NCBI GenBank assembly: GCA_016793885.1
Contig: JAEUHE010000200.1
Coordinates: 1 to 64,000 of the forward strand
Origin: Verrucomicrobiales bacterium
GTDB taxonomy: Bacteria; Verrucomicrobiota; Verrucomicrobiia; Limisphaerales; UBA11320
Reading direction: 5' to 3'
DNA: 64,000 nucleotides
Position 1 is the stretch's first letter, and each line of letters opens with the position of its first letter. The position numbers and the translations under genes are program-made. Shown here piece by piece: positions 1-64,000 of the stretch. The notes under the pieces were generated by a model. That model was not told the DNA's origin, searched no databases, and saw nothing but the letters and a program-made list of their open reading frames with translations.

Positions 1-1
1 G

Positions 2-1591
2 ACGGGGCACACGATTTCTCATGCTCAATTCGTCAATTGCAGTAACGCCATCACCTTAACCAACGCTTCGGCGCGGGTCAGAAATGCCTTGCTCTACAAC
101 GTGGGCATTGGGTTCACGGGAGCCAACACCAGCACAGCGCGATGCGAGCAAGTGACTTTCAATGCCGGAGCGATCCTGAACGGGAACACGAATGGGGTGC
201 AGCTCCTCTTGACGAACAGCCTGATCACAGCCGTGACGACGACATCGGGTTATATCGGGGCCAATGTGACAGTACTATCCAGCGCAGCTGGGGTGTATCA
301 GACGGTAGGAGCCGGATCTCATTATCTGGCTGCTGGCAGCCCTTATCGCACGAGCGGCAATGCGACCATCGATTCCCAGCTGGCGGCGGAGCTCAAAAAA
401 CTGACGACCTACCCGCCGGTGGTGCTGTCCCCCTCCCAGCTGATGGCAACCACGGTCAACTACACGCGGACGGTTCCGCGCGCGACGGTCGGGAACGCTA
501 TTGGTTACCATTACGATCCGATCGATTACGCCGCGTCGGGTCTTTACGCGGTCAACGGGACCACCATCACCATTCAACCGGGAGTGGTGTTTGCCGGATA
601 CCGATCCATGTCGGGGGATAGCTACATCTTTGGAATCGATTATGGGGGCAAGATCCGTGCTACGGGGACCGAGGAGCAACCTTGTCGGTTCCTTTGGTAT
701 AATTCAGTTCAGGAGCAGGCCAATACCGCCTGGCAGGGAGATGTGGGTGCTTTGGTGGCGCGAGGGACATTTTATACGAGCGCACCGTCAACCGAGCTTT
801 CCTTTCGTTTTACCGATTGGGTGGTGCTCGGTACTGACACCTACCCACACATCTCTGGAGCAGAGGATAGCACCGCCTCGCCGACCGTGATTCGGGACAG
901 TTCATTTCACGGGGGGATGCTCTGGTTGTCAGGAAGTAAGTTCAATCTGACCAACTGTCTGATGGATCGGGTGGCCACCACGGTGTGGCTGGATGCCAGC
1001 GATGCCAATCGCAAGGCTAATGTTCGTGGCTCGATGTTCTATGGAGGCTCACTGGGCACTTACGACACCGGCACGAAGCTCTTCAGTGTTCGGGATACGG
1101 TTTTCTACCGGGCGGTCACTGCTCAAAACGGTGACAATTGGGACAAAGGATGGAACGGATGGTACACCAATGGGTGCTCAACGTGCTCCAACCAATTCGC
1201 CAACGTTGGGCTAGATGTCACCAACTCGATTTCCTTTTTATCAGGACCGCTGGGGAATTTCTATCAGCCGACGTCGAGCCCGTTGATCAATGTGGGCACC
1301 ACCAACGCCAACCTGATAGGGCTCTATCACTTCACCACAACGACCAATCAGGTGAAGGAGACAAACACGATGGCGGATATCGGGCTGCACTATCCGGCGA
1401 CCTCAGGACTCACTAGTACGAGCGCACTGGATTCCGACGGAGACGGCGTGCCGGACCTTTTCGAAGACGTGGACGGAGACGGAGCCTTGGACGCTGGGGA
1501 AACCCTTTTTCAGGGAGTGGGCTCCTACAATTCCAAGCTCGGAATCGGATCACCAGCCCCTGGACTGGTGGTGTTTACGTTGATGAAGTGA
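2..1591 (+). CDS. Secreted right-handed beta-helix protein, 3' part (5' end outside window)
   Basis: The frame is open from the first bases of the window, and the codons before the first possible internal start (TTG at 89) read as the same kind of protein, so the gene begins upstream. The visible 529 residues are rich in Asn, Thr, Ser and Gly, with short repeated strands such as 'LTNCLMDRV' and 'VTNSISF' typical of parallel beta-helix proteins. Near the C-terminus 'DSDGDGVPD' and 'DVDGDG' are calcium-binding thrombospondin-3-like loops. Such proteins are normally exported and act on or bind polysaccharides, but no catalytic residues can be assigned. The RHS gene follows 48 bp downstream on the same strand, so co-transcription is possible. 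Confidence 0.8.
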   Translation, partial: TGHTISHAQFVNCSNAITLTNASARVRNALLYNVGIGFTGANTSTARCEQVTFNAGAILNGNTNGVQLLLTNSLITAVTTTSGYIGANVTVLSSAAGVYQTVGAGSHYLAAGSPYRTSGNATIDSQLAAELKKLTTYPPVVLSPSQLMATTVNYTRTVPRATVGNAIGYHYDPIDYAASGLYAVNGTTITIQPGVVFAGYRSMSGDSYIFGIDYGGKIRATGTEEQPCRFLWYNSVQEQANTAWQGDVGALVARGTFYTSAPSTELSFRFTDWVVLGTDTYPHISGAEDSTASPTVIRDSSFHGGMLWLSGSKFNLTNCLMDRVATTVWLDASDANRKANVRGSMFYGGSLGTYDTGTKLFSVRDTVFYRAVTAQNGDNWDKGWNGWYTNGCSTCSNQFANVGLDVTNSISFLSGPLGNFYQPTSSPLINVGTTNANLIGLYHFTTTTNQVKETNTMADIGLHYPATSGLTSTSALDSDGDGVPDLFEDVDGDGALDAGETLFQGVGSYNSKLGIGSPAPGLVVFTLMK

Positions 1592-1639
1592 GCCACATAC
1601 CTCTTTTGACATACGCCATTCTCGCTATTTGACAATGTT

Positions 1640-4600
1640 ATGGAAATGCTCAGCTTTTTGAAGGATTGGTGCTTCGGTTCGTGGGATGCGTCGTGCCGAA
1701 GGAGACTGGGTGAGGCGGCCTTATTGGAATGGCCCATTCTTCATCGGAGTCAGATTGGGCGTCGTACCGGCATCGGCTTGGGACTCGTGGTAGCTCTGGT
1801 TTTCGGTGCCGAGTCGAGACTTGAGGCTGAGTGGTTTCCTTGCGGAATCTCAGCCCCATCGACTCCTGCGACCTGGACTATGCAGGAGATTCAGCAAGCT
1901 TGCGGTTGGGAGGCACAGCTACTCAGCTTTACATCCTACGGATGGGTGGAAGCAAACGGGGACTCGATGTGTATCAACCTCCAGGAACCCATCATCACCG
2001 GTGATACTCTCGGCTTAGAGGTAGTCGTTACTTCGGAAACCAATACTTTTCAAGAGGATCCTGGGCCGCCTGCGGTCTTCGGAAAAAAATGGATGATCAG
2101 GCTTCAGAAGAAATCCGAAGATCCGGGTTCCATTAAGCCTGGAGAATTCAAGATCACCGTTAACGGAGAGTGCATCGAAGGAGGGTCATGCAGCCGATCC
2201 ATTACCATTTTGATCCGCGATGAGCGTATCCCATTCTGCGTTGGCTGCACGAAGGAAGAGAACGACAAACTCTTGTTCGGACCCCCTTCTACGACTTTCG
2301 ATGATGGATGGACTCGAAGCTTCAATTTTTTTGACTCAGTTGAGCCAGTACCTCCGGTGACGGCGAAGTCACAATCGCCTCTTCTCGGATTCTCGGCCGC
2401 GGTCGAGAAGAACTTGGGAGTCTCCGTAGAGCTTTCCGGTGGAATGCGGGCGTTCGGGCAGGTGGCGGGAGGTCTCACCATCCGTGAATCTCTACCAACA
2501 AAGGCGGTTTACACACCAGCATGTCTCCAGTTCAACTACTTCACCAACAACGAACGTGTGCTGATTCGCGATGGGGGCAATCAAATCCGTCAACTCAAGC
2601 TGGCACAGGGTCTTATGAATGTTGTCACCCTGAGTTCGAGCAAATATTCCGTGGACTTTTACTCGATCGGCAGCGTGGGGGCGATGAGTGGGGGTCTCTA
2701 TACCTTCAGCGGTTCTCCGGCCCAAACTGTCACCATAAGTAACCCAGATGCCACTGGGAACACGAGCAATTCCGTCCAGATCGTTGATGGTGTCGGACTG
2801 ACAAATCGCTACGATTGGCTGGGAACTGGCTGGCAACTCAGTTCAGCAGGAGGAACACGAATCGTCCGTCGTTGCGAGACCACCAACACGACCGCGGGGA
2901 CCAGAACAATCTGCACCGAGGTTTTCGCGGGAGACACCAATACTTTACTATCCTGCCAGATGTTAACTCTGAAGCCAATTGGTTCGCGCGAGCTCATGAC
3001 GGAGGAAGTGATTGGGCAGGGAGCTGAGGCTCTGACCAATTATGTTAGTTACTCAACGAACGGATTTCGGGAAAAGGTATTACGCGCTGATGGAGGATGG
3101 ACGATATTCCAGAACGATGCCATGGGCCGAGTAACCAATGAGTTCTCGGGGTTCCTCAATCAAGCACCAACCAACAGCGTCAGTCTTACTCGCTCCTGGG
3201 AAAGGGACTATACTACGAATGTAATCTCAGGCTCCGGCGATCACCTAGACCAAGACACAGCCATTCCGCGGCGCGAGATCGAACGTATCCTCGGCCAGGA
3301 GGTAGGCCGACGTTACCGAGTGGTCGTTTCTAACGAAACTCGGGAGATTGTCTGTGTAACTCCCGGTGCCGCTTGGGACAACGCAAGCAACATGGTCACA
3401 ATCACCAGGACAATGACAGGTCCGGATGCCTTCTTCGGCTGGACCCAGAGTCGGAAACATCCTGATGGTACAATGGAAATCTATCAGTACACCACGAATT
3501 CCACCGGTTACCTGACCAACACAGTGCTCTCCGGGGAGCCGGACGCCGCTGGAACAAACATAGTGAGGGGAAGGAAGACCATTACGGTGGCCGGCCCGTG
3601 CAGTGAGCGGCTCAGTAAGACGGTCATTGATATGGAATCTGGGATCACAGTGGATTCAGAGGTTTATTCGGAGTTCGACTCCCAATTCAGACCCAAGAAG
3701 ACAACTTATCTGGACGGCACAATTTCATGGACTGACTACGGGTGTTGCGGTCCGATCAATTCGACCAACCGTGATGGCGTCGTAATCACGTTCGAGAAGG
3801 ACGCCCTTTCGCGCACGACTTCAACGAAAGCTAACGGGATCGTTATGACCAATCTGCTGGATTCGGCCGGTCGCAGATTCGCGGAGGGGCGCTGGTCCTC
3901 GGCTGGCGTGTTTGTCCAGTTGGGCAGTCGCAAGTTTAACAGCCGTGGCGAAGTAACTAACGAAACTAACGCCCTTTCTCAAGTGACGCTCTCGGGCGAG
4001 ACACTCAGTAGTTATCAGCGCACCGCAACCAATACCTTCGCAGACGGTTCTACGCTCACCAATAAGTACTATCGGGATGGTCTTCTGGAGAAGGTCACAG
4101 GAACCGCTGCTCACCCCATTAGGTATGAATATGGCGTTGAGTCTGAGGGCGGCGTGCAGCGCTATTTCGAGAAGGAAATTAAGCTCACTGCCAGTGGAAG
4201 CGACACTTCAGAGTGGAGTAAACGGTATTCGGATCTGGCGGGAAGAGTCTATAAGACAGTTCGTTCTGACGGATCAACGCTCCAATCCTTTTGGAATGTT
4301 AAGGGCCAGCAAGTTAAGACGATCGATGCCGACGGTGTGGTCCAGCTTATGGAATACAACGGCGAAGGCGAGGTCGAGTACACTGCTGTGGACCAAGATC
4401 GTGATGGTGTCATCGATTTCGCAGGTCTAGATCGAATTCATAGTTCCAAAAGAACGGTCACCACAGCTCATGGCTACAACGTGGTCCAAACTAAATCATA
4501 CCTCTGGGCCACAAATAATTCGGCGGTCTCCAATCTCGTATCAATTTCGGAACAAAGCACAAGTGGGCTGAGAACCTGGGAAACCAGTTTCGGCCTGACC

Positions 4601-7432
4601 CGCAGTTCAGTTCGAACCACGCCTATCAACGCCTCATGGACCGTCACGACGACGGAACCTGATAACACGTATTCCATTACGCTCTACTCAACGGGTCGGT
4701 TAGCATCTGTCACGCGGTATGATTCGAACAACGTTCAAATCGCCAAAACGACATACGGCTACGATAGCCATGGCAGGCAGCATCAGGTCACGGATGCTCG
4801 GAATGGAACGACCACTCAGACGTTCAACAGTGCCGATCAAGTCATTTCTGTTACGACTCCTGCACCAGGCAACGGCCAAGCGGCTCAGACAACCAGCACT
4901 GAATACGATAACCGAGGAAGAGTTTTCAAAACGACTTTCCCTGACTCGACCATTGTCACCAACGAGTATTTCCTCACCGGTGAGCTTAAGAAAACATTTG
5001 GTTCACGGACTTATCCAGTGGAATACACCTATGATTCGCAGGGTCGGATGCTGACCATGAAAACGTGGAAAGACTTTGTGGGGAACACCGGCACGGCGAC
5101 CAACACCTGGAAGTATGACGGCTATCGAGGGTTCCTCACCAACAAGGTCTATCCAGACGGGATCGGTCCCAGCTATACCTACACCGCTGGGGGGAAACTT
5201 AAAACCCGAAAATGGGCTCGGGGCATCACAACGACCTATACCACCAATTCTTTGGGAGATATCGTTTCGGTGGACTATTCAGATTCCACGCCGGACGTCA
5301 CTTACACTCTGGATCGGCTAGGCCGAAAGACCACCATTTCGCAAGGAAGTGACACGACCGCGTTTCTCTTCACCGAATCGGGCCTGCCCATTTCCGAGAA
5401 GGGGACTGCCGGAACGCTGAATGGATTGACAATCACCAACCAATACGACAGCTTAATGAGGAGAAGTGTCGTCAAAGCCATGGTTACCTCACCAGCCACA
5501 ACCCTGAGCAGTGCCACCTACGGGTATGATCCCAGCGGACGCCTACAAGGGGTGACCAATGGAACCTTTTCCGCCAACTATTCGTATTTGGGGAATTCCC
5601 CCCTGGTCAGTCAGATCCTGTTCAGAGAAAACACGACGACTCGGATGACCACCGCCAAGTCCTACGATTATCTCAATCGGTTGCTGTCGATCTCCTCGAC
5701 CGCTGGATCTTCAGTGATCTCCAGTCACGGTTACCTCTACAACGACGCCAACCAGCGAACACGAGTAGATTTGGTTGATGGATCCTATTGGATCTACGAG
5801 TATGACAAGCTGGGTCAGGTGACGAGCGGCAAGCGCTATTGGGCGGATGGGACTGTGGTGGCAGGACAACAGTTTGATCATGCCTTCGACGACATCGGCA
5901 ATCGCAGCAGCACCAAAGTAGGTGGCGACAGCAATGGCCTGAATCAGCGGAGTGCCACCTACTCAGCCAACAATCTGAATCAATACACGAGCCGAACGGT
6001 GCCTGCGCAGGTGAATGTTTCGGGAATTGCTCTTCCGGCTTCGACCATGACGGTGAACTCCCTAGCCACCTCGCGAAAGGGTGAATACTACTGGGGAGAA
6101 GCCACTGCCAACAACGCCTCGGCTGCCGATTTTCTATCGATTACGAGCCTGGCGACCTTCGGTCCCACGAACACCAGCACCAACGGGTATGTGTTCGTTC
6201 CGAAGACTCCGGAAACGTTCTCCTATGATGCCGACGGGAACCTGACCAACGATGGTAGGTGGGTGTATACCTGGGATGGGGAGAACCGGCTCACCCAGTT
6301 AGAGAGCCAGTCCACGGCCCCCTCGGCCTCGAAACGGAAGATCACCTACACGTACGATTACCAGAGTCGGCTAATTGCTCGGAAGAGCTACACCAACAAC
6401 GGGAGCTACCAGATCAAAAGCGACACGAAATACCTGAATGACGGCTGGCGTTGCCTGGCGGAAATCAATGCAGCGAACAACAACGTGATTCGGGGGTATG
6501 TCTGGGGCCTGGATTTGAGCGGTTCTCTTGAGGGGGCCGGGGGAATCGGTGGCCTTTTGATACTCACGGATGCCGCCACGAGTACGAGCCACTTCTATGC
6601 CTACGATGGCAACGGGAATGTCTCAGCGATGGCTAAGACCTCGGATTCATCGAAGACGGCGCATTACGAGTATGGGCCATTTGGCGAAGTCGTTCGAGCG
6701 TCGGGCACCATTGCCAAATCCAATCCGATGCGGTTCTCGACCAAGTGCCAAGATGAGGAAACTGATCTCCTTTACTATGGCTACAGATTTTACAACTCTT
6801 CCACCGGGCGTTGGCTATCAAGGGATCCGATTGAGGAAGAAGGTGGGCTGAACCTTTACGGGTTCACCCTTAACGACGCACAAAACTATTCTGACTACCT
6901 CGGCAAGTCCGCCTCCGGCTGGAGTTGGGATGACGGTGGTGATGGGGTTTTGCAGCCGTCTGACGTCGATAATGGGGGAACGAGAGTGTTGTTTTGGCAA
7001 GGGAGTGCTACAGTGGAGCCTGGAAGCCAGATCCTTCCCGGCTGTGCAGGCTGGGCGATTGATACAGGCGGTTTAGGCAAGCTCGCGTGGCACTACTCAG
7101 GCCCGAAGGTTAAGCAGCACGAAGGCGTTCACGTCACCGATCGCACCTCGCTCTGGAACGACTATAAGACACATGCGCTCTCTTTTGAGAATCGGTGCTT
7201 TTGCAAAAAGGCCCAGGCTGACTGTCTCGCCGGTGCAATTCGAGGGACGATGAGCCTACTGTATCGGAAGCGTGGCGACTTGAAAGCGGCGGAGTGGGAC
7301 TGCACGGATTATCCCCAGGGTAATGCTCTGCAACAAAAACGCTGTCGAGAACGAGATGCGTTAGTTCCCGTTGTCCAGTCCCTTCAGAGCCAGTTGACTA
7401 AAGAGATCGCTATATGTTTACGCATGCCATGA
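1640..7432 (+). CDS. RHS/YD-repeat protein with variable HEGVH-containing C-terminus
   Basis: This 1930-residue protein has a long array of YD repeats (for example 'YDSQGRM', 'YDPSGRL', 'YDADGNLTNDGRWVYTWDGENRL') over roughly residues 600-1700, which in known RHS proteins form a beta-shell around a C-terminal cargo. The RHS core signature lies at about 1660-1755 ('GYRFYNSSTGRWLSRDPIEE', then 'NLYGFTLNDAQN' and 'DYLG'). After it comes a non-repetitive tail of about 175 residues holding HEGVH at about 1827-1831, which fits a zinc metallopeptidase HExxH motif, plus several cysteines. A hydrophobic stretch at about residues 43-56 after an Arg pair could be an export signal, so the true start may be internal. 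A toxin role is inferred from architecture. A secreted surface protein without toxicity is the alternative. Confidence 0.85.
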   Translation: MEMLSFLKDWCFGSWDASCRRRLGEAALLEWPILHRSQIGRRTGIGLGLVVALVFGAESRLEAEWFPCGISAPSTPATWTMQEIQQACGWEAQLLSFTSYGWVEANGDSMCINLQEPIITGDTLGLEVVVTSETNTFQEDPGPPAVFGKKWMIRLQKKSEDPGSIKPGEFKITVNGECIEGGSCSRSITILIRDERIPFCVGCTKEENDKLLFGPPSTTFDDGWTRSFNFFDSVEPVPPVTAKSQSPLLGFSAAVEKNLGVSVELSGGMRAFGQVAGGLTIRESLPTKAVYTPACLQFNYFTNNERVLIRDGGNQIRQLKLAQGLMNVVTLSSSKYSVDFYSIGSVGAMSGGLYTFSGSPAQTVTISNPDATGNTSNSVQIVDGVGLTNRYDWLGTGWQLSSAGGTRIVRRCETTNTTAGTRTICTEVFAGDTNTLLSCQMLTLKPIGSRELMTEEVIGQGAEALTNYVSYSTNGFREKVLRADGGWTIFQNDAMGRVTNEFSGFLNQAPTNSVSLTRSWERDYTTNVISGSGDHLDQDTAIPRREIERILGQEVGRRYRVVVSNETREIVCVTPGAAWDNASNMVTITRTMTGPDAFFGWTQSRKHPDGTMEIYQYTTNSTGYLTNTVLSGEPDAAGTNIVRGRKTITVAGPCSERLSKTVIDMESGITVDSEVYSEFDSQFRPKKTTYLDGTISWTDYGCCGPINSTNRDGVVITFEKDALSRTTSTKANGIVMTNLLDSAGRRFAEGRWSSAGVFVQLGSRKFNSRGEVTNETNALSQVTLSGETLSSYQRTATNTFADGSTLTNKYYRDGLLEKVTGTAAHPIRYEYGVESEGGVQRYFEKEIKLTASGSDTSEWSKRYSDLAGRVYKTVRSDGSTLQSFWNVKGQQVKTIDADGVVQLMEYNGEGEVEYTAVDQDRDGVIDFAGLDRIHSSKRTVTTAHGYNVVQTKSYLWATNNSAVSNLVSISEQSTSGLRTWETSFGLTRSSVRTTPINASWTVTTTEPDNTYSITLYSTGRLASVTRYDSNNVQIAKTTYGYDSHGRQHQVTDARNGTTTQTFNSADQVISVTTPAPGNGQAAQTTSTEYDNRGRVFKTTFPDSTIVTNEYFLTGELKKTFGSRTYPVEYTYDSQGRMLTMKTWKDFVGNTGTATNTWKYDGYRGFLTNKVYPDGIGPSYTYTAGGKLKTRKWARGITTTYTTNSLGDIVSVDYSDSTPDVTYTLDRLGRKTTISQGSDTTAFLFTESGLPISEKGTAGTLNGLTITNQYDSLMRRSVVKAMVTSPATTLSSATYGYDPSGRLQGVTNGTFSANYSYLGNSPLVSQILFRENTTTRMTTAKSYDYLNRLLSISSTAGSSVISSHGYLYNDANQRTRVDLVDGSYWIYEYDKLGQVTSGKRYWADGTVVAGQQFDHAFDDIGNRSSTKVGGDSNGLNQRSATYSANNLNQYTSRTVPAQVNVSGIALPASTMTVNSLATSRKGEYYWGEATANNASAADFLSITSLATFGPTNTSTNGYVFVPKTPETFSYDADGNLTNDGRWVYTWDGENRLTQLESQSTAPSASKRKITYTYDYQSRLIARKSYTNNGSYQIKSDTKYLNDGWRCLAEINAANNNVIRGYVWGLDLSGSLEGAGGIGGLLILTDAATSTSHFYAYDGNGNVSAMAKTSDSSKTAHYEYGPFGEVVRASGTIAKSNPMRFSTKCQDEETDLLYYGYRFYNSSTGRWLSRDPIEEEGGLNLYGFTLNDAQNYSDYLGKSASGWSWDDGGDGVLQPSDVDNGGTRVLFWQGSATVEPGSQILPGCAGWAIDTGGLGKLAWHYSGPKVKQHEGVHVTDRTSLWNDYKTHALSFENRCFCKKAQADCLAGAIRGTMSLLYRKRGDLKAAEWDCTDYPQGNALQQKRCRERDALVPVVQSLQSQLTKEIAICLRMP

Positions 7433-7818
7433 AACCGATCGTCTACCTTCCCATCTGCGCCGTAGCTGGAGTTGTTTTCAGCCTTTACGCTGTGCAGTCT
7501 CCTAAACCCGAGCGCGTATCCCCTACAGTTGTAAACGTTCAAGGGGCGACAAATTGGTTTGCCGTCGAGGGACTTCGTGTGAGGGCGGATGGCCAGTTGG
7601 TCGCCATCCACAAAACGATCGAGATTGCCAGGCTGGAAGTAACGGCTAACATTCACACTGCACACTTGGACAGGATGGTGAGCTTCGATTATTTCGAAAA
7701 CTTCGGCCTGCCTGCTTATCGTGTTATTTTTGATAGGTCCGGGAAAGTTGTGTCGGTGACATCGAGGACGGCGACTGAGCAAATAGATTTCACCGAAGGT
7801 ACGTCGCTTAAGCGTTAG
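7429..7818 (+). CDS. Small exported protein, candidate immunity protein for the RHS toxin
   Basis: The start at 7429 is preferred over 7414 because it overlaps the RHS stop as ATGA and gives a clean signal/anchor sequence ('MKPIVYLPICAVAGVVFSLY'). The 129-residue product then has a short mixed alpha/beta domain with no family I recognise. Position immediately behind an RHS gene with a polymorphic C-terminus, small size and translational coupling are the usual features of a cognate immunity gene. An N-terminal membrane or periplasmic signal would place it outside the cytoplasm, where a secreted peptidase-type toxin would act. The function is inference from context only. Confidence 0.6.
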   Translation: MKPIVYLPICAVAGVVFSLYAVQSPKPERVSPTVVNVQGATNWFAVEGLRVRADGQLVAIHKTIEIARLEVTANIHTAHLDRMVSFDYFENFGLPAYRVIFDRSGKVVSVTSRTATEQIDFTEGTSLKR

Positions 7819-8162
7819 CGCGCACGAGAACTGATAACCCGGTGACAGGAGGAGCGATTTCCTTTCCGAGGAGGCAACAGAGGCGGGATCAATAGTAAGC
7901 GGTAATTTGGCGACCCACTATTCGTGATTCCGGAAACATGCTACATGCTGGGGGATGAACGAAACCAACTCTCTCCTGGCGCATTCTCGAAGCTGCGGCT
8001 CGTCGCGAGAGCGTCCCCCCTCTTGGGAGTAGAGGGGCTTCCCAGGGGGGGGCAGGCCGAGGGAAGGACGGGTCAGGCGACTTTGCGCTGACTGTTGGAA
8101 TGTTGATTAACGGTAACCGTCTGAGCAACCCCATCTAGCGGGTGAAGCGGCCGGGTGGGAGG
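7819..8162. other. Intergenic stretch with one GC-rich hairpin
   Basis: No convincing gene. The 81-codon minus-strand frame here has no family features. A perfect 7-bp inverted repeat (CCCCTCT/AGAGGGG, 8017-8037) sits in the middle without a following T-run, so it is not a standard terminator. Confidence 0.4.
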
Positions 8163-8321
8163 ATGGCGCGCATGAGAACCAAAACCAAGCGCGACCGACG
8201 CACCCGGTATCCCCAACATCAAATTGAAAGCCTGCTCCAAGAGTTCACGGCATCCGGACTATCGGTCCGACGATTTGCTCTTCAGCATGATCTTTGTCCG
8301 GCCACGCTGAGCCGATGCTGA
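8163..8321 (+). pseudogene. Truncated IS66-type TnpA (helix-turn-helix accessory protein) remnant
   Basis: A 52-codon frame too short for ordinary ORF lists. Its product has a basic start (RTKTKRDRRTRYP) followed by 'SLLQEFTASGLSVRRFALQH' and a terminal 'LSR'. This matches the N-terminal helix-turn-helix of IS66-family TnpA proteins, in which the pattern SGLS-x-x-x-FA is followed by LYRW or LSRW. The frame stops where that tryptophan would stand, and no TnpB or TnpC follows, so this is a dead fragment of an insertion sequence. Confidence 0.6.
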
Positions 8322-8770
8322 AGGGACTCAACGTCGGACACGAATCTAGGAATCGGGGGAGACATGTCCGACTTGGTGCCCACACCCCAAGCGAACGTCG
8401 AGACTTTTCAGCTGCCGACGGCCCTTGGAACGGCGGAACTCGGTTGGGAAAGGATTATGAGGAGAGGGAGGACGGCACTGACGGCGATTTAGCCGAGTTC
8501 GTGTCACAATTGCCCAGGTTCTTACGACTTCACTCCGGCCGGAAAACGGCACTTCCTACGACGGCACTCCGGCGCTTAACACCTATGATAAAAACCTACC
8601 AAGGAACTCACTGCCAGCGATTATGCCAGTAGAAGAGTAGTGGCGGAGTACGGTTCGATAGCTCGCGAGTATCGCCGATTAGTCTTGCTGACAGGTCCGA
8701 AATGCCTGATTTTACAGGCAGATTTGAGTGCTAAGGCATTGGAAATCAATGTCCGCTAGAAAGGAGCAAA
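8322..8770. other. Gene-free stretch
   Basis: Between the IS66 remnant and the tandem repeat I see no supported gene. The 112-codon plus-strand frame at 8294-8632 overlaps the remnant and has no recognisable features. The stretch may hold further degraded transposon sequence. Confidence 0.35.
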
Positions 8771-8914
8771 GGGCCGTGTCGGCCCATCGGGTTTGGAACG
8801 TCCGAGGACGGACGTCGCTACAGTGTAGTGTGGGCCGTGCCGGTCCATCGGGTTTGGAACGTCCGAGGACGGACGTCGCTACAGTGTGGTGTGGGCCGTG
8901 CCGGTCCATGGGGG
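8771..8914. repeat. 61-bp tandem palindromic repeat (REP-like), 2.4 copies
   Basis: Two near-identical 61-bp units (8771-8831 and 8832-8892) are followed by a partial third (8893-8914). Each contains GGGCCG-n-CGGCCC-like and CGTCC-GA-GGACG inverted repeats and ends in CTACAGTGTAGTGT. The same modules recur at 13783-13857, just after a RAYT transposase gene. Copies differ by only a few bases. This is a dispersed palindromic element rather than a CRISPR: the units abut without spacers. Confidence 0.8.
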
Positions 8915-9015
8915 CAACGAAAGGGGGATGGGCGTCGGCATCCGGAGTGCTCGAGTTAGGTTTTCCCTGATTTTTCCCTTTTTTTGAAGGCGCTTCCTTC
9001 TCAATACTCCCCGCG

Positions 9016-10257
9016 ATGGGGCTATTGGCCTATTTCATCATCCTTGGCATTTCGGTTTGCGCCGCGGCGAGCTTCTTCTTTGCACTCGCCGAGACCGCTA
9101 TCTTTGCCCTGGGCAAATCGCGCGCCCGTCAAATGGCCGATGCGCAACGTCCCGGGGCCGATCGACTTGTCCGACTGCTGGAGCGCCCGGTCGATCTTCT
9201 GGCGACCATCGTTCTGGGGAACACCATTGCTAACGCCGCCATCGTTGCTTTGGCCTTGGCGCCGGTTCTCCGAGGGGATTGGCCTTTGGGGCAAACCCTG
9301 CTTGGCGTTCTGTTGACGATTGTTTTCCTTTGTGAAGTCTTTCCCAAGACCCTGGCCATCCGGGCTCCGGAACGGTGGGCGGTGTGGGTTGGTCGGCCGA
9401 TGATCTGGCTGGAGGCGGGAAGTCTCTCGATCCAACGCGTCTTCCAGGGGATCAACGAAAGAATTCTGGCATTAGCGGTTCCGAAATCCATCAAGCCACA
9501 GAATACGCTTACAGACGAGGATTACCACGAGTTGCTGGATATGGCCTTCCAGCAGGGTGCGCTCGCTCAGCGGGAGAAGGAGATCATCCTGCAAATCATT
9601 GGGCTGGATCAAAAGACGGCTCGCGATGTGATGCGCCCCCGTACCGGAATGGCTGCCATTCCGGATGATCTCAGCGTGGCGGAAATGATTGAGGCGGCCC
9701 GGGTTTCCAAGAGGAGGCGACTGCCCATCTACGACCAGACTCCCGACACCATCGTAGGCATCCTTGATACGCAAAAGCTGCTTTTGGATCCGGAGGCTGA
9801 CTTGGCGGAGGCCATCGAGTTTCCCTCCTTCGTCCCCGAAAGCATGAACCTGTTGAAGCTCCTGCAGAGCCTGCAACGGCAGCAGCGCGGACTGGCCGTT
9901 GTGCTGGATGAGTTTGGCGGGACGGCGGGTATCGTCCGGCTGGAGGATATTCTGAGCGAAGTGGTCGGTCCGATTCGAGCGGAGGGCGATGCGCAGGGTT
10001 TCGTCATGGAGAAGCTGGGGCGCGGCCAATGGCGGGTGAACGGCACGATGCGGCTGGATGATTTTCGGCGGGAGTACCCCGACTTGGGCGAAGTGGATGA
10101 AGTAGACACGATGGGAGGGTTGGTGGTTCGTTTGATGGAGGTTGTGCCAGTCATGGGACAGAGCGTCCGCTTTCGAGGTTTGAAACTGACCGTGCGCATG
10201 GCGGATGAAAGGCGAGTCAAGGAGCTGCTGGTTGAGGAAGTGAGGAAGGGCGCATGA
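9016..10257 (+). CDS. CNNM/CBS-domain membrane protein (CorC/HlyC family), first paralogue
   Basis: 413 residues. The N-terminal half is a CNNM (DUF21) transmembrane domain: hydrophobic segments at about 5-30, 65-90 and 95-115, with 'GNTIANAAIVALALAP' and 'EVFPKTLAIRAPE', the conserved PK of the family. Two CBS domains follow (about 200-320, beginning 'VMRPRTGMAAIPDD' and ending in 'VVLDEFGGTAGIVRLEDIL'), then a C-terminal CorC_HlyC-type domain (about 335-410). Family members are implicated in Mg2+/Co2+ efflux. The gene heads a three-gene operon of paralogues; its stop overlaps the next start (ATGA). Confidence 0.93.
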   Translation: MGLLAYFIILGISVCAAASFFFALAETAIFALGKSRARQMADAQRPGADRLVRLLERPVDLLATIVLGNTIANAAIVALALAPVLRGDWPLGQTLLGVLLTIVFLCEVFPKTLAIRAPERWAVWVGRPMIWLEAGSLSIQRVFQGINERILALAVPKSIKPQNTLTDEDYHELLDMAFQQGALAQREKEIILQIIGLDQKTARDVMRPRTGMAAIPDDLSVAEMIEAARVSKRRRLPIYDQTPDTIVGILDTQKLLLDPEADLAEAIEFPSFVPESMNLLKLLQSLQRQQRGLAVVLDEFGGTAGIVRLEDILSEVVGPIRAEGDAQGFVMEKLGRGQWRVNGTMRLDDFRREYPDLGEVDEVDTMGGLVVRLMEVVPVMGQSVRFRGLKLTVRMADERRVKELLVEEVRKGA

Positions 10258-11246
10258 ATACTCCCTTTGTTCTCTTTTCACTGGTGGCGAGCCTGTCCAT
10301 TTCCTTTTTGATGTCCGGCATGGAGGCGGGGGTGTTTGCGATGAGCCGGCTGCGGATCCGGCAGCAAGTTCGCTCCGGAAACCCCCGCGCGGCGGCGTTG
10401 CTTCGTTATCTGGAACATCCGGAGCACTTTTTGTGGACCATTTTGGTGGGCAATACCGTTGCCAATCTGGCTGCCGTGTCGCTGGTGGTTCTGAGTTTGC
10501 ACGAGTGGGCCTGGCTGGCCGCCCGTCCGGTTCTTTTTTGGACCACCATCGCGATCGTCGCGTTGCTCTTCTACAGCCTGTGCGATCTGTTGCCCAAGAT
10601 GTTGTTCCGCACCTACCCCAACCGGCTGTGCATGCGCCTGGCCGTCCCTTTTCATATCATCGACTGGTTCATGAGCCCGCTGGTGTGGGCGGTGGGGCTG
10701 TTCTCCAGGATTCTTCTGCGGTGGACAGGCGGCGCACGCTTTACGGGGCACTTGTTTGGAAACCGGGATGAGCTGCGGATGCTGATGCAGGAGACTGGCC
10801 AGGCCTTGAGTTCCGAAGAGCGGACTATGATTAACCGAGTGTTGGATCTGCAGAATCGCTCGCTCTCGGAGATCGTAGTGCCCTTCGACAGGGTGTCGAT
10901 GTTGCCGCTGGATGCCACCGTTGGACAGTTGTTGGCTTTGCGCCGGGAGCGGGGATTCAGTCGATATCCCATCTTTCGTGAGAGCGGTGGAAAACGCAGC
11001 GTTGTGGGATTCGTAAACTGCAAGCGTGTCCTTTATGAGGTGGACCTCAATCCGGCCCGCCCGCTGGGGGAGTTCCTGAAGCCGTCTCTGTTCCTCGACG
11101 GCGTTCTGCGGCTGGATGTCGCCATGCGTCAGATGCAGCGCAGCGGGCAGCGCTTGGCGATCGTGTTGGGGCCCGAGCAACAGGAGTTGGGCATCGTGAG
11201 CCTGACAGACATCCTGCAAACCATTTTTGGGGAGGTGCGGCTTTGA
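10254..11246 (+). CDS. CNNM/CBS-domain membrane protein, second paralogue (short)
   Basis: 330 residues with the same plan as its neighbours. The CNNM domain has 'GNTVANLAAVSLVVLSL' and the 'DLLPKMLFRTYPNRL' PK motif at about residues 65-130, then two CBS domains ('IVVPFDRVSMLPLDATVGQL' through 'ELGIVSLTDILQTIFGEV'). It ends directly after the CBS pair and lacks the C-terminal CorC_HlyC domain present in the other two genes, so it may have a partner or regulatory role in a hetero-oligomer. Start and stop overlap both neighbours by 4 bp, implying translational coupling. Confidence 0.9.
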   Translation: MNTPFVLFSLVASLSISFLMSGMEAGVFAMSRLRIRQQVRSGNPRAAALLRYLEHPEHFLWTILVGNTVANLAAVSLVVLSLHEWAWLAARPVLFWTTIAIVALLFYSLCDLLPKMLFRTYPNRLCMRLAVPFHIIDWFMSPLVWAVGLFSRILLRWTGGARFTGHLFGNRDELRMLMQETGQALSSEERTMINRVLDLQNRSLSEIVVPFDRVSMLPLDATVGQLLALRRERGFSRYPIFRESGGKRSVVGFVNCKRVLYEVDLNPARPLGEFLKPSLFLDGVLRLDVAMRQMQRSGQRLAIVLGPEQQELGIVSLTDILQTIFGEVRL

Positions 11247-12574
11247 TGGACTCCGTGGAACCCAGTTTGATCCCGCTTCTCTGGAAGATGCTGTTGGTGG
11301 CGGTTCTTGTCTTCCTGAATGGATTTTTTGTCGCGGCGGAATTCGCGCTGGTCAAAATCCGTGACTCGCAGTTGGATCCGCTGATTGCCAAGGGGAACCG
11401 CCGCGCGAAGATCGCCCGGAAGATTCTGGAGAATCTGGATGCCTCCCTGAGTGCCTGCCAACTCGGCATCACGCTGGCCAGTCTGGCTCTGGGATGGGTA
11501 GGGGAGCCTGTGTTCGCTGCCTTGCTTCACCCGATCTTGGATCTCGTGGGGATGGAGTCGGAGCGGGTGCGGCATTGGACCTCCGTTGCGGTGGGGTTCA
11601 GTGCGCTGACGTTTCTGCATATCGTGGCCGGCGAGCAGGCTCCGAAGTGGCTGGCCATCCAGCGCCCACTGCCCACCTCCCTGTGGGTGGTGCAGCCGCT
11701 TCAGCTGTTTCATCGCATCTCCTACCCTTTCATTTGGCTATTGAATCATGCCTCGCTGTGGCTGTTGGGGCGTTTGGGGCTTCAGCCGGTGTCGGAGTCG
11801 GAGATGGCGCATTCCGACGACGAACTGCGGCTACTTTTTGCGGAGGCGCAGAAGCATCGCGGCACCTCAGCCCTGGGACGGACCATTGTGATGAATGCCC
11901 TCGACCTGCGGCACCGCGTGGCGCGCGAGGTGATGAGACCCCGGTCCGAGATCGTCGGGCTGAGCACGGATCTAAATCTGGCCCAGTGCTTTGAATTGGC
12001 CGACACAACCCGGTTTTCCCGGTTTCCGCTCTGCGAGGAAGGGGATCTCGATCGCACGCTTGGAGTGGTGCATATCAAGGATCTGTACAGCCTCCGCACC
12101 CAGGAGGGCACCGGCTGGGAGTTGAAGAAGGTGGTCCGTAAGATTGTCTACATTCCCGAGACCGCCCGGCTGGAGAGCCTCCTGCAGATCTTTCTGGAGC
12201 GAAAGCTGCATCTGGCAATCGTGGTGGATGAGTACGGCGGGTCGGTGGGTATGGTGACCCTGGAGAATATTTTGGAAGAGTTGGTCGGCCAAATTCAGGA
12301 TGAGTTCGACGTCGAGAAGCCGCTGGTCGTGCAGCTCGGGGTCAACGCCTGGGAGATTCAAGGCCAGCTTCCGTTGCACGACTTTTCCGATCTGGTGGGC
12401 GAGCCGGTGGAGGGGGAGGACGTGACGACCACCAGCGGGTGGATCACTCAGAAATTGGGTGGGTTCCCCCGTCGGGGCGACGTGGTTCGCTTGGGGGCAT
12501 ACGATATTCAGGTGGAGGATGCGGACGGGCGCTTGGTGTCGCGACTCACACTGAAGAAGCGCGCTGGGGATTGA
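11243..12574 (+). CDS. CNNM/CBS-domain membrane protein, third paralogue
   Basis: 443 residues: a CNNM domain with 'FLNGFFVAAEFALVKIRDSQ' at about 17-37 (the classic start of the family) and 'LAWLGEP'-like helices, CBS pair at about 215-340 ('VMRPRSEIVGLSTDLNL', 'VVDEYGGSVGMVTLENILEE'), and a C-terminal CorC_HlyC domain (about 350-435). Of the three it is the most canonical HlyC/CorC-type protein. It closes the operon; the RAYT gene begins 33 bp later. Known members act in divalent cation handling at the inner membrane. The exact ion cannot be told from sequence. Confidence 0.93.
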   Translation: MMDSVEPSLIPLLWKMLLVAVLVFLNGFFVAAEFALVKIRDSQLDPLIAKGNRRAKIARKILENLDASLSACQLGITLASLALGWVGEPVFAALLHPILDLVGMESERVRHWTSVAVGFSALTFLHIVAGEQAPKWLAIQRPLPTSLWVVQPLQLFHRISYPFIWLLNHASLWLLGRLGLQPVSESEMAHSDDELRLLFAEAQKHRGTSALGRTIVMNALDLRHRVAREVMRPRSEIVGLSTDLNLAQCFELADTTRFSRFPLCEEGDLDRTLGVVHIKDLYSLRTQEGTGWELKKVVRKIVYIPETARLESLLQIFLERKLHLAIVVDEYGGSVGMVTLENILEELVGQIQDEFDVEKPLVVQLGVNAWEIQGQLPLHDFSDLVGEPVEGEDVTTTSGWITQKLGGFPRRGDVVRLGAYDIQVEDADGRLVSRLTLKKRAGD

Positions 12575-12607
12575 CATCCGCGTCGCACTCCGAGCACCCT
12601 ATTCTAC

Positions 12608-13684
12608 GTGGCGCGCAAGCTCAGAATTCAGTTTCCGGGGGCTCTCTATCACATCGTGAACCGAGGAGACCGGTCCGAGCCCATTGTTCGCGACGACACG
12701 GATCGGGAGCGCTTCATTGAGACTTTGGCGCAGGCCTGCCAGAAAACGGGATGGCGCGTTGACGCCTATTGCCTTCTCACCGACCACTTTCATTTGGTGG
12801 TGCAGACTCCGGAACCCAATTTAGTGGATGGCATGAAGTGGTTCCTGGGTACTTACACTGCCCGGTTCAACCGTCGACATGCCACGGGCGGGCATCTTTT
12901 CAATGGCCGATACAAGTCCCAGGTGTTGGATTCCGGGGATCTGGCGCTGCGTATGCAGGCGATTGACTATCTGCATCTGAATCCGGTCCGGACCGGTGAT
13001 GTCAGCGAGGGGAACCCGCTGGCCTCGTTCCGCTGGAGCAGTTTCCCGAGCTACCTGGCTGGTGGTGGCTCTCGTCCCGGCTGGCTGGAGGTTTCCCACG
13101 TGTTGGCCCATCTGCAAGAGCCAGATGATTCTGATGGCTGGAAGAGTTTGGAGGCCCGCACGGAGGCGTTGCGCGCTGAGGCTCGCGCAGAACGGTGGGC
13201 AATCTTTCGGCGGGGATGGTATCTCGGATGCGATTCCTTTCGCCGTCAGCTTCTCGATCATCTGGGCGGGCTTCGCGATGACAAGTCGACGGGCTTGGTC
13301 TGGCGAGCTTCGGCCGAACAACAAGCGGAAAAAGTGATCCAGCGGACCCTTCAGCACTTGGGCTGGCAGGAGTCGGATTTGACCCAGCGGGCCAAGACCG
13401 ATCGGGAGAAAGTTTTCATTGCTCGCGAGATTCGCAAGGAAACGACTCTCCCGCTGACCTGGATCGCCGCACGGCTGTCCATGGGAAGTCGAAACACCCT
13501 GCGCAACTCGTTGGCCTTTGCCGATCGTGCGCCGGCAGCGTCTGCTTCTACCTCTCCGTTTCGGTCGACTCAGCCCCCCGTGAAGCCGCGTTTGCCGCGC
13601 CCGACCAGGTTACCAGACTTGGCCCCTCCTCCGGCGGCGGCAACTTCGGAACAGTCTTTTCAGGTGGAGCCGGGCTGGGACTGA
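12608..13684 (+). CDS. REP-associated tyrosine transposase (RAYT, Y1_Tnp/HUH family)
   Basis: GTG start; the product begins MARKLRIQFPGALYHIVNRG, typical for the family. The HUH metal-binding motif is H60-F-H62 in 'DHFHLVVQTPEPN', and the catalytic tyrosine is probably Y83 in 'GTYTARFNRRH', followed by 'GHLFNGRYKS'. A C-terminal helix-turn-helix region is visible at about 280-315 ('LPLTWIAARLSMGSRNTLRN'), then a Pro/Ser-rich tail of about 45 residues. RAYTs cut and join single-stranded REP palindromes, and such palindromes lie at 8771-8914 and 13783-13857. All catalytic residues look intact. Confidence 0.92.
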   Translation: MARKLRIQFPGALYHIVNRGDRSEPIVRDDTDRERFIETLAQACQKTGWRVDAYCLLTDHFHLVVQTPEPNLVDGMKWFLGTYTARFNRRHATGGHLFNGRYKSQVLDSGDLALRMQAIDYLHLNPVRTGDVSEGNPLASFRWSSFPSYLAGGGSRPGWLEVSHVLAHLQEPDDSDGWKSLEARTEALRAEARAERWAIFRRGWYLGCDSFRRQLLDHLGGLRDDKSTGLVWRASAEQQAEKVIQRTLQHLGWQESDLTQRAKTDREKVFIAREIRKETTLPLTWIAARLSMGSRNTLRNSLAFADRAPAASASTSPFRSTQPPVKPRLPRPTRLPDLAPPPAAATSEQSFQVEPGWD

Positions 13685-13782
13685 GTCTGGCCAGACTTCG
13701 GGGTGTGGGGGAAGGGAATGAAACCTGCATGTTGCTCCGTGGTATGAGAGCATCGGGTCCCGCTGCGCTCAGGCTGGGAAAT

Positions 13783-13913
13783 CGTCCGACACGGACGACC
13801 CTACAGTTGTAGTGTGGGCCGTCTCGGCCCATGGGGTGAGGAACGTCCGAGGACGGACCTGAGGTTCAAAGCCGGACACACGTCCGGTGGGGACAAGTCC
13901 GACAGGCTGCTAG
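13783..13913. repeat. Cluster of palindromic REP-like modules
   Basis: In order: CGTCCG-ACA-CGGACG (13783-13797), GGGCCG-TCT-CGGCCC (13816-13830), GAACGTCCGAGGACGGAC (about 13841-13858, also in the 8771 repeat), CCGGAC-ACAC-GTCCGG (about 13872-13887), and TCCGACAGGCTGCTA (13898-13912), whose reverse complement begins exactly with the queD stop codon and recurs at 19938-19952. The cluster lies about 100 bp behind the RAYT gene and forms the 3' boundary of the minus-strand queD operon, so it may also help end transcription. Confidence 0.75.
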
Positions 13914-14269
13914 CCGCGGTAAACGCATTTGGCGGTGCACGTCTCTGCCACTACGATTTCCTTGAGGAGCGGCAGCACCGGCTTGAGGTGGTCCCAGAGC
14001 CACTTGGCAATGTTCTCGCTGGTGGGGTTCTCCAGGCCAGGCACGTCATTGAGATAATAGTGGTCCAGACGTTCCCAGAGAGGCTTCACCGCGGCGGAGA
14101 TCTCGGCATAGTCCATGACCCAGCCCATTCGAGGGTCGCATTCTCCCTCGACGACCACTTCCATCTGGAAGCTGTGTCCGTGCAGACGATGGCATTTGTG
14201 GTCAGGCGGCAGTTGAGGAAGCCGATGCGCGGCTTCAAACTGAAACGATTTTCGTAGCTCGAGTTTCAT
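13910..14269 (-). CDS. queD: 6-carboxy-5,6,7,8-tetrahydropterin synthase (QueD/6-PTPS family)
   Basis: 119 residues from the ATG that overlaps the upstream gene's stop (ATGA), chosen over a start 18 bp further up. Zinc ligands H15 (in FEAAH), H30 and H32 (in HGHSF) are present, with the catalytic C26 in '[12 protein letters not shown]', plus '[11 protein letters not shown]' and '[12 protein letters not shown]' family motifs. QueD converts dihydroneopterin triphosphate to carboxytetrahydropterin for queuosine; close relatives make tetrahydrobiopterin precursors. It is the last gene of a LuxE-LuxC-QueD operon, an unexpected partner set. The stop codon lies inside a dispersed 15-bp motif. Confidence 0.92.
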
Positions 14270-15657
14270 TGTTCCCAATCGGTCCATTTCACTAAATCAG
14301 CCAAGGCCGGGCGCCCGTCATGCCGCCAGGTGAGCGGAGGCAGTTGCATGCGCCCGATCGGACAGATGCGACTGGCCCCCCACCGTGCGAGCGTGTTCGC
14401 CAGATCCTGGAGTTCTTCGGGGGCCGCGCCGATTCCGATGGTGCTGACCTTGGTTCGGACCTCCTCGGCATGGCGCAAGATCTCGCCGAGATCCTGGGCC
14501 GCTTTGACGAGGATAAACCGGTTCAGGCACGAGGTTTGAAACCTGGGTTCGTTCTCGAACACCACGGTCCACGCCGTCGAACCCTGGCTGGCCCACATTC
14601 GGGTATCGGGAGAGTGGGCGGCCCTGATTTCATAGACCGAGCGGCGCAGAGTAATGGCCGCGGATTCCTCCGGGCTGATGGGGCCGCGCGGAGTTTGGGC
14701 TTCGCGCCGTTCCAGCTCCGCAGCGAGCAACTCAGCGAATGCCTCAGGAGCTATCCCACCCCGGGACTCCACAAAGATCACGTGGGGTGACAGGCAGCCT
14801 TGTTGATCCCAGGCGACGACGTCAGCGCCCACGCTTTGGACGCTTCGCTTAAGGGCAAATCCAGCCAGTGATCTTCCGGTGAGGTAGCTGAAGCTGACGC
14901 GCTGGCCGTATCCCAAGAACCGGACCTTTTTTGGCACGCGCTGATGAACGGACTCTACAGTCTGGTCGCTGCCGGTAGCGGTTACCAAGTCGACTTCAGC
15001 GAAGAGCGCCTGCTCGATGTCCTCGGTTCCGCCGCGCCATTCCGCGATTTCCAGGCAGGAGGCGATTTTGGGCTCGGTGTCGTAAATCGAGTGGGCGAGC
15101 AGTCTGGGAAGCAGGGACTGGCCTCGGGCGCACTTGATGAATTGGGCGGATCGCACCAGCAGCCCCAGTATCATGCTGCTCAGCACGGGGCTAGGAAGGT
15201 TGCCCGCGGCGATGTGTCCGATGAGCATGGGCCCTTGAGCAAAGCCGTACCGACGCTCTTGAATCTCTCCATGTGTCTGGGTGAAGCCATCCAGGCGTTG
15301 GGGGGAGCCCAGGTCCTGTATGAGGAGCGATTGAAGGGTCTCTGCGTTCAGCTGTTTGAAAAAGTGGTCCAAGCCGTCGCGTAGGGTCTCGACGGTGAAT
15401 CCCGTCGCGGCCGGGCCATACTCGAGGGCGCATTGGCGGAAGGGATAGTCCGGTTGCAGCCATTGCTCCCCTAGTTCGCTGAGCAGTCGGATCATCGCCG
15501 CGGTTGTTCGGCTCTGCAGGTAGCGCTCCTGATTGCGGCGCAGATTTTGACAGGCCTCGGTAACCATGCGGGGCGTGAGAGGCGCGTCGCTAGGGAGATC
15601 CGCCAAGAAGTACTGTGGGAGTCTTTCGATCATGAGGCGGTGGACATCAGGCTGCAT
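14266..15657 (-). CDS. LuxC-like acyl-CoA/acyl-protein reductase
   Basis: 463 residues from the ATG at 15657 (an upstream alternative at 15693 adds 12 Arg-rich residues). The aldehyde-dehydrogenase-like fold of the LuxC family is visible: nucleotide-binding '[19 protein letters not shown]' at about 144-162, the active-site cysteine C288 in '[15 protein letters not shown]', and '[17 protein letters not shown]' downstream. LuxC takes an acyl group from the LuxE partner and reduces it with NADPH to a fatty aldehyde. It overlaps the luxE-like gene upstream by 28 bp and queD downstream by 4 bp. No luxA, luxB or luxD is nearby, so a lipid-related use other than luminescence is likely. Confidence 0.85.
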
Positions 15658-16799
15658 CCTCGCGATTCGGCGTCGGACGCACGCCCGACCCACTGAAACG
15701 CATCCCCGTTACGGCGGACGAGATCCTCGGTTTGAATAGCCATCACGGAGAAGACATTGGCCAGGTCGAGGATTTGAAGGATTCCGACGCCGCCCGGGTC
15801 CGCCTCCCGGCCGGTCTCTGGTGAAATCACGCGGCAGCGAGCCCAGGGCGGAAAGCGGAACTCGCGGCGCATCGATTTGCCCTCCTTTACGGGCCAGTCA
15901 TAAGCCTGCGAGCTCAGCTCGCTCATGCCGTATTCACAGAGGATGTCGTGCGATCCAACACCGAGTCGATCGGCCAGCAGCCCGTGAAGTTCCTCCTTGG
16001 GGAGGCTTCGTGAACGGCCTTTGTAGCCCCCGGTCTCCAGGACCTTGGATCCGGGCGGAAGCTGGAATCGCCGCTGACCGTGCGTGAGGATGTCTACCCA
16101 GTGGACGAAATTAAACGCGGTCCCCATCAGCCACACCGGTTCACCGGCATCGCAAGCGGCGGCCAGAGCCGTGTCGATGGAGGGCAGATCCAGTTGCCAT
16201 CCCCCCGCTTCGTCCACCCTGCCCAGGAAGTGGAACGGAGCAGGGGATGCGGACAGTTCCCGTCCGAGGGTGTCGAACATGTGGACCAGTGAGGAATGCG
16301 GAGCCTCATCCGGAGCCGGCGTCAGCGGCAGGAGTCGCAGGCACGTCTGCCCCGGGGACAGATGGGCTTTGAACCAGGTCAGCAGCGACAACTCATAGAT
16401 CGATAGGGACTCGCTGGAATGGAAATGTCGGCTGGGCGTTTGCCCGGTCGTTCCACTGGAGTGGAAGACGTGGCTGCGAAGCCCGGGAGGCAAGGACGTT
16501 AGCTCGAGATCCTTGAAGCTCTGAGTGGGGACGAAGGGCAGATCATGCCAGCGCGACATGCGGTCCGGCGTCTTGCCCAAATGGGCGCAGATGCGGGCAT
16601 AAGCGGGGTTGTGTTGGTTTTGCAGCTCGAATAGTTCGCGCGTGAGCGTCTCGAAGTGATCGGACGATCTTGCTCCCGGAGCGGCTTCGAGACCCACGCT
16701 CGCCCCTGCAGTTCGAATGAACTCGCGGAGGCGCGTCACAACTGGCTCGAATGGTCGGTAGAATGACATGCGGTTTTGGTGCTCCACGGCGTGTGCCAC
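15630..16799 (-). CDS. LuxE-like acyl-protein synthetase
   Basis: 389 residues. The adenylate-forming signature 'FHSSGTTGQTPSRHFHS' lies at about 111-127, with 'ETGGYKGRSRSLPKEEL' and 'CEYGMSELSSQAYD' further on, as in LuxE and other acyl-activating enzymes. Close to the C-terminus 'RGCSLM' supplies a cysteine at about residue 382, equivalent in position to the cysteine that is acylated in luminescent-bacterium LuxE before transfer to LuxC. It is first in the operon; a Met at 16769 is an alternative start. Together with the overlapping LuxC-like gene it forms a complete fatty-acid reductase pair. Confidence 0.85.
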   Translation of the reverse strand: MAHAVEHQNRMSFYRPFEPVVTRLREFIRTAGASVGLEAAPGARSSDHFETLTRELFELQNQHNPAYARICAHLGKTPDRMSRWHDLPFVPTQSFKDLELTSLPPGLRSHVFHSSGTTGQTPSRHFHSSESLSIYELSLLTWFKAHLSPGQTCLRLLPLTPAPDEAPHSSLVHMFDTLGRELSASPAPFHFLGRVDEAGGWQLDLPSIDTALAAACDAGEPVWLMGTAFNFVHWVDILTHGQRRFQLPPGSKVLETGGYKGRSRSLPKEELHGLLADRLGVGSHDILCEYGMSELSSQAYDWPVKEGKSMRREFRFPPWARCRVISPETGREADPGGVGILQILDLANVFSVMAIQTEDLVRRNGDAFQWVGRASDAESRGCSLMSTAS

Positions 16800-16997
16800 G
16801 GGACATTAGGGCTGGTTTTCCGCTACAGCCGTCAAAACCATAGTGCATCTTCGGCGACTCTACAAGCCTGAGATCGGAGGTTCGGGGAGCTCTTCTTGGC
16901 TCCTGCCGTCAGATGCGGTCAGCCAAGGTGGTTTAGGTTTCGGCGCATGTGACGATAGGTGAGCTAGAAACAACCTACTCTTCAACCCGAGAAACCG

Positions 16998-19940
16998 ATG
17001 AAACACAAGAAGGCTTCTGTCCCCCAGATGTTATCTCCCTTCGTCTTCCTCGTTTGCGGACTGGTCATCCTGGGGTGCTGCGTCCCAGCCTGGGCCGACA
17101 ATCCGGTTCAGTCCGAGAACCTACTGCTGGGCACACTCGAGTGGCAGCTGACCAATCCGGCCACCCCGGGCTGGCCTACCAACCAGGACGCGCTGTTTCC
17201 CGAGATCGAAGGGTATGCCTCGGCGACCAGCGTGAACACCAATCAAACCATCGAGTTCTTTGTGGATGTTCGCGATCCATCGAGGGACCCAAGTTACAGC
17301 CTCGAGATCTTCCGCATGGGATGGTACGACGGCCGTGGGGCGCGGAGAGTATGGTGGGAGGACCAATCGAGGCCGGTGGATCGTGTGGCTTTGACGAGCC
17401 GCAAGCAGGTGATTCCAGCTCCCGACCCCGTGAGTGGCTTGGTAGAATGTGATTGGGTTTCCAGCTACACCCTTCAGGTGCCCTCCTCCTGGGTGAGCGG
17501 GGTCTATGTGGGGAAATTGACGACAACCGGGAGCGGCAAGCAGAGTTACATTATCTTTGTGGTTCGGCAGGACGCCCGGTCCTCCGATTTACTGTTTCAG
17601 TCCAGTGTGACGACTTTTCAGGCCTACAATCCCTGGGGAGGTAAATCGTTGTATCCGTATCCCAGCACCAAGGCTCTTCAGGTGTCCTTCAATCGGCCCT
17701 ACGCTGGCGCGTGCTATCCATTCGGCTTTCCGGCGGACTCCAACTCGGTTCCGCGGCAGGACTTGCGGTTTGGCACCGGTGCCGGGGAGTTCTTTGCCAC
17801 CATCGGTGCGAACCCCAGGCCAGGATGGGAGTACAACATGGTCCGCTGGCTGGAGCGTCAAGGGTTTGATGTGACTTACTGCACCAGCATCGATACCCAC
17901 ACCCGAGCCGGCTTGCGTTGGTCCAGAAAGCAATTCAAAGCCTTCCTTTCTGTGGGACACGACGAATATTGGTCTGCCGAGATGCGATCCAATGTGGAGG
18001 CTGCTCGGGATCGGGGCGTGCACCTGGGCTTCTTCTCGGCGAATGTCTGCTATTGGAGGGCTCACTTCGATCCGACGTCTCGCCGGATGACCGTGCGCAA
18101 AGAGAGCCCTTTGAACTTCGACCTTTGGAGAGGTCCGCACAGCAAAGCCCCGGAGGTCTCCCTGACGGGGGTCTCTTACATTTACAATACACTCGATGTC
18201 GACATGATGTTGCCGGAGACACTCCCTCAGCATTGGATCTATGATCACACCGGGTTAAAGCCGCTTGACCGGCTCCCCGGGTTGCTGGGTTATGAACTCG
18301 ACGGGGAACTGGACGTGTATCCGAACCGCCTTGAGACCACGCGCCCCGTTCCTCCCGCAGGAACGCTGCGTCTGATGTCGACCGTGTTTACGAACAAGAC
18401 TCTCAACATCACTGGAAAGTCCTATGCGACCTACTATGAGGCCCCGAGCGGCGCGCAGGTATTCGCCTCTGGATCCATGCAATGGTCCTGGGGATTGGAT
18501 GACTACAATGCGTTCGCGGTCGCTGGTAGGGAATCTCGCTTAAGTCCGCCTGCCCAGCAAATGACCTATAATGTGCTGAGCCGCTTTGTGGCCCCTACCA
18601 ACTCCCCCCGACGAATCGCCTTTGTCAACGCGGACACCACTACCGGCGGAGATTGGAGGTGGAGGTATGGGATCGATGGCTCCTGTGTTGCCGCTGGGGC
18701 TCCCCTGGATCATAACGAGACTGCGTGGTCCTCCCCGATCCGGATCGAGGGATCCACTCCGTTGCTCTGGAGTTCCGATTCGGTTGATCGCCGCGCGCTC
18801 CTGCGGCCCGAGCGTTCGCGGGATCGGGTCGCCGCCGCGTTCGCCGCCCGGCAGAGCTTCACCATCGAAGCTGGATTTCCTGACTCGACGACGCGACTCT
18901 TCAGCCTCTATTGCGTCGATTGGTTGGGGGCGGGGTGGTCGCAGCGAGTTGAAATGTATGATCCGGCAGACCCATTGGTGGTTTTGGATGTGCGCGATTT
19001 TCAGGTGCCTACCAACGGAGCTTACCTCGTGTGGAGCATTCAAGGCCGCAAGGGCTTCAGAATCACTAACACCTCCCCCTCTCCCGATAGTGTTGCGGTG
19101 GTGAGCGGGGCGTTTCTTGGGACCGGCGGGTCGGCGTGGTTTCACCGGGCTGATATCGGCACGGAGAGCTCCGGAACTGGGGGTGATTGGATCACCGGTG
19201 CTGGGGTCAGGCGATACGGACGGGAAGGCTATCATCTGGTGGATGGGCCCTATCAGCATCCTGCTTCTCTGGAGTTAAATCCCATCGGTGTCTCCACCAG
19301 TCGCTGGAAGTTTGCTGCGATGCCTGCGCGAGGTTTGCGCATGGTGGACTCAGGGGGCCGGCCCATGGGAACTCGCATCGCGGCCAGCTGGAACAGTCCT
19401 CGCACCAGCTTCTCAGTGGATGTGGCGTTCAACGATGACAAGCCGCACCAGGTTTCCTTGTACTTCTTGGACTGGGACGGATGCAGCGGGAGTTTTCCAT
19501 CGAGGCAGCAGACGGTGGAGGTGATCAATCCTGTTTCAGGGGCTCGGTTCGATCTTCGGTCGGTGGCGGAGGGGGGCTCAAACTTTTGCAATGGCACCTA
19601 CCTTTCATGGCTTGTCCGTGGGAGCGTTCGTTTCCGGATCGCCAGCAAGACCCCATCCGTCCGTCCGGTGTTGAGCGGGCTGTTCTTCGATCCGGATCCG
19701 CACCCGGTCTGCACCATCGCTCCCCTCCCACCCATTGCCCACCACATCCGTGTTGATTTAGGTTGGGATGCGATTGTCGGTGAAACCTATCGAGTGGAGT
19801 CCACCCAAACTTTGACTGGAGCTCCCTGGACCGTGCTTCTTGATCGAATCGTTGCGGTGGCATCCAAGGAGGAACGGATCATCGAGGCCCCCGCTGACAG
19901 CGCCAGTCGGTTCTATCGAGTGGTTTTGGATCGCGATTAG
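16998..19940 (+). CDS. Secreted N,N-dimethylformamidase beta-subunit-like protein
   Basis: 980 residues with an N-terminal signal peptide (hydrophobic about 12-32, ending 'PAWADNP'). Residues about 45-510 match the large-subunit domain of the N,N-dimethylformamidase family: 'YSLEIFRMGWYDGRGARRV', 'TTFQAYNPWGGKSLY', 'LSVGHDEYWSAEMRSNVEAA', 'FFSANVCYWR'. Two related C-terminal beta-sandwich-like repeats follow (about 590-710 and 770-900), then a short 'YRVESTQTLTGAPW' module common at the end of secreted Verrucomicrobiota proteins. No small subunit is adjacent, and the exported location suggests a substrate other than dimethylformamide. The stop codon TAG starts a dispersed 15-bp motif. Confidence 0.8.
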   Translation: MKHKKASVPQMLSPFVFLVCGLVILGCCVPAWADNPVQSENLLLGTLEWQLTNPATPGWPTNQDALFPEIEGYASATSVNTNQTIEFFVDVRDPSRDPSYSLEIFRMGWYDGRGARRVWWEDQSRPVDRVALTSRKQVIPAPDPVSGLVECDWVSSYTLQVPSSWVSGVYVGKLTTTGSGKQSYIIFVVRQDARSSDLLFQSSVTTFQAYNPWGGKSLYPYPSTKALQVSFNRPYAGACYPFGFPADSNSVPRQDLRFGTGAGEFFATIGANPRPGWEYNMVRWLERQGFDVTYCTSIDTHTRAGLRWSRKQFKAFLSVGHDEYWSAEMRSNVEAARDRGVHLGFFSANVCYWRAHFDPTSRRMTVRKESPLNFDLWRGPHSKAPEVSLTGVSYIYNTLDVDMMLPETLPQHWIYDHTGLKPLDRLPGLLGYELDGELDVYPNRLETTRPVPPAGTLRLMSTVFTNKTLNITGKSYATYYEAPSGAQVFASGSMQWSWGLDDYNAFAVAGRESRLSPPAQQMTYNVLSRFVAPTNSPRRIAFVNADTTTGGDWRWRYGIDGSCVAAGAPLDHNETAWSSPIRIEGSTPLLWSSDSVDRRALLRPERSRDRVAAAFAARQSFTIEAGFPDSTTRLFSLYCVDWLGAGWSQRVEMYDPADPLVVLDVRDFQVPTNGAYLVWSIQGRKGFRITNTSPSPDSVAVVSGAFLGTGGSAWFHRADIGTESSGTGGDWITGAGVRRYGREGYHLVDGPYQHPASLELNPIGVSTSRWKFAAMPARGLRMVDSGGRPMGTRIAASWNSPRTSFSVDVAFNDDKPHQVSLYFLDWDGCSGSFPSRQQTVEVINPVSGARFDLRSVAEGGSNFCNGTYLSWLVRGSVRFRIASKTPSVRPVLSGLFFDPDPHPVCTIAPLPPIAHHIRVDLGWDAIVGETYRVESTQTLTGAPWTVLLDRIVAVASKEERIIEAPADSASRFYRVVLDRD

Positions 19941-19952
19941 CAGCCTGTCGGA
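19938..19952 (+). repeat. 15-bp dispersed motif starting at a stop codon
   Basis: TAGCAGCCTGTCGGA begins with the stop codon of the formamidase-like gene. The identical 15-mer, on the other strand at 13912-13898, begins with the stop codon of queD. In both places it continues into G/C-rich sequence with an imperfect match. Confidence 0.6.
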
Positions 19953-20039
19953 GTGGTCACCACCCCGATTCCGAGTCGCAGAGCAAGTCATCACGAGCTG
20001 GGGGTTGAATTTTCGACCTGGAGGCTTAGGCTCGCGCGA

Positions 20040-20606
20040 ATGACGAACTCTGAAGCTTTTCAACTCTTTCGGGAAACCGGAGCCCTGCTCGAGGGGCATT
20101 TCATTCTTCGCAGCGGGCTGCACAGCCGCCAGTTTTTCCAATGTGCGCTGGCTCTTCAACAGATGCCCATTGTAGAAAAATTCGGGGCGGCTCTCGCCGA
20201 TCGAGTGCGCGCCTTGGGGGCAACCACGGTGATTGCCCCCGCCATGGGCGGCTTGGTCATCGGCCAGGAAGTGGCGCGGCAACTCAAGCTCCGTTTCATC
20301 TTCGTGGAGAAGGAGGAGGGCAAGCTGGTGCTGCGACGCGGGTTCCAGATCTCCCCGGGTGAGAAACTGCTGGTGGTGGAGGATGTGGTCACCAAGGGGG
20401 GGCGGGTGCAGGAGACGATCGACATCGTCAAGCAGCATCAGGGAGTGGTCGCTGGGGTAGCGATGTTGGTGGACCGATCTACGGAGGCGCTGCCGCTAGG
20501 GGCTCCGGCGATCAGCCTCATCAAGCTGCAAGTTGAGACGTATGACCCACAGCAGCTCCCGCCGGACCTCGCGGCTACTCCGGCGGTGAAGCCGGGCAGC
20601 AAATAG
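20040..20606 (+). CDS. pyrE: Orotate phosphoribosyltransferase
   Basis: 188 residues from the ATG at 20040, chosen because family similarity starts at 'MTNSEAFQLFRETGALLEGH'; an in-frame upstream start would add 29 unrelated residues. The PRPP-binding loop is 'LLVVEDVVTKGGRVQETIDI', with 'FILRSGLHSRQFFQC' and 'APAMGGLVIGQEVARQL' upstream, all typical of PyrE. It converts orotate and PRPP to OMP in pyrimidine synthesis. The PRPP loop has KGG where TGG is more common. It sits 1 bp before the SGNH gene, probably by chance of operon arrangement rather than shared function. Confidence 0.93.
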   Translation: MTNSEAFQLFRETGALLEGHFILRSGLHSRQFFQCALALQQMPIVEKFGAALADRVRALGATTVIAPAMGGLVIGQEVARQLKLRFIFVEKEEGKLVLRRGFQISPGEKLLVVEDVVTKGGRVQETIDIVKQHQGVVAGVAMLVDRSTEALPLGAPAISLIKLQVETYDPQQLPPDLAATPAVKPGSK

Positions 20607-20607
20607 G

Positions 20608-21615
20608 ATGAAGAGGAACGAGGCCACTTCCAGCCCGAGACGGCGCCTGGTGCTATTTGTGCTGGGCCTTGCAGTCTCGGTCCTGGCGTTGGAATCCCTC
20701 GTCCGGCGGAATGCGACCTTATTCGAAGGGGCCTCGCATCGCGGGCTGGCCAAGGCCGCCATGTATGAGTTGCGTCCCCGGGTCGATCTGCTGTTCCTGG
20801 GAACCTCGCGTGCCCAGGATGGAATATCGCCCGGGCTGGTGACGCGGGCCCTAGGCGAAGTGGCCTCGGAGCGAGGTCAGTGGGCCGGTTTCAATGCCTC
20901 ATTTACCGGTTCCAGCTTGGGAGAATTGACGGCGCTTGGCAAGCGGTTCAGCCGGAGGGCAGGCCTGCGAGCCGTGATCATCGAGCTTTCGGCCCCGCAG
21001 ATTCACAACCGACCGGCGCCGTGGGATCAGGAGCGCGCGAACGACGCACTCCCGACCTGGGAGGCTCAGATTGCTGACTTCGTCAGGAAGTCAGCGCTCG
21101 TTCGGTACCGTACTGCGTTCCTTCCGGAAAACCTGGGCCGGCTTCCTGCCCTGCTGGTGTTCTCAGCATCGCTGGGCGGGTGGGAGACCAAGGGATCGGA
21201 TCAACTGGCCGCCTGGCTGGGCAAGAAGGAGGTGCCGGCCCAAGGTTTTGAAGCGACTCTTTGGAATCCGGAGATCGTTCTTCCGGAGGCGACGGCGGTT
21301 CCGCTGGATCCGGTGTTGGAGGAAGCTGCCGAAAGACTCACGGAGCTGGTGGGACTTTTTCGAGAGCGCGGCACGCCGGTCGTTTTTGCGGTGCCGCCGC
21401 TGGCCCGGGGACATCAGCCTGCTCCGGAGCGGGATCAGCTGCGGCCATTCTTCGCGGAGTTGGCGCGTCGCGCCGGATGTGAGGTGTGGAATTTCGCCCC
21501 CTTGGTGCTGCCAGACCTCCTGTTTCGAGATCCGTCCCATCTGGGTCGGGAAGGACGCGCCCATTACTCTCAGGCTTTGGCGCTTCAGATCGCCCAACGG
21601 ATCAAGGGAACTTGA
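20608..21615 (+). CDS. SGNH-hydrolase-like, membrane-anchored protein (MBOAT partner)
   Basis: 335 residues. One N-terminal membrane anchor ('LVLFVLGLAVSVLALESLV', about 14-32) puts the rest in the periplasm. 'LLFLGTSRAQDGISPGL' is a block-I-like nucleophile region, though with TSR where GDSL enzymes have the serine, and 'FRDPSHLGREGRAHYS' near the C-terminus supplies the Asp/His of block V. Proteins of this type (AlgJ/AlgX/DltD-like) work with MBOAT acyltransferases to O-acylate exopolysaccharide or wall polymers. The MBOAT gene starts on the next base after this stop codon. Confidence 0.8.
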   Translation: MKRNEATSSPRRRLVLFVLGLAVSVLALESLVRRNATLFEGASHRGLAKAAMYELRPRVDLLFLGTSRAQDGISPGLVTRALGEVASERGQWAGFNASFTGSSLGELTALGKRFSRRAGLRAVIIELSAPQIHNRPAPWDQERANDALPTWEAQIADFVRKSALVRYRTAFLPENLGRLPALLVFSASLGGWETKGSDQLAAWLGKKEVPAQGFEATLWNPEIVLPEATAVPLDPVLEEAAERLTELVGLFRERGTPVVFAVPPLARGHQPAPERDQLRPFFAELARRAGCEVWNFAPLVLPDLLFRDPSHLGREGRAHYSQALALQIAQRIKGT

Positions 21616-22989
21616 ATGCTGTTCAACTCGCTCGTCTTTTTTGCTCTGCTTCTCCCGCTGCTTGGGTGCTACTGGCTCTCGCGAAGCCAGACCGTTCGCC
21701 TGGGCCTCCTGTTTGTGGGATCGCTGGTTTTTTACGGATACCACCATTGGCCCAGCGTGTTTCTGCTGTTGTTCACCATCGGGTTCAATTACCAGCTCGG
21801 GAAATGGCAGGCGCGCGCACGATCGGGTCGGCTCCTGGCGTTGGCTATCGCCATCAACTTGTCCCTCATCTTTTGGTTCAAATACGCCTCGTTCGTTGCG
21901 GAGAACGCCAACGCGGTGCTGGGTTGGTTCGGAGCCTCGTTGCACGTGCCCCGAGTGCCGGCGTTCCTCCCTCTGGGCATCTCGTTTTTCACCTTTCAGG
22001 TGGTGGCGTATCAGGTCGACATTTATCGGCGGGAGATCGAGGCGGAATCCTCCCTCCTCCGTTTTGCGGTATTTAAATCCTTCTTTCCGCAGTTGATCGC
22101 AGGGCCGATTGTGCGGGCGGTCGATTTTCTTCCTCAACTGAGGGAGCCTCTTCGCTTTAAGCCGGCAGACTTCCATCAGGGACTGTGGCTCTTGTTAGCG
22201 GGCATGGGGCTTAAAATTGGGGTTGCGGACGTGTTGGCGCAGTTTGCCAATGAGGCTTTTCGCTCTCCTGCCACCTTGTCCACCTCCGGCGCTTGGACAG
22301 GCCTTTATGCCTTCGGCTTTCAGCTGTATGCTGATTTTTGGGGTTATTCCACCATGGCCGTTGGGTTGGCGGCTTTATTCGGACTCACGTTGCCGCTGAA
22401 CTTCGACACCCCGTATCTCTCGTCGAGCCTGCAAGAGTTTTGGCGACGATGGCATATCACCTTGTCGGTCTGGTTTCGCGATTATGTCTACATTCCTTTT
22501 GGGGGAAATCGTCGTCGCCGTGACTTCAACCTGCTGCTGACGATGGCTCTGGCCGGCCTGTGGCATGGGGCGGGCTGGCCCTTCCTTCTCTGGGGGGTGG
22601 CTCATGGCCTGTGGTTGATCGGCGAGCGTCGCTGGGGGCGCCCGGCGACGGTGCCGAGCGGTCCTGGGTGGCGATGGCTGAAGACACTGTTGGTTTTTCA
22701 CGGCGTCTGCCTGCTCTGGGTGCTCTTCCGGTCACCGGACTTAACCGTCGCGAGAGCGTATTACAGTCGTTTGCTGCTGCCGCCCTTCACCTTCTCGTCG
22801 GTTCCATCGGTGTTGAGCGCGTGGCTCGTCGTGTTTGCTCTGGCTCAATGGCCCTTGGCCTGGACTTTGAAGGACCGCCGTTTTGTGGAGATGCGGCTTC
22901 GTTACCAATGGCCCCTGGCTTGGGCCTGCCTCTATTTCATTCTGGCGTACGCGGGTGCCCGGGTGGATTTTATCTATTTCACGTTTTGA
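21616..22989 (+). CDS. MBOAT-family O-acyltransferase (AlgI/DltB-like)
   Basis: 457 residues with about 10-12 membrane segments. The MBOAT signature is complete: 'FWFKYASFV', 'PLGISFFTFQVVAYQVDIYR', 'SLQEFWRRWHITLSVWFRDY' with 'YIPFGGNRR', and the conserved catalytic histidine in 'MALAGLWHGAGWPFLLWG'. Such proteins pass acyl groups across the inner membrane onto extracellular polysaccharide, typically acetyl in AlgI. It follows the SGNH gene with no gap, so the two should be made together. No glycosyltransferase or polymer export genes are close by, so the polymer is unknown. Confidence 0.92.
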   Translation: MLFNSLVFFALLLPLLGCYWLSRSQTVRLGLLFVGSLVFYGYHHWPSVFLLLFTIGFNYQLGKWQARARSGRLLALAIAINLSLIFWFKYASFVAENANAVLGWFGASLHVPRVPAFLPLGISFFTFQVVAYQVDIYRREIEAESSLLRFAVFKSFFPQLIAGPIVRAVDFLPQLREPLRFKPADFHQGLWLLLAGMGLKIGVADVLAQFANEAFRSPATLSTSGAWTGLYAFGFQLYADFWGYSTMAVGLAALFGLTLPLNFDTPYLSSSLQEFWRRWHITLSVWFRDYVYIPFGGNRRRRDFNLLLTMALAGLWHGAGWPFLLWGVAHGLWLIGERRWGRPATVPSGPGWRWLKTLLVFHGVCLLWVLFRSPDLTVARAYYSRLLLPPFTFSSVPSVLSAWLVVFALAQWPLAWTLKDRRFVEMRLRYQWPLAWACLYFILAYAGARVDFIYFTF

Positions 22990-22992
22990 GAC

Positions 22993-23030
22993 GGGGAATC
23001 GTCGGACGCCCTACCGTGTGACGATTCTCC
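22993..23030. repeat. Long stem-loop between MBOAT and zinc-ribbon genes
   Basis: GGGGAATCGTC (22993-23003) can pair with GACGATTCTCC (23020-23030) over 11 bp with one G-U pair, around a 16-base loop. There is no T-run after it. The first arm plus CGGACGCCCTACC resembles the start of the 13773-13803 repeat, so it may be a diverged member of the same palindromic family, or a processing/termination structure. Confidence 0.5.
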
Positions 23031-23121
23031 GGCACGTCTTACCTGCCTTTAACCCGAACTCCCCCGCGGTTGGAAAGCGGCTTGTCAGAGGTGGGGGAGC
23101 TTACTACCTTCCTTTCGGCTT

Positions 23122-23526
23122 ATGAAATGCCCAGCTTGCAAAGGTCCGCTTCGTGAAAAGAGTGCCGGAGACATGGTCGTCGACATCTGTTATGGGGGAT
23201 GTGGAGGCATCTGGTTTGATCGCCGCGAGATTGATCGCGTTGACGCACGGTCCGCGAATTCTTTGCACACGGTTTGGCGCGACCCCAACAAGGAAGTCAT
23301 GCTGACCGAGCCTCGGATCTGTCCGCGGTGCCCCGACCAAATCCTGGCCCGCCGCTTCTTCACCGAGTCCAAAGTGGTGGAGATCGATCAGTGTCCCACC
23401 TGCGGGGGAATCTGGCTCGATGAGGGGGAGTTTTCACGGGTTCACCAAGAGATGAAAGGGGCTAAGACGACGCCTCCGGGATGGGCGGCTGCCATTGCGC
23501 TCGCCGCTAGTAGCGCCCGCGGTTAG
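23122..23526 (+). CDS. Double zinc-ribbon protein (zf-TFIIB type)
   Basis: 134 residues with two copies of the short zf-TFIIB ribbon. The first is 'MKCPACKGPLREK' with 'CYGGCGGIWFDRREIDRVD' (about 1-42); the second 'ICPRCPDQILARRFF' with 'CPTCGGIWLDEGEFSRVHQE' (about 64-112). The cysteine pairs and the GGIW(F/L)D motif are diagnostic. The function of these small bacterial proteins is not known. It precedes the respiratory operon by 356 bp and is probably a separate unit. Confidence 0.85.
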   Translation: MKCPACKGPLREKSAGDMVVDICYGGCGGIWFDRREIDRVDARSANSLHTVWRDPNKEVMLTEPRICPRCPDQILARRFFTESKVVEIDQCPTCGGIWLDEGEFSRVHQEMKGAKTTPPGWAAAIALAASSARG

Positions 23527-23882
23527 TTTGCTTAAGTATCTTTACACCAGAAAGTTGTGTAACTGTTGATGGCTGGGCTCCGCATCAATTCCATTCCACA
23601 ATCATATTCATTCTTATCGGGATCATTAATCGGACCTAATTCGTGAAAAATTTCACAAACTTTCTTGCGACGCAGGGGACGCCTCGGCTAAACACCTGCC
23701 TGGGTTTAGCAAACTGCCTGTGATTTTGCTGCGAAGAGTGGGTGCGAAGGGTCTGCGGTTCTTAGAATAGCATTGACGGGACGGAGTGATTTCTATTCTT
23801 TGGGCCGGTCGTTCGCCCATCCGGGCACTTGTTTTACCCCTTAACCAAACAACCAATGGCCGTCTGAAGACGACTTGCTGAC
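23527..23882 (+). promoter_or_regulatory. Upstream region of the respiratory operon
   Basis: Gene-free and more AT-rich than its surroundings. It contains a 14-bp inverted repeat GTGAAA-AA-TTTCAC (23643-23656) and a weak sigma70-like pair TTGACG (23773-23778) and TATTCT (23794-23799), 15 bp apart. The promoter is expected here because a ten-gene operon starts at 23883, but the exact elements are uncertain. Confidence 0.4.
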
Positions 23883-24536
23883 ATGTCCGATATTTTTCCT
23901 AAGTGGACGAACCGATTGCCTGCGATGGCGATTCTTTTCGTGCTGCTATTCGGTGGTGGAGCGGTAACCGGCATCTGGTATTACTTTACGCCGAAGTACA
24001 CGCGCGTGGGTTACCAGCCCGTTCAGCCGGTTCCTTTCCCGCACAGTGTTCATGTGGATCAAGTGGGCTTGGATTGCCGTTACTGCCATTCCCAAGTTGA
24101 GAAGAGTTGGTATTCCAACATCCCCTCTTCCTCGACCTGCATGAACTGTCACAACCAGATTCTGAAGGAAGATCCCCGGTTGGCCATTGTTCGGGATAGC
24201 GCCCAGACTGGCACTCCTATTCCCTGGGTTCAGGTTCACAAGGTGCCTGACTATGTTTACTTCAATCACTCAGTCCACGTGAACCGTGGTGTGAGCTGTC
24301 TCCACTGCCATGGTGAGATCAATAAAATGGACGAAGTCTATCATGCCAAGCCGCTTAGCATGACCTTCTGTCTCGATTGCCATCGCAACCCGGGCCCGAA
24401 CCTCCGGCCGCTGGACAAGATTACGGATTTAACCTGGAAAGCGCAGACTCCTGATACTCAAAAATCTCAGGGAGAACAGTTTGCGCATGATTGGAAAGTG
24501 AACGCTTCTCAAAACTGCTCTGCCTGTCATCGATGA
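23883..24536 (+). CDS. actA: Alternative complex III subunit ActA, pentahaem cytochrome c
   Basis: 217 residues: one N-terminal membrane anchor (about 14-36) and five CxxCH haem-binding motifs (CRYCH, CMNCH, CLHCH, CLDCH, CSACH), the last at the extreme C-terminus. Five haems plus an anchor are the hallmark of ActA, which carries electrons on the periplasmic side of alternative complex III, the quinol:electron-acceptor oxidoreductase that replaces bc1 in many bacteria. First gene of the operon; its stop overlaps the actB start (ATGA). Confidence 0.93.
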   Translation: MSDIFPKWTNRLPAMAILFVLLFGGGAVTGIWYYFTPKYTRVGYQPVQPVPFPHSVHVDQVGLDCRYCHSQVEKSWYSNIPSSSTCMNCHNQILKEDPRLAIVRDSAQTGTPIPWVQVHKVPDYVYFNHSVHVNRGVSCLHCHGEINKMDEVYHAKPLSMTFCLDCHRNPGPNLRPLDKITDLTWKAQTPDTQKSQGEQFAHDWKVNASQNCSACHR

Positions 24537-27500
24537 AAACGATCCCGCCTCCCTGTCCTGAGCCGGAGACCGGCCTGAAGTATTGGCGCAGCCTTGATCA
24601 ACTCGCGGAGACTCCGGAGTTTCGTCAGTGGGTGGAGCGCGAGTTCCCTGCTGGTGCCAGCGAGTTTACGGATCCGGTTGGCCGGCGTCATTTCGTCAAG
24701 ATCATGGGTGCTTCCTTCCTATTGGGAGGCCTGGGTTTGACCGGTTGTCGGCGTCCCGAGGAGAAAATCCTGCCGTTTTCCAAGCTGCCTGAAGGTTACG
24801 TTCACGGTGTTGCGCAGTATTATGCGACTGCGCGTCCGACCCGCACTGGGGCGGTTCCGTTGGTCGTTAAGTCTCACGAAGGTCGCCCCACGAAGGTCGA
24901 GGGCAATCCTGAGCATCCTGAACACAACGGATCTACCGATCTCTTCACCCAGGCCTCGATTCTCAACCTATATGATCCGGACCGCGCCCAGCGCTTCGCG
25001 AAGGGTGGAAACACTGCTACTCGCGAAGAGGGGCTGGATTTTCTCGGATTGGTGAGCCGGAAGTTTCGTGCCAATGGCGGAGCCGGCTTGGCAATCCTGA
25101 TGGAACCGAGCGCTTCCCCGTCGCGGGATCGCGTGCTGCAGGACCTTCAGAAAGCGCTGCCTCAAGCCCGTTTCTACGCGCATGATCCCTTGGATGTAGA
25201 CACGGCACGGCGTGCTGCCTCCCAGACATTCGGTCAATCGGTTGCTCCCTATTACCGCCTCGACAAGGCCAATGTGGTGGTGACTCTCGATGCTGACATT
25301 CTGGGATCCGAAGAGGATCAGTATCGTCTCATTCGTGGATTTTCGAAGGGGCGCAAGCTCGAGACCAAAGAGTCCTCGATGAATCGGCTGTACGCAGTGG
25401 AAGGTCTGATGACCTTGACGGGCGTCAACGCCGATCACCGCCTTCGGGTTGCTACCAGCCAGGTGGTTGCCGTCGCCGCAGCCCTGGGCGCCGAAGTGCT
25501 TAAGGCTTCAGGCAACTCGGCAGCTCAGCCGCTCGCCGACGCCTTGGCCAAGATCGCCTTGCCTGCAGGGGTTAATCCCAAGTGGGTTCAGGAATGCGCG
25601 AAAGACCTGGCCAAGGCCGAGAACAAGGGCAAGACGGTCGTGGTTGCTGGACATCGTCAACCGCTGGCCGTTCATGTCATCGCTCAGGCCATCAACTCCG
25701 CCTTGGGCAGCGTCGGTTCGGCCGTTGAATTTAAGCCCGTGCCTGCTGCGCCCGCTGGATCGCTGACCGAATTGGCTCAGTCCTTAAACGCGGGATCGGT
25801 CGACACTCTGGTCGTCTTGGGAGTGAATCCGGCGTATACCGCGCCGGCCGATCTGGAGTGGAGCACGACTCAGCGCAAGGCCAAGAATGTGGTGCGCCTG
25901 GGCTATTACGAGGACGAATCTTTCGCCGGTGCAGACTGGCATTTGCCGGCGGCTCACTATCTCGAGTCTTGGGGCGACGCCCGGACCTCGGATGGAACTT
26001 ATGTGCCGGTGCAGCCGCTGATCGAACCCATGTTCGGTGGGCTGACCGAAATCGAAGTGCTGGCTCGCCTGGCTGGTTCCTCGGTTGTCCGTCCGCATGA
26101 CATCGTGCGCGAGACCTTCCGAACGGTCTCCGGTGCTTCCAATCTGGATGGTGCCTGGAAGAAGTTGCTGCACGACGGTTTCTTGGCGGGCAGCGCGGCC
26201 AGTTCTTCATCGCTCGCGGTGAATTTTACGGCGGCTGCCGGGTTGGTAAGTTCCCTCACGCTTTCACCCGCTCCGAGCGAACAGAGCCTCGAGGTGGTTT
26301 TCTATCGCGACTACAGTCTGGATGACGGTCGTTACAACAACAACGGGTGGCTGCAGGAGCTGCCTGATCCCATCACCAAGCTCACTTGGGACAACGCAAT
26401 TCTGATCAGCCGCAAGACTGCGACGGCGTTGAAGGTGGCCAATCGGGATGTTGTGGAAATTGCGCTCGGAGGCCGCAAGGTCACCGGTCCGATACTCGTC
26501 CAGCCCGGCCTGGCCGACAACACCGTGGCTTTGGCCTTGGGTTATGGGCGTGAGAAAAGCGGTCGCGTGGGTGGTAACGGCAAGGGCAATTCGGTTGGTT
26601 TCAACGCCTACGCCATCCGTCCGAGTGCCGCTCCCCATGCCGCCTCCGGTGCTAAGATAACCGCTTTGGGTTCGACCTTCGTGCTGGCGATCACCCAGGA
26701 GCACGGATCGATGGAGGGGCGTCCGATCATCCGCGAAGCGAATCTGGAGGATGCCATCAAGCATCCGACGTTCGCCCGGAACTTCGACCTCGATTCTCCG
26801 CATCACTCGGCGCACATCGAGAAGGAAGAGGGAACCGACGGCCGCTTGGCTAAGCGTCTCTACAAGAATGCTTACGCTGAGTATGACGATAAAAAAGGCC
26901 CGGGTGGGGCCAAGCCTCCCGGGCCGATGCTTCACAGCGATGTGCATCAGTGGGGGATGTCGGTAGACCTGAGCTCCTGCGTCGGATGCGCAACTTGTGT
27001 GGTTGCGTGCCAGAGCGAGAACAATATCCCCATCGTGGGTAAGGATCAGGTTACTCGCAACCGCGAGATGCATTGGATTCGCATCGACCGCTATTACAGC
27101 GGCGCGATGGAGCAGTCTGCTCCCGAGATGATCGATGAGCCTCAGGCGGTCACGCAACCAATGTTCTGCCTGCATTGCGAGAACGCCCCGTGTGAGAGCG
27201 TTTGCCCGGTGAATGCGACAGTTCATGACGAGGAGGGCCTCAATGTCATGGCCTACAACCGTTGCGTCGGCACGCGTTATTGCTCCAACAACTGTCCGTA
27301 TAAGGTCCGACGCTTCAACTTTTTCGATTACAACAAGCGTCCGCTTGAGCAGCTCAAAGGCCCGTTCTACAAGACACCGGCCCTGGATTCCACCGACGGC
27401 GAGTGGGATGTGTTGCGCTGGTTGAAGAGCCCGGAGAAGGGTTATCGGCCAGAGCAGGAGTGGGAGCTGTTGAAGCTTGCCAAGAACCCGAACGTATCGG

Positions 27501-27967
27501 TTCGGATGCGCGGAGTTATGGAGAAGTGCACCTATTGTGTGCAGCGCATCGAGGAGGCGAAGATCTCCCAGAAGGTCAAGGCGCGCGCTTCTGGCGACGT
27601 GCAAGTTCCGGAAGGGACCTTCCAGACCGCCTGCCAGCAGGCTTGTCCTGCCGACGCCATCGTTTTCGGCAATCTGCTCGACCCGAACAGCCGGGTCTCG
27701 AAACTGAAAAAACACGAACGAGATTACAGCGTGCTGGGCTTCTTGGACACCCGTCCTCGAACCACGTATCTCGCCAAGGTTCGCAATCCGAATCCTGCCA
27801 TGCCTGATTACGATCGAATCAAGCAGCCTTTGACCCTGAAGGAGTACACTGAGACCTCGCACTCGGATCCGTTTGCGGACCACGCCGAGGGAGGACACGG
27901 ACACCAGCCAGCTGGCGGTCATGGCCAGCCTGCTTCCGCCCAGGGCGAGAAGAAAGGAGCGCACTAA
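24533..27967 (+). CDS. actB: Alternative complex III subunit ActB, molybdopterin-like plus iron-sulfur protein
   Basis: 1144 residues from the ATG that overlaps actA; an in-frame upstream start would add 14 residues inside actA. A Tat-like signal is visible ('[20 protein letters not shown]', about 52-71) with a lipobox ending in 'LTGC'. Residues about 80-770 resemble the molybdopterin oxidoreductase fold (without cofactor in known ACIII). From about 810 a ferredoxin-like domain has four Cys clusters ('[12 protein letters not shown]', '[14 protein letters not shown]', '[12 protein letters not shown]', 'CTYCVQ'/'CQQACP'), carrying one 3Fe-4S and three 4Fe-4S clusters in characterised complexes. 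A His/Gly-rich tail closes the protein. Confidence 0.93.
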
Positions 27968-29430
27968 TGGGTCACGATGCGACAACCTTGCCGGCCTCGG
28001 CGGTGCCACGCACCCCGAAGGAGCTGGAGCGGGAGCCATTGGTGCTCAACCAGCGGAGTCTCGGCTGGATCTCGGATGCTGTTGCCGGCATTGGTGAGGG
28101 TAAAACCCCCAAATGGTGGTGGGCCTTGTTCATCCCGAGCGTCCTGCTCGCGACGTTCATGTTCTCGCTCATTGGCTACCTGATGTTTACGGGCGTTGGT
28201 GTCTGGGGACTGCAGGTTCCGGTGGCGTGGGCGTGGGACATCACGAACTTCGTCTTCTGGATCGGCATTGGCCACGCGGGCACGCTGATCTCGGCCATTC
28301 TATTCTTGCTGCGTCAGAAATGGCGAACTTCGATCAATCGTGCGGCCGAAGCCATGACCATCTTCGCGGTGATGTGCGCCGGTATTTACCCGCTCATTCA
28401 CATCGGGCGTATCTGGCTGGGTTGGTGGTTGTTGCCTCTACCTAATGCGAACTCCATTTGGCCCCAGTTCCGCTCCCCCTTGCTCTGGGACGTGTTCGCC
28501 GTATCGACCTACTTCACGGTTTCGCTACTCTTCTGGTACATGGGGCTGATCCCCGACTTGGGCACCATGCGCGACCGGGCGAAGAGCCGCCTTCGCAAGT
28601 TTTGGTACGGTCTGTTTGCGATGGGATGGTGCGGTTCGAACCGCCACTGGCGCAATTACGAGAAGGCCTATCTGCTGCTGGCTGGTCTGTCCACGCCGCT
28701 GGTGCTCTCCGTGCACTCGATCGTCTCCTTTGACTTCGCGGTGTCGCAGTTGCCCGGATGGCACACGACGATCTTCCCGCCTTACTTCGTGGCCGGCGCT
28801 GTTTTCTCCGGTTTCGGCATGGTGCTGACCTTGCTGATCCCGTTGCGGACGATCTGCAAGTTGGAAGACGTTATCACGGTTCGCCACATCGAGCTGATGT
28901 GCAAAGTCATCTTGGCGACGGGCTCGATCGTCGGTTACGCCTACGGGATGGAGTTCTTCATCGCCTGGTATAGCGGGAATCCATACGAGCGCTTCGTGTT
29001 CATCAACAACCGGGCGGCCGACCCATACATCTTTGGGCCGATGTTCGGGGTTAAGCCCGCTCCCTATTGGTGGGCTTACTGGAGCATGATCTCCTGCAAT
29101 GTGATCTCCCCACAGTTGTTCTGGTCCAAGTGGTGCCGAACCAAGATCTGGTTTGTTTTCGTCGTCTCCATCTTCGTGAACATCGGAATGTGGTTCGAGC
29201 GGTTCGTGATCATCGTCACGTCGCTGCATCGGGACTACCTGCCTTCCAGCTGGGCTTACTTCAGCCCAACCTGGGTGGACATCTGGACGTTTGTCGGGTC
29301 CTTCGGGTTGTTCATGTCGCTATTCCTACTCTTCATGCGGTTCCTGCCGGTGATTGCGATTTCTGAAGTGAAAGGCGTGACTCCGCAGGCTGATCCTCAC
29401 CATCCGTTGGGTGGGGCAAAGGGACACTAA
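27967..29430 (+). CDS. actC: Alternative complex III subunit ActC (NrfD-like, quinol binding)
   Basis: 487 residues with about ten membrane helices of the NrfD/PsrC family. Recognisable stretches are '[20 protein letters not shown]', '[20 protein letters not shown]', '[20 protein letters not shown]' and '[20 protein letters not shown]', all typical of ActC. In known ACIII structures ActC holds the quinol site beside the ActB 3Fe-4S cluster. The start overlaps the actB stop by one base (TAATG). Confidence 0.94.
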
Positions 29431-29445
29431 ACCATATTTGAACCC

Positions 29446-29997
29446 ATGGCTGATTCGAATATCGATTATACGGTGAAGCTCGGCTTGTTGGCCGAGTACG
29501 ATTCTCCTGCAGCGCTGATGCATGCAGCCGAGAAGTTTCGCGACGCGGGTTATCGTCGCTGGGATGTCTTCTCGCCCTACCCGGTTCACGGGATGGACGA
29601 CGCCATGGGTTTGGGGAACTCCAAGGTGGGCTGGTTTACCTTCATCGGAGGGTTGAGCGGCTACACGTTGGGAATGATCATGATCTGGTGGATGAACGCT
29701 TACGACTATCCGATCGGCGTTGGCGGCAAGCCCCTGTTTAGTCCCATCTTCTCATTCCCGGTGGCATACGAATGCACGATTCTCTTGGGGGCGTTTGGAT
29801 CCTTGGGAGGCATGTTCATCCTGAACAAGCTGCCCCGGCATTACAATCCGCTGTTCAAGAAGGAGAGGTTTTCGAAGGCGACGCATGACGCGTTTTTCCT
29901 GTTTGTGGAGACCGCTGATCCCAAGTATTCCGACACCGAAACACGCAAGCTGCTTGAGTCGACCGGGATCAAGCAAATCGAGGAAGTGAGGGACTAA
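29446..29997 (+). CDS. actD: Alternative complex III subunit ActD (DUF3341)
   Basis: 183 residues. An N-terminal soluble part ('GLLAEYDSPAALMHAAEKFR', then 'AGYRRWDVFSPYPVHGMDDA') precedes two membrane helices (about 62-83 and 103-126), followed by 'KLPRHYNPLF' and a cytoplasmic tail ('FFLFVETADPKYS'). This pattern is diagnostic of the DUF3341/ActD subunit. It lies between actC and actE, as in other ACIII operons, and its TAA overlaps the next ATG by one base. Confidence 0.93.
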   Translation: MADSNIDYTVKLGLLAEYDSPAALMHAAEKFRDAGYRRWDVFSPYPVHGMDDAMGLGNSKVGWFTFIGGLSGYTLGMIMIWWMNAYDYPIGVGGKPLFSPIFSFPVAYECTILLGAFGSLGGMFILNKLPRHYNPLFKKERFSKATHDAFFLFVETADPKYSDTETRKLLESTGIKQIEEVRD

Positions 29998-30617
29998 TGC
30001 GCTACATCGTTCTGGTTTTTGTTGTGTGCTTTGCGGTCGTGCTTGGCATTGGCGGCTGTCAGGGCAGCAAGACACGTCGGACACCGATCGAGCTGATTCC
30101 GGACATGGATCGGCAGCCTAAGCTTCGTCCGCAGGCTGGGAATGGCTTTTTTAAGGATGGGCTCAGTTCGCAGATCGCCCCTCAAGGAACGGTAGCCCGC
30201 GGCTCTCATTACGAAGAGACGGCGGAAAGCACGGGGCGGATCCCGGGCACCACCAACTTCGTGGCGACGATCCCGATTCCGGTGAACGCGGAGCTGATGG
30301 CCCGGGGTCAGGAGCGCTACGTGATCTATTGTGCGCCCTGCCACGGTGCTGCCGGGGATGGCAAAGGCATCACCACTAAGTTGGGTATGGGTGTGATCGC
30401 GGACCTCCACGACCACAAGACTCGCAAGCTGATCACTGCCACTGACGGTCAGCTGTTCGACACCATCACGAATGGCAAGAACCTGATGGGGGCCTATGGT
30501 TCGGTTCTGGATATCCGGGATCGATGGGCCGTGGTGGCCTATGTGCGGGCGCTCCAACTTTCTAAGTTGGGGACCCTGGATGATATTCCGTCTGCCGAAC
30601 GCGCTTCGATCAAGTAA
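29997..30617 (+). CDS. actE: Alternative complex III subunit ActE, monohaem cytochrome c lipoprotein
   Basis: 206 residues: lipoprotein signal with lipobox 'GIGGC' (cysteine at about residue 20), a linker with 'TPIELIPDMDRQPKL' typical of ActE, and one haem motif 'CAPCHGAAGDGKG' at about 112. The axial methionine is probably in 'NLMGAYG'. ActE docks on ActA/ActB at the periplasmic side and delivers electrons onward. Confidence 0.92.
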   Translation: MRYIVLVFVVCFAVVLGIGGCQGSKTRRTPIELIPDMDRQPKLRPQAGNGFFKDGLSSQIAPQGTVARGSHYEETAESTGRIPGTTNFVATIPIPVNAELMARGQERYVIYCAPCHGAAGDGKGITTKLGMGVIADLHDHKTRKLITATDGQLFDTITNGKNLMGAYGSVLDIRDRWAVVAYVRALQLSKLGTLDDIPSAERASIK

Positions 30618-30621
30618 CCGT

Positions 30622-31893
30622 ATGGACTCACATTCTGCTCCAGCACACGCTTCAGCTCCCTCGCTTGACCCGGCCGGCTTTGCTGCCAAGTGGACCAAGA
30701 AGACCGTGCCCTTGGCGGTTGTCGGTGCGATCTTGGCTCTGCTCGGAAGTTTCCTGAGCGCGAAAGGGGATGCCTCTTTTGGCAAGCAACTCGGATTCTC
30801 CTATCTGCAGTCCTTCATGTTTTTCCTGAGTCTCTGCCTCGGAGGCTTGTTTCTGACGATCGTCCACCACTTGTTTGATGCCAGCTGGTCCGTTCCCGTG
30901 CGTCGTGTGAATGAGAACCTCGCTTGTTTGGCCCCCTATCTGGGTGTTCTATTCATCCCGATTCTGGTCCTAGCCCCGACGATCTATCCTTGGATGCAGA
31001 TTCATCCCCCGTCTTCGGATCCGGCCTTGCTCGCCAAGGACCCGCTGTTTACTCCGGGCGGTTGGTATGGCATTTCGATCGGGCTTTTCCTGCTGTGGAC
31101 CTTCCTCAGCTTTCAGCTTCGGCGGAACTCGGTGGCGCAGGATGCGGATGGTGCCGCCTCTCATACCCGCAAACTTCGCTTCTACGCAGCCTGGGGTGTC
31201 GTGGCCTTCGGCTTCACGCTCACCATGGGAGCGATCCTCTGGATGAAGGGATTGGAGCATCAGTGGTTTTCGACGATGTATGGTGTTTACTACTTTGCAG
31301 GCAGCGTGTGGACCACTTTGGCGACCGTCTATTTGCTCACCTTGGTGCTGAAGCGCTCCGGTCCATTGGCTCATGTGGTGGGAAGAAACCAGTTCCACGA
31401 TATCGGGAAGCTGTTTTTCGCCTTCACCGTTTTCTACGCCTACATTCACTTCTCACAGTATTTCATTATTTGGAACGGCGGCATGCCTGAGGAGACGTTC
31501 TATTATGTGAAGCGTGAGGTTGGTTCGTGGTGGGGGATCGGCATGTTGATCGTGTTTGGACACTTTGTGATCCCGTTCCTGGGCCTCCTCCGCATCGATG
31601 CGAAGGTAACCTTGCCTGTGATGATTCCGATCTGTGTCTGGGCGTGGCTCATGCATTTCTGCGATATGAGCTACAATGTCATGCCCATCCACCGTCCGGG
31701 GGGATTCCAATTGACGCTGGGCGACATCGGCTGCTGGCTGTTCCTGGCTGGGGCGCTCTCCACGATCTGGCTGAAGGGCTATGCCAAGAATGCGGCTTAT
31801 CCGGTGAAGGACCCTCGGCTGGGTGAGGCTCTCGGCATCCACTTCTACGATAGCGTCGCAACCGACGGCAGCGCCGCCAAAGCAACCAAGTAA
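30622..31893 (+). CDS. actF: Alternative complex III subunit ActF (NrfD-like)
   Basis: 423 residues from the ATG at 30622, 4 bp behind actE; an upstream in-frame start would lie within actE. About ten membrane helices, with 'LGSFLSAKGDASFGKQLGFS', 'HLFDASWSVPVRRVNENL', 'PWMQIHPPSSDPALLAKDPL' and 'FSQYFIIWNGGMPEETFYYV' as in ActF proteins. ActF is the second NrfD-like subunit and is thought to take part in proton translocation. It completes the ActA-F core. Confidence 0.93.
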   Translation: MDSHSAPAHASAPSLDPAGFAAKWTKKTVPLAVVGAILALLGSFLSAKGDASFGKQLGFSYLQSFMFFLSLCLGGLFLTIVHHLFDASWSVPVRRVNENLACLAPYLGVLFIPILVLAPTIYPWMQIHPPSSDPALLAKDPLFTPGGWYGISIGLFLLWTFLSFQLRRNSVAQDADGAASHTRKLRFYAAWGVVAFGFTLTMGAILWMKGLEHQWFSTMYGVYYFAGSVWTTLATVYLLTLVLKRSGPLAHVVGRNQFHDIGKLFFAFTVFYAYIHFSQYFIIWNGGMPEETFYYVKREVGSWWGIGMLIVFGHFVIPFLGLLRIDAKVTLPVMIPICVWAWLMHFCDMSYNVMPIHRPGGFQLTLGDIGCWLFLAGALSTIWLKGYAKNAAYPVKDPRLGEALGIHFYDSVATDGSAAKATK

Positions 31894-31900
31894 GACGACC

Positions 31901-32254
31901 ATGCGCATGGAGAAGCTAAAAACGTTGGGATTTTATGTGGTGGGAATCGTCGGTGCTTACGGCATCTACGCCCTCCTGGTTCACCAGATGGTGACCGTTA
32001 CCGCGCCGCCTCCCGTCAACCAAGCTCGAGTGGCCGAACGTCACAAGGCCCTGGCTGAGGTTCGGGCTGCTGAGCTCCAGGAGCTCCATAGCTTTGGTAC
32101 TCTGGATGCCGGCAAAGGCCTCTATCGGCTCAAGGTGCAACATGCCATGGCGCTGACCGAGACACTCTACAAAAACCCGGAGGCCGCGCGGACGAACCTC
32201 ATTGCGCGCGCCGAGAAGGCTAACTTTGTGCCTCCTCCTCCGACCTTCGAATAA
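31901..32254 (+). CDS. Small membrane-anchored protein between actF and the ccoN-like gene
   Basis: 117 residues from the ATG 7 bp after actF (a longer in-frame start lies inside actF). One membrane helix at about 9-27 ('LGFYVVGIVGAYGIYALLV') is followed by a charged, mostly helical tail. It has no cysteines or haem motif. Its place matches that of the small ActG-type subunit or of a linker gene to the oxidase in some ACIII operons, but I do not recognise a family. It overlaps nothing and is followed 12 bp later by the ccoN-like gene. Confidence 0.75.
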   Translation: MRMEKLKTLGFYVVGIVGAYGIYALLVHQMVTVTAPPPVNQARVAERHKALAEVRAAELQELHSFGTLDAGKGLYRLKVQHAMALTETLYKNPEAARTNLIARAEKANFVPPPPTFE

Positions 32255-32266
32255 GGGAATCACCAG

Positions 32267-33733
32267 ATGGGTTCCAATAAACAATCAGTTTGCGACGCGA
32301 GTCCGGTGCCGTATCACGACATCGATCGTTCGTGCCGTTGGCCCGTTCTGCTTCTCTTGACCAAGGGCACCTTCTGGTTGGTGCTCAGTCTGGTTTTGGG
32401 CCTGGTATCGTCGATTAAGATGCATGCCCCGGACTTCTTATCGAGCTGCGGTTGGGTGAGTTATGGGCGTATCCGACCGGCTTTCTTCAGCGCTTTTATT
32501 TACGGGTTTGCCATCCAAGCTTCTTTGGGCCTGAGCCTGTGGATGTTGGCTCGGTTGGGGCGGACTCGATTGGTCGCGGGAGGGTTGGCGCTGCTCGGGG
32601 GGGTAATCTGGAATGCTGGCCTACTCCTGGGGGTGCTCCAGATCATGGGCGGACAATCGACCGGTTTCACTTGGATGGAGATGCCCCGCGAGGCTGCTTC
32701 CTTGCTTTGCGGCGGCTTTTTTCTGATCGCGCTTTCGGCGTTCTCCACTCTGCGGTATCGGGAGGAGAAGGAACTCTACATCAGCCATTGGTTTATGATC
32801 GCCGCTCTGCTGTGCTTCCTGTGGGTGATGAGCCTGGGATATTATCTCGGTGTGCTCAGCCCGGTGAGGGGCGCGATGCAGGCCGTTGTTGGGGCTTGGT
32901 TTGTCAGCGGGATGCAGTATCTGGTGCTGATTCCGTTTGGATTGGCGGTTGCCTATTATCTTCTACCCAAGTTGAGTGGAAAGCCCGTTTACTCGGGGCA
33001 GGCGGCGGCTCTGGGGTTCTGGATGTTGATCCTGTTCGGGGGGTGGACCGCGCTCAGCATGATTCCGCAGGGGCCGTTTCCTCGTTGGATGCTGGCAACC
33101 GGTGCTTCTTGCAAGTTTATGCTCTTGATGGTGGTTGCCTGCTTTGCCGCCAACTGGTTCATGACGCTGCACCTCGGTAAGAAGGTTTCTACTTCGGAGC
33201 CTTCCTGGTCTTTCCTCGTGTGTGCCGCTTGGGCTCTTATGGCGGGCTTGGTCCTTGATGTGTTTGGTGCCACTAAATCCTTGCTCTCCAGCGTGGCCTT
33301 TACGACCTACGCGGTGGGAGTCACTCATGTGCTCTTTTTTGGGTTCCTCACTCTGGTGCTGATGGCAGGAGTCTACTATGTGAGCGAACGGGTTTTGGAT
33401 GGTGAGTGGGCCAGTCGAGGCTTGATTCGTGTTCACCTAGGATTGAGCTTGCTGGGGCTCCTCTTCGTCTCTGCTGGGTATATTTTTGGTGGGTTATTCA
33501 CAGGGACTGCGCTCAATCAAAGCAGCGGCGCGTTTGTGGATGCAGCCCGCGCGATGATCCCCTTCATGGGTGCAGCCAGCGCTGGCTACCTCCTGTTGCT
33601 GCTGGGGCAGCTGGTCCTGGCGCTAAACTTGGTTCGCACCCTGATCGCAACCACCGCGGAAGAGCGGGCCGGTTTGTGTGCCTGGTGCTGTGGTGATATC
33701 GGATCTTCCAAGAAAGTGAGGGCAGGGGTATGA
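32267..33733 (+). CDS. CcoN-like (cbb3 oxidase subunit I) protein apparently lacking most metal ligands
   Basis: 488 residues, about 12 helices. Landmarks of CcoN are clear: 'GWVSYGRIRPAFFSAFIYGF' for the usual SFGRLRPLHTNAV region, 'AVAYYLLPKLSGKPVYSG', and 'VGVTHVLFFGFLTL' for the GHVHSGALGW region. Aligning these by eye to remembered CcoN, the histidine after RIRP is F73, the helix-VI CuB histidine is S214, the CuB His-His pair is S264-M265, and the haem b3 histidine is V352; only H354, a low-spin haem ligand, remains. Only six histidines exist in all (17, 53, 174, 302, 354, 390). An oxygen-reducing centre therefore seems impossible; a structural or electron-transfer role beside ACIII is inferred. 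Confidence 0.85.
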   Translation: MGSNKQSVCDASPVPYHDIDRSCRWPVLLLLTKGTFWLVLSLVLGLVSSIKMHAPDFLSSCGWVSYGRIRPAFFSAFIYGFAIQASLGLSLWMLARLGRTRLVAGGLALLGGVIWNAGLLLGVLQIMGGQSTGFTWMEMPREAASLLCGGFFLIALSAFSTLRYREEKELYISHWFMIAALLCFLWVMSLGYYLGVLSPVRGAMQAVVGAWFVSGMQYLVLIPFGLAVAYYLLPKLSGKPVYSGQAAALGFWMLILFGGWTALSMIPQGPFPRWMLATGASCKFMLLMVVACFAANWFMTLHLGKKVSTSEPSWSFLVCAAWALMAGLVLDVFGATKSLLSSVAFTTYAVGVTHVLFFGFLTLVLMAGVYYVSERVLDGEWASRGLIRVHLGLSLLGLLFVSAGYIFGGLFTGTALNQSSGAFVDAARAMIPFMGAASAGYLLLLLGQLVLALNLVRTLIATTAEERAGLCAWCCGDIGSSKKVRAGV

Positions 33734-34392
33734 ACCGCATCCCGATCTTGTTTCTAGGTATTTTCGCGGCGGTGGCCTCTTCTTTTTGGGGAGTCATCTT
33801 TGTGCCCCAGATGCAGTTGGGGCAATCGGGTCTGGCCAAAATCGAGGACACCGGGTCCTATTATCCGGTGACGCGCACCGGCGAGGCGACACGCGGGGCT
33901 GATGTCTATCGCGCCAACGGCTGTGTGGAATGTCACACTCAGCAGGTCCGTCCGAAAGGGTTGGGCAGCGACTATGAGCGTGGATGGGGCAAACGCCGAA
34001 CCATTGCCCAGGACTACTTGCTCGATCAGCCTGCTCTGCTCGGCAGTTTGCGCTTGGGACCGGACCTCGCCAATGCCGGTCGTCGTCAGCCGAACGCCAC
34101 TGTTCAGTTGCAGCATCTCTACAACCCGCAGCTCACCGTGCCCCGGTCCACGATGCCGCGGTATCCCTACCTTTTTTCGAAGCGCAAACTCGCTCCCAAC
34201 GAGAAGCCGTCTGCGCAGGCGCTGCCGGCCAACACCGAACCTGGGTTTGAGGTCGTTCCTAAACCGGAGGCCATCGCTCTCGCTGCCTATTTGTTAAGCT
34301 TGAACTCGGAGGCACCCTTGTTCAGCGCACCGTTCCCCGCGACTAAGACCAATGCTCCTGCCAAGACCGCCGCGGCATCCTCTGTGAAATGA
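33730..34392 (+). CDS. CcoO-like monohaem cytochrome c (cbb3 subunit II family)
   Basis: 220 residues, start overlapping the ccoN-like stop (ATGA). One N-terminal helix (about 4-24), then the CcoO signature 'GADVYRANGCVECHTQQVRP' with the haem motif CVECH, followed by 'LGSDYERGWGKRRTIAQDYL' and 'GSLRLGPDLANAGRR' and 'MPRYPYLF', where the methionine is the likely axial ligand. All haem features look intact, unlike the partner CcoN-like subunit. It ends with an Ala/Thr/Lys-rich tail. Confidence 0.9.
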   Translation: MNRIPILFLGIFAAVASSFWGVIFVPQMQLGQSGLAKIEDTGSYYPVTRTGEATRGADVYRANGCVECHTQQVRPKGLGSDYERGWGKRRTIAQDYLLDQPALLGSLRLGPDLANAGRRQPNATVQLQHLYNPQLTVPRSTMPRYPYLFSKRKLAPNEKPSAQALPANTEPGFEVVPKPEAIALAAYLLSLNSEAPLFSAPFPATKTNAPAKTAAASSVK

Positions 34393-35054
34393 GCAAGAAG
34401 AAGAAACAGTCAGCTGCTTCCTCGCCTGAATCGGCAGAGCCCTCGTCTAAGACCTCGGGTCAGGTGAACCTGCTTTCCGAGGGGGCTGAACCCCGCGCCG
34501 AGCAGGTTTCGATACCGATGGCTCTGGTCGTCATTCTCACCTTGTTGGTGTTTGTCTCGGACATGCACCTGATGGAGAATCGTGGAGAGTTCAATCCTGT
34601 GGTTTATCAGCCTCATGCGAGTTTGGAGGAAATCCAAGCCGAGTGGCCGCTGGATCCGGTCATCGAGGAACGCAAGAAGGGCAAGAAGGTCTACGATTCG
34701 GTGTGTGCCGCCTGTCATCAAGCCAACGGTTTGGGAACGGCTGGAAGCTTTCCTCCGCTGGCCGGAAGTGATTGGGTCCTAACCGAAGGTCCCAATCGTA
34801 TCATTCGGCTGATCCTTCATGGCATCCAAGGTCCTATTACGGTCAATGGCCAGGCGTTCAATAATGCCATGCCTCCCTGGGGTGCTGTGCTGCAGGACGA
34901 TCAGATTGCCGCTGTGGTCACCTATATCCGGGCTGAGTGGGGCAATAAGGCGTCCGCTGTGACCGCCGAGGAAGTGACGAAGATCAGGACCGCCGAAGCC
35001 AAGCGTGAGCTGCCTTGGTCGGCTGAGGAGTTACTCAAGCTCCCCGTCAAGTAG
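34389..35054 (+). CDS. Membrane-anchored monohaem cytochrome c (CcoP position)
   Basis: 221 residues, start overlapping the CcoO-like stop (ATGA). A charged N-terminus (KKKK, Ser-rich, about 1-35) precedes one helix ('IPMALVVILTLLVFVSDMHL', about 43-62). A single class I cytochrome c domain follows: 'VYDSVCAACHQANGLGTAGS' at about 99-118 and the axial Met in 'AFNNAMPPWGAVL'. Genuine CcoP has two haems and about 300 residues; this has one, so it is a reduced CcoP or an electron carrier specific to the ACIII supercomplex. Last gene of the operon. Confidence 0.9.
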   Translation: MSKKKKQSAASSPESAEPSSKTSGQVNLLSEGAEPRAEQVSIPMALVVILTLLVFVSDMHLMENRGEFNPVVYQPHASLEEIQAEWPLDPVIEERKKGKKVYDSVCAACHQANGLGTAGSFPPLAGSDWVLTEGPNRIIRLILHGIQGPITVNGQAFNNAMPPWGAVLQDDQIAAVVTYIRAEWGNKASAVTAEEVTKIRTAEAKRELPWSAEELLKLPVK

Positions 35055-35061
35055 AAGGTCC

Positions 35062-37296
35062 CTAAGGCAGCCGCAGCCGGAAGTATAGACCTAGCGCTGG
35101 CGAGTGGATGGGGTGCACGACCACCCATTCCTGACCTACCTTGAGAGGCGGAGATGTCACTACCACCCACGCTGCGCCTTGACCATCGATGGAGCTGTTC
35201 CACTCCAACTGGAAGTCCGAGTACTGCGAAGGCCAAGACAGCTTGATGGTATTGCCACCGCCCGACTGGATAGCCAGTGTGGGCTGGGTGCCGGGTAGAA
35301 CTACAAAATCTTCCTCCGTCAATCGCAGGGCTCCCTCTTCATTTCTGAGGACAATAGGTCCAGTGGTCGCGCCGGGAGGTACCGTGGCGAGAATTTCCTC
35401 TCCGACCAGGCTGAATTCGCAGGCAGTTTGGCCGATCGAAACCGAAACCACATTCGGAAAGTTCAGGGTTCCTATTCGAAATTGGCTTCCGACTCTGCCG
35501 TGGTTGGGAGCGACCAGTACCAGTTGGGGTGTCGCCTGAGTCAGGGTCAACACCACCATTCCAAATCCAGGTGGTTCCGTGTCCTGAAGCGTCGAGCCAT
35601 CGACCGCAAAGTAATAGGTCTCTCCGAGTTCGGCCTCGAAGACGACTTCGCTGGTGGTTTTCCCATCCACATCGTCATTCGACGCGATGCGCACCAACCC
35701 CGTCTCCGGATCCTTTCCGATGTAGACCCCGAGCAGTGTGTCGAAATTGCTGCCTTCGGTTTCTACGAGTACCCGGTAACGAGCGGGTGCCTTCCACTTG
35801 AACCAGACTGACTTTCCGCCCGAGTCGCCTGCGTGCAGGGGTTCTCCGGGCTGGAGGTCTGCATAATAGTTTTCCGTAACAAAAGTGCAGTTGAAGCCGG
35901 ACATCTCCTTCGCGTTGGCGAACAGGTTGTGAGGTGATCGGAGATCGTCGAAGGTCCATTGGAGTCGGAAGGAACTGGTCGTGCCTCGCTTGCCATCGAC
36001 TGCGATCTGGTAGCGCCTACCTTGGACAACATCAAAACAGGCGGAAGGCGCCTGACCTTCCGGACCAGTCTCCCCACTCGCTACACGGGCCAGGTCGGTT
36101 ATTTCCTCTCCCTCATAGATGGCCAGTATCAGGGCTGCCGAGGTTTCGTGGAGCCAAAAGCAGACACGTCCCGATCGATCTGCTTCCCAAGAATACCACA
36201 CGGACGAACGAGTAGATTCCTCCCCGTGAACCGGCTCATCAGGTTCTTCTGTTCCTCCGAAATTCGCTCCCTGAGACTGCCCGGTGAATCCCCTCAACCT
36301 CTCAGAGCCTCCGAACGGATCGTTGAGGGGGGCTGGCACTTGCTGAGACCAGTGGATTCGATAAGCCCCGCTCGCACCCTCTCTTCCGCCGATCACCACC
36401 CGATACCGGTCTCCCGCCGCGGCTTCGAAGGTGAGCTGACTCGTTCCATCGTCGCCGCCCCCATCATCATCGCTGGCGACCAAAGTCAACTCATCCAATT
36501 CGTTGCCTTTGTAAATCGCCAGGATCGTGTTGAACTCGCTCCCGATGGTGTCGAAGGTGACCTCGCCTGAGTCGTTGGGAGCCCAGGCGAACCAGACCGT
36601 GTTGGTGACGTCGCCCGACACGGGGGGTTCTTCGGTGTTTTCCAGCGTAGCACCTGTGGAGTTCCCGAGAAACGTTCCCTGCGGCTCGGAGAGGGTTCTA
36701 AAGTTGGAAAACGAGTCATTGAAAGGATTGGTGATCCACCGCAACAGGGTGTTCCCGGTCTCGTCTGCAACACCGTCGATGGCAATCCAATACGTTTCTC
36801 CGGCCCGCGCTTGGAACTGAGTTTGACTGTATCTCACCCCCGCGGAGGCATCGTCGTTGCTGGCCACGGGAACTAGCGAATCGAGCAGCTTCCCGCTATA
36901 GATCGCGAGCACCGTGTTGAAATCGCTGTCCTCTGTTGAGAAGTAAACTCGAACGCCTGGAGTGGGGGCCGTCCACCGAAACCAGATAGAATGATTGGCA
37001 TCGTATCCAGCATGGGAAGGTTCGTTGACTTGGTTGGTGGCTGACACCGTGGATCCGGACACACTGCCGCCTAGACCAGAGATGGTCTGCGCACTCGAAA
37101 ACCGGTCGTTCGCTGGCTGCGCTCCCGCAGCGCCAGCTGACCATAAGGCGAGAACCCAGAGCGTCAAACACAAGGGGCTCATCAAGGCTTGGGTCGGCAA
37201 AAGCAGCCCTCTGGGAAAGTGCAGCTTCCCTTGTCGACCACGCCTTGCGTTTTGCCTCATCCAGATCCTACTTCGGAACAATGTGTGTTGAGCCAC
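35062..37296 (-). CDS. Secreted multi-repeat protein with IPT/TIG-like domain
   Basis: 744 residues from the first ATG. A later ATG (37182) would place a normal signal peptide ('MSPLCLTLWVLALWSAGAAG') at the N-terminus and is a likely alternative start. Four beta-rich repeats of about 125 residues follow; each has 'NDRFSSAQ'-like, 'SIWFRWTAPTPG'-like, 'FNTVLAIYSG'-like and 'AGETYWIAIDG'-like parts, related to bacterial pre-peptidase C-terminal domains. A single IPT/TIG-like domain ('LVLVAPNHGRVGSQFRIGTL', about 590-665) and a short C-terminal module complete it. It is exported and probably a surface or adhesion protein. It converges on the respiratory operon, 7 bp from its last stop. Confidence 0.85.
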   Translation of the reverse strand: MAQHTLFRSRIWMRQNARRGRQGKLHFPRGLLLPTQALMSPLCLTLWVLALWSAGAAGAQPANDRFSSAQTISGLGGSVSGSTVSATNQVNEPSHAGYDANHSIWFRWTAPTPGVRVYFSTEDSDFNTVLAIYSGKLLDSLVPVASNDDASAGVRYSQTQFQARAGETYWIAIDGVADETGNTLLRWITNPFNDSFSNFRTLSEPQGTFLGNSTGATLENTEEPPVSGDVTNTVWFAWAPNDSGEVTFDTIGSEFNTILAIYKGNELDELTLVASDDDGGGDDGTSQLTFEAAAGDRYRVVIGGREGASGAYRIHWSQQVPAPLNDPFGGSERLRGFTGQSQGANFGGTEEPDEPVHGEESTRSSVWYSWEADRSGRVCFWLHETSAALILAIYEGEEITDLARVASGETGPEGQAPSACFDVVQGRRYQIAVDGKRGTTSSFRLQWTFDDLRSPHNLFANAKEMSGFNCTFVTENYYADLQPGEPLHAGDSGGKSVWFKWKAPARYRVLVETEGSNFDTLLGVYIGKDPETGLVRIASNDDVDGKTTSEVVFEAELGETYYFAVDGSTLQDTEPPGFGMVVLTLTQATPQLVLVAPNHGRVGSQFRIGTLNFPNVVSVSIGQTACEFSLVGEEILATVPPGATTGPIVLRNEEGALRLTEEDFVVLPGTQPTLAIQSGGGNTIKLSWPSQYSDFQLEWNSSIDGQGAAWVVVTSPPLKVGQEWVVVHPIHSPALGLYFRLRLP

Positions 37297-37490
37297 CAGC
37301 CCAAAAGCAACCAGTGGAGGGACGACGACGCCAAGCCCTCCTCAGGTTCTTCCAGTTGGATATTCCCTACAATCTAGTCCGTGCTGGTCGACCACTCAAG
37401 TCCGTTCACGCGAAGGTCGTTGGAACCGTCGGCGTGCACACATCGCTTATCATGACTTCCTACACTTTGGACCACGCTCGAAGCGGGACA

Positions 37491-39089
37491 TCACGAGCTC
37501 GTTGATTGTCCCAGATCGGTACGGGGCGTCTCCGCTGGTTCCGCCGGAGACGCGTCGGGCTTAGCCCAATGACGCGATTGACGCTTGGGAGCGGAATCGC
37601 TCGCTGTCACCCGGAATTTAATGGACTCAGAGTGAGGTAGATAGGGGCTAAGGAAGCGTGGGACGTCCACCCGGCGCCCCCGAGAAAAGTCCGCCCAAAT
37701 GACCTTCGCCACTTGATCTTCAGGACTCTTTAATTCTCGGGTTAGCCATTCGAAGAGGAGTTCGTAAAGTCGCACCAAAGCGATTTGGTCGGTGCGGCGC
37801 AGTCTCGAATAGAGCCAGTCGGATGTGCGCAGAAATTGCGCGAACGGCGAGGGGGAGAGTGTCCAAAGAAGCTGCACGGCCTCCAAAAAATTCCCGCTGT
37901 TCCCCACGAGATCCCAGTAGCGCGCGAAGCGCCTCATGCGTTGCAGGTCGGCAAAGCTCAGGTGAGCGGTCTGGAGTACTTCGTATGGCGGGTGCTCGGC
38001 ATAGATCATGCCCCATTCGACATCATGTCTCACGATCGGCGTGCCGCGCAGTCGCTTCAGGATCCCGACTTGAATCTCCTGGGGACGCAGCGCCACCAAG
38101 CGATCGAACCCTTGACCGAAACTGCTGAGATCCTCCCCGGGAAGGCCAACAATGAGGTCGGCATGGATATGAACGCCGGTTTGCTCCCGCAGGAATCGGA
38201 AGTTGTCGGTCAGCGCATCCAGGTTTTGACGTCGGCTAATGCGATCCGACACGGCGGGGTTAAAGGTTTGGATCCCCACTTCGAACTGGATGGACCCGGC
38301 AGGGAAGCGACTGATGATCTCGCGCAGCGCGGAGGGGAGTCGATCAGGAATCATTTCGAAGTGGTAGAACCGTCCGGGCTGATGCCGTTCGAGCAGGAAG
38401 AGGAGAATGGCTTTGCTGACATTCAGGTTGAGATTGAAGGTGCGATCCACGAATTTGAACTGTCGCAGCCCCCGGTCGATCAGGAGCTGGAGTTCCTGAA
38501 GGAAGCGGTCGAGCGGCACTTGTCGAACCGGGATATCCAACGAGGAGAGGCAGAACTCGCAGGTGAACGGACATCCACGCGAGGCCTCAAGATAGACGAT
38601 GCGATGCGCTAAGTCCTCGGGGGTGTATTCCGAGTAGGGCAACCGCAGATCCCCCAGCTGCGGAAGCGAGGGAACGATGGTCTTCGTTGCGGGTAGGTCG
38701 AGCGCGAGAAGGCGTCCACAGAGTTCTCTGAAGGCTAGGTCGGCCTCGCCGGTGATGACGAAGTCCGCAAGTTCGACGATCGGCTGGCCCTCCGTTTCGT
38801 AGCTCACCTCGGGCCCTCCCAGGACGATGAACACCTCGGGCTGGAGACGTTTGAGAACGGAGACCAGCTGGGTCGTCTGGGTGACGTTCCAAATATAGAC
38901 ACCTAACCCGATGATCTTCGGACCGTTTTGGAGCAATGACTCGGCGATCTCCAACGGGCGTTGATTAATATCGAACTCCTGCAGCTGGGCTCGGTCGCGG
39001 TAATCACCCAGGTTAGCCAGCAGGTAACGCAGGCCAAACGAGGCGTGAATGTATTTCGCGTTGAGAGTGGCTAGGACGATGTCGGCCAT
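37491..39089 (-). CDS. B12-binding-domain radical SAM protein (DUF4080-type C-terminus)
   Basis: 532 residues. An N-terminal cobalamin-binding-like Rossmann domain (about 1-130, '[19 protein letters not shown]', '[13 protein letters not shown]', '[10 protein letters not shown]') is followed by the radical SAM core with the 4Fe-4S motif CxxxCxxC in '[18 protein letters not shown]' (about 170-187). '[12 protein letters not shown]' and '[18 protein letters not shown]' are further core motifs. A C-terminal domain (about 370-500) resembles DUF4080. The substrate is unknown. It lies 33 bp downstream of the beta-CASP gene on the same strand. Confidence 0.9.
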
Positions 39090-39122
39090 GGGGAGCTCCA
39101 GCGCGCGACGGTCCTGTGCGGA

Positions 39123-40499
39123 TCAAACTTCCAGGCATTCGCCTGGTTTCGGCTGCAGGACCTTGATCTTGGGGTGCTTCCGGTTGATCTGTTCGGCGAA
39201 CCAAGCACGCGAGTCTGTGTTGCCATGCCCGAGCACGACGACACGGGGTGAGACTTGGTCCACGAAATCCAGCAATTCATCCCGGTTGGCATGCGCCGTT
39301 AAATCGAATTCCTGGACATTGCAGCGGTGAGTGACCTCGCCGCCGCTGGGGCTGAGGATGAAGGTTTCGCCGGGCTTTGATTGTTTCAGTCGGCCTCCGG
39401 GTGTGGAGGGTTCTGCGTAGCCCACGAAGAAGATGGATTGTCGCTCGTCTCCGATCATCCGCAGCGCCAAGTCGTGCGCGGCGGTATGTTCGGTCATCAT
39501 GCCGGCGGTGACCACGAAGATCCGGCTGCCGCTGAGCTTCATCTTTTCCGCTTGGCCTTTCTCCAAGACCACCAAGTTCAACGCCTCAGTCAGCTTCATC
39601 TGGCTGAGCTGGCGATGGGTTCGATGCGCCTCGATATCATAGATCTCCGTGAACACGCGGCCGAGGCCCCCGATGTAGATCGGTTGTCGCCGTACCCGGC
39701 CTGATTTCATCAGCACTCCGAGCAGCGCCAGGATTTCCTGGGTTCGTCCGAGCGCGAAAGTGGGGATGAGAATGCATCCCCGGCCTTTTTGAGCGTGTTC
39801 GATAGCCTGGCACAAACGTTCCACTTCGGCTTCGCGGGTGAATCCTTCGGGCACTGCCCGGTTGCCGCGAGTGGTCTCCATGATCAAGACATCGGCCTTC
39901 ACATCCTCAAAACGAGCCGCTTTCAGGATCGTTTGATCCTTAAAGTTCACATCCCCCGTGAAGAAGAGCGTCTGCTTTCCGCCGCGCACCATCATGCCGG
40001 CCGAGCCCAGCGCGTGGCCGGCATCGTAGAATTCGATGGTGGGCGAGATACATCCCGCCTGGCGTTTTTGGTGAGAGATCCACTCGATCTCGCGGTTGTA
40101 GCGGAAGCCCTGAAAAACCGACGCTATCTCATCCACCTCGTCGTGGGAGAACAGCGGGTACTCCTTGATGCCCAGCTCATCCCGCTGACGCGCCATGACA
40201 TTGACAGAGTTGTGCAGCACCCGCTCGATTAAAAAATAGCTGAGCTCGGTCATCAGCACATGAGCTTTGGGGAACTGACGCAGCGCGACTGGCAGTGATC
40301 CCACATGGTCATGATGGCAGTGAGAAAGAGCGATCGCATCGAGCGGTTCGTCCTTGATCAGGGAGTACAGCGGCAGCCCCTCCCGACCGTCTCGTCCCGG
40401 GTGCATTCCTGCATCGAGAAGGATTCGATGCCCCTCGATGTCCAGGAACCAAGAACTGGCTCCGATTTCGGTGTCTGGATTTAAATTCGTGATGCGCAT
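39123..40499 (-). CDS. Beta-CASP metallo-beta-lactamase-fold RNA nuclease
   Basis: 458 residues. Metal-binding motifs are 'LSHCHHDHVGSLP' (HxHxDH), 'DAGHALGSAG', 'FFTGDVNF' and a C-terminal 'VVLGHGNTDS'. The beta-CASP insert shows 'METTRGNRAVPEG', 'ILIPTFALGRTQEILALLGV' and 'IFVVTAGMMTEHTAAHDLA'. This is the CPSF73/RNase J-like architecture, so RNA endo- or exonuclease activity is likely. The conserved ESTYGNR block reads ETTRGNR here. Confidence 0.92.
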   Translation of the reverse strand: MRITNLNPDTEIGASSWFLDIEGHRILLDAGMHPGRDGREGLPLYSLIKDEPLDAIALSHCHHDHVGSLPVALRQFPKAHVLMTELSYFLIERVLHNSVNVMARQRDELGIKEYPLFSHDEVDEIASVFQGFRYNREIEWISHQKRQAGCISPTIEFYDAGHALGSAGMMVRGGKQTLFFTGDVNFKDQTILKAARFEDVKADVLIMETTRGNRAVPEGFTREAEVERLCQAIEHAQKGRGCILIPTFALGRTQEILALLGVLMKSGRVRRQPIYIGGLGRVFTEIYDIEAHRTHRQLSQMKLTEALNLVVLEKGQAEKMKLSGSRIFVVTAGMMTEHTAAHDLALRMIGDERQSIFFVGYAEPSTPGGRLKQSKPGETFILSPSGGEVTHRCNVQEFDLTAHANRDELLDFVDQVSPRVVVLGHGNTDSRAWFAEQINRKHPKIKVLQPKPGECLEV

Positions 40500-40569
40500 G
40501 GATATGTGACCGGCCCCTACTATGACCTCCTTTTCTGAAAGCGGAATCGAAAAAGAATTTTGAACAAAT

Positions 40570-40741
40570 CAGAGCGTGCCCGCGTCCTGATTATTAGTAG
40601 CTGGTTTCTTCCTGCGAATCGGGGCAGCAATGCACGCCTCGAGAGGCCGGCGAAAGCCTAGACCGAGACTTTCGGAGAGGAAAAGGGGGTACGTTTGGTT
40701 GTTTGGGTTGAAGCGGGCATTTTGCGATGCCCGCTTTTTTT
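40570..40741 (+). ncRNA. Candidate small structured RNA ending in a Rho-independent terminator
   Basis: Between two minus-strand genes there is a strong plus-strand terminator: AGCGGGCAT (40712-40720), a 6-base loop, ATGCCCGCT (40727-40735), and a run of T to 40741. No plus-strand gene ends here. Upstream are short potential stems, AGGC/GCCT (about 40651-40667) and CCGA/TCGG (about 40671-40683). The 5' end given is a guess; no known RNA family (tmRNA, SRP, 6S, RNase P) was recognised. Confidence 0.4.
40712..40741 (+). terminator. Rho-independent terminator
   Basis: Perfect 9-bp stem with six-base loop followed by a T-run on the plus strand (a run of A precedes it on the minus strand). It could end a small RNA transcribed from the 40.5-40.7 kb gap. 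Confidence 0.8.
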
Positions 40742-40900
40742 GTACGCCAGCCCCGCTGCAAAAGCAGGCTGATGGGATCTGAATGGGACCCTTTCGTCCG
40801 TGTCTCCGTTGAGCGATGCTGTCTGCTCGTTCGCAGCGGCTACCGTCGGAACCTAGAGCATCCGGACCTGATACTCTCGTTGAGGTCCGCGTCGGTCGCT

Positions 40901-41305
40901 TCAAGGGTTGTTGGTCACCTTGCTCCAGTCGACGCCGTGCTTGTGGGCATACCCGGCGAACGCCTTCTCATTTTGGAGGAGCACGGCTCGGACGACGCTG
41001 GAATCGTCGGCTCGGCTCATGAACGGGGTGAAATTAGGAATGATGCCGACCTGTTTGTTGGAGTAAGTGAGAGCGAACACGGCTTCGGCGAAAGCGACAT
41101 AGGGCAGGTCTTTATAGGCCCCTTCAGCTGAGTCCTCTACGACGTCGGCCAAGAACTCAAGCTGATCCACGAGATGCGGGAACAGCGGCGCATTGATCTG
41201 CGTGAACTCGATTTTCCAGATCGGCAGCTGACGGAGAACTTTCTCGACGACCAGCGGCGTAATGGCGGCCGCACCGTGCTTCACAAAATCTACAATTTCT
41301 GACAT
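40901..41305 (-). CDS. Small conserved-looking protein, possibly YkvA/DUF1232-like
   Basis: 134 residues from the ATG at 41305 ('MSEIVDFVKHGAAAITPLVV'); an upstream Met adds 12 residues. The stretch 'VFALTYSNKQVGIIPNFTPF' followed by 'DDSSVVRAVL' resembles the 'YLISPIDLIPDFIPVLG..DD' core of YkvA/DUF1232 proteins, but the match is by eye and distant. No signal peptide. It lies just upstream of nothing on its strand (mnmA ends 42 bp before its start) and may be co-transcribed with mnmA. Confidence 0.6.
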   Translation of the reverse strand: MSEIVDFVKHGAAAITPLVVEKVLRQLPIWKIEFTQINAPLFPHLVDQLEFLADVVEDSAEGAYKDLPYVAFAEAVFALTYSNKQVGIIPNFTPFMSRADDSSVVRAVLLQNEKAFAGYAHKHGVDWSKVTNNP

Positions 41306-41347
41306 GGCGAAGAGGTTACCCATCCTTTTCTTGGGACACAACGGCTT

Positions 41348-42469
41348 TTACGAGCCGCCAGCAGGGAGGCTGCTCGGCATTCCTTGCCGGGTGATCCAGC
41401 CTCCCCCCACGACCAAGTCGTCCTGGTAGAACACGCAGGCCTGTCCGGGGGTGATAGCCCGTTGCGGGGTGTGCAAACGAATGGAGGCTCGATCGCCGGG
41501 CAGCGGGACGATGGTGGCCGGAGTGCCTGGGTGATTGTAGCGGATCTTGACCAGGGCCTCGAGACTGGTCGGGGGAGTCGCGAATGGGATCCAATTACAA
41601 CGCTCGACCACCAGTTCGGCTCGGTCAAGAAGGGTCTCGCTCCCTACCACGACCCGGTTGTTGACGGCATCCAACTCGATGACATAGAGCGGGGTGGGGG
41701 AGGATAGTCCCAGTCCTTTGCGCTGGCCAATCGTGTAGAACTCAATCCCCTCGTGTTCCCCGATCTTGCGTCCGGTCGTGTCGACAATGTCACCCCGATG
41801 CTTGGACACGAGCTGGGCCTGCTGCAAAAAGCGTCCGTAATCGTTATCGGGAACAAAGCAGATCTCCATGCTTTCTTCCTTGTCGGCGGTTTTCAGCTGG
41901 CAGTCACGTGCGACCTCACGGGTCTCGCTCTTGGTGAGGTCGCCCAAGGGGAAGAGAACATGGGACAGCTGTTCCTGGCGCAGGCTGAAGAGGAAATAGC
42001 TTTGATCCTTGCGCAGATCTCTCCCTCGTTTGAGCAGCATCCGGCCACTTTGGAGATCGCGTTCCACACGCGCGTAGTGTCCGGTCGCGATGAGGTCGGC
42101 CCCTAATTTACGAGCCCGGCCGATGAGGGAGCCGAATTTCAGCTTCTCATTGCACATCACGCACGGATTAGGGGTGCGGCCGGCCTTATATTCCTCGGCG
42201 AAGTAGCCAATCACCTGAGCCTGAAACTCTTGGGCTTCGTCGATGAGATAATACGGGATACCGAGGCTGTGGGCGACCGAGCGGGCGTCGGTAACGGCTT
42301 GGGGTCCGCAGCACTTGTCCTCGGCGCGGGACACGCAGTCCTGAGGCCAGAGTTTGAGAGTGATGCCGACCACGTCATAGCCCTGCTCGATCAGCAGGGC
42401 GGCAGCGGCGGAAGAATCCACCCCCCCGCTCATGCCGAGCACCACCCGTGGTTTTTTGTCAGCCGTCAC
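41348..42469 (-). CDS. mnmA: tRNA-specific 2-thiouridylase MnmA
   Basis: 373 residues from a GTG at 42469 (another GTG at 42475 is equally possible); the longer ATG-initiated frame would overlap the tRNA-Pro gene. The PP-loop 'VVLGMSGGVDSSAAAALLIE' stands at the N-terminus, the first catalytic cysteine in 'GRTPNPCVMCNEKLKFG', the second in 'ESMEICFVPDNDYGRFL', with 'IATGHYARV' and 'YTIGQRKGLGLSS' between and after. MnmA puts the 2-thio group on U34 of Glu, Gln and Lys tRNAs. Complete and canonical. Confidence 0.95.
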   Translation of the reverse strand: MTADKKPRVVLGMSGGVDSSAAAALLIEQGYDVVGITLKLWPQDCVSRAEDKCCGPQAVTDARSVAHSLGIPYYLIDEAQEFQAQVIGYFAEEYKAGRTPNPCVMCNEKLKFGSLIGRARKLGADLIATGHYARVERDLQSGRMLLKRGRDLRKDQSYFLFSLRQEQLSHVLFPLGDLTKSETREVARDCQLKTADKEESMEICFVPDNDYGRFLQQAQLVSKHRGDIVDTTGRKIGEHEGIEFYTIGQRKGLGLSSPTPLYVIELDAVNNRVVVGSETLLDRAELVVERCNWIPFATPPTSLEALVKIRYNHPGTPATIVPLPGDRASIRLHTPQRAITPGQACVFYQDDLVVGGGWITRQGMPSSLPAGGS

Positions 42470-42582
42470 GTTCACGAGTGTACATGATAGGCTGGCTTCG
42501 TGGGGGTGTAAACGATGTTTGTAGAAGCTTGAAAATCGCCATTGCAATTCAGTCCAGATACGGGCATTCATAATGGCCGGTA

Positions 42583-42659
42583 CGGGGCGTAGCGTAGGCT
42601 GGTAGCGCGCTTGTTTCGGGTACAAGAGGTCGTGAGTTCGAATCTCACCGCCCCGACCA
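42583..42659 (+). tRNA. tRNA-Pro (anticodon CGG), CCA encoded
   Basis: Acceptor CGGGGCG (42583-42589) pairs with CGCCCCG (42649-42655). D arm GCG..CGC, anticodon stem CTTGT/ACAAG around the loop TTCGGGT, and a T arm with GTTCGAATC. Discriminator A at 42656 is followed by genomic CCA (42657-42659). The minus-strand mnmA gene diverges from it. Confidence 0.95.
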
Positions 42660-42708
42660 CTTTTCCTAAGGATTCCGCGTCTCCCCTTGTTTTCCTGACA
42701 GAATCAAA

Positions 42709-43822
42709 ACAGGAGTCAGGCCTAACTCTTCGACAATTGGGACAGAATCCTCATCATTTCGGTTCGTAGGTCGCCCTTTGCCAGCCTTTTGCCCAAGCGA
42801 CTGATGGCTCCTGCCACTGCCGCATAGTCGATCCCACCCGCCATTTCAGACAACTCGGTCAACTTCATCCGTCCCTGCCGCCGCCCCAGGTACAATGCCG
42901 CATCGCGTCCCCAGTCTCCATATCGATCCCTAAACGCCTCCCAATCCTCCCCTTTGACCGACTCCACCGCTTTGACGATCCGATCCCATGTGACTCGCTC
43001 ATCGTAAACCTTCAAGCTCTTCTGCTCCCGTCGACTCCCCTTCACCTGATTGCGCAGTTGTGCCGCAAAATCTTCGCTCCCCAATATCACCCCGCCGATC
43101 AACCGTTCCCACGGGGATTCCACCATCCCTTCCCGCACTGGATCCTCGGTATACTTTCGTAACGCTTCTCGTTGCTGGGATAGGGATCTACCGCTGTAGC
43201 AACTCATGACGCGTTCCAGGTTAAGCCAGTCCATCGGTTTCACCTTGCCCAGATAAGCCGGATAGCTGCTCCAGGTATGCTCCCGAAGAACCTTCAGCCG
43301 TTCTTCAACGAGCCGTTCATCGCGGGCGATGGCGGCGGCGGTCCTTTGTCGGGCGCGATCCTGCTGAGACAGACCCAACCGGCCAACCCGAGCTGGGTTC
43401 AAGTGTACATACCTCACCACCTCCATCAGGCCAGCGTCGTCTTCAATCAGCTCCGCCTTGAACCGCCCTTGGAACAGATGCCCGGATCGATCGTGTCGAC
43501 AGTTGAACCACATCCCGTAACTGACGTTGAGCCATTGTCCCACTCGACTCAGGTTTGGTTCAGGCGTCTCGATCACCAGATGGTAGTGATTGTTCATGAG
43601 TACGCACGCGTGCAGCAGAGTGCCAAACCGACTCGGAAGCTCGGACAACAGTTCTAGAAAATGTTCCCGGTCTCGAGTATCCCGATAGATAGGCTTCCGT
43701 TCGTTACCTCGGGCGGTCAGGTGATACAATCCTCCACTCACTTCAATCCGCAATGGTCTGGCCATGTTCGCTATCTCCTCGCAGAACGTTTCAAATGTCA
43801 ATTAATTAGATCTGACCCCTAT
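42709..43822. mobile_element. RAYT-carrying element with imperfect terminal inverted repeats
   Basis: The 18-bp sequence ACAGGAGTCAGGCCTAAC (42709-42726) and the reverse complement of 43805-43822, ATAGGGGTCAGATCTAAT, match at 14 of 18 positions and point inward around the RAYT gene. Beyond the right end an 18-bp direct duplication follows. The element sits 50 bp from tRNA-Pro. Confidence 0.6.
42722..43765 (-). CDS. REP-associated tyrosine transposase (RAYT, Y1_Tnp), second copy
   Basis: 347 residues from the ATG at 43765 (MARPLRIEVSGGLYHLTARG, the usual family start); an upstream Met adds 12 residues. HUH motif H60-Y-H62 in 'MNNHYHLVIETPEPN', probable catalytic Y83 in 'NVSYGMWFNCRHDRSGHLFQ'. 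A C-terminal DnaA/HTH-like domain is visible at about 290-345 ('LYLGRRQGRMKLTELSEMAG'). It differs strongly from the RAYT at 12608, so they are separate lineages. The stop codon lies in the left terminal repeat of its element. Confidence 0.9.
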   Translation of the reverse strand: MARPLRIEVSGGLYHLTARGNERKPIYRDTRDREHFLELLSELPSRFGTLLHACVLMNNHYHLVIETPEPNLSRVGQWLNVSYGMWFNCRHDRSGHLFQGRFKAELIEDDAGLMEVVRYVHLNPARVGRLGLSQQDRARQRTAAAIARDERLVEERLKVLREHTWSSYPAYLGKVKPMDWLNLERVMSCYSGRSLSQQREALRKYTEDPVREGMVESPWERLIGGVILGSEDFAAQLRNQVKGSRREQKSLKVYDERVTWDRIVKAVESVKGEDWEAFRDRYGDWGRDAALYLGRRQGRMKLTELSEMAGGIDYAAVAGAISRLGKRLAKGDLRTEMMRILSQLSKS

Positions 43823-43848
43823 TCGCCCCGTGACCCCTATTCGCCCCG
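43813..43848. repeat. 18-bp direct tandem repeat
   Basis: TGACCCCTATTCGCCCCG occurs twice back to back (43813-43830, 43831-43848) at the right end of the RAYT element, joining it to the histidine-kinase remnant. Confidence 0.85.
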
Positions 43849-43849
43849 C

Positions 43850-44087
43850 TACGTCAAGGACAACTGTCGGCTTCGACGAGAAATACGCCCACAAGCTCTT
43901 CGGTGTCTTCCACCGGCTGCACACCGAGGAGGAATTTGAGGGCACGGGGGTGGGTCTGGCGCTGGTCCAACGCGTCATCCATCGCCACGGAGGTAAGGTC
44001 TGGGCCGAAGGAAAACTGAATCAGGGAGCTACTTTCTATTTCACCCTGCCGAAACGAAAACAACTAACTAATGAGCAATCATACTGA
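43850..44087 (+). pseudogene. C-terminal remnant of a phytochrome-type sensor histidine kinase
   Basis: Only the last part of the ATPase domain remains. The protein frame gives '[20 protein letters not shown]', then '[18 protein letters not shown]' (G2 box) and '[10 protein letters not shown]', matching the end of kinases paired with Rcp1-type regulators. Directly upstream (43850-43864) another frame reads YVKDN, the residues expected before GVGFD, so about two bases are missing at 43864-43866 and the fragment is frameshifted. Everything 5' of this, including the His box, is gone, replaced by the RAYT element and its 18-bp duplication. Confidence 0.75.
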
Positions 44088-44340
44088 GGTCGAAGTTCTA
44101 CTGGTCGAAGATAGCCCGTGCGACGCGGAGATGACGTTGCGCACGCTGCACAAGCGCCACCTGGCCAATTCCATCGTTCACGTAAAGGACGGCCAGGAGG
44201 CGCTGGACTGGCTGCTCGGTACGGTTTCCCACGCGGGCCGCGACGCCCAAGCCAGCCGAAGTCTAAACTGCCGAGCTGGATGCGGGTTGCCTCCGAGGCA
44301 ACCGGGAACTGGACGGAGTCGGGGCGATGGCTTGCGCTGA
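44071..44340 (+). pseudogene. Truncated Rcp1-like response regulator
   Basis: The start overlaps the kinase remnant by 17 bp, the usual arrangement for such pairs. 'VEVLLVEDSPCDAEMTLRTL' gives the acidic pocket (ED) and 'IVHVKDGQEALDWLLG' the next helix, ending near 'HAGRDAQ'. After about residue 60 the family sequence stops: the phosphoacceptor Asp block (LLDL), Thr and Lys positions are absent and the frame runs into unrelated sequence. It cannot be phosphorylated and is presumably dead. Confidence 0.75.
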
Positions 44341-44370
44341 TGTGACACGCAAACCATTTCAGTGCCGACG

Positions 44371-46455
44371 TTACTCTCGCGGCAACTGGTCCGGGTTGAT
44401 CTGCAATTCCTGGCAGGCGTGGATGTAGGAAGAAGCGGACCAGGCTTGGAAGCACTTGCCCATCGGACGGCCTGTCCGGCTGTGAATCCATTCATTGAAT
44501 TCCCATTCCTGGCTTTTCCCAAGCTGGTTGAGCTTCGCGAGTTTGAGCAACTCGCGGCAGGCCACTTCGTAGAGGCCAAGCCTGTGAATGAACCGCACCC
44601 ACATGCCGCCGATGAACGGCCAAATGCCGCCGTTATGGTAATGGCCGGGCAGGTTCAACAAATTCACCGTGTAGTAAGAACGCCAGTCTGGATCGCCGGA
44701 CTGCACGGGCGGATAGAGGTTCACCACCGGGTATGGTTCGTTCACGCCCACGCCCCACATGAACTTGAACGCGGTGCGCGCGCGATCCACATCAAGCACG
44801 TTGGAGATGAAGCCCTGCACGTTGCCTAGCACGTCGCAACGCCAGTTGAAGCCGAAGGGCGTAATTTCGGCCAGCAAGTAACTGGCGTCGCCGACGGAGA
44901 ATTGTGATTGCGCGAAACTAAAGGCGTGTGGGCTGGTCACAGACTTGGTCGAAGGCCAGAAGACTTCGAGAATCTTTGAGCGCAGCGCCTGCGAGCGTCG
45001 CAGATAATCAGTCGCCTCATCGAAGCATCTCCCCAGTTCGAGCAACCGGCTGTAGGCCACCGTGGCGCGATACCACAGGACTTCGTCATAGAGGACGTGA
45101 TAGCTGCGTCCGAAGAGATCGGTCCAGTCGCCGGCCTCGGGGATTTCGAGCAGGCCGTCGTTATTGCTGTCGAGCGCGCCGAGCCAGTTCATCACGCGCC
45201 GGAGCCGCTCGCTGTATTCAGCCAGAAAGCCGAGGTCGCCGGTCTTCCGCACGTAGGCGTGAAAGGCAACGATGGCCCACAGCGCGCTGTCGATGGAGCA
45301 GATGCCGCCCACGCCGCTGTAATCCGGCGTGCCGTCGTCGATGCGGACATTGGCCGGCATCTGCCCGTTGGCGGCGAGATGGGTGAAAAGGGTGCGCAGG
45401 GTGTCCCTTTGCGCGCCGCGGATGTCGGGATCATCCAGTTCAATCGTGCCGACGATGGTGATGGCGCCGTCGCGCGCCCATACGCTGCGATAGTTCACAT
45501 CGGTGCCGGTAACTTCGTTGTCCGCGAGCGAGCAGGCGGAGAATCCGAGCGGCGTGATGTTTTTCCGGACGGTGAGGAGCGCGTGGCGATAACCCGTGGC
45601 GATGAGGTCGCGCTCCTCCGACGTGAGTGAGCCGAGCGCGGCGTCGGTGAACAACATGCGCAGTGTCGGGTCCATTTCCCCGGCGGCCAGCGAGGACGAC
45701 TGCGCTCGCGGCGTTTCGGGAATGACTCCGAAGTGTTGCAGACCTTCGAGCACCCCTTCCGCCATGACCCGCGTGGCATTAAAGGTCTGAATTTTGACGA
45801 CGGCCTCAATCAACTCCGGTTGGGCGTTCTCAACAATGATGCCCTTCACGCCGGGCAGGAGGAACATGCTGGCGTCGTTTCCCGTGTCGCCGGCGACGAG
45901 CGCCGTTGCGGGATCCACCGCGATTCGTTCGCACAGCCAGGCCAGGGCCGCGCCCTTGTTTGTATCCATCGGCAGCACGTCCAGATCGCGCGCGCTGGAA
46001 TAGACCACGGTGACGTGCAGCCCGGTTTCGGCCAGTTGCTTTTCCAGCGTGGCGAGGACTTGAGGTGTCGCCTGATGTAGATACCAGCTCGACTTGTAAG
46101 GGTGCAGGAATTGCGGCGGCTGGCGTGAGACGCCGGGGAAGTTGCCGACGATCACCTCGATCTTCTGCAAATCCCATCCTTGCCGGAATCGCTGGTTGAA
46201 CTCGTTCAGCGAACGTTTGCGCTGGCCGTCGTAAATCTGCGTGCCGACACCGCCGATGATGTAATCCGGCCACGGCAGAACGCGCGTCGCCAACAAGTCG
46301 ATCACATCCTGCACCAGCCGCCCCGTGGCGTAGCACAAACGTGGGCGCGTGGTTTTCGGCAGGGAATCCCACGCATCCTTGAATCGGCGCGTGGACTCGG
46401 GATTGCCGAGCAGCGTGCCGTCGAGGTCCGAACAGAAGAGTTTAATCGGCGTCAT
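44371..46455 (-). CDS. HAD phosphatase fused to an amylo-glucosidase-like glycoside hydrolase
   Basis: 694 residues from the ATG at 46455 ('MTPIKLFCSDLDGTLLGNPE'); longer in-frame starts lie in the upstream gene. N-terminal HAD-IIB domain (about 1-245): motif I DLDGT, 'CYATGRLVQD', 'KGAALAWLCERI' and 'VAGDTGNDASMFLL', as in sucrose-phosphate and mannosylglucosyl-phosphoglycerate phosphatases. C-terminal (alpha/alpha)6-barrel (about 285-690): 'YRSVWARDGAITI', 'DYSGVGGICSIDSALWAIVA', 'GDWTDLFGRSYHVLYDEVLW', 'GIWPFIGGMWVRF', like glycogen-debranching or glucosylglycerate hydrolases. Both halves look complete. It is the last gene of a damaged compatible-solute-type operon. Confidence 0.8.
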   Translation of the reverse strand: MTPIKLFCSDLDGTLLGNPESTRRFKDAWDSLPKTTRPRLCYATGRLVQDVIDLLATRVLPWPDYIIGGVGTQIYDGQRKRSLNEFNQRFRQGWDLQKIEVIVGNFPGVSRQPPQFLHPYKSSWYLHQATPQVLATLEKQLAETGLHVTVVYSSARDLDVLPMDTNKGAALAWLCERIAVDPATALVAGDTGNDASMFLLPGVKGIIVENAQPELIEAVVKIQTFNATRVMAEGVLEGLQHFGVIPETPRAQSSSLAAGEMDPTLRMLFTDAALGSLTSEERDLIATGYRHALLTVRKNITPLGFSACSLADNEVTGTDVNYRSVWARDGAITIVGTIELDDPDIRGAQRDTLRTLFTHLAANGQMPANVRIDDGTPDYSGVGGICSIDSALWAIVAFHAYVRKTGDLGFLAEYSERLRRVMNWLGALDSNNDGLLEIPEAGDWTDLFGRSYHVLYDEVLWYRATVAYSRLLELGRCFDEATDYLRRSQALRSKILEVFWPSTKSVTSPHAFSFAQSQFSVGDASYLLAEITPFGFNWRCDVLGNVQGFISNVLDVDRARTAFKFMWGVGVNEPYPVVNLYPPVQSGDPDWRSYYTVNLLNLPGHYHNGGIWPFIGGMWVRFIHRLGLYEVACRELLKLAKLNQLGKSQEWEFNEWIHSRTGRPMGKCFQAWSASSYIHACQELQINPDQLPRE

Positions 46456-47043
46456 TCCAGGGTTCATCCCATTCATTGCAGGCGAGCACGAGCGCTGCGC
46501 CGGGGCGCTGCTCCACGGTCGCGATGAGTTGCTGCGCAATGCCCGTCCACGTGAAAAGACTGCGGGCCTTGTGAGCGCCCATCCGGGCCATGCGGTTGCG
46601 CAGCCGCGGGTGCCGGAACGCGTTGATCATGGTGATGCCCAGATCCTCTTTGTCTAACGGATCGGTAAAGAGCGCGTGCCGACCAAAGGTCAGCGCGCGA
46701 TACAATCCGCCGTGGACGGTCACCACCGTCGGAGTGCCCGACGCCATCGCTTCGATGGCTGTCATTCCAAACGGCTCGTAACAGCTGGAGAGGACGAACA
46801 AGTCGGCGGCGCGATAATAATCGGCCATCTGATAATGGCTGTCGATGAATTCGTCGTTCAGCCCGTGCTTTTTGATGAAACGGAGCGCGGTCGTCCCCAG
46901 TTCCTCGATGTGGCACGGCAGGATGAGCGCAATGGGCGTCTCCTTGTTTGAACTCCTCTAGCTCCCGTTCGAGCCGGAAGACATCGGGCTTGCCGAGGTG
47001 GTGCAGCGTGGCGATGGCGCCGGTTTGAAAAAAGTCGGACATA
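46442..47043 (-). pseudogene. Chimeric, frameshifted glycosyltransferase (GpgS-like start joined to GT4 end)
   Basis: The product starts 'MSDFFQTGAIATLHHLGKPD' at 47043, as in GT81 glucosyl-3-phosphoglycerate synthases. One extra G at about 46942-46943 shifts the frame; correcting it gives 'ETPIALILPCHIEELGTTAL', still GpgS-like, then passes without a gap into the C-terminal half of a GT-B enzyme: 'DYYRAADLFVLSSCYEPFGM', 'TAIEAMASGTPTVVTVHGG', 'HPRLRNRMARMGAHKARSLF'. That end matches GT4 sucrose-phosphate or mannosylglucosyl-phosphoglycerate synthases. A large deletion seems to have fused two neighbouring genes, followed by a frameshift. Only the last 128 codons are an uninterrupted ATG frame (46442-46828). 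Confidence 0.7.
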
Positions 47044-47047
47044 GGAA

Positions 47048-48574
47048 TCAGGGTTTCGGTTTGTGACTGGCGCTCGACCGGGCTTCGGTCAGGAGGGAGG
47101 AGCGGACGATGTGCAGCGCCGTTTCGTTGTGCTCCTTCGCTTGTTCCGGCGACGCAGCCTCGGTGTAACACCGGAACTCGGGCGCGTTGCCGGACGGACG
47201 CAGATGCACGATGTCGCCGCTCGCGAAGGTGATGCGCGTGCCGTCGGTGAGGTCCAGCGATGCCACTTCGCCGAACTTCGCGCCGAAGTGTCTGGCGGCG
47301 GCGCGTTCATGCCCGGCCTCAAACAAACCGATGACCGCCCGGCTCTGCTCGACCGGAAAACCGCGAAGCAGCCCGCTGGCGGTGAAGCGGCGTGGAAGCG
47401 ATCCCACCAGCGTGGAGAGAGTTTTCCCCTGGCGTCGCGCCTCGACGAGGCACGCGAGAATGGGCAGGACGGCGTCGCGCGTCGGCAACGGCAGAAGCGG
47501 AGCTCCGGAATCCGGCCACGTGACAGCACTCCCGAGCAGGAAGCCACCGTTGGCCTCGTAGCCCACGACGCATTTCGCCCCCCTGGCCGTCTCCTCCAAC
47601 ATGGAGGCGATCACGTAGGGCGAACCGATGCGCGTGCGCAGGACTTGTTTGAAGAAGCCGCACCTTTCGACGGCGGTGTTGGAACTGACGGGAGTGGACA
47701 CCGAATCGGCCCCGACGAACTTCGCCGCGAGAATTCCGAGGATGTCACCTCGCAGCCATTCGCCATGCTCGTCGGCAAGCAGTGGCCGGTCGCTGTCGCC
47801 ATCCGTCGAGACGATGGCATCGAACTGAAATTCCTTCGCCCAATCGCGGGCCAGGCGGGCGTCCTTGTCGCGAATGGCCTCGGTGTCAACGGGGACGAAT
47901 TCGTCCGAGCGATGCAGTGCCCAGAGCTTTGCGCCGAGTCGGCCAAAAATCTTCGCCAGCAGATCGCGTCCGACGGCCGAGTGCTCGTAAATGCCCAGGC
48001 GCAATCCATTCAGGGCATCGGCGGGGAAAAAATCCAAGTAACGTGCGAGGTACGCGTTCTCGGCTTCGGCTTGCATCGGGCGCGGACGGACTGCGGGTTC
48101 CCGGAACGCGCCGGATGCGTCGAATAGAGCGTCGTCCACTTCGACGGCCTGGCCGGTGATTCCGGCTTCATCGTCTTTGAGAACTTCGCCGGAGCATTTG
48201 TTGAACTTAATGCCGTTGCGGTCGGCGGGAATGTGACTTCCGGTGACCATCACGGCGGGAACGCCTCGGCGCAGGCCGTAATACGCTACTGCTGGCGACG
48301 GGATCTCGCCGCAATTGACGGGAGTATAGCCGGCGTCTTCCGCGGCGCGAAGCACCGCCTCCATGATCCGGCTGGTGCTCGGACGCAAGTCGCCGGCCAC
48401 GGCCACGGTTTCGCGCTGTTTCTTTAGTTCGCCACAGCTTTCGAGGTATTGGATGAAGCCGCGCGTATAGGCATAGCAGACCAGGTCCGTCATCTGAGCG
48501 ACAAGCCCACGGGCGCCGCTGGTGCCGAACTTCACGCCGCTGCGGGCCATTAGATGTTCTATGGTGAGTTTCAT
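47048..48574 (-). CDS. Phosphohexomutase (phosphomannomutase/phosphoglucomutase family)
   Basis: 508 residues from the ATG at 48574, which overlaps the upstream stop (ATGA). Family motifs are all present: 'KFGTSGARGLVAQMTDLVCY', phosphoserine loop 'MVTGSHIPADRNGIKFNKCS', Mg-binding 'IVSTDGDSDRPLLADEHGEW', sugar-specificity loop 'VVGYEANGGFLLGSA', and phosphate-binding 'HLRPSGNAPEFRCYTE'. It would supply mannose-1-P or glucose-1-P for nucleotide-sugar and compatible-solute synthesis. It is the best preserved gene of its operon. Confidence 0.9.
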   Translation of the reverse strand: MKLTIEHLMARSGVKFGTSGARGLVAQMTDLVCYAYTRGFIQYLESCGELKKQRETVAVAGDLRPSTSRIMEAVLRAAEDAGYTPVNCGEIPSPAVAYYGLRRGVPAVMVTGSHIPADRNGIKFNKCSGEVLKDDEAGITGQAVEVDDALFDASGAFREPAVRPRPMQAEAENAYLARYLDFFPADALNGLRLGIYEHSAVGRDLLAKIFGRLGAKLWALHRSDEFVPVDTEAIRDKDARLARDWAKEFQFDAIVSTDGDSDRPLLADEHGEWLRGDILGILAAKFVGADSVSTPVSSNTAVERCGFFKQVLRTRIGSPYVIASMLEETARGAKCVVGYEANGGFLLGSAVTWPDSGAPLLPLPTRDAVLPILACLVEARRQGKTLSTLVGSLPRRFTASGLLRGFPVEQSRAVIGLFEAGHERAAARHFGAKFGEVASLDLTDGTRITFASGDIVHLRPSGNAPEFRCYTEAASPEQAKEHNETALHIVRSSLLTEARSSASHKPKP

Positions 48575-49626
48575 GCGCAAAGAAAAAACTGGTCACGGTC
48601 TGTGGTGCCGATGCAGCCTGCGTTGAGCCAGAGGACATCATAAGGACGCAGTGTAAACGACAAATCGCCTCGGTAAGTGGCTCGATGAACACGTTCGCTA
48701 ATCAGGTTCACCCACAATCGCTCTCCCCCCAATTCTTCCGAAGGCAGCGAGATTTCGAGCGTTTCGTTCGCAAGATTGTGCAAGCATAACACGCGCTCGC
48801 TACGGTCGAGTGAAATCCGAAACACGGCGAACATACTCGGGTCGCCAGACAGCACTTGCTGGGCTCCACTCGGATGAAATGCGGGGTGTTGGCGTCGCGC
48901 GCGCAGGAGCGCATGGAGCACCAGTGGCGGCAGCGCGAAGTTGTAAACCAACTGCGCCTCGTTCGTGCCGTTGCCGAAGTAGGAAATGTTGTCGGTGTGC
49001 GGCACGTTCGTTTCCGTGATCAGCAGGACGTGCGGGGCGATTTCATCAAGCACCGCGCGCCATAGTTGGACGACGTAGTGTGTTTGCGGCAAATGAATGC
49101 ACGAGGTGCCGATGCTCTTACATAGATAGGCAATCGCATCGAGCCGGATGAACCGTGCGCCTTCCTCCACGTAGCACAGCAGCGCGCGGAGTGTGGCCAA
49201 CAGCCCCTCCGGGTTCTTGAAATTCAAGTTAACCTGGTCCGCGTTGAACGTCGTCCAAACCTTGCGCAGTCCGGTGGCACTCTGAAACGCGGCAAGCAAT
49301 GGCAGTGCGCGAGTGCGGACGGCTTGCGAGAAATCCGGGCTGCCTTCGTCCGTCACAAAGAAGTTTCGGTAAACCGAAGTGTCCGCGGGGAATTTTAAGA
49401 ACCACTCGCCCTGCGCGGACATGTGGTTGAAGACCGCGTCGAACATCAGGTCGAACGACTGTCCAATCCGTGCGACAAGCTGCGGCAGACGAGGCCGGAA
49501 TTCATCAAGCAACTGCAAGACCTGCGCCGTGACGCCACTGGCCGCGTGTGCGCCGTAAAGCGACTCCAAGTGGGCGCGGATTCGTGCAGTTCCGCCGTTA
49601 CTTTGATTGTCTGCTGTCCTGTTCAC
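48571..49626 (-). CDS. GH13_18 sucrose/glucosylglycerate phosphorylase-like, internally deleted
   Basis: 351 residues against about 490-580 in the family; GTG start overlapping the upstream stop (GTGA). The nucleophile Asp is present in 'ARFIRLDAIAYLCKSIG' and the acid/base Glu in 'HVLLITETNVPHTDNISYFG'. Two stretches are missing in frame: about 70 residues between 'DEFRPRLPQ' and 'RIGQSFDLMFDAVFNHMSAQ' (the start of the barrel), and about 150 residues after 'ALPPLVLHA', including the third catalytic Asp (ASHDG region), before 'LLRARRQHPAFHPSGAQQVL'. It is therefore very unlikely to be active although the frame is open. Deletion sizes are estimated from memory of the family. Confidence 0.75.
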   Translation of the reverse strand: MNRTADNQSNGGTARIRAHLESLYGAHAASGVTAQVLQLLDEFRPRLPQLVARIGQSFDLMFDAVFNHMSAQGEWFLKFPADTSVYRNFFVTDEGSPDFSQAVRTRALPLLAAFQSATGLRKVWTTFNADQVNLNFKNPEGLLATLRALLCYVEEGARFIRLDAIAYLCKSIGTSCIHLPQTHYVVQLWRAVLDEIAPHVLLITETNVPHTDNISYFGNGTNEAQLVYNFALPPLVLHALLRARRQHPAFHPSGAQQVLSGDPSMFAVFRISLDRSERVLCLHNLANETLEISLPSEELGGERLWVNLISERVHRATYRGDLSFTLRPYDVLWLNAGCIGTTDRDQFFLCA

Positions 49627-50051
49627 TGCTTTGAAGGTTTGCTTTCGTAGAGCGAGTCGATGTAGTTGAGCCAGCGCATGCCGACGAGCACGCGCGTCCG
49701 GAGTTGAAAGCGGTTGTAGGGCTTGACCAGGTAGTCATCGACGCCTGCAACCAGCCCATCCTTGATTTCTTTGAGATGGCTCAGGCTGCTCAACACCACG
49801 ACATAGACATAGGGCAGCATGTGGTGTTTGCGAATCTGTTGAGCGAGGTCCAGGCCGCTGAAGCCATCAATGAACCGTCGGTCGCTGATGATGAGCCGCG
49901 CGGGTTTCTCCTGAAACGCCAGCCAGAGGTCGCCGGCGCTGCCGAATGTTCGCACCTCGATGCCGTCGAGCACCATTGTGTCCTCGATGTGCGAGCGCTC
50001 GTCGGCCTTCTTGATGGCGAGATAGACTCGCAGGTTGTCTTTGGTAACCAT
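49623..50051 (-). CDS. Single-domain response regulator with degenerate acidic pocket
   Basis: 142 residues from the ATG at 50051 ('MVTKDNLRVYLAIKKADERS'); an upstream Met adds 31 residues out of family. The phosphoacceptor Asp is in 'ARLIISDRRFIDGFSGLDLA', the Ser/Thr switch in 'VYVVVLSSLSHL', and the conserved Lys in 'DDYLVKPYNRFQL'. The usual acidic pair at the end of the first strand (DD/ED) is replaced around 'AIKKAD', so Mg2+ binding may be weakened. Its stop overlaps the GTG of the phosphorylase gene, suggesting it is first in that operon. Confidence 0.8.
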   Translation of the reverse strand: MVTKDNLRVYLAIKKADERSHIEDTMVLDGIEVRTFGSAGDLWLAFQEKPARLIISDRRFIDGFSGLDLAQQIRKHHMLPYVYVVVLSSLSHLKEIKDGLVAGVDDYLVKPYNRFQLRTRVLVGMRWLNYIDSLYESKPSKQ

Positions 50052-50055
50052 AAAC

Positions 50056-50367
50056 TCAGTGTTGCCTTCCTTCGTTACGCGGTCTTTGGCGTTTCTCCCG
50101 TCTGCGCTTGGTTGATTCTCGGTTCGCGGGCTGAAACCCGGCATGCGCGCCCATTTGTTGGATCTCGCTCAGCGAGGTCACGCCCTCGAAGACTTTGGCC
50201 AAGCCGTCTTCCAGTACTGTTTTGAGTCCACGCTCGCGCAGGTGTGTCCGCAGTGAATGTTCATCGGTTTGTTCCAGAATCAAGCGTCTGGGAAGCCAAC
50301 CCTTCAATTGAGACAGTGCGGGTGCCATGGTCTGAGAAAATACCCTCCCCTGTCCAGCCCCTGGCAA
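50056..50367 (-). pseudogene. C-terminal fragment of a GspE/PilB-type secretion ATPase
   Basis: In this 103-codon frame residues about 25-75 ('LILEQTDEHSLRTHLRERGL', 'KTVLEDGLAKVFEGVTSLSE') match the final helices of type II secretion/type IV pilus ATPases (pattern RxxG-hxTLxxDGhxKVxxGhTTLxE). The Walker A and B regions and everything else are absent. Upstream there is no ATPase remnant, so this is a displaced 3' fragment; the last 25 codons are Arg-rich and unlike the family. Confidence 0.65.
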
Positions 50368-50640
50368 TTCGCTGCACTCCCACGCCGGCCTCAGTGAAAC
50401 GATTAGAAGCCAGCATTTCGTTGCTGCATTTATTTTTGCTCCATTCTACGCTTCTTGCGTGCCACGAATACTGGACATGCTGGCAAAGCTGCCGAGTGCG
50501 CGGCGCTCGAATGGGGTGAAGCAAGCGGCCAAGCCTCAGCCGGCGCGGCCTGGCACCCTACTAGCGTGGCCCGACCTGAGCAGCCAGCTCGCTAACTTTC
50601 ACACGGTTGTCGCCGTCATTGAAGATTTGCCGACTCGAAC

Positions 50641-50853
50641 GAGGAGACGGTCCTGATCTGTGACCTAGATCTCGACAGCCTGCACGATTCGCGCAGCAGC
50701 GGTACCGTCACCCCCCGGCTGGATCGCCGGCCGGATCTGTTCCAATTCGTCACCAGCTTCCAGCCAGCAGTGGCCGCGCCGCCGTCGCGCGAGGACGGCC
50801 CGTTGGGCGACCAGCTGGACTTTTCCTCAGAACGGCTGGCGGACGGTGAATAA
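50641..50853 (+). pseudogene. C-terminal fragment of a carbon-nitrogen hydrolase (nitrilase superfamily)
   Basis: The frame reads 'EETVLICDLDLDSLHDSRSS' followed by 'TPRLDRRPDLFQFV', which is the end of nitrilase/N-carbamoylputrescine amidase-type proteins (a strand 'VLxADLDLxxL' and a final 'DRRPDLY'). The catalytic Glu-Lys-Cys part is missing: a stop lies at 50620-50622 and no start is apparent. The open frame ends at 50853, 63 bp before mgtE. Confidence 0.6.
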
Positions 50854-50916
50854 CTTTTTACGGCGGCAGAACGCCGCCTTCCTCGCGGATACATACATCC
50901 TAAACTTCGCACCGCC

Positions 50917-52230
50917 ATGCCTGAGACTACACCTGTCTTCCTCGACGAATACGTAAGCCTGCACGCCGCGGATCTGGCGGACCGGTTGCAACGCCTCGAT
51001 CCCCGCGAGGCCCGTGCCTTGCTCCAGCAACTGCCGCCGGAGACAGCCGCCGCCGCCCTGGCCGATCTGGAGGAGGAACGGTTGCCTGATCTGCTCGGCG
51101 CGATGGCACCGCCATCACTTGCCAACCTGCTCCAACATGTCGCAGCGTCGGACGCGGCAGATGTGCTCCAACACCTGGCGCCGGCGCAGCGCCGCGAGAC
51201 CCTCGCCGCCTTTTCCGCGGATGCGGCCGCCGCCATCCGAACGTTGCTCAAGTATCCCGAGGACACCGCCGGCGGCATCATGTCGAACCGCTTCATCATG
51301 CTGCGAGATTACATGACGGTGGAACAAGTGCGTGAACTGCTCCGCGCCCGCGCGCAGGAGGAGCGCACGGAGGACATCGCCTACCTGTACGTGTCCGATA
51401 CCACGCAGCGCCTTGTAGGCATCGTGAGCTTACGTGACCTAGTTTTCCGTCGAGCCGAGCGGCGTATGATCGAAATCATGAACCGCGAAGTGAAGTTCGT
51501 CCGCGTGACGGACGACCAAGAGGAACTGGCGCGCACCTTCGAGCATTACCATTACCTCGGCCTGCCCGTGCTCGACGAGGAAGGCAAACTCGTTGGTGTC
51601 GTGAAGGCGAGTGACGCGCTGGAGATCGCGCGCAAGGAAGCGACCGAAGACATGCAGTTGATGGTCGGTCTCTCCGGCGAGGAACGCGCGCTTACGCCGT
51701 GGCAAGTGTCCGTGAAGCGGCGCCTCCCGTGGCTCTACATCAATCTTGGCACAGCGTTTCTCGCGGCCTTCACCGTCGGCCTGTTCGAGAGCACCATTGC
51801 CCAATGGACCGCACTGGTTGTTTTTCTGCCGATTGTCGCTGGACAAGGCGGCAACGCAGGGATGCAAACCCTCACCATCATCATCCGTGACCTGGCGCTG
51901 GGCGAACTCGCACCCGGCGACGGTCGCAAGGCGCTGACCAAAGAAATCATCCTCGGCCTGGTCAACGGGGTGGCCATCGGTCTGGTCGTCGGCCTCATCG
52001 GATGGCTTTGGAAAGGAAGCACGACGCTCGGCCTCGTGGCGGGTGTGGCGATGGTGCTAAACCAACTCGCCGCCGTGGTCGCCGGCGTGATGATTCCGTT
52101 GGGATTGAAATCCGTGAAGCTCGATCCCGCCCTCGCCTCCAGCATCTTCCTCACGACCGTGACGGATGTGGCCGGGTTCTTCTTTTTCCTCGGGCTGGCG
52201 GCGCTGGGGTTGAAGTGGCTTGGGGCGTAG
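50917..52230 (+). CDS. mgtE: Magnesium transporter MgtE
   Basis: 437 residues. N-terminal superhelical domain (about 10-115: 'HAADLADRLQRLDPREARAL'), CBS pair (about 120-245: 'EDTAGGIMSNRFIMLRDYMT', 'YHYLGLPVLDEEGKLVGVVK'), then five membrane helices (about 270-435) with 'LPIVAGQGGNAGMQTLTIII' and 'VMIPLGLKSVKLDPALASSI', and the selectivity-associated 'TDVAGFFFFLG'. MgtE is a Mg2+-gated Mg2+ channel whose N and CBS domains sense cytoplasmic Mg2+. It appears complete, in contrast to most neighbours. It converges on the antiporter fragment. Confidence 0.95.
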   Translation: MPETTPVFLDEYVSLHAADLADRLQRLDPREARALLQQLPPETAAAALADLEEERLPDLLGAMAPPSLANLLQHVAASDAADVLQHLAPAQRRETLAAFSADAAAAIRTLLKYPEDTAGGIMSNRFIMLRDYMTVEQVRELLRARAQEERTEDIAYLYVSDTTQRLVGIVSLRDLVFRRAERRMIEIMNREVKFVRVTDDQEELARTFEHYHYLGLPVLDEEGKLVGVVKASDALEIARKEATEDMQLMVGLSGEERALTPWQVSVKRRLPWLYINLGTAFLAAFTVGLFESTIAQWTALVVFLPIVAGQGGNAGMQTLTIIIRDLALGELAPGDGRKALTKEIILGLVNGVAIGLVVGLIGWLWKGSTTLGLVAGVAMVLNQLAAVVAGVMIPLGLKSVKLDPALASSIFLTTVTDVAGFFFFLGLAALGLKWLGA

Positions 52231-52232
52231 AT

Positions 52233-52811
52233 TTAGCCATTACCCTTGAGTTCTCTCACCGAAGCAGTGGAGGCGGCGCCCGATGCCACAGAGTTGATGA
52301 CGGGGCCTTCCTGATGCGGATCGTCGCTGGCAGTTCTTGCCTCCGTCCCCATTGGCAGCACCAGGATTGCCGAGATCGTCATGAACAATCCAGTGATTAC
52401 CAGCCACGCCGTGAGGCGCGCATCGGTGCCATGGTCGAGCATGGCTTTGGCGGCGAGCGCCACAATCGTCAGGTTTGGACAGAGTAGGAGGAACGCACGC
52501 CCGTCGCCGTCGGTCTTGAGCCAGCGGCGATGCAACACCTCGCGCGCGGCGAGCAGCACAAACGCGGTGGCGACCGCCAGAAGCACAGGTTCGTCCAGGA
52601 ACAAGCGCCAGTTGATTTCCAACCCCAAGGCCACGAAGAACACCGGGATGAGAAAGCGATGGCTGATGGGCGCCACGTACTCTTCCAGACGTTTCCCATC
52701 ATGAACCGAAGCGTGAACTAACGCCAGCGCCGGGCGACCCAGCTTCTTGCACGCGTCCGGCACCGCCATGAAGAGCAGGACCAGACAGATGATGATCTCG
52801 ATATTGTTCAT
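52233..52811 (-). CDS. Cation:proton antiporter (CPA2-like), apparently with a large internal deletion
   Basis: 192 residues from the ATG at 52811 (MNNIEIIICLVLLFMAVPDA); a longer start adds 15. The first helix 'CLVLLFMAVPDACKKLGRPA' is the normal N-terminus of KefB/NhaS-type antiporters, but it is followed at once by 'EYVAPISHRFLIPVFFVALG', which belongs to the last third of the protein, then 'LCPNLTIVALAAKAMLDHG' and two further helices. About 200 or more residues, including the core ion-binding helices, seem to be missing in frame. Function is therefore doubtful. Tail-to-tail with mgtE, 2 bp apart. Confidence 0.7.
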   Translation of the reverse strand: MNNIEIIICLVLLFMAVPDACKKLGRPALALVHASVHDGKRLEEYVAPISHRFLIPVFFVALGLEINWRLFLDEPVLLAVATAFVLLAAREVLHRRWLKTDGDGRAFLLLCPNLTIVALAAKAMLDHGTDARLTAWLVITGLFMTISAILVLPMGTEARTASDDPHQEGPVINSVASGAASTASVRELKGNG

Positions 52812-53408
52812 CAGGATTGGCGCGGTCGCATCGCCGGAATGCGGTCGCCGCGCCAATTACCACGGAGTTGTAGCCGCTCTCCTCCATCGCTGGCAATCCT
52901 CGGCTAGTCGTTTCACTGAGGCTCGAATGGCAGTCCTGCCAATAGCCGCCACTTCCACCCGTGGGATAGCATGAGGTTATCACACAAACGATGCCCATCA
53001 AGATTGACTGGTGTGCCCCTCTTGCATTGGAGTGTTGTTTGCTCCCGTGCCGCGTCGGTGTGGACAACAAGCCCGTAAAACGGTTGCGTCCTCGCCGGCG
53101 CACTCTTTCGCGAAATCCCTTTGCCACCCTGGTGTAAAGCCGTTGGGGTCGCCCATTGGTGCATTGTGTCAAGAGACAAAAAGGTGGTGAAGTCCTGACG
53201 GACTCGACGGCCTTATGCTGGGCTTTCAGCACTTGATGGGAGGGGGTCGTTACCTGGGCTGACAACCCCAGGTTTCGTCACCCCACACACGCTGAGGGTT
53301 GAAAGTCCGCACCATCGCACGGCAGTGCCCGCTGAGTTCAAACTAAATCTCACCCGCTTCTAATCACACCCCAGCGAGCGAGTGCACCAAGATCTATTTT
53401 GACACCCG
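52812..53408. other. Gene-free stretch between the broken-gene region and the secreted-protein region
   Basis: No supported gene. A 188-codon minus-strand frame (52699-53265) runs through here and into the antiporter in another frame; its product is Arg/Ser-rich with no family features. A small inverted repeat, TGGGCTGACAACCCCA (about 53259-53274), is the only structure noticed. Confidence 0.4.
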
Positions 53409-55283
53409 ATGCTGTGCAGCCCATGGTTTAGAATGACCCCGAACCCCAAAGTCAGGAGCTCTCAAAAGGAATTGCAACCAAGCTCTGAACGAAGTAAGCG
53501 CCTCTGGATTGCCGAGGGTGGGACTGCCCGGCGGCAGACTAGCTGGCGGCAGATGGCTTGGCTGCTGGCTGCCTTCCTGGGGGCGGCAACCGTTGAAGGC
53601 GCTGTCCCCTGTGACCCGATCCGCACCTTCGCTGACGACCGACTGCCGCTTCGTGAGCTCTTCGTAGCGCCTTCTGGGAGTAACACCACTGGCGACGGCA
53701 GTCGAACGAAGCCGTTTCAGACCCTCACGCGCGCATTGCAGGGATGGCGGCCGGGCGATGCGATCCGATTGCTGCCCGGCAATTACAACGGCGGCTTGTC
53801 GCTTAGCAATGTCCGTGGCACACCGGCTGCACCCATCTGGATCGGTGGTGTCCCGGGGGAAGCGCTTCCTGTCCTCCGCGGGGGAACGACCGGGCTGCAA
53901 ATGTCCCGGGTGAGCTACTTGGTGCTCGAGAACCTTTCCGTCATTGGTGCGACGGCGAATGGGATAAACTGTGATGATGGGGGCGATTATGGCAACCCGG
54001 ATGCCAGCCGCCATCTCCTGTTCAGGAACCTGCAGATTCAAGATATCGGAACCGGCGGCAACCATGACGGTCTGAAGCTGTCCGGCATCAATGACTATTT
54101 TGTCGTTGGGTGCGCGTTTCAGAGAATGAGCGCGGGAGGCAGCGGCATCGATCATGTGGGTTGCCACCGCGGTCTGATTGTCGGTTGTTCCTTCGTCGAT
54201 ATGGGGAGCAATGCGATTCAATGCAAGGGTGGGAGCGAGGATATCGAGATCCGAGGCAACCGAATTCTGAATGGAGGGGGCAGGGCAGTGAACATTGGGG
54301 GCTCGACCGGATTTCAGTTCTTTCGCCCGCCGCTTGTGCAGCCGGGCGCCAATGTTGAGGCCCGGAATATTCGTGTCCTGGCCAATCTGTTCATCGGATC
54401 GGATGCCCCACTCGCCTTCGTGGGAGCGGTGGACTGCGTCGCGGCCAATAACACAGTTGTCTCGCCGAGCCGATGGGTTGTCCGGATCCTGCAGGAGACG
54501 GTCTCATCAGGCGGATACACCTTCCTGCCTTCCGCCAGCAACCGTGTGGTCAACAACCTCATCTTCTATGATCGCTCCGTCATCAGCACGCATGTGAACG
54601 TCGGGGGCAACACGGCACCCGCCACATTCACCTTCGAGAACAATCTCTGGTATGCGTTCAACCAGCCCTCTCAATCACGACCCGCACTTCCCGTCGGTGA
54701 ACGGAATGGGATTTATGGGGCGGACCCTCGTTTTCGAGATGCTACAGCCCAGGACTATTCGGTGCCGACGAATAGCCCCGCCGCAGCCAAGGGTCTGAAG
54801 CTTGGTTTTCTGAAGAGCGATCTCCTGATGGCCTGCTATGCCGATGTCCCATCCGTTGGTGCCTTCGAGGCCTTACCGGCTGCACCGCTGAGTGCGGACA
54901 CGGACGGGGACCTCATGCCAGACGATTGGGAAAGAGCCACCGGACTCAACCCCAATGATGCTTCTGACGCCGACTCCGATCTTGACGGGGACAACGCCAC
55001 GGCTTGGGCCGAGTATGTGGCCGACACCGATCCGCGTGACCCGGCGTCGAGGTTCAGGCTGGTAGCCCTTGGACTCGAGGGCGGGATGCTGTCCTTTGAA
55101 TTCGCGACCGCGATCGGGAGGAGATATCTCATCGAGACCCGTAGTCTACTGCCAGGCAGCGAATGGCGCCCCGAATCCGAGCGGACCGGCGACGGGCTGG
55201 CGGCTCGCTCTGTGCATCCCGTCCGATCGGATGGACTCATCCTGTTCCGAGTTCGGATCGAGCTCGCTGGCGGACAGGGCTGA
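53409..55283 (+). CDS. Secreted right-handed beta-helix (pectate-lyase-fold) protein with calcium-loop tail
   Basis: 624 residues from the first ATG; starts at 53433 or 53553 (MAWLLAAFLGAATVEGAV, a good signal peptide) are possible. The N-terminal module 'FVAPSGSNTTGDGSRTKPFQ' and 'ALQGWRPGDAIRLLPGNYNG' is the DUF1565-like start of many beta-helix lyases; repeated coils such as 'NGINCDDGGDYGN' and 'DHVGCHRGLIVGCSFVDMGS' follow to about residue 440. A 'DTDGDLMPDDWERATGLNPN' segment (about 499-518) with 'DSDLDGDN' provides calcium loops, and a C-terminal 'RRYLIETRSLLPGSEW' module ends it. It is probably exported and polysaccharide-related. Confidence 0.85.
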   Translation: MLCSPWFRMTPNPKVRSSQKELQPSSERSKRLWIAEGGTARRQTSWRQMAWLLAAFLGAATVEGAVPCDPIRTFADDRLPLRELFVAPSGSNTTGDGSRTKPFQTLTRALQGWRPGDAIRLLPGNYNGGLSLSNVRGTPAAPIWIGGVPGEALPVLRGGTTGLQMSRVSYLVLENLSVIGATANGINCDDGGDYGNPDASRHLLFRNLQIQDIGTGGNHDGLKLSGINDYFVVGCAFQRMSAGGSGIDHVGCHRGLIVGCSFVDMGSNAIQCKGGSEDIEIRGNRILNGGGRAVNIGGSTGFQFFRPPLVQPGANVEARNIRVLANLFIGSDAPLAFVGAVDCVAANNTVVSPSRWVVRILQETVSSGGYTFLPSASNRVVNNLIFYDRSVISTHVNVGGNTAPATFTFENNLWYAFNQPSQSRPALPVGERNGIYGADPRFRDATAQDYSVPTNSPAAAKGLKLGFLKSDLLMACYADVPSVGAFEALPAAPLSADTDGDLMPDDWERATGLNPNDASDADSDLDGDNATAWAEYVADTDPRDPASRFRLVALGLEGGMLSFEFATAIGRRYLIETRSLLPGSEWRPESERTGDGLAARSVHPVRSDGLILFRVRIELAGGQG

Positions 55284-55347
55284 GGTCACGTCGTCGCGCC
55301 GAATGACGCTCGTGACAATACTTCGAGAGTTAGGTTTAGCCAAAAAG

Positions 55348-55392
55348 CGGGAATGGACCAACCACGGATTTCACGGATGACACGGATTAAAA
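55348..55392. repeat. Short dispersed-type repeat with three CACGGAT units
   Basis: In the 255-bp gap upstream of the giant gene, CCACGGATTTCACGGATGACACGGATTAAAAAGG contains the heptamer CACGGAT three times within about 26 bp. Sequences of this kind are, from memory, scattered in intergenic regions of many Gram-negative genomes. No second copy is in this window. Confidence 0.4.
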
Positions 55393-55538
55393 AGGGGTTG
55401 TGACAGTCTGTAACGAATAATCCCCAATCCGAGCAAAGTGCCGTGCTCTGTCTGGCCGGGCTGGGGAGGATTCTCATTGCCCCACCCTCTCCGGACCGCT
55501 ATGGTTGTTACGCTTTGAAAAAGCAAAATCCTGTCAGG

Positions 55539-58500
55539 ATGAAGTTATGTGTTATTGTCCTCATGGGGTTGGGGGCCGTAACGCCATTGTTTGCCGCGGT
55601 CTCGGAGGGAATCACTTCCCTGTCCATCCCCCAGACGAGTCCATACCTCATTGCCTCTGATGCCCTTACGAATGCTGCAGGAACGGACCGGGACGCGGTG
55701 CAGGTTCGATCAGTGGTTCAATGGAGCAACGACGCCGTCCTCCCATCGCCCCGGGTTACCGAGTACCAGTTGCAGCTGCTGGATGGGTCAACGCCGGTCA
55801 GCCTTTTCAACGAAGCTGGCGTTCCAGGAACTGTTTATCGCTTCACCAACTCGGTCTCCGTACCCGGAGCGCTAAGCGGTGGTCGGCTGAGCCGGACCAA
55901 CGTCTTTTCCCTCAGACCGGCCGAGGCCCTGCAGCCGCTCACAGACTACCGGGTTCGCCTCCAAGTGGGTGTCGGGGGCATCTCACGCAACAACTCCAGC
56001 AACACCCCTCCGCGTCAGTTCTGGCACTTCACAAATCTCGTCAGCGGCGATGCCGCCCTGAACGTACTGGGCGCCGTGGAGAGCACTGCGTGGAAGAAGA
56101 CCTACGCGATCGATTCGATCGGTGGGGAGCAAACATTCCAAGTCACGAACAGGTTCCAGTTGGTGAGGTATGACGACTTCAATGCGTCCCAGGTCGCGGG
56201 GAACGTTCCAGTCCGTCTCTCATGGCGACTGCTGGACACCAATGGCGCTGCGGTCGCGACAACTCCATCCTCCACCAATTTCACGGTTAGCATGTTGAAC
56301 TTTCAGAGTTCTTCTCCCCGGGAGCCTCACGACCAGACATTCGGAAGGACCATTTCGTTCCGACCGAGACAGCAGCTGGACTCGGTGAGCAACCGCTACC
56401 GGTTGGAAGTCACGTTGTCCCTGACGAATGTGGCGGGACAGGCGGCGACGGAGTTTCCCGCATGGACGACCTCCGCCACCCGGCTGCGCCATCTTAGTGG
56501 CACGCTGCGGTTCGGGGATGTGACCGCGACCCTCACGAATCTGATCGGCGAACCGGTCGCCCTTCCCACCCCGTCCGCGGCAGACTACCTGAACGTCAAC
56601 CTTGACGGGCGGGCGGTGCTGAACGGGGCGCCAGAACGCGACTTTGATCTGTCGGGGCCTCGCCTCTTCCTCCTTCGTGCTGATGGCGATGCCAGCCTGG
56701 CTGGTGGCAGTCTTATAGTGCCCGCCCAATCGGGAGGGGACTACTTCACCAACGGCAACTTCAGGATTCGACGCCACACCGTCACGGTAAGTCCGAGCGG
56801 TGCCACCGCAGACCTGCGCTTCTTTCTACCCGCAGGATTCGGTCTCTCTACCAACTACGGTGCGACCCGGACCTTGGAATCGCAGTTCGTCTTTCAGGAT
56901 GTGGGATTGAATGACGCGCTCGAACCTCGCACGAACCTCGTCCATGCGGGCTCTTTCGTCGCAAGTAGCGAATCCAAACCCATGCTGATCGTGGGGGAGC
57001 GTTTGTCGTGGAGCCGGACCACACATCGATTCACCCTCACGCCCAGCGCAGGCCTGCCCGTCCTGGGGACGCGTGCCCTGGATGAGGGATTCCTTCGGAC
57101 GGCCAGCAATTCCCTCGCTTCCGCATCGCTTGCGATCAAACGAGCGAACGATGGCTATTATCAGGCGATCGACGGCTTCGACGGAAACATCACACTCACG
57201 GCCTCCGCTCAGGGAGTGGCGCAACTCAGCTACATCGCCACGTTCAAGAGCGGCTCGTTTCATCCGCATTTCCCAGCCGGCCCTGCCATCGTCTGGACGA
57301 ACGGCGGACGTCAGGAAGTGGACAACAACAGCGTGACACCAGGTGTCGACAGCCGCCTGGAAGGAGTGTTAGGCATCACACAGTCTTATCTAGGCAGCTG
57401 CGCAGGCTGCGATGACGCTGCAACGACAAACTCCCTCTCGTTGACGTTATCCAATCGTGTGCTGAACTTCACGCGTGATGGCGGATTGATCGGTCTGCGG
57501 CAGCCGGGAGTCGAGCCCATCCAAAACCTCAGCTGGGGCTTCTCCCCGGAAACGGGAGCATTCGCACACCGCGCGAACGCCGTGTCGGATCGTTCCTTCC
57601 ACATGCCGGGACACTTTCTCCGCGGCGTGGATGACACGAGTGATGGCGGGAACAGTCCCGGTGTGCTGCATCTGACCGGGGTGGCGGCAACGAATCTGGC
57701 GGTCATCGAACGACCGCTGACCTCGGGCTATAACGAAGTGGGTCGGGCGGACTACGCCGGGATCAACATCCGGTCGCCCGCAGCCGGCAGCGGAGTGGGA
57801 CGCGATACCATCACCGGGACCCCTGTCGACTTCAGCCGCTCCCACCGGTCGAAGTACTACGTGCGACCTTCTGGTGTGGCAGGCATTCATGAAGCTGTAC
57901 CCGGCTCGTTCAGCTCAACCCTTACCCTGGCGGGATATCCTTTCACTTTCGACAACTACGGGCTCTCGTTCTTGAACTCGCTGAACGTGGACTCGCGCAC
58001 GGAGGGATCGGTCAGAGTGCCATTTCCTGCGAACATTACATTGCCCTTCGAGGAACTCCGATTGACATGCGCGGGCGGCCTGAAATCTGCAGAGTTGACG
58101 TCCGCCGGCGCCTATCGCCATCTCGAGTACTGGAACGCCGACATCCAGCCCCAGTCCATGCGGTTCGACGGCAAGCCGGGATCCGAGTGTGACCCCACGG
58201 AGTCCTACCTTGTTCTCGGGGTGCAAGCCCACGCCAGCCACGTCAGCCAGCCCCTCGCCGGAATTCTGGGGTTCTTTCCAAACGGTTCGCTCATCCCGCC
58301 TGCATTCAATCTTCCCGGGGTGGATTCCCGCTTCGAGCTGCCTTCCCAGTTTCGCTTCGCCGGCCCGCAAGGCTCTGGTGACTGGATACTCACACCGGTG
58401 GCGCCTGCTTACTTCACCACCAACGAGCTCGCGCTCGCAACGAACGGGTACCTCAGCATCGCGGGCAAACTCAATGTGCCTTTTTTCGAGGACATGAAAG

Positions 58501-60881
58501 TGCACCTACACTCCGGTGCGCGCACCAACGGTGCCGGCACGGGTGAGATATTTCTGGCAGGCGGGTGGCCGGCCGCTGGGCAGGGAGGTTCCTTTGGCTG
58601 GGAAGAGGCGGGGAAACACTACTTCAACGACGAGGGTTTCGATGCCTCGAACCGCGGCTTCCCGGCAGGTATCAGCATGAGTACGTATCACGGCGGGGAC
58701 AGTGAAGCGTATCGGGCCCGGGCGAAGCGCAACTGGCTGGAGGTGGTGGACTTCGACTATCCCCTGAGCTGGGACCCGGTCCTTCGCCAGTTCCAGACCT
58801 GGCGCCCGGTGACTTCCTCGCTGCTCTTGCTCACCGCCGAACATCAACTGACCCATCTCGATCCGAAACAGGCGATCCTCGACATCGGCCAGCGCTATGA
58901 GGGGCTTCCCGTCGTGAGTCTCACTCACCTGCTGGTGGATGAGAACGGCGGGGGCAGTGGGGCGGCCAGCGCACTACGTCAGGCTGTGGGGGATACCGCG
59001 TTCAATGGTATCACGAACGGGCTAGCAGCTGCGGACACCCTACTTTCCGACAATCCGACGCGTCTCGTTGACCGGCTGATCGCAGCCGGAGTGGATGCGG
59101 TCGTGGACAACCTCATGACCAGCCTGAACGCGGAGTGGGACGAGCATAAGAATCTTCCTCCGATCGAACGCGCAGCATTTCGCAACGTGGCGTTGACCAA
59201 GGTAAACGACCACTTCCTAGGGGATCACGGCATCAGTGACACGATTGAACGTAGGCTTCGCTATCTCGGTAATCCACAACTTGGCGGGCAGTTGTTCACT
59301 GCCTTGGGAGGGGAGCTGAAACGGGTGGAGGAGGGAATGAAAAGCACTGCCGACTCGTTCGGCGGAGGGGCCACAGGTGCAGCCGCTATCCGGCAACTCG
59401 TGGCATTGTCCGCGCCCCAATTCGCAGAGAGCGTGGCGGGACCGGAGGTGGAGGCGGCTCTGGCGGAGAACGCCTCAAGTTTCCAGCAGCTCCGATCGTT
59501 GATGCTCAACGCGCACAGCACGGCGGCTTCGTATGTGCCGGGGCTCGCGGCGGGGAACTCGGAATGGGCGGATGAACTCGAAGTCATGTGGAGCGCTTCG
59601 GCCCTGCGGCTCGAGGCTGCGGCGGCCAACGCATCGGACGCAGTCCAGGACGAGCTGGGAAGCTACAACTACCGGCTGGATGATCCGTTCGCGGGAAACG
59701 GATCGGCGCAGCTGCGCGCGCGCATTCGGGCCGAGATCGCCAACCATCTCGCAGCAGAACCCGCGGTGGCGGAACTGCGCCAATCGATTAAGCATCGTCT
59801 CTTCGATGCCAATAGCGCCTACCGTTCCGCGGCCAACAGCGTTTTTGCGCAATACAACACCGTCGCACGCAACCTGATCAGTCGTTCGCTGGTGCAGGTG
59901 GATAACAACTTCGCTCCCGGCCTGGACACGTTGTCCGCCTTCTTCGAGGTCTCACGTCTTCAGGGGCACGCGGAGATCCAGGATGAATCGCTGCGTCAGC
60001 TCCGGCTGGACGGGCGGTTCAAGCTGAAGGTGCCCGAGGACATGGTCTTCAACGCCTATCTCGAGATCAAGGAGCTGAACTCCGAGAACACACCGGAGGA
60101 ATGTCTCTACGATGGAGGGGAAGCCACGGAGGTGAAGTTCGGTGCGACGGATGTTGAACTCGATTGGATCAGCGATGGCCTGCGTGCGGATGTGGGAACT
60201 AAAATCACGCTGGTGGATAGCAGTCCGCGCGGCATCGCAGGATCCCTGCAAACCCGGGGACCGCTCGACTTCGCTGGGTTCGTCATCGAGCAGGTCGGCT
60301 TTGCGCTCGCGTTCGGTGAGGAGGAGAACTACATCGCGGCCAATGCAAGGGTAAGGCTCGGACGATCTTCTGAGATTGCCGGTGGAGTGTTCTTCGGCAA
60401 AGCGTGTGACATTACGCCACTGACCATTGCGGTAATCTCGGTCAGTCCCTATCTGCTGACCGCCGTAAACCCCGAGGAGATCTTTGGTGAAGCGCCTTTC
60501 ACCGGCGGGTTTGTCTACGCCGAAGGAATGTTCCCGGTCTTCAGCCTCGGTTGTATTCTGGAGGTGCGGATGATCGCGGGCGCAGGATCCTGGTATTTTG
60601 TAGATGGACCAAGGTTCGGCGGAATCATCAAGGCCGGCATTAGTGGCACGGTCCTTTGCGCGCTCACCGCCAGCGGGGATATCACCATGATTGGTGCCCG
60701 GCAAGGACTCGAGCTGCCGTCGCTCGACCTCTCCTCCCTAGGTCAGTCCTCGCCGATGCGGTTTGTGGGTATGGCGCACGTGGAAGGATGCATCGGGGTT
60801 TGGCCATTTGAGGTCTGCATCGATGGCAGCACGAGCGTGAAATACACCGAGGGCGGTGGGTGGGACGCCGATGAGCCGTAA
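55539..60881 (+). CDS. Giant secreted protein of unknown function
   Basis: 1780 residues from the ATG at 55539, chosen because it begins a clear signal peptide ('MKLCVIVLMGLGAVTPLFAA'); an upstream in-frame start adds 32 residues. Residues 1 to about 1120 are beta-rich, with repeated patterns of Asn/Thr/Ser strands. About 1130-1440 is a mostly helical, Ala-rich region ('VEAALAENASSFQQLRSLML', 'LEAAAANASDAVQDELGSYN'). The last 300 residues are beta-rich again with scattered cysteines ('GMAHVEGCIGVWPFEVCIDG'). I recognise no family. It overlaps the next gene's first possible ATG, so the two giants probably form one operon and may interact at the cell surface. Confidence 0.85.
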   Translation: MKLCVIVLMGLGAVTPLFAAVSEGITSLSIPQTSPYLIASDALTNAAGTDRDAVQVRSVVQWSNDAVLPSPRVTEYQLQLLDGSTPVSLFNEAGVPGTVYRFTNSVSVPGALSGGRLSRTNVFSLRPAEALQPLTDYRVRLQVGVGGISRNNSSNTPPRQFWHFTNLVSGDAALNVLGAVESTAWKKTYAIDSIGGEQTFQVTNRFQLVRYDDFNASQVAGNVPVRLSWRLLDTNGAAVATTPSSTNFTVSMLNFQSSSPREPHDQTFGRTISFRPRQQLDSVSNRYRLEVTLSLTNVAGQAATEFPAWTTSATRLRHLSGTLRFGDVTATLTNLIGEPVALPTPSAADYLNVNLDGRAVLNGAPERDFDLSGPRLFLLRADGDASLAGGSLIVPAQSGGDYFTNGNFRIRRHTVTVSPSGATADLRFFLPAGFGLSTNYGATRTLESQFVFQDVGLNDALEPRTNLVHAGSFVASSESKPMLIVGERLSWSRTTHRFTLTPSAGLPVLGTRALDEGFLRTASNSLASASLAIKRANDGYYQAIDGFDGNITLTASAQGVAQLSYIATFKSGSFHPHFPAGPAIVWTNGGRQEVDNNSVTPGVDSRLEGVLGITQSYLGSCAGCDDAATTNSLSLTLSNRVLNFTRDGGLIGLRQPGVEPIQNLSWGFSPETGAFAHRANAVSDRSFHMPGHFLRGVDDTSDGGNSPGVLHLTGVAATNLAVIERPLTSGYNEVGRADYAGINIRSPAAGSGVGRDTITGTPVDFSRSHRSKYYVRPSGVAGIHEAVPGSFSSTLTLAGYPFTFDNYGLSFLNSLNVDSRTEGSVRVPFPANITLPFEELRLTCAGGLKSAELTSAGAYRHLEYWNADIQPQSMRFDGKPGSECDPTESYLVLGVQAHASHVSQPLAGILGFFPNGSLIPPAFNLPGVDSRFELPSQFRFAGPQGSGDWILTPVAPAYFTTNELALATNGYLSIAGKLNVPFFEDMKVHLHSGARTNGAGTGEIFLAGGWPAAGQGGSFGWEEAGKHYFNDEGFDASNRGFPAGISMSTYHGGDSEAYRARAKRNWLEVVDFDYPLSWDPVLRQFQTWRPVTSSLLLLTAEHQLTHLDPKQAILDIGQRYEGLPVVSLTHLLVDENGGGSGAASALRQAVGDTAFNGITNGLAAADTLLSDNPTRLVDRLIAAGVDAVVDNLMTSLNAEWDEHKNLPPIERAAFRNVALTKVNDHFLGDHGISDTIERRLRYLGNPQLGGQLFTALGGELKRVEEGMKSTADSFGGGATGAAAIRQLVALSAPQFAESVAGPEVEAALAENASSFQQLRSLMLNAHSTAASYVPGLAAGNSEWADELEVMWSASALRLEAAAANASDAVQDELGSYNYRLDDPFAGNGSAQLRARIRAEIANHLAAEPAVAELRQSIKHRLFDANSAYRSAANSVFAQYNTVARNLISRSLVQVDNNFAPGLDTLSAFFEVSRLQGHAEIQDESLRQLRLDGRFKLKVPEDMVFNAYLEIKELNSENTPEECLYDGGEATEVKFGATDVELDWISDGLRADVGTKITLVDSSPRGIAGSLQTRGPLDFAGFVIEQVGFALAFGEEENYIAANARVRLGRSSEIAGGVFFGKACDITPLTIAVISVSPYLLTAVNPEEIFGEAPFTGGFVYAEGMFPVFSLGCILEVRMIAGAGSWYFVDGPRFGGIIKAGISGTVLCALTASGDITMIGARQGLELPSLDLSSLGQSSPMRFVGMAHVEGCIGVWPFEVCIDGSTSVKYTEGGGWDADEP

Positions 60882-60888
60882 TCTGCAA

Positions 60889-63800
60889 ATGAACCGAATT
60901 ACACATTTGAGCGGCCGGCTAACCAGGTGCGTTCGGACCGCCGTTTGCCGTTTAGCCCTGCTGGCCGGCATACTCTCGCAGGGGTCAAACCTGCGAGCGC
61001 AGGAGGCGTTGGGTCCGTTCGTCTCCACCATCGGGACCAGCGTGAGGGAGGCCGGCAGCGGACGCGACTGGGCGTACCTTCTCTGGACGGCCAACTCGCC
61101 GGCGCTGCTTCATGGGCGCAGTCATGCCGTTTACGCCAAAACCGGCGATGCCAGCGCGGCAACTGCTTTTACTCGGATCGCCATCGTTTCGCTGCAGACA
61201 GAGTCGGTGACATTGACCCCGTTGTTGGCCCGGGCTGCTGCGATCGGAGATGACACCAATGTCTTGGGTGCGGATATCGACGCGCTGTTCGGCAAGTTTG
61301 TTTCTTCTGGACTTCCCCTGACCGAGAAACTCTCCGCTGTGGTGCGCGGCGGGTTGATTGATCAAAAACACTACGGCCGACTCCTGCTCCTGGCCCGCAC
61401 CCATCCGAGTGTAGCGATGGCACTGGGATTCGGACACGCGACCTTGATCGAGCCTGGGGTGACGACATTCGAGATCCGCGAGTTCGACCAGGGCACCGCC
61501 ACCGAAGGCGCGGTGATCGGGCGCGTGACCGTCACGGCAGGCGCCCCGGTTGTGCTGCCTGCCCCAGGGTCACCGGTGGCAATGCCGAACACCGATGCCC
61601 GGGGACATCTGAACGCCCAACTGCGGTGGGGTGTTCCCGATTCACTGCGCCGGCTCAGCCTCCTTCAACACGGATACAACGTCTGGCGAGTGCGGGAGGA
61701 CTTTGCGGAGTCCCGCGGCTGGCACTTGAATCCACCCGCACCCAACGCCCTCAATACCAGTGTCGGTCAAACGACTGCGGTACGACGGGTGAACCGGCTG
61801 CCGTTATTGACCTCCCGAACGTTCACTCCAGCTGAGGCCGCCAATGTTCTGCCCCCCAACGGCGACACAAACACGATCTTTGTGGTCGACGACAATGACC
61901 GAGGCCGGCCAAACAGTGTCACTACGCTCGATTTCACCAACGGAGCCCGCTTCTACTATTTCGTCACAGCTCGGGATGTATTGGGGCGCGACGGCGCTGT
62001 GTCGCGCGGCACTCAGGTGCAGATCTGCGACCAGCTGCCACCGAATGCGTTGAGCAACGTGGATGTGCTGAACGACTTCACCTGGCAGGTCACTTCCAAC
62101 CGTCACCAACTGCGCGTGGTTTGGCCCCAGGCATCGAACCTTCCTTCAGATGAGGAACGCATTCGCGCGTACTGGGTGTATCGCTGGACCAACGTCACCG
62201 AGTTGCGGCTCAACCAGGGCAATCCCACGAACAACCTGATCGCGGTGGTGCCGCACATACCGGGAGTCGCGACAAACAGCTACCGTGACTCGAGCCCGGG
62301 TGCGCCGTCGCCCAAGGATCGGGGTGAGACCTTTTGGTACACCGTGCGGGCGGAGGACAGTGGAGCCTGCCGTGGAAATCTCTCACCGCACAGCGCACCG
62401 GCTTTCGGCATCATTCGGGATCGAACGGGGCCGGCAGCTCCGTCGGGAACCGTGACCACGGCGTGCCTCGTGCCGACGGCCGACTTCCTGATCCGCACCA
62501 CCAACGGCAATCCCAACGCCTCGGTGGGGGATGCTTCGTTCCAGTTCACCATTGGCGGCGTACGTGGCCACCAGCGTGTGGAATGGATGGAACTGAGCGC
62601 GGAGGTGCGGCCTGTCGGCTCCAGTACGGTGTCAGCGAGATACACCTCTGATCGCCTGTTTTTCGGCCCCGGCACGGCGGGCTCGTTTCTAGCGTATCCT
62701 TTCGATGTCCCTGAGTCGCTAGCTGGCCAGAATCTTTTCATCACCGCCGTCGCCGGCTTTGGGGATGGCACTTCGGGTTCGGGTAGTGCCTTTCAAGTCC
62801 TCGCCCTGGACCTGATCAGGGGGGATCGGCGCGTGGTCTTCACCTTCGCTGCACGGGTTGAGGCGCTGGCGAAGAACCGACCTTGCAACGAACACTTCCC
62901 CGTGGGACCGGATGGAACCTTGGTGCCCGTGGAGATCGATGTGCAGCCGACGCCGGGGAGTCGGGAACTGCGTGTCTACCGCCGCATTGATGATGGGCCC
63001 TTGGAGCTGATCTGTTCGCGTGAACTGACGAACCTCAGTTCGTTGCAATGCCTGGACGACACATTCCCGCACGGGGGTGGCAGAGTCTGCTACTTTGCCA
63101 CCACGTTGGATGAACACGGAAACGGAAGCCCGATGACCCGCCTGGGGTGCCGGTATTCGTTCGAAAGCTCGCCTCCGCCTCGCCCACAACTGTCGCCCAT
63201 CACACCGCTCGAGCCGGAGGAAGCCCCACAGATGTTACTCTCGTGGTTCTGTCCCTCGGTAAACGTCGATCGCTTTGAGGTCAGCATCGGAGCCATCGGC
63301 CAGGAGATCCGGAAGGATTGCGCTCCGGGGTTTCTAGACCTGATCCCGCCACCTGCCCTGCCTGAATTCCACTCTGTGAATCCGGAAGTCGCCGCCAGTT
63401 CCGGTTTGGATTCTCTCGCGCTGAAGTTCCGTCGCTTCTTGACCCCGCAACCCGGTGGCGCGTTTGGCAGTGGCGACCGTTTCGTGATTCCGGTCGATGT
63501 TGAGGCGGGTCGGCATTACATCGTGAAGGTGAAGTCAGTGATGCGAAGCGGAGCCCGGAGCGAGGAGAGCAATCAGGAATGGTTCATCTGGCGCGCGCCC
63601 CAGACAGTCCAGCCACTTGTCCCTTGGCCGGCGAGACCGCTGCCACCCCTTGGCAACAGCTTCAGGTTCTCGTTCGACGCCAGCTGGATGCTGCCGTGCG
63701 GGGAAACCAACGGTCCCAGCAATATCGTTGTTCGCATCAGCCCCTTGGGGAACGCCGTATCCCTCATCGAGTGCCCACCAACACTGGACTCGGCCGGGGA

Positions 63801-64000
63801 TCCGAACGCCCTGGTTCCCACAAATTCAGATGGGGAGTCCCTGTTTCCCGTGATGCTCTTTCGTCGACAGGTCCCCAACGACGACTTTCCTTCAGTGAGC
63901 GGCGACTCTGTGCAGGTGACCCCACTGATGGAGTCCATCGCGTGGGGACTCAACGGCGGACGCAGCGTGCTCTACGATCCCTATGTTCTCGTGGAACGTG
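60889..64000 (+). CDS. Second giant secreted protein, fibronectin-III-like segments (3' end outside window)
   Basis: An uninterrupted frame of 1037 codons from ATG 60889 to the window edge; an in-frame ATG at 60871 overlaps the previous gene by 11 bp. A signal peptide is visible ('RLALLAGILSQGSNLRAQEA'). The body has fibronectin-III-like beta-sandwich segments, each with motifs such as 'ARFYYFVTARDVLGRDGAVS', 'TFWYTVRAEDSGACRGNLSP' and 'CYFATTLDEHGNGSPMTRLG', i.e. the G/F strands of FnIII repeats. No catalytic motif was seen. It is probably co-expressed with the upstream giant and could act as its binding or anchoring partner. Confidence 0.85.
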   Translation, partial: MNRITHLSGRLTRCVRTAVCRLALLAGILSQGSNLRAQEALGPFVSTIGTSVREAGSGRDWAYLLWTANSPALLHGRSHAVYAKTGDASAATAFTRIAIVSLQTESVTLTPLLARAAAIGDDTNVLGADIDALFGKFVSSGLPLTEKLSAVVRGGLIDQKHYGRLLLLARTHPSVAMALGFGHATLIEPGVTTFEIREFDQGTATEGAVIGRVTVTAGAPVVLPAPGSPVAMPNTDARGHLNAQLRWGVPDSLRRLSLLQHGYNVWRVREDFAESRGWHLNPPAPNALNTSVGQTTAVRRVNRLPLLTSRTFTPAEAANVLPPNGDTNTIFVVDDNDRGRPNSVTTLDFTNGARFYYFVTARDVLGRDGAVSRGTQVQICDQLPPNALSNVDVLNDFTWQVTSNRHQLRVVWPQASNLPSDEERIRAYWVYRWTNVTELRLNQGNPTNNLIAVVPHIPGVATNSYRDSSPGAPSPKDRGETFWYTVRAEDSGACRGNLSPHSAPAFGIIRDRTGPAAPSGTVTTACLVPTADFLIRTTNGNPNASVGDASFQFTIGGVRGHQRVEWMELSAEVRPVGSSTVSARYTSDRLFFGPGTAGSFLAYPFDVPESLAGQNLFITAVAGFGDGTSGSGSAFQVLALDLIRGDRRVVFTFAARVEALAKNRPCNEHFPVGPDGTLVPVEIDVQPTPGSRELRVYRRIDDGPLELICSRELTNLSSLQCLDDTFPHGGGRVCYFATTLDEHGNGSPMTRLGCRYSFESSPPPRPQLSPITPLEPEEAPQMLLSWFCPSVNVDRFEVSIGAIGQEIRKDCAPGFLDLIPPPALPEFHSVNPEVAASSGLDSLALKFRRFLTPQPGGAFGSGDRFVIPVDVEAGRHYIVKVKSVMRSGARSEESNQEWFIWRAPQTVQPLVPWPARPLPPLGNSFRFSFDASWMLPCGETNGPSNIVVRISPLGNAVSLIECPPTLDSAGDPNALVPTNSDGESLFPVMLFRRQVPNDDFPSVSGDSVQVTPLMESIAWGLNGGRSVLYDPYVLVER

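Follow-up and report, generated by a model that had tools for sequence, protein, structure and literature searches.

Glucosyl-3-phosphoglycerate synthases (GpgS) of family GT81, described by the model NCBIfam NF040724, have a complete catalytic domain of about 400 residues. Glycosyltransferases of family GT4 of the MshA or sucrose-phosphate synthase type (TIGR03449, TIGR02472) have a two-domain GT-B architecture. The gene described here resembles each of these enzymes over part of its length. It has the same first ~55 residues as GpgS, but the remaining ~350 residues, which include the catalytic core, are not present. It keeps the C-terminal 129 residues of the GT4 enzymes but lacks their N-terminal domain and the start of their C-terminal domain, except for about 20 residues; the GT-B architecture is therefore absent, with 196 codons and the N-terminus gone relative to the intact gene of locus L045. 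A glucosylglycerate phosphorylase (GGaP, GH13_18) is represented nearby by a remnant that is 66–69% identical over 190 residues to homologues adjacent to GpgS. By alignment, loop A of GGaP, with its conserved Glu, falls in a block deleted from this remnant. Deletion-fusion pseudogenes of bacterial operons are a further parallel: the chimera formed at a short shared sequence and the frameshift are common to both, as may be the signs of relaxed constraint. We consider it highly probable that the chimera is a pseudogene and that two or more deletions produced it, in an osmolyte region that is itself decaying. It represents ordinary gene decay and not a new enzyme, and it is more complex than first described. 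Among the publications listed in literature searches, none described this cluster or its pattern of in-frame deletions.

The window, by which we mean the whole stretch of DNA analyzed, comprises the first 64,000 nucleotides of contig JAEUHE010000200.1 of a Verrucomicrobiales bacterium (assembly GCA_016793885.1). The chimeric gene occupies 47042-46442 on the minus strand, and nucleotide alignment to the L045 GT4 gene and to the GpgS genes of loci L002 (same genome) and L008 resolves it into three pieces and two joins, J1 and J2 (Table 1). Its ATG (47042-47040) lies five bases past the stop of the phosphohexomutase gene. The first frame reads MSDFFQTGAIATLHHLGKPDVFRLERELEEF, beginning with MSDFFQTGAIATLHHLG..., which is the start of a GT81-type glucosyl-3-phosphoglycerate synthase. 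Identity to the GpgS of its own genome is 64% over residues 1–33 and 74% over residues 33–59. The first 33 residues and the remainder are in different frames, and the frame after the shift carries on the GpgS sequence (ETPIALILPCHIEELGTTALR) before departing from it. The one-base insertion that the sequence-only reading had placed at about 46942 is thus recovered as a one-base length difference. The next piece, a scrap of GT4 (ALRFIKKHGLNDEFIDSHY), corresponds to residues near 161–180 of the 505-aa L045 enzyme, the closest intact GT4, with 46 of 60 bases identical to nt 480–539 of that gene. The C-terminal block follows L045 from nt 1129 onward with 94% protein and 83% nucleotide identity (332/402 bases). 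Pfam assigns 46442-46942 to Glycos_transf_1 (PF00534, 8.4e-17), and the sequence EPFGMTAIE contains the Glu-x7-Glu pattern, which we take to mark the donor-binding sequence of the GT4 C-terminal domain. Tens of homologues stand behind each assignment, and aligning both halves to their families supports the GpgS/GT81 and GT4 parentage. The earlier view of a GpgS N-terminus fused to a GT4 C-terminal half is accordingly right about both parts; they are not directly joined, as the ~20-codon scrap lies between them.

Table 1. Features in and around the chimeric gene (positions in the window)
Feature	Position	Strand	Basis
Intact fusion of HAD (sucrose-phosphatase type) and GH100-like glycosidase (HAD-GH)	44371..46476	-	full length relative to relatives; Pfam, PDB; normal constraint
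GT4 C-terminal block, 129 codons and stop	46442..46831	-	identity to L045; Pfam PF00534
J2, within GT4	46831..46832	-	alignment to L045
GT4 N-terminal domain scrap, ~20 codons, including the stretch shared at J1	46832..46892	-	alignment to L045
J1, GpgS to GT4	46874..46892	-	inside a stretch common to both parents' proxies, with an 8-base exact core
GpgS-derived 5' piece, ~55 codons, one internal frame break	46874..47042	-	identity to L002; GpgS of relatives
One-base length difference, frame shifted	46940..46946	-	sequence; frames; alignment gap relative to L002 and L008
Intact phosphohexomutase (PMM/PGM family)	47048..48574	-	ATGA overlap with upstream GH13 gene
GH13_18, glucosylglycerate-phosphorylase type, two in-frame internal deletions	48571..49626	-	alignment to L266 homologue
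Na+/H+ antiporter remnant, ~213 codons missing in frame	52233..52856	-	alignment to L007 antiporter

At J1, 15 of 19 positions are alike between the parent proxies, and the 8-base core occurs once in each, in the same codon phase. Random junctions would share 8 bases with a probability of 2e-4 and 15 of 19 positions with a probability of 2e-5, figures that are rough because proxies stand in for the actual parents. At J2, 588 nt (196 codons) are missing relative to L045, exactly between codons and in frame, with no clear repeat at the join. A deletion had been proposed to explain the chimera; the deletion origin and the frameshift stand, with two deletion joins instead of one.

We propose that the minus-strand GpgS and GT4 genes first came to lie close together. 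Recombination at the short shared sequence would then have taken out the remainder of GpgS together with the beginning of GT4, giving the in-frame fusion that is now read at the shared Ala-Leu-Arg codons. A second deletion, which accounts for the 588-nt gap seen in GT4, would have left the last part of the donor-binding half, and a change of one base within the GpgS piece would have produced the frame shift present today. The last three events may have occurred in any order. The product has lost the catalytic core of GT81 and almost the entire acceptor domain of GT4, so that, judging from its architecture, it cannot function as an enzyme of either family. The GGaP-type GH13 gene and the antiporter have decayed in the same way.

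The GH13_18 remnant has 351 residues compared with 595 in the L266 homologue, which lies beside GpgS; about 80 and about 170 codons are gone. It retains the sequence TETN, and a (T/S)ETN motif is found in all 34 homologous loci. A review gives TETN as the mark of glucosylglycerate phosphorylase (PMC7178133). In the antiporter remnant, residues 16–44 correspond to residues 1–29 of the L007 antiporter and residues 52–180 to residues 249–375. Two further fragments are a histidine-kinase tail (43830-44087) and an acetyltransferase/nitrilase scrap (50629-50757). The intact HAD-GH gene is 82% identical to that of L045; it starts inside the 3' end of GT4, and the overlap stretch is identical to L045. 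The locus offers a clean example of the erosion of an osmolyte cluster: the genes for the phosphorylase, the GT4 and one copy of the synthase are broken, but those for the mutase and the phosphatase-glycosidase, which lie among them, remain under normal constraint.

The region 42722-44340 holds a transposase, presumably of the REP-associated type, together with the histidine-kinase tail and the beginning of a response-regulator-like sequence that is cut short. A dispersed repeat lies at 53180-53377, where most of the 61 matches to the own genome fall, on many contigs. At the left of the region is a tRNA-Pro gene (42583-42659), and the sequence to the right of this tRNA has no counterpart beside mnmA in relatives of the genus. 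A genomic island at tRNA-Pro was considered. No repeat of the tRNA 3' end was found further right, the best candidate matching at 14 of 18 positions, hence no island is claimed.

Relaxed constraint was assessed in two ways. Taking L045 as the sister sequence and using eight outgroups, we count 6 window-specific and 1 L045-specific amino-acid changes in the 129 sites of the GT4 C-terminal part, compared with 35 and 44 in 689 sites of HAD-GH; the difference is borderline (Fisher p ~0.05; p 0.06 for six versus one alone). Near-invariant sites were counted among homologues above set identity thresholds only, as simple counts without a phylogenetic model. The GH13 remnant breaks 4 of 48 such sites, the most of 34 sequences, and the GT4 C-terminal part breaks 2 of 60 (rank 6 of 44). 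The corresponding counts are 1 of 210 for HAD-GH (rank 37 of 51), 2 of 134 for the mutase (rank 10 of 18) and 0 of 8 for the GpgS fragment, the last of which counts against the pseudogene reading. Relative to the intact neighbors, the remnants show a trend toward relaxed constraint, as expected, borderline for GT4 and stronger for GH13. The HAD-GH and mutase genes appear intact and under normal constraint. Between the GT4 C-terminal part and L045, 52 codons have silent differences and 8 have amino-acid differences. Such a silent excess suggests that the GT4 has mostly been under constraint since it parted from L045, and hence that its inactivation is comparatively recent.

The comparison covered HAD-GH loci from named genomes (the best 80 of 228 relatives) and three relatives with strong GT4 matches. 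None of these 83 loci has the same fused architecture; apart from the genome's own loci, the fused N-terminus matched there nothing but a GpgS gene in L008 that stands separately. A search of 58 genomes with the 167-aa sequence gave a full-length match in the own genome and in none of the 57 relatives. An intact homologue of the same architecture, the finding named beforehand as evidence against the chimera, is therefore absent from the loci examined. A GT4 with at least 40% identity occurs in 71 of these best 80 HAD-GH loci, mostly directly upstream and in a few cases downstream, and in 68 of 86 loci the GT4 aligned over nearly its full length. The genus has four other genomes (80–94% complete), which gave no strong GT4, mutase, GpgS or HAD-GH match. 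The GT4 and HAD-GH pair is widespread (L007-L086): besides Verrucomicrobiota, it occurs in records titled Planctomycetota, Bacteroidota, Eremiobacterota, Spirochaetes and others.

As to the intact operon expected in relatives, intact GT4 genes are common and lie beside the same downstream gene, but the GpgS–GT4 order was not found. We infer the ancestral adjacency of the two genes: in no relative examined was this type of GpgS seen immediately upstream of a GT4 in the same orientation, and the exact order was found neither beside the mutase nor beside GT4 in members of the order. GH13 adjoins GpgS in 7 of 30 GpgS loci of the order (L218-L247, short flanks). None of the other cluster genes lies near the mutase in any of 17 wide loci (L146-L162).

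The same genome also has an intact, 405-aa GpgS on another contig (C183, locus L002), which matches NF040724 at 8e-98, yet below the cut-off of that model. We considered whether the fragment might be a recent duplicate of this gene and rejected it, as the fragment matches the GpgS of some other genomes at up to 44 of 53 residues and the C183 copy at 39 of 53. The chimera had been thought to date the decay of the osmolyte pathway, a view that does not hold while an intact GpgS persists on C183. Because this copy survives, the chimera is no mark of lost glucosylglycerate synthesis.

A separate question, compatible with decay, is whether the cluster belongs specifically to a mannosylglucosylglycerate pathway in which GpgS feeds this GT4. 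We regard this reading as possible but rather improbable. In Petrotoga, the GpgS and mannosyltransferase genes are adjacent, which counts in its favor. In L007, the gene 6 nt upstream of GT4 (7183-8685) joins a GT81 GpgS-like domain to a SerB-like phosphatase, which may make it a one-protein glucosylglycerate synthase, and GpgS lies near HAD-GH in L262 (~1.4 kb) and L263 (~11 kb). However, among the 82 HAD-GH loci listed, a GpgS of either type was detected in just 3 (L007, L008 and L017). Sucrose phosphatase is the closest solved structure to the HAD phosphatase domain (2.4e-31), and the glycosidase domain is GH100 invertase-like. The motif HSLG, which we take to be known from sucrose-phosphate synthases, is present in 56 of 68 GT4s and also argues against it. 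For the intact GT4s, MshA and sucrose-phosphate synthase give similar scores. The mannosylglucosylglycerate pathway assumed at the outset was accordingly not established: the GT4 is similar to sucrose-phosphate synthase and its partner to sucrose phosphatase, and GpgS adjoins GT4 only exceptionally. The GH13 with TETN, the mutase and GpgS would fit plain glucosylglycerate turnover. On sequence grounds, the locus may be a glucosylglycerate gene group that meets a GT4/HAD-GH pair, whose product is perhaps sucrose-like.

The joins or the extra base could also have arisen in contig building or consensus calling, the real genes being intact. The assembly is in 274 contigs, and a change of a single base in length is a typical consensus error. 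However, the missing GT4 parts, the GH13 blocks and the antiporter middle were sought throughout the own assembly (8.7 Mb, 95.7% complete) and found nowhere else, which speaks against simple misassembly. Furthermore, the decayed genes have a larger share of their near-invariant sites altered than the intact neighbors do, and J2 lies at no obvious repeat. We therefore consider an artifact unlikely.

All five large joins are in frame (J1, J2, two in GH13 and one in the antiporter), and in this the locus differs from deletion-fusion pseudogenes of bacterial operons. Under neutral decay the chance of this outcome is (1/3)^5, about 1 in 243, or (1/3)^4, 1 in 81, for the four within-gene joins, which counts against neutral decay, although the joins are few and their ascertainment is not clean. 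Intact genes lie directly behind two of the frame-kept remnants, the mutase after GH13 (with the ATGA overlap) and HAD-GH after GT4. Because such still-needed downstream genes would be translated by coupling, large deletions in the dying genes of an overlapping operon might survive only if the frame is kept, and the dead genes would be retained as translated leaders. We find this idea quite doubtful; neither the one-base shift in the chimera nor the antiporter, which is not directly followed by an intact gene on its strand, fits it. If frame-keeping were to hold across many decaying operons, translational coupling would shape pseudogenes.

That a composite or short protein from the fused or shifted frame is kept as a functional product is highly improbable: the in-frame joins and the silent excess in the C-terminal part would suit it, but the frameshift parts the start from the remainder, the architecture was absent from the loci screened, constraint that preceded inactivation accounts for the silent excess, and near-invariant sites carry R-to-C and K-to-N changes. 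The shifted frame was likewise rejected as a kept product; it runs open as far as the ATGA where HAD-GH begins, but this is unremarkable, as 17 of 43 relatives have that alternative frame open over the last block.

In L002 (460-3015, own genome) and L262 (6842-9425), GpgS adjoins a gene that we take to encode an MscS-like mechanosensitive channel. In L193 and L194, GpgS and the GH13 phosphorylase share one open frame of about 1000 codons, which would place the synthesis and the breakdown of one osmolyte in one protein.
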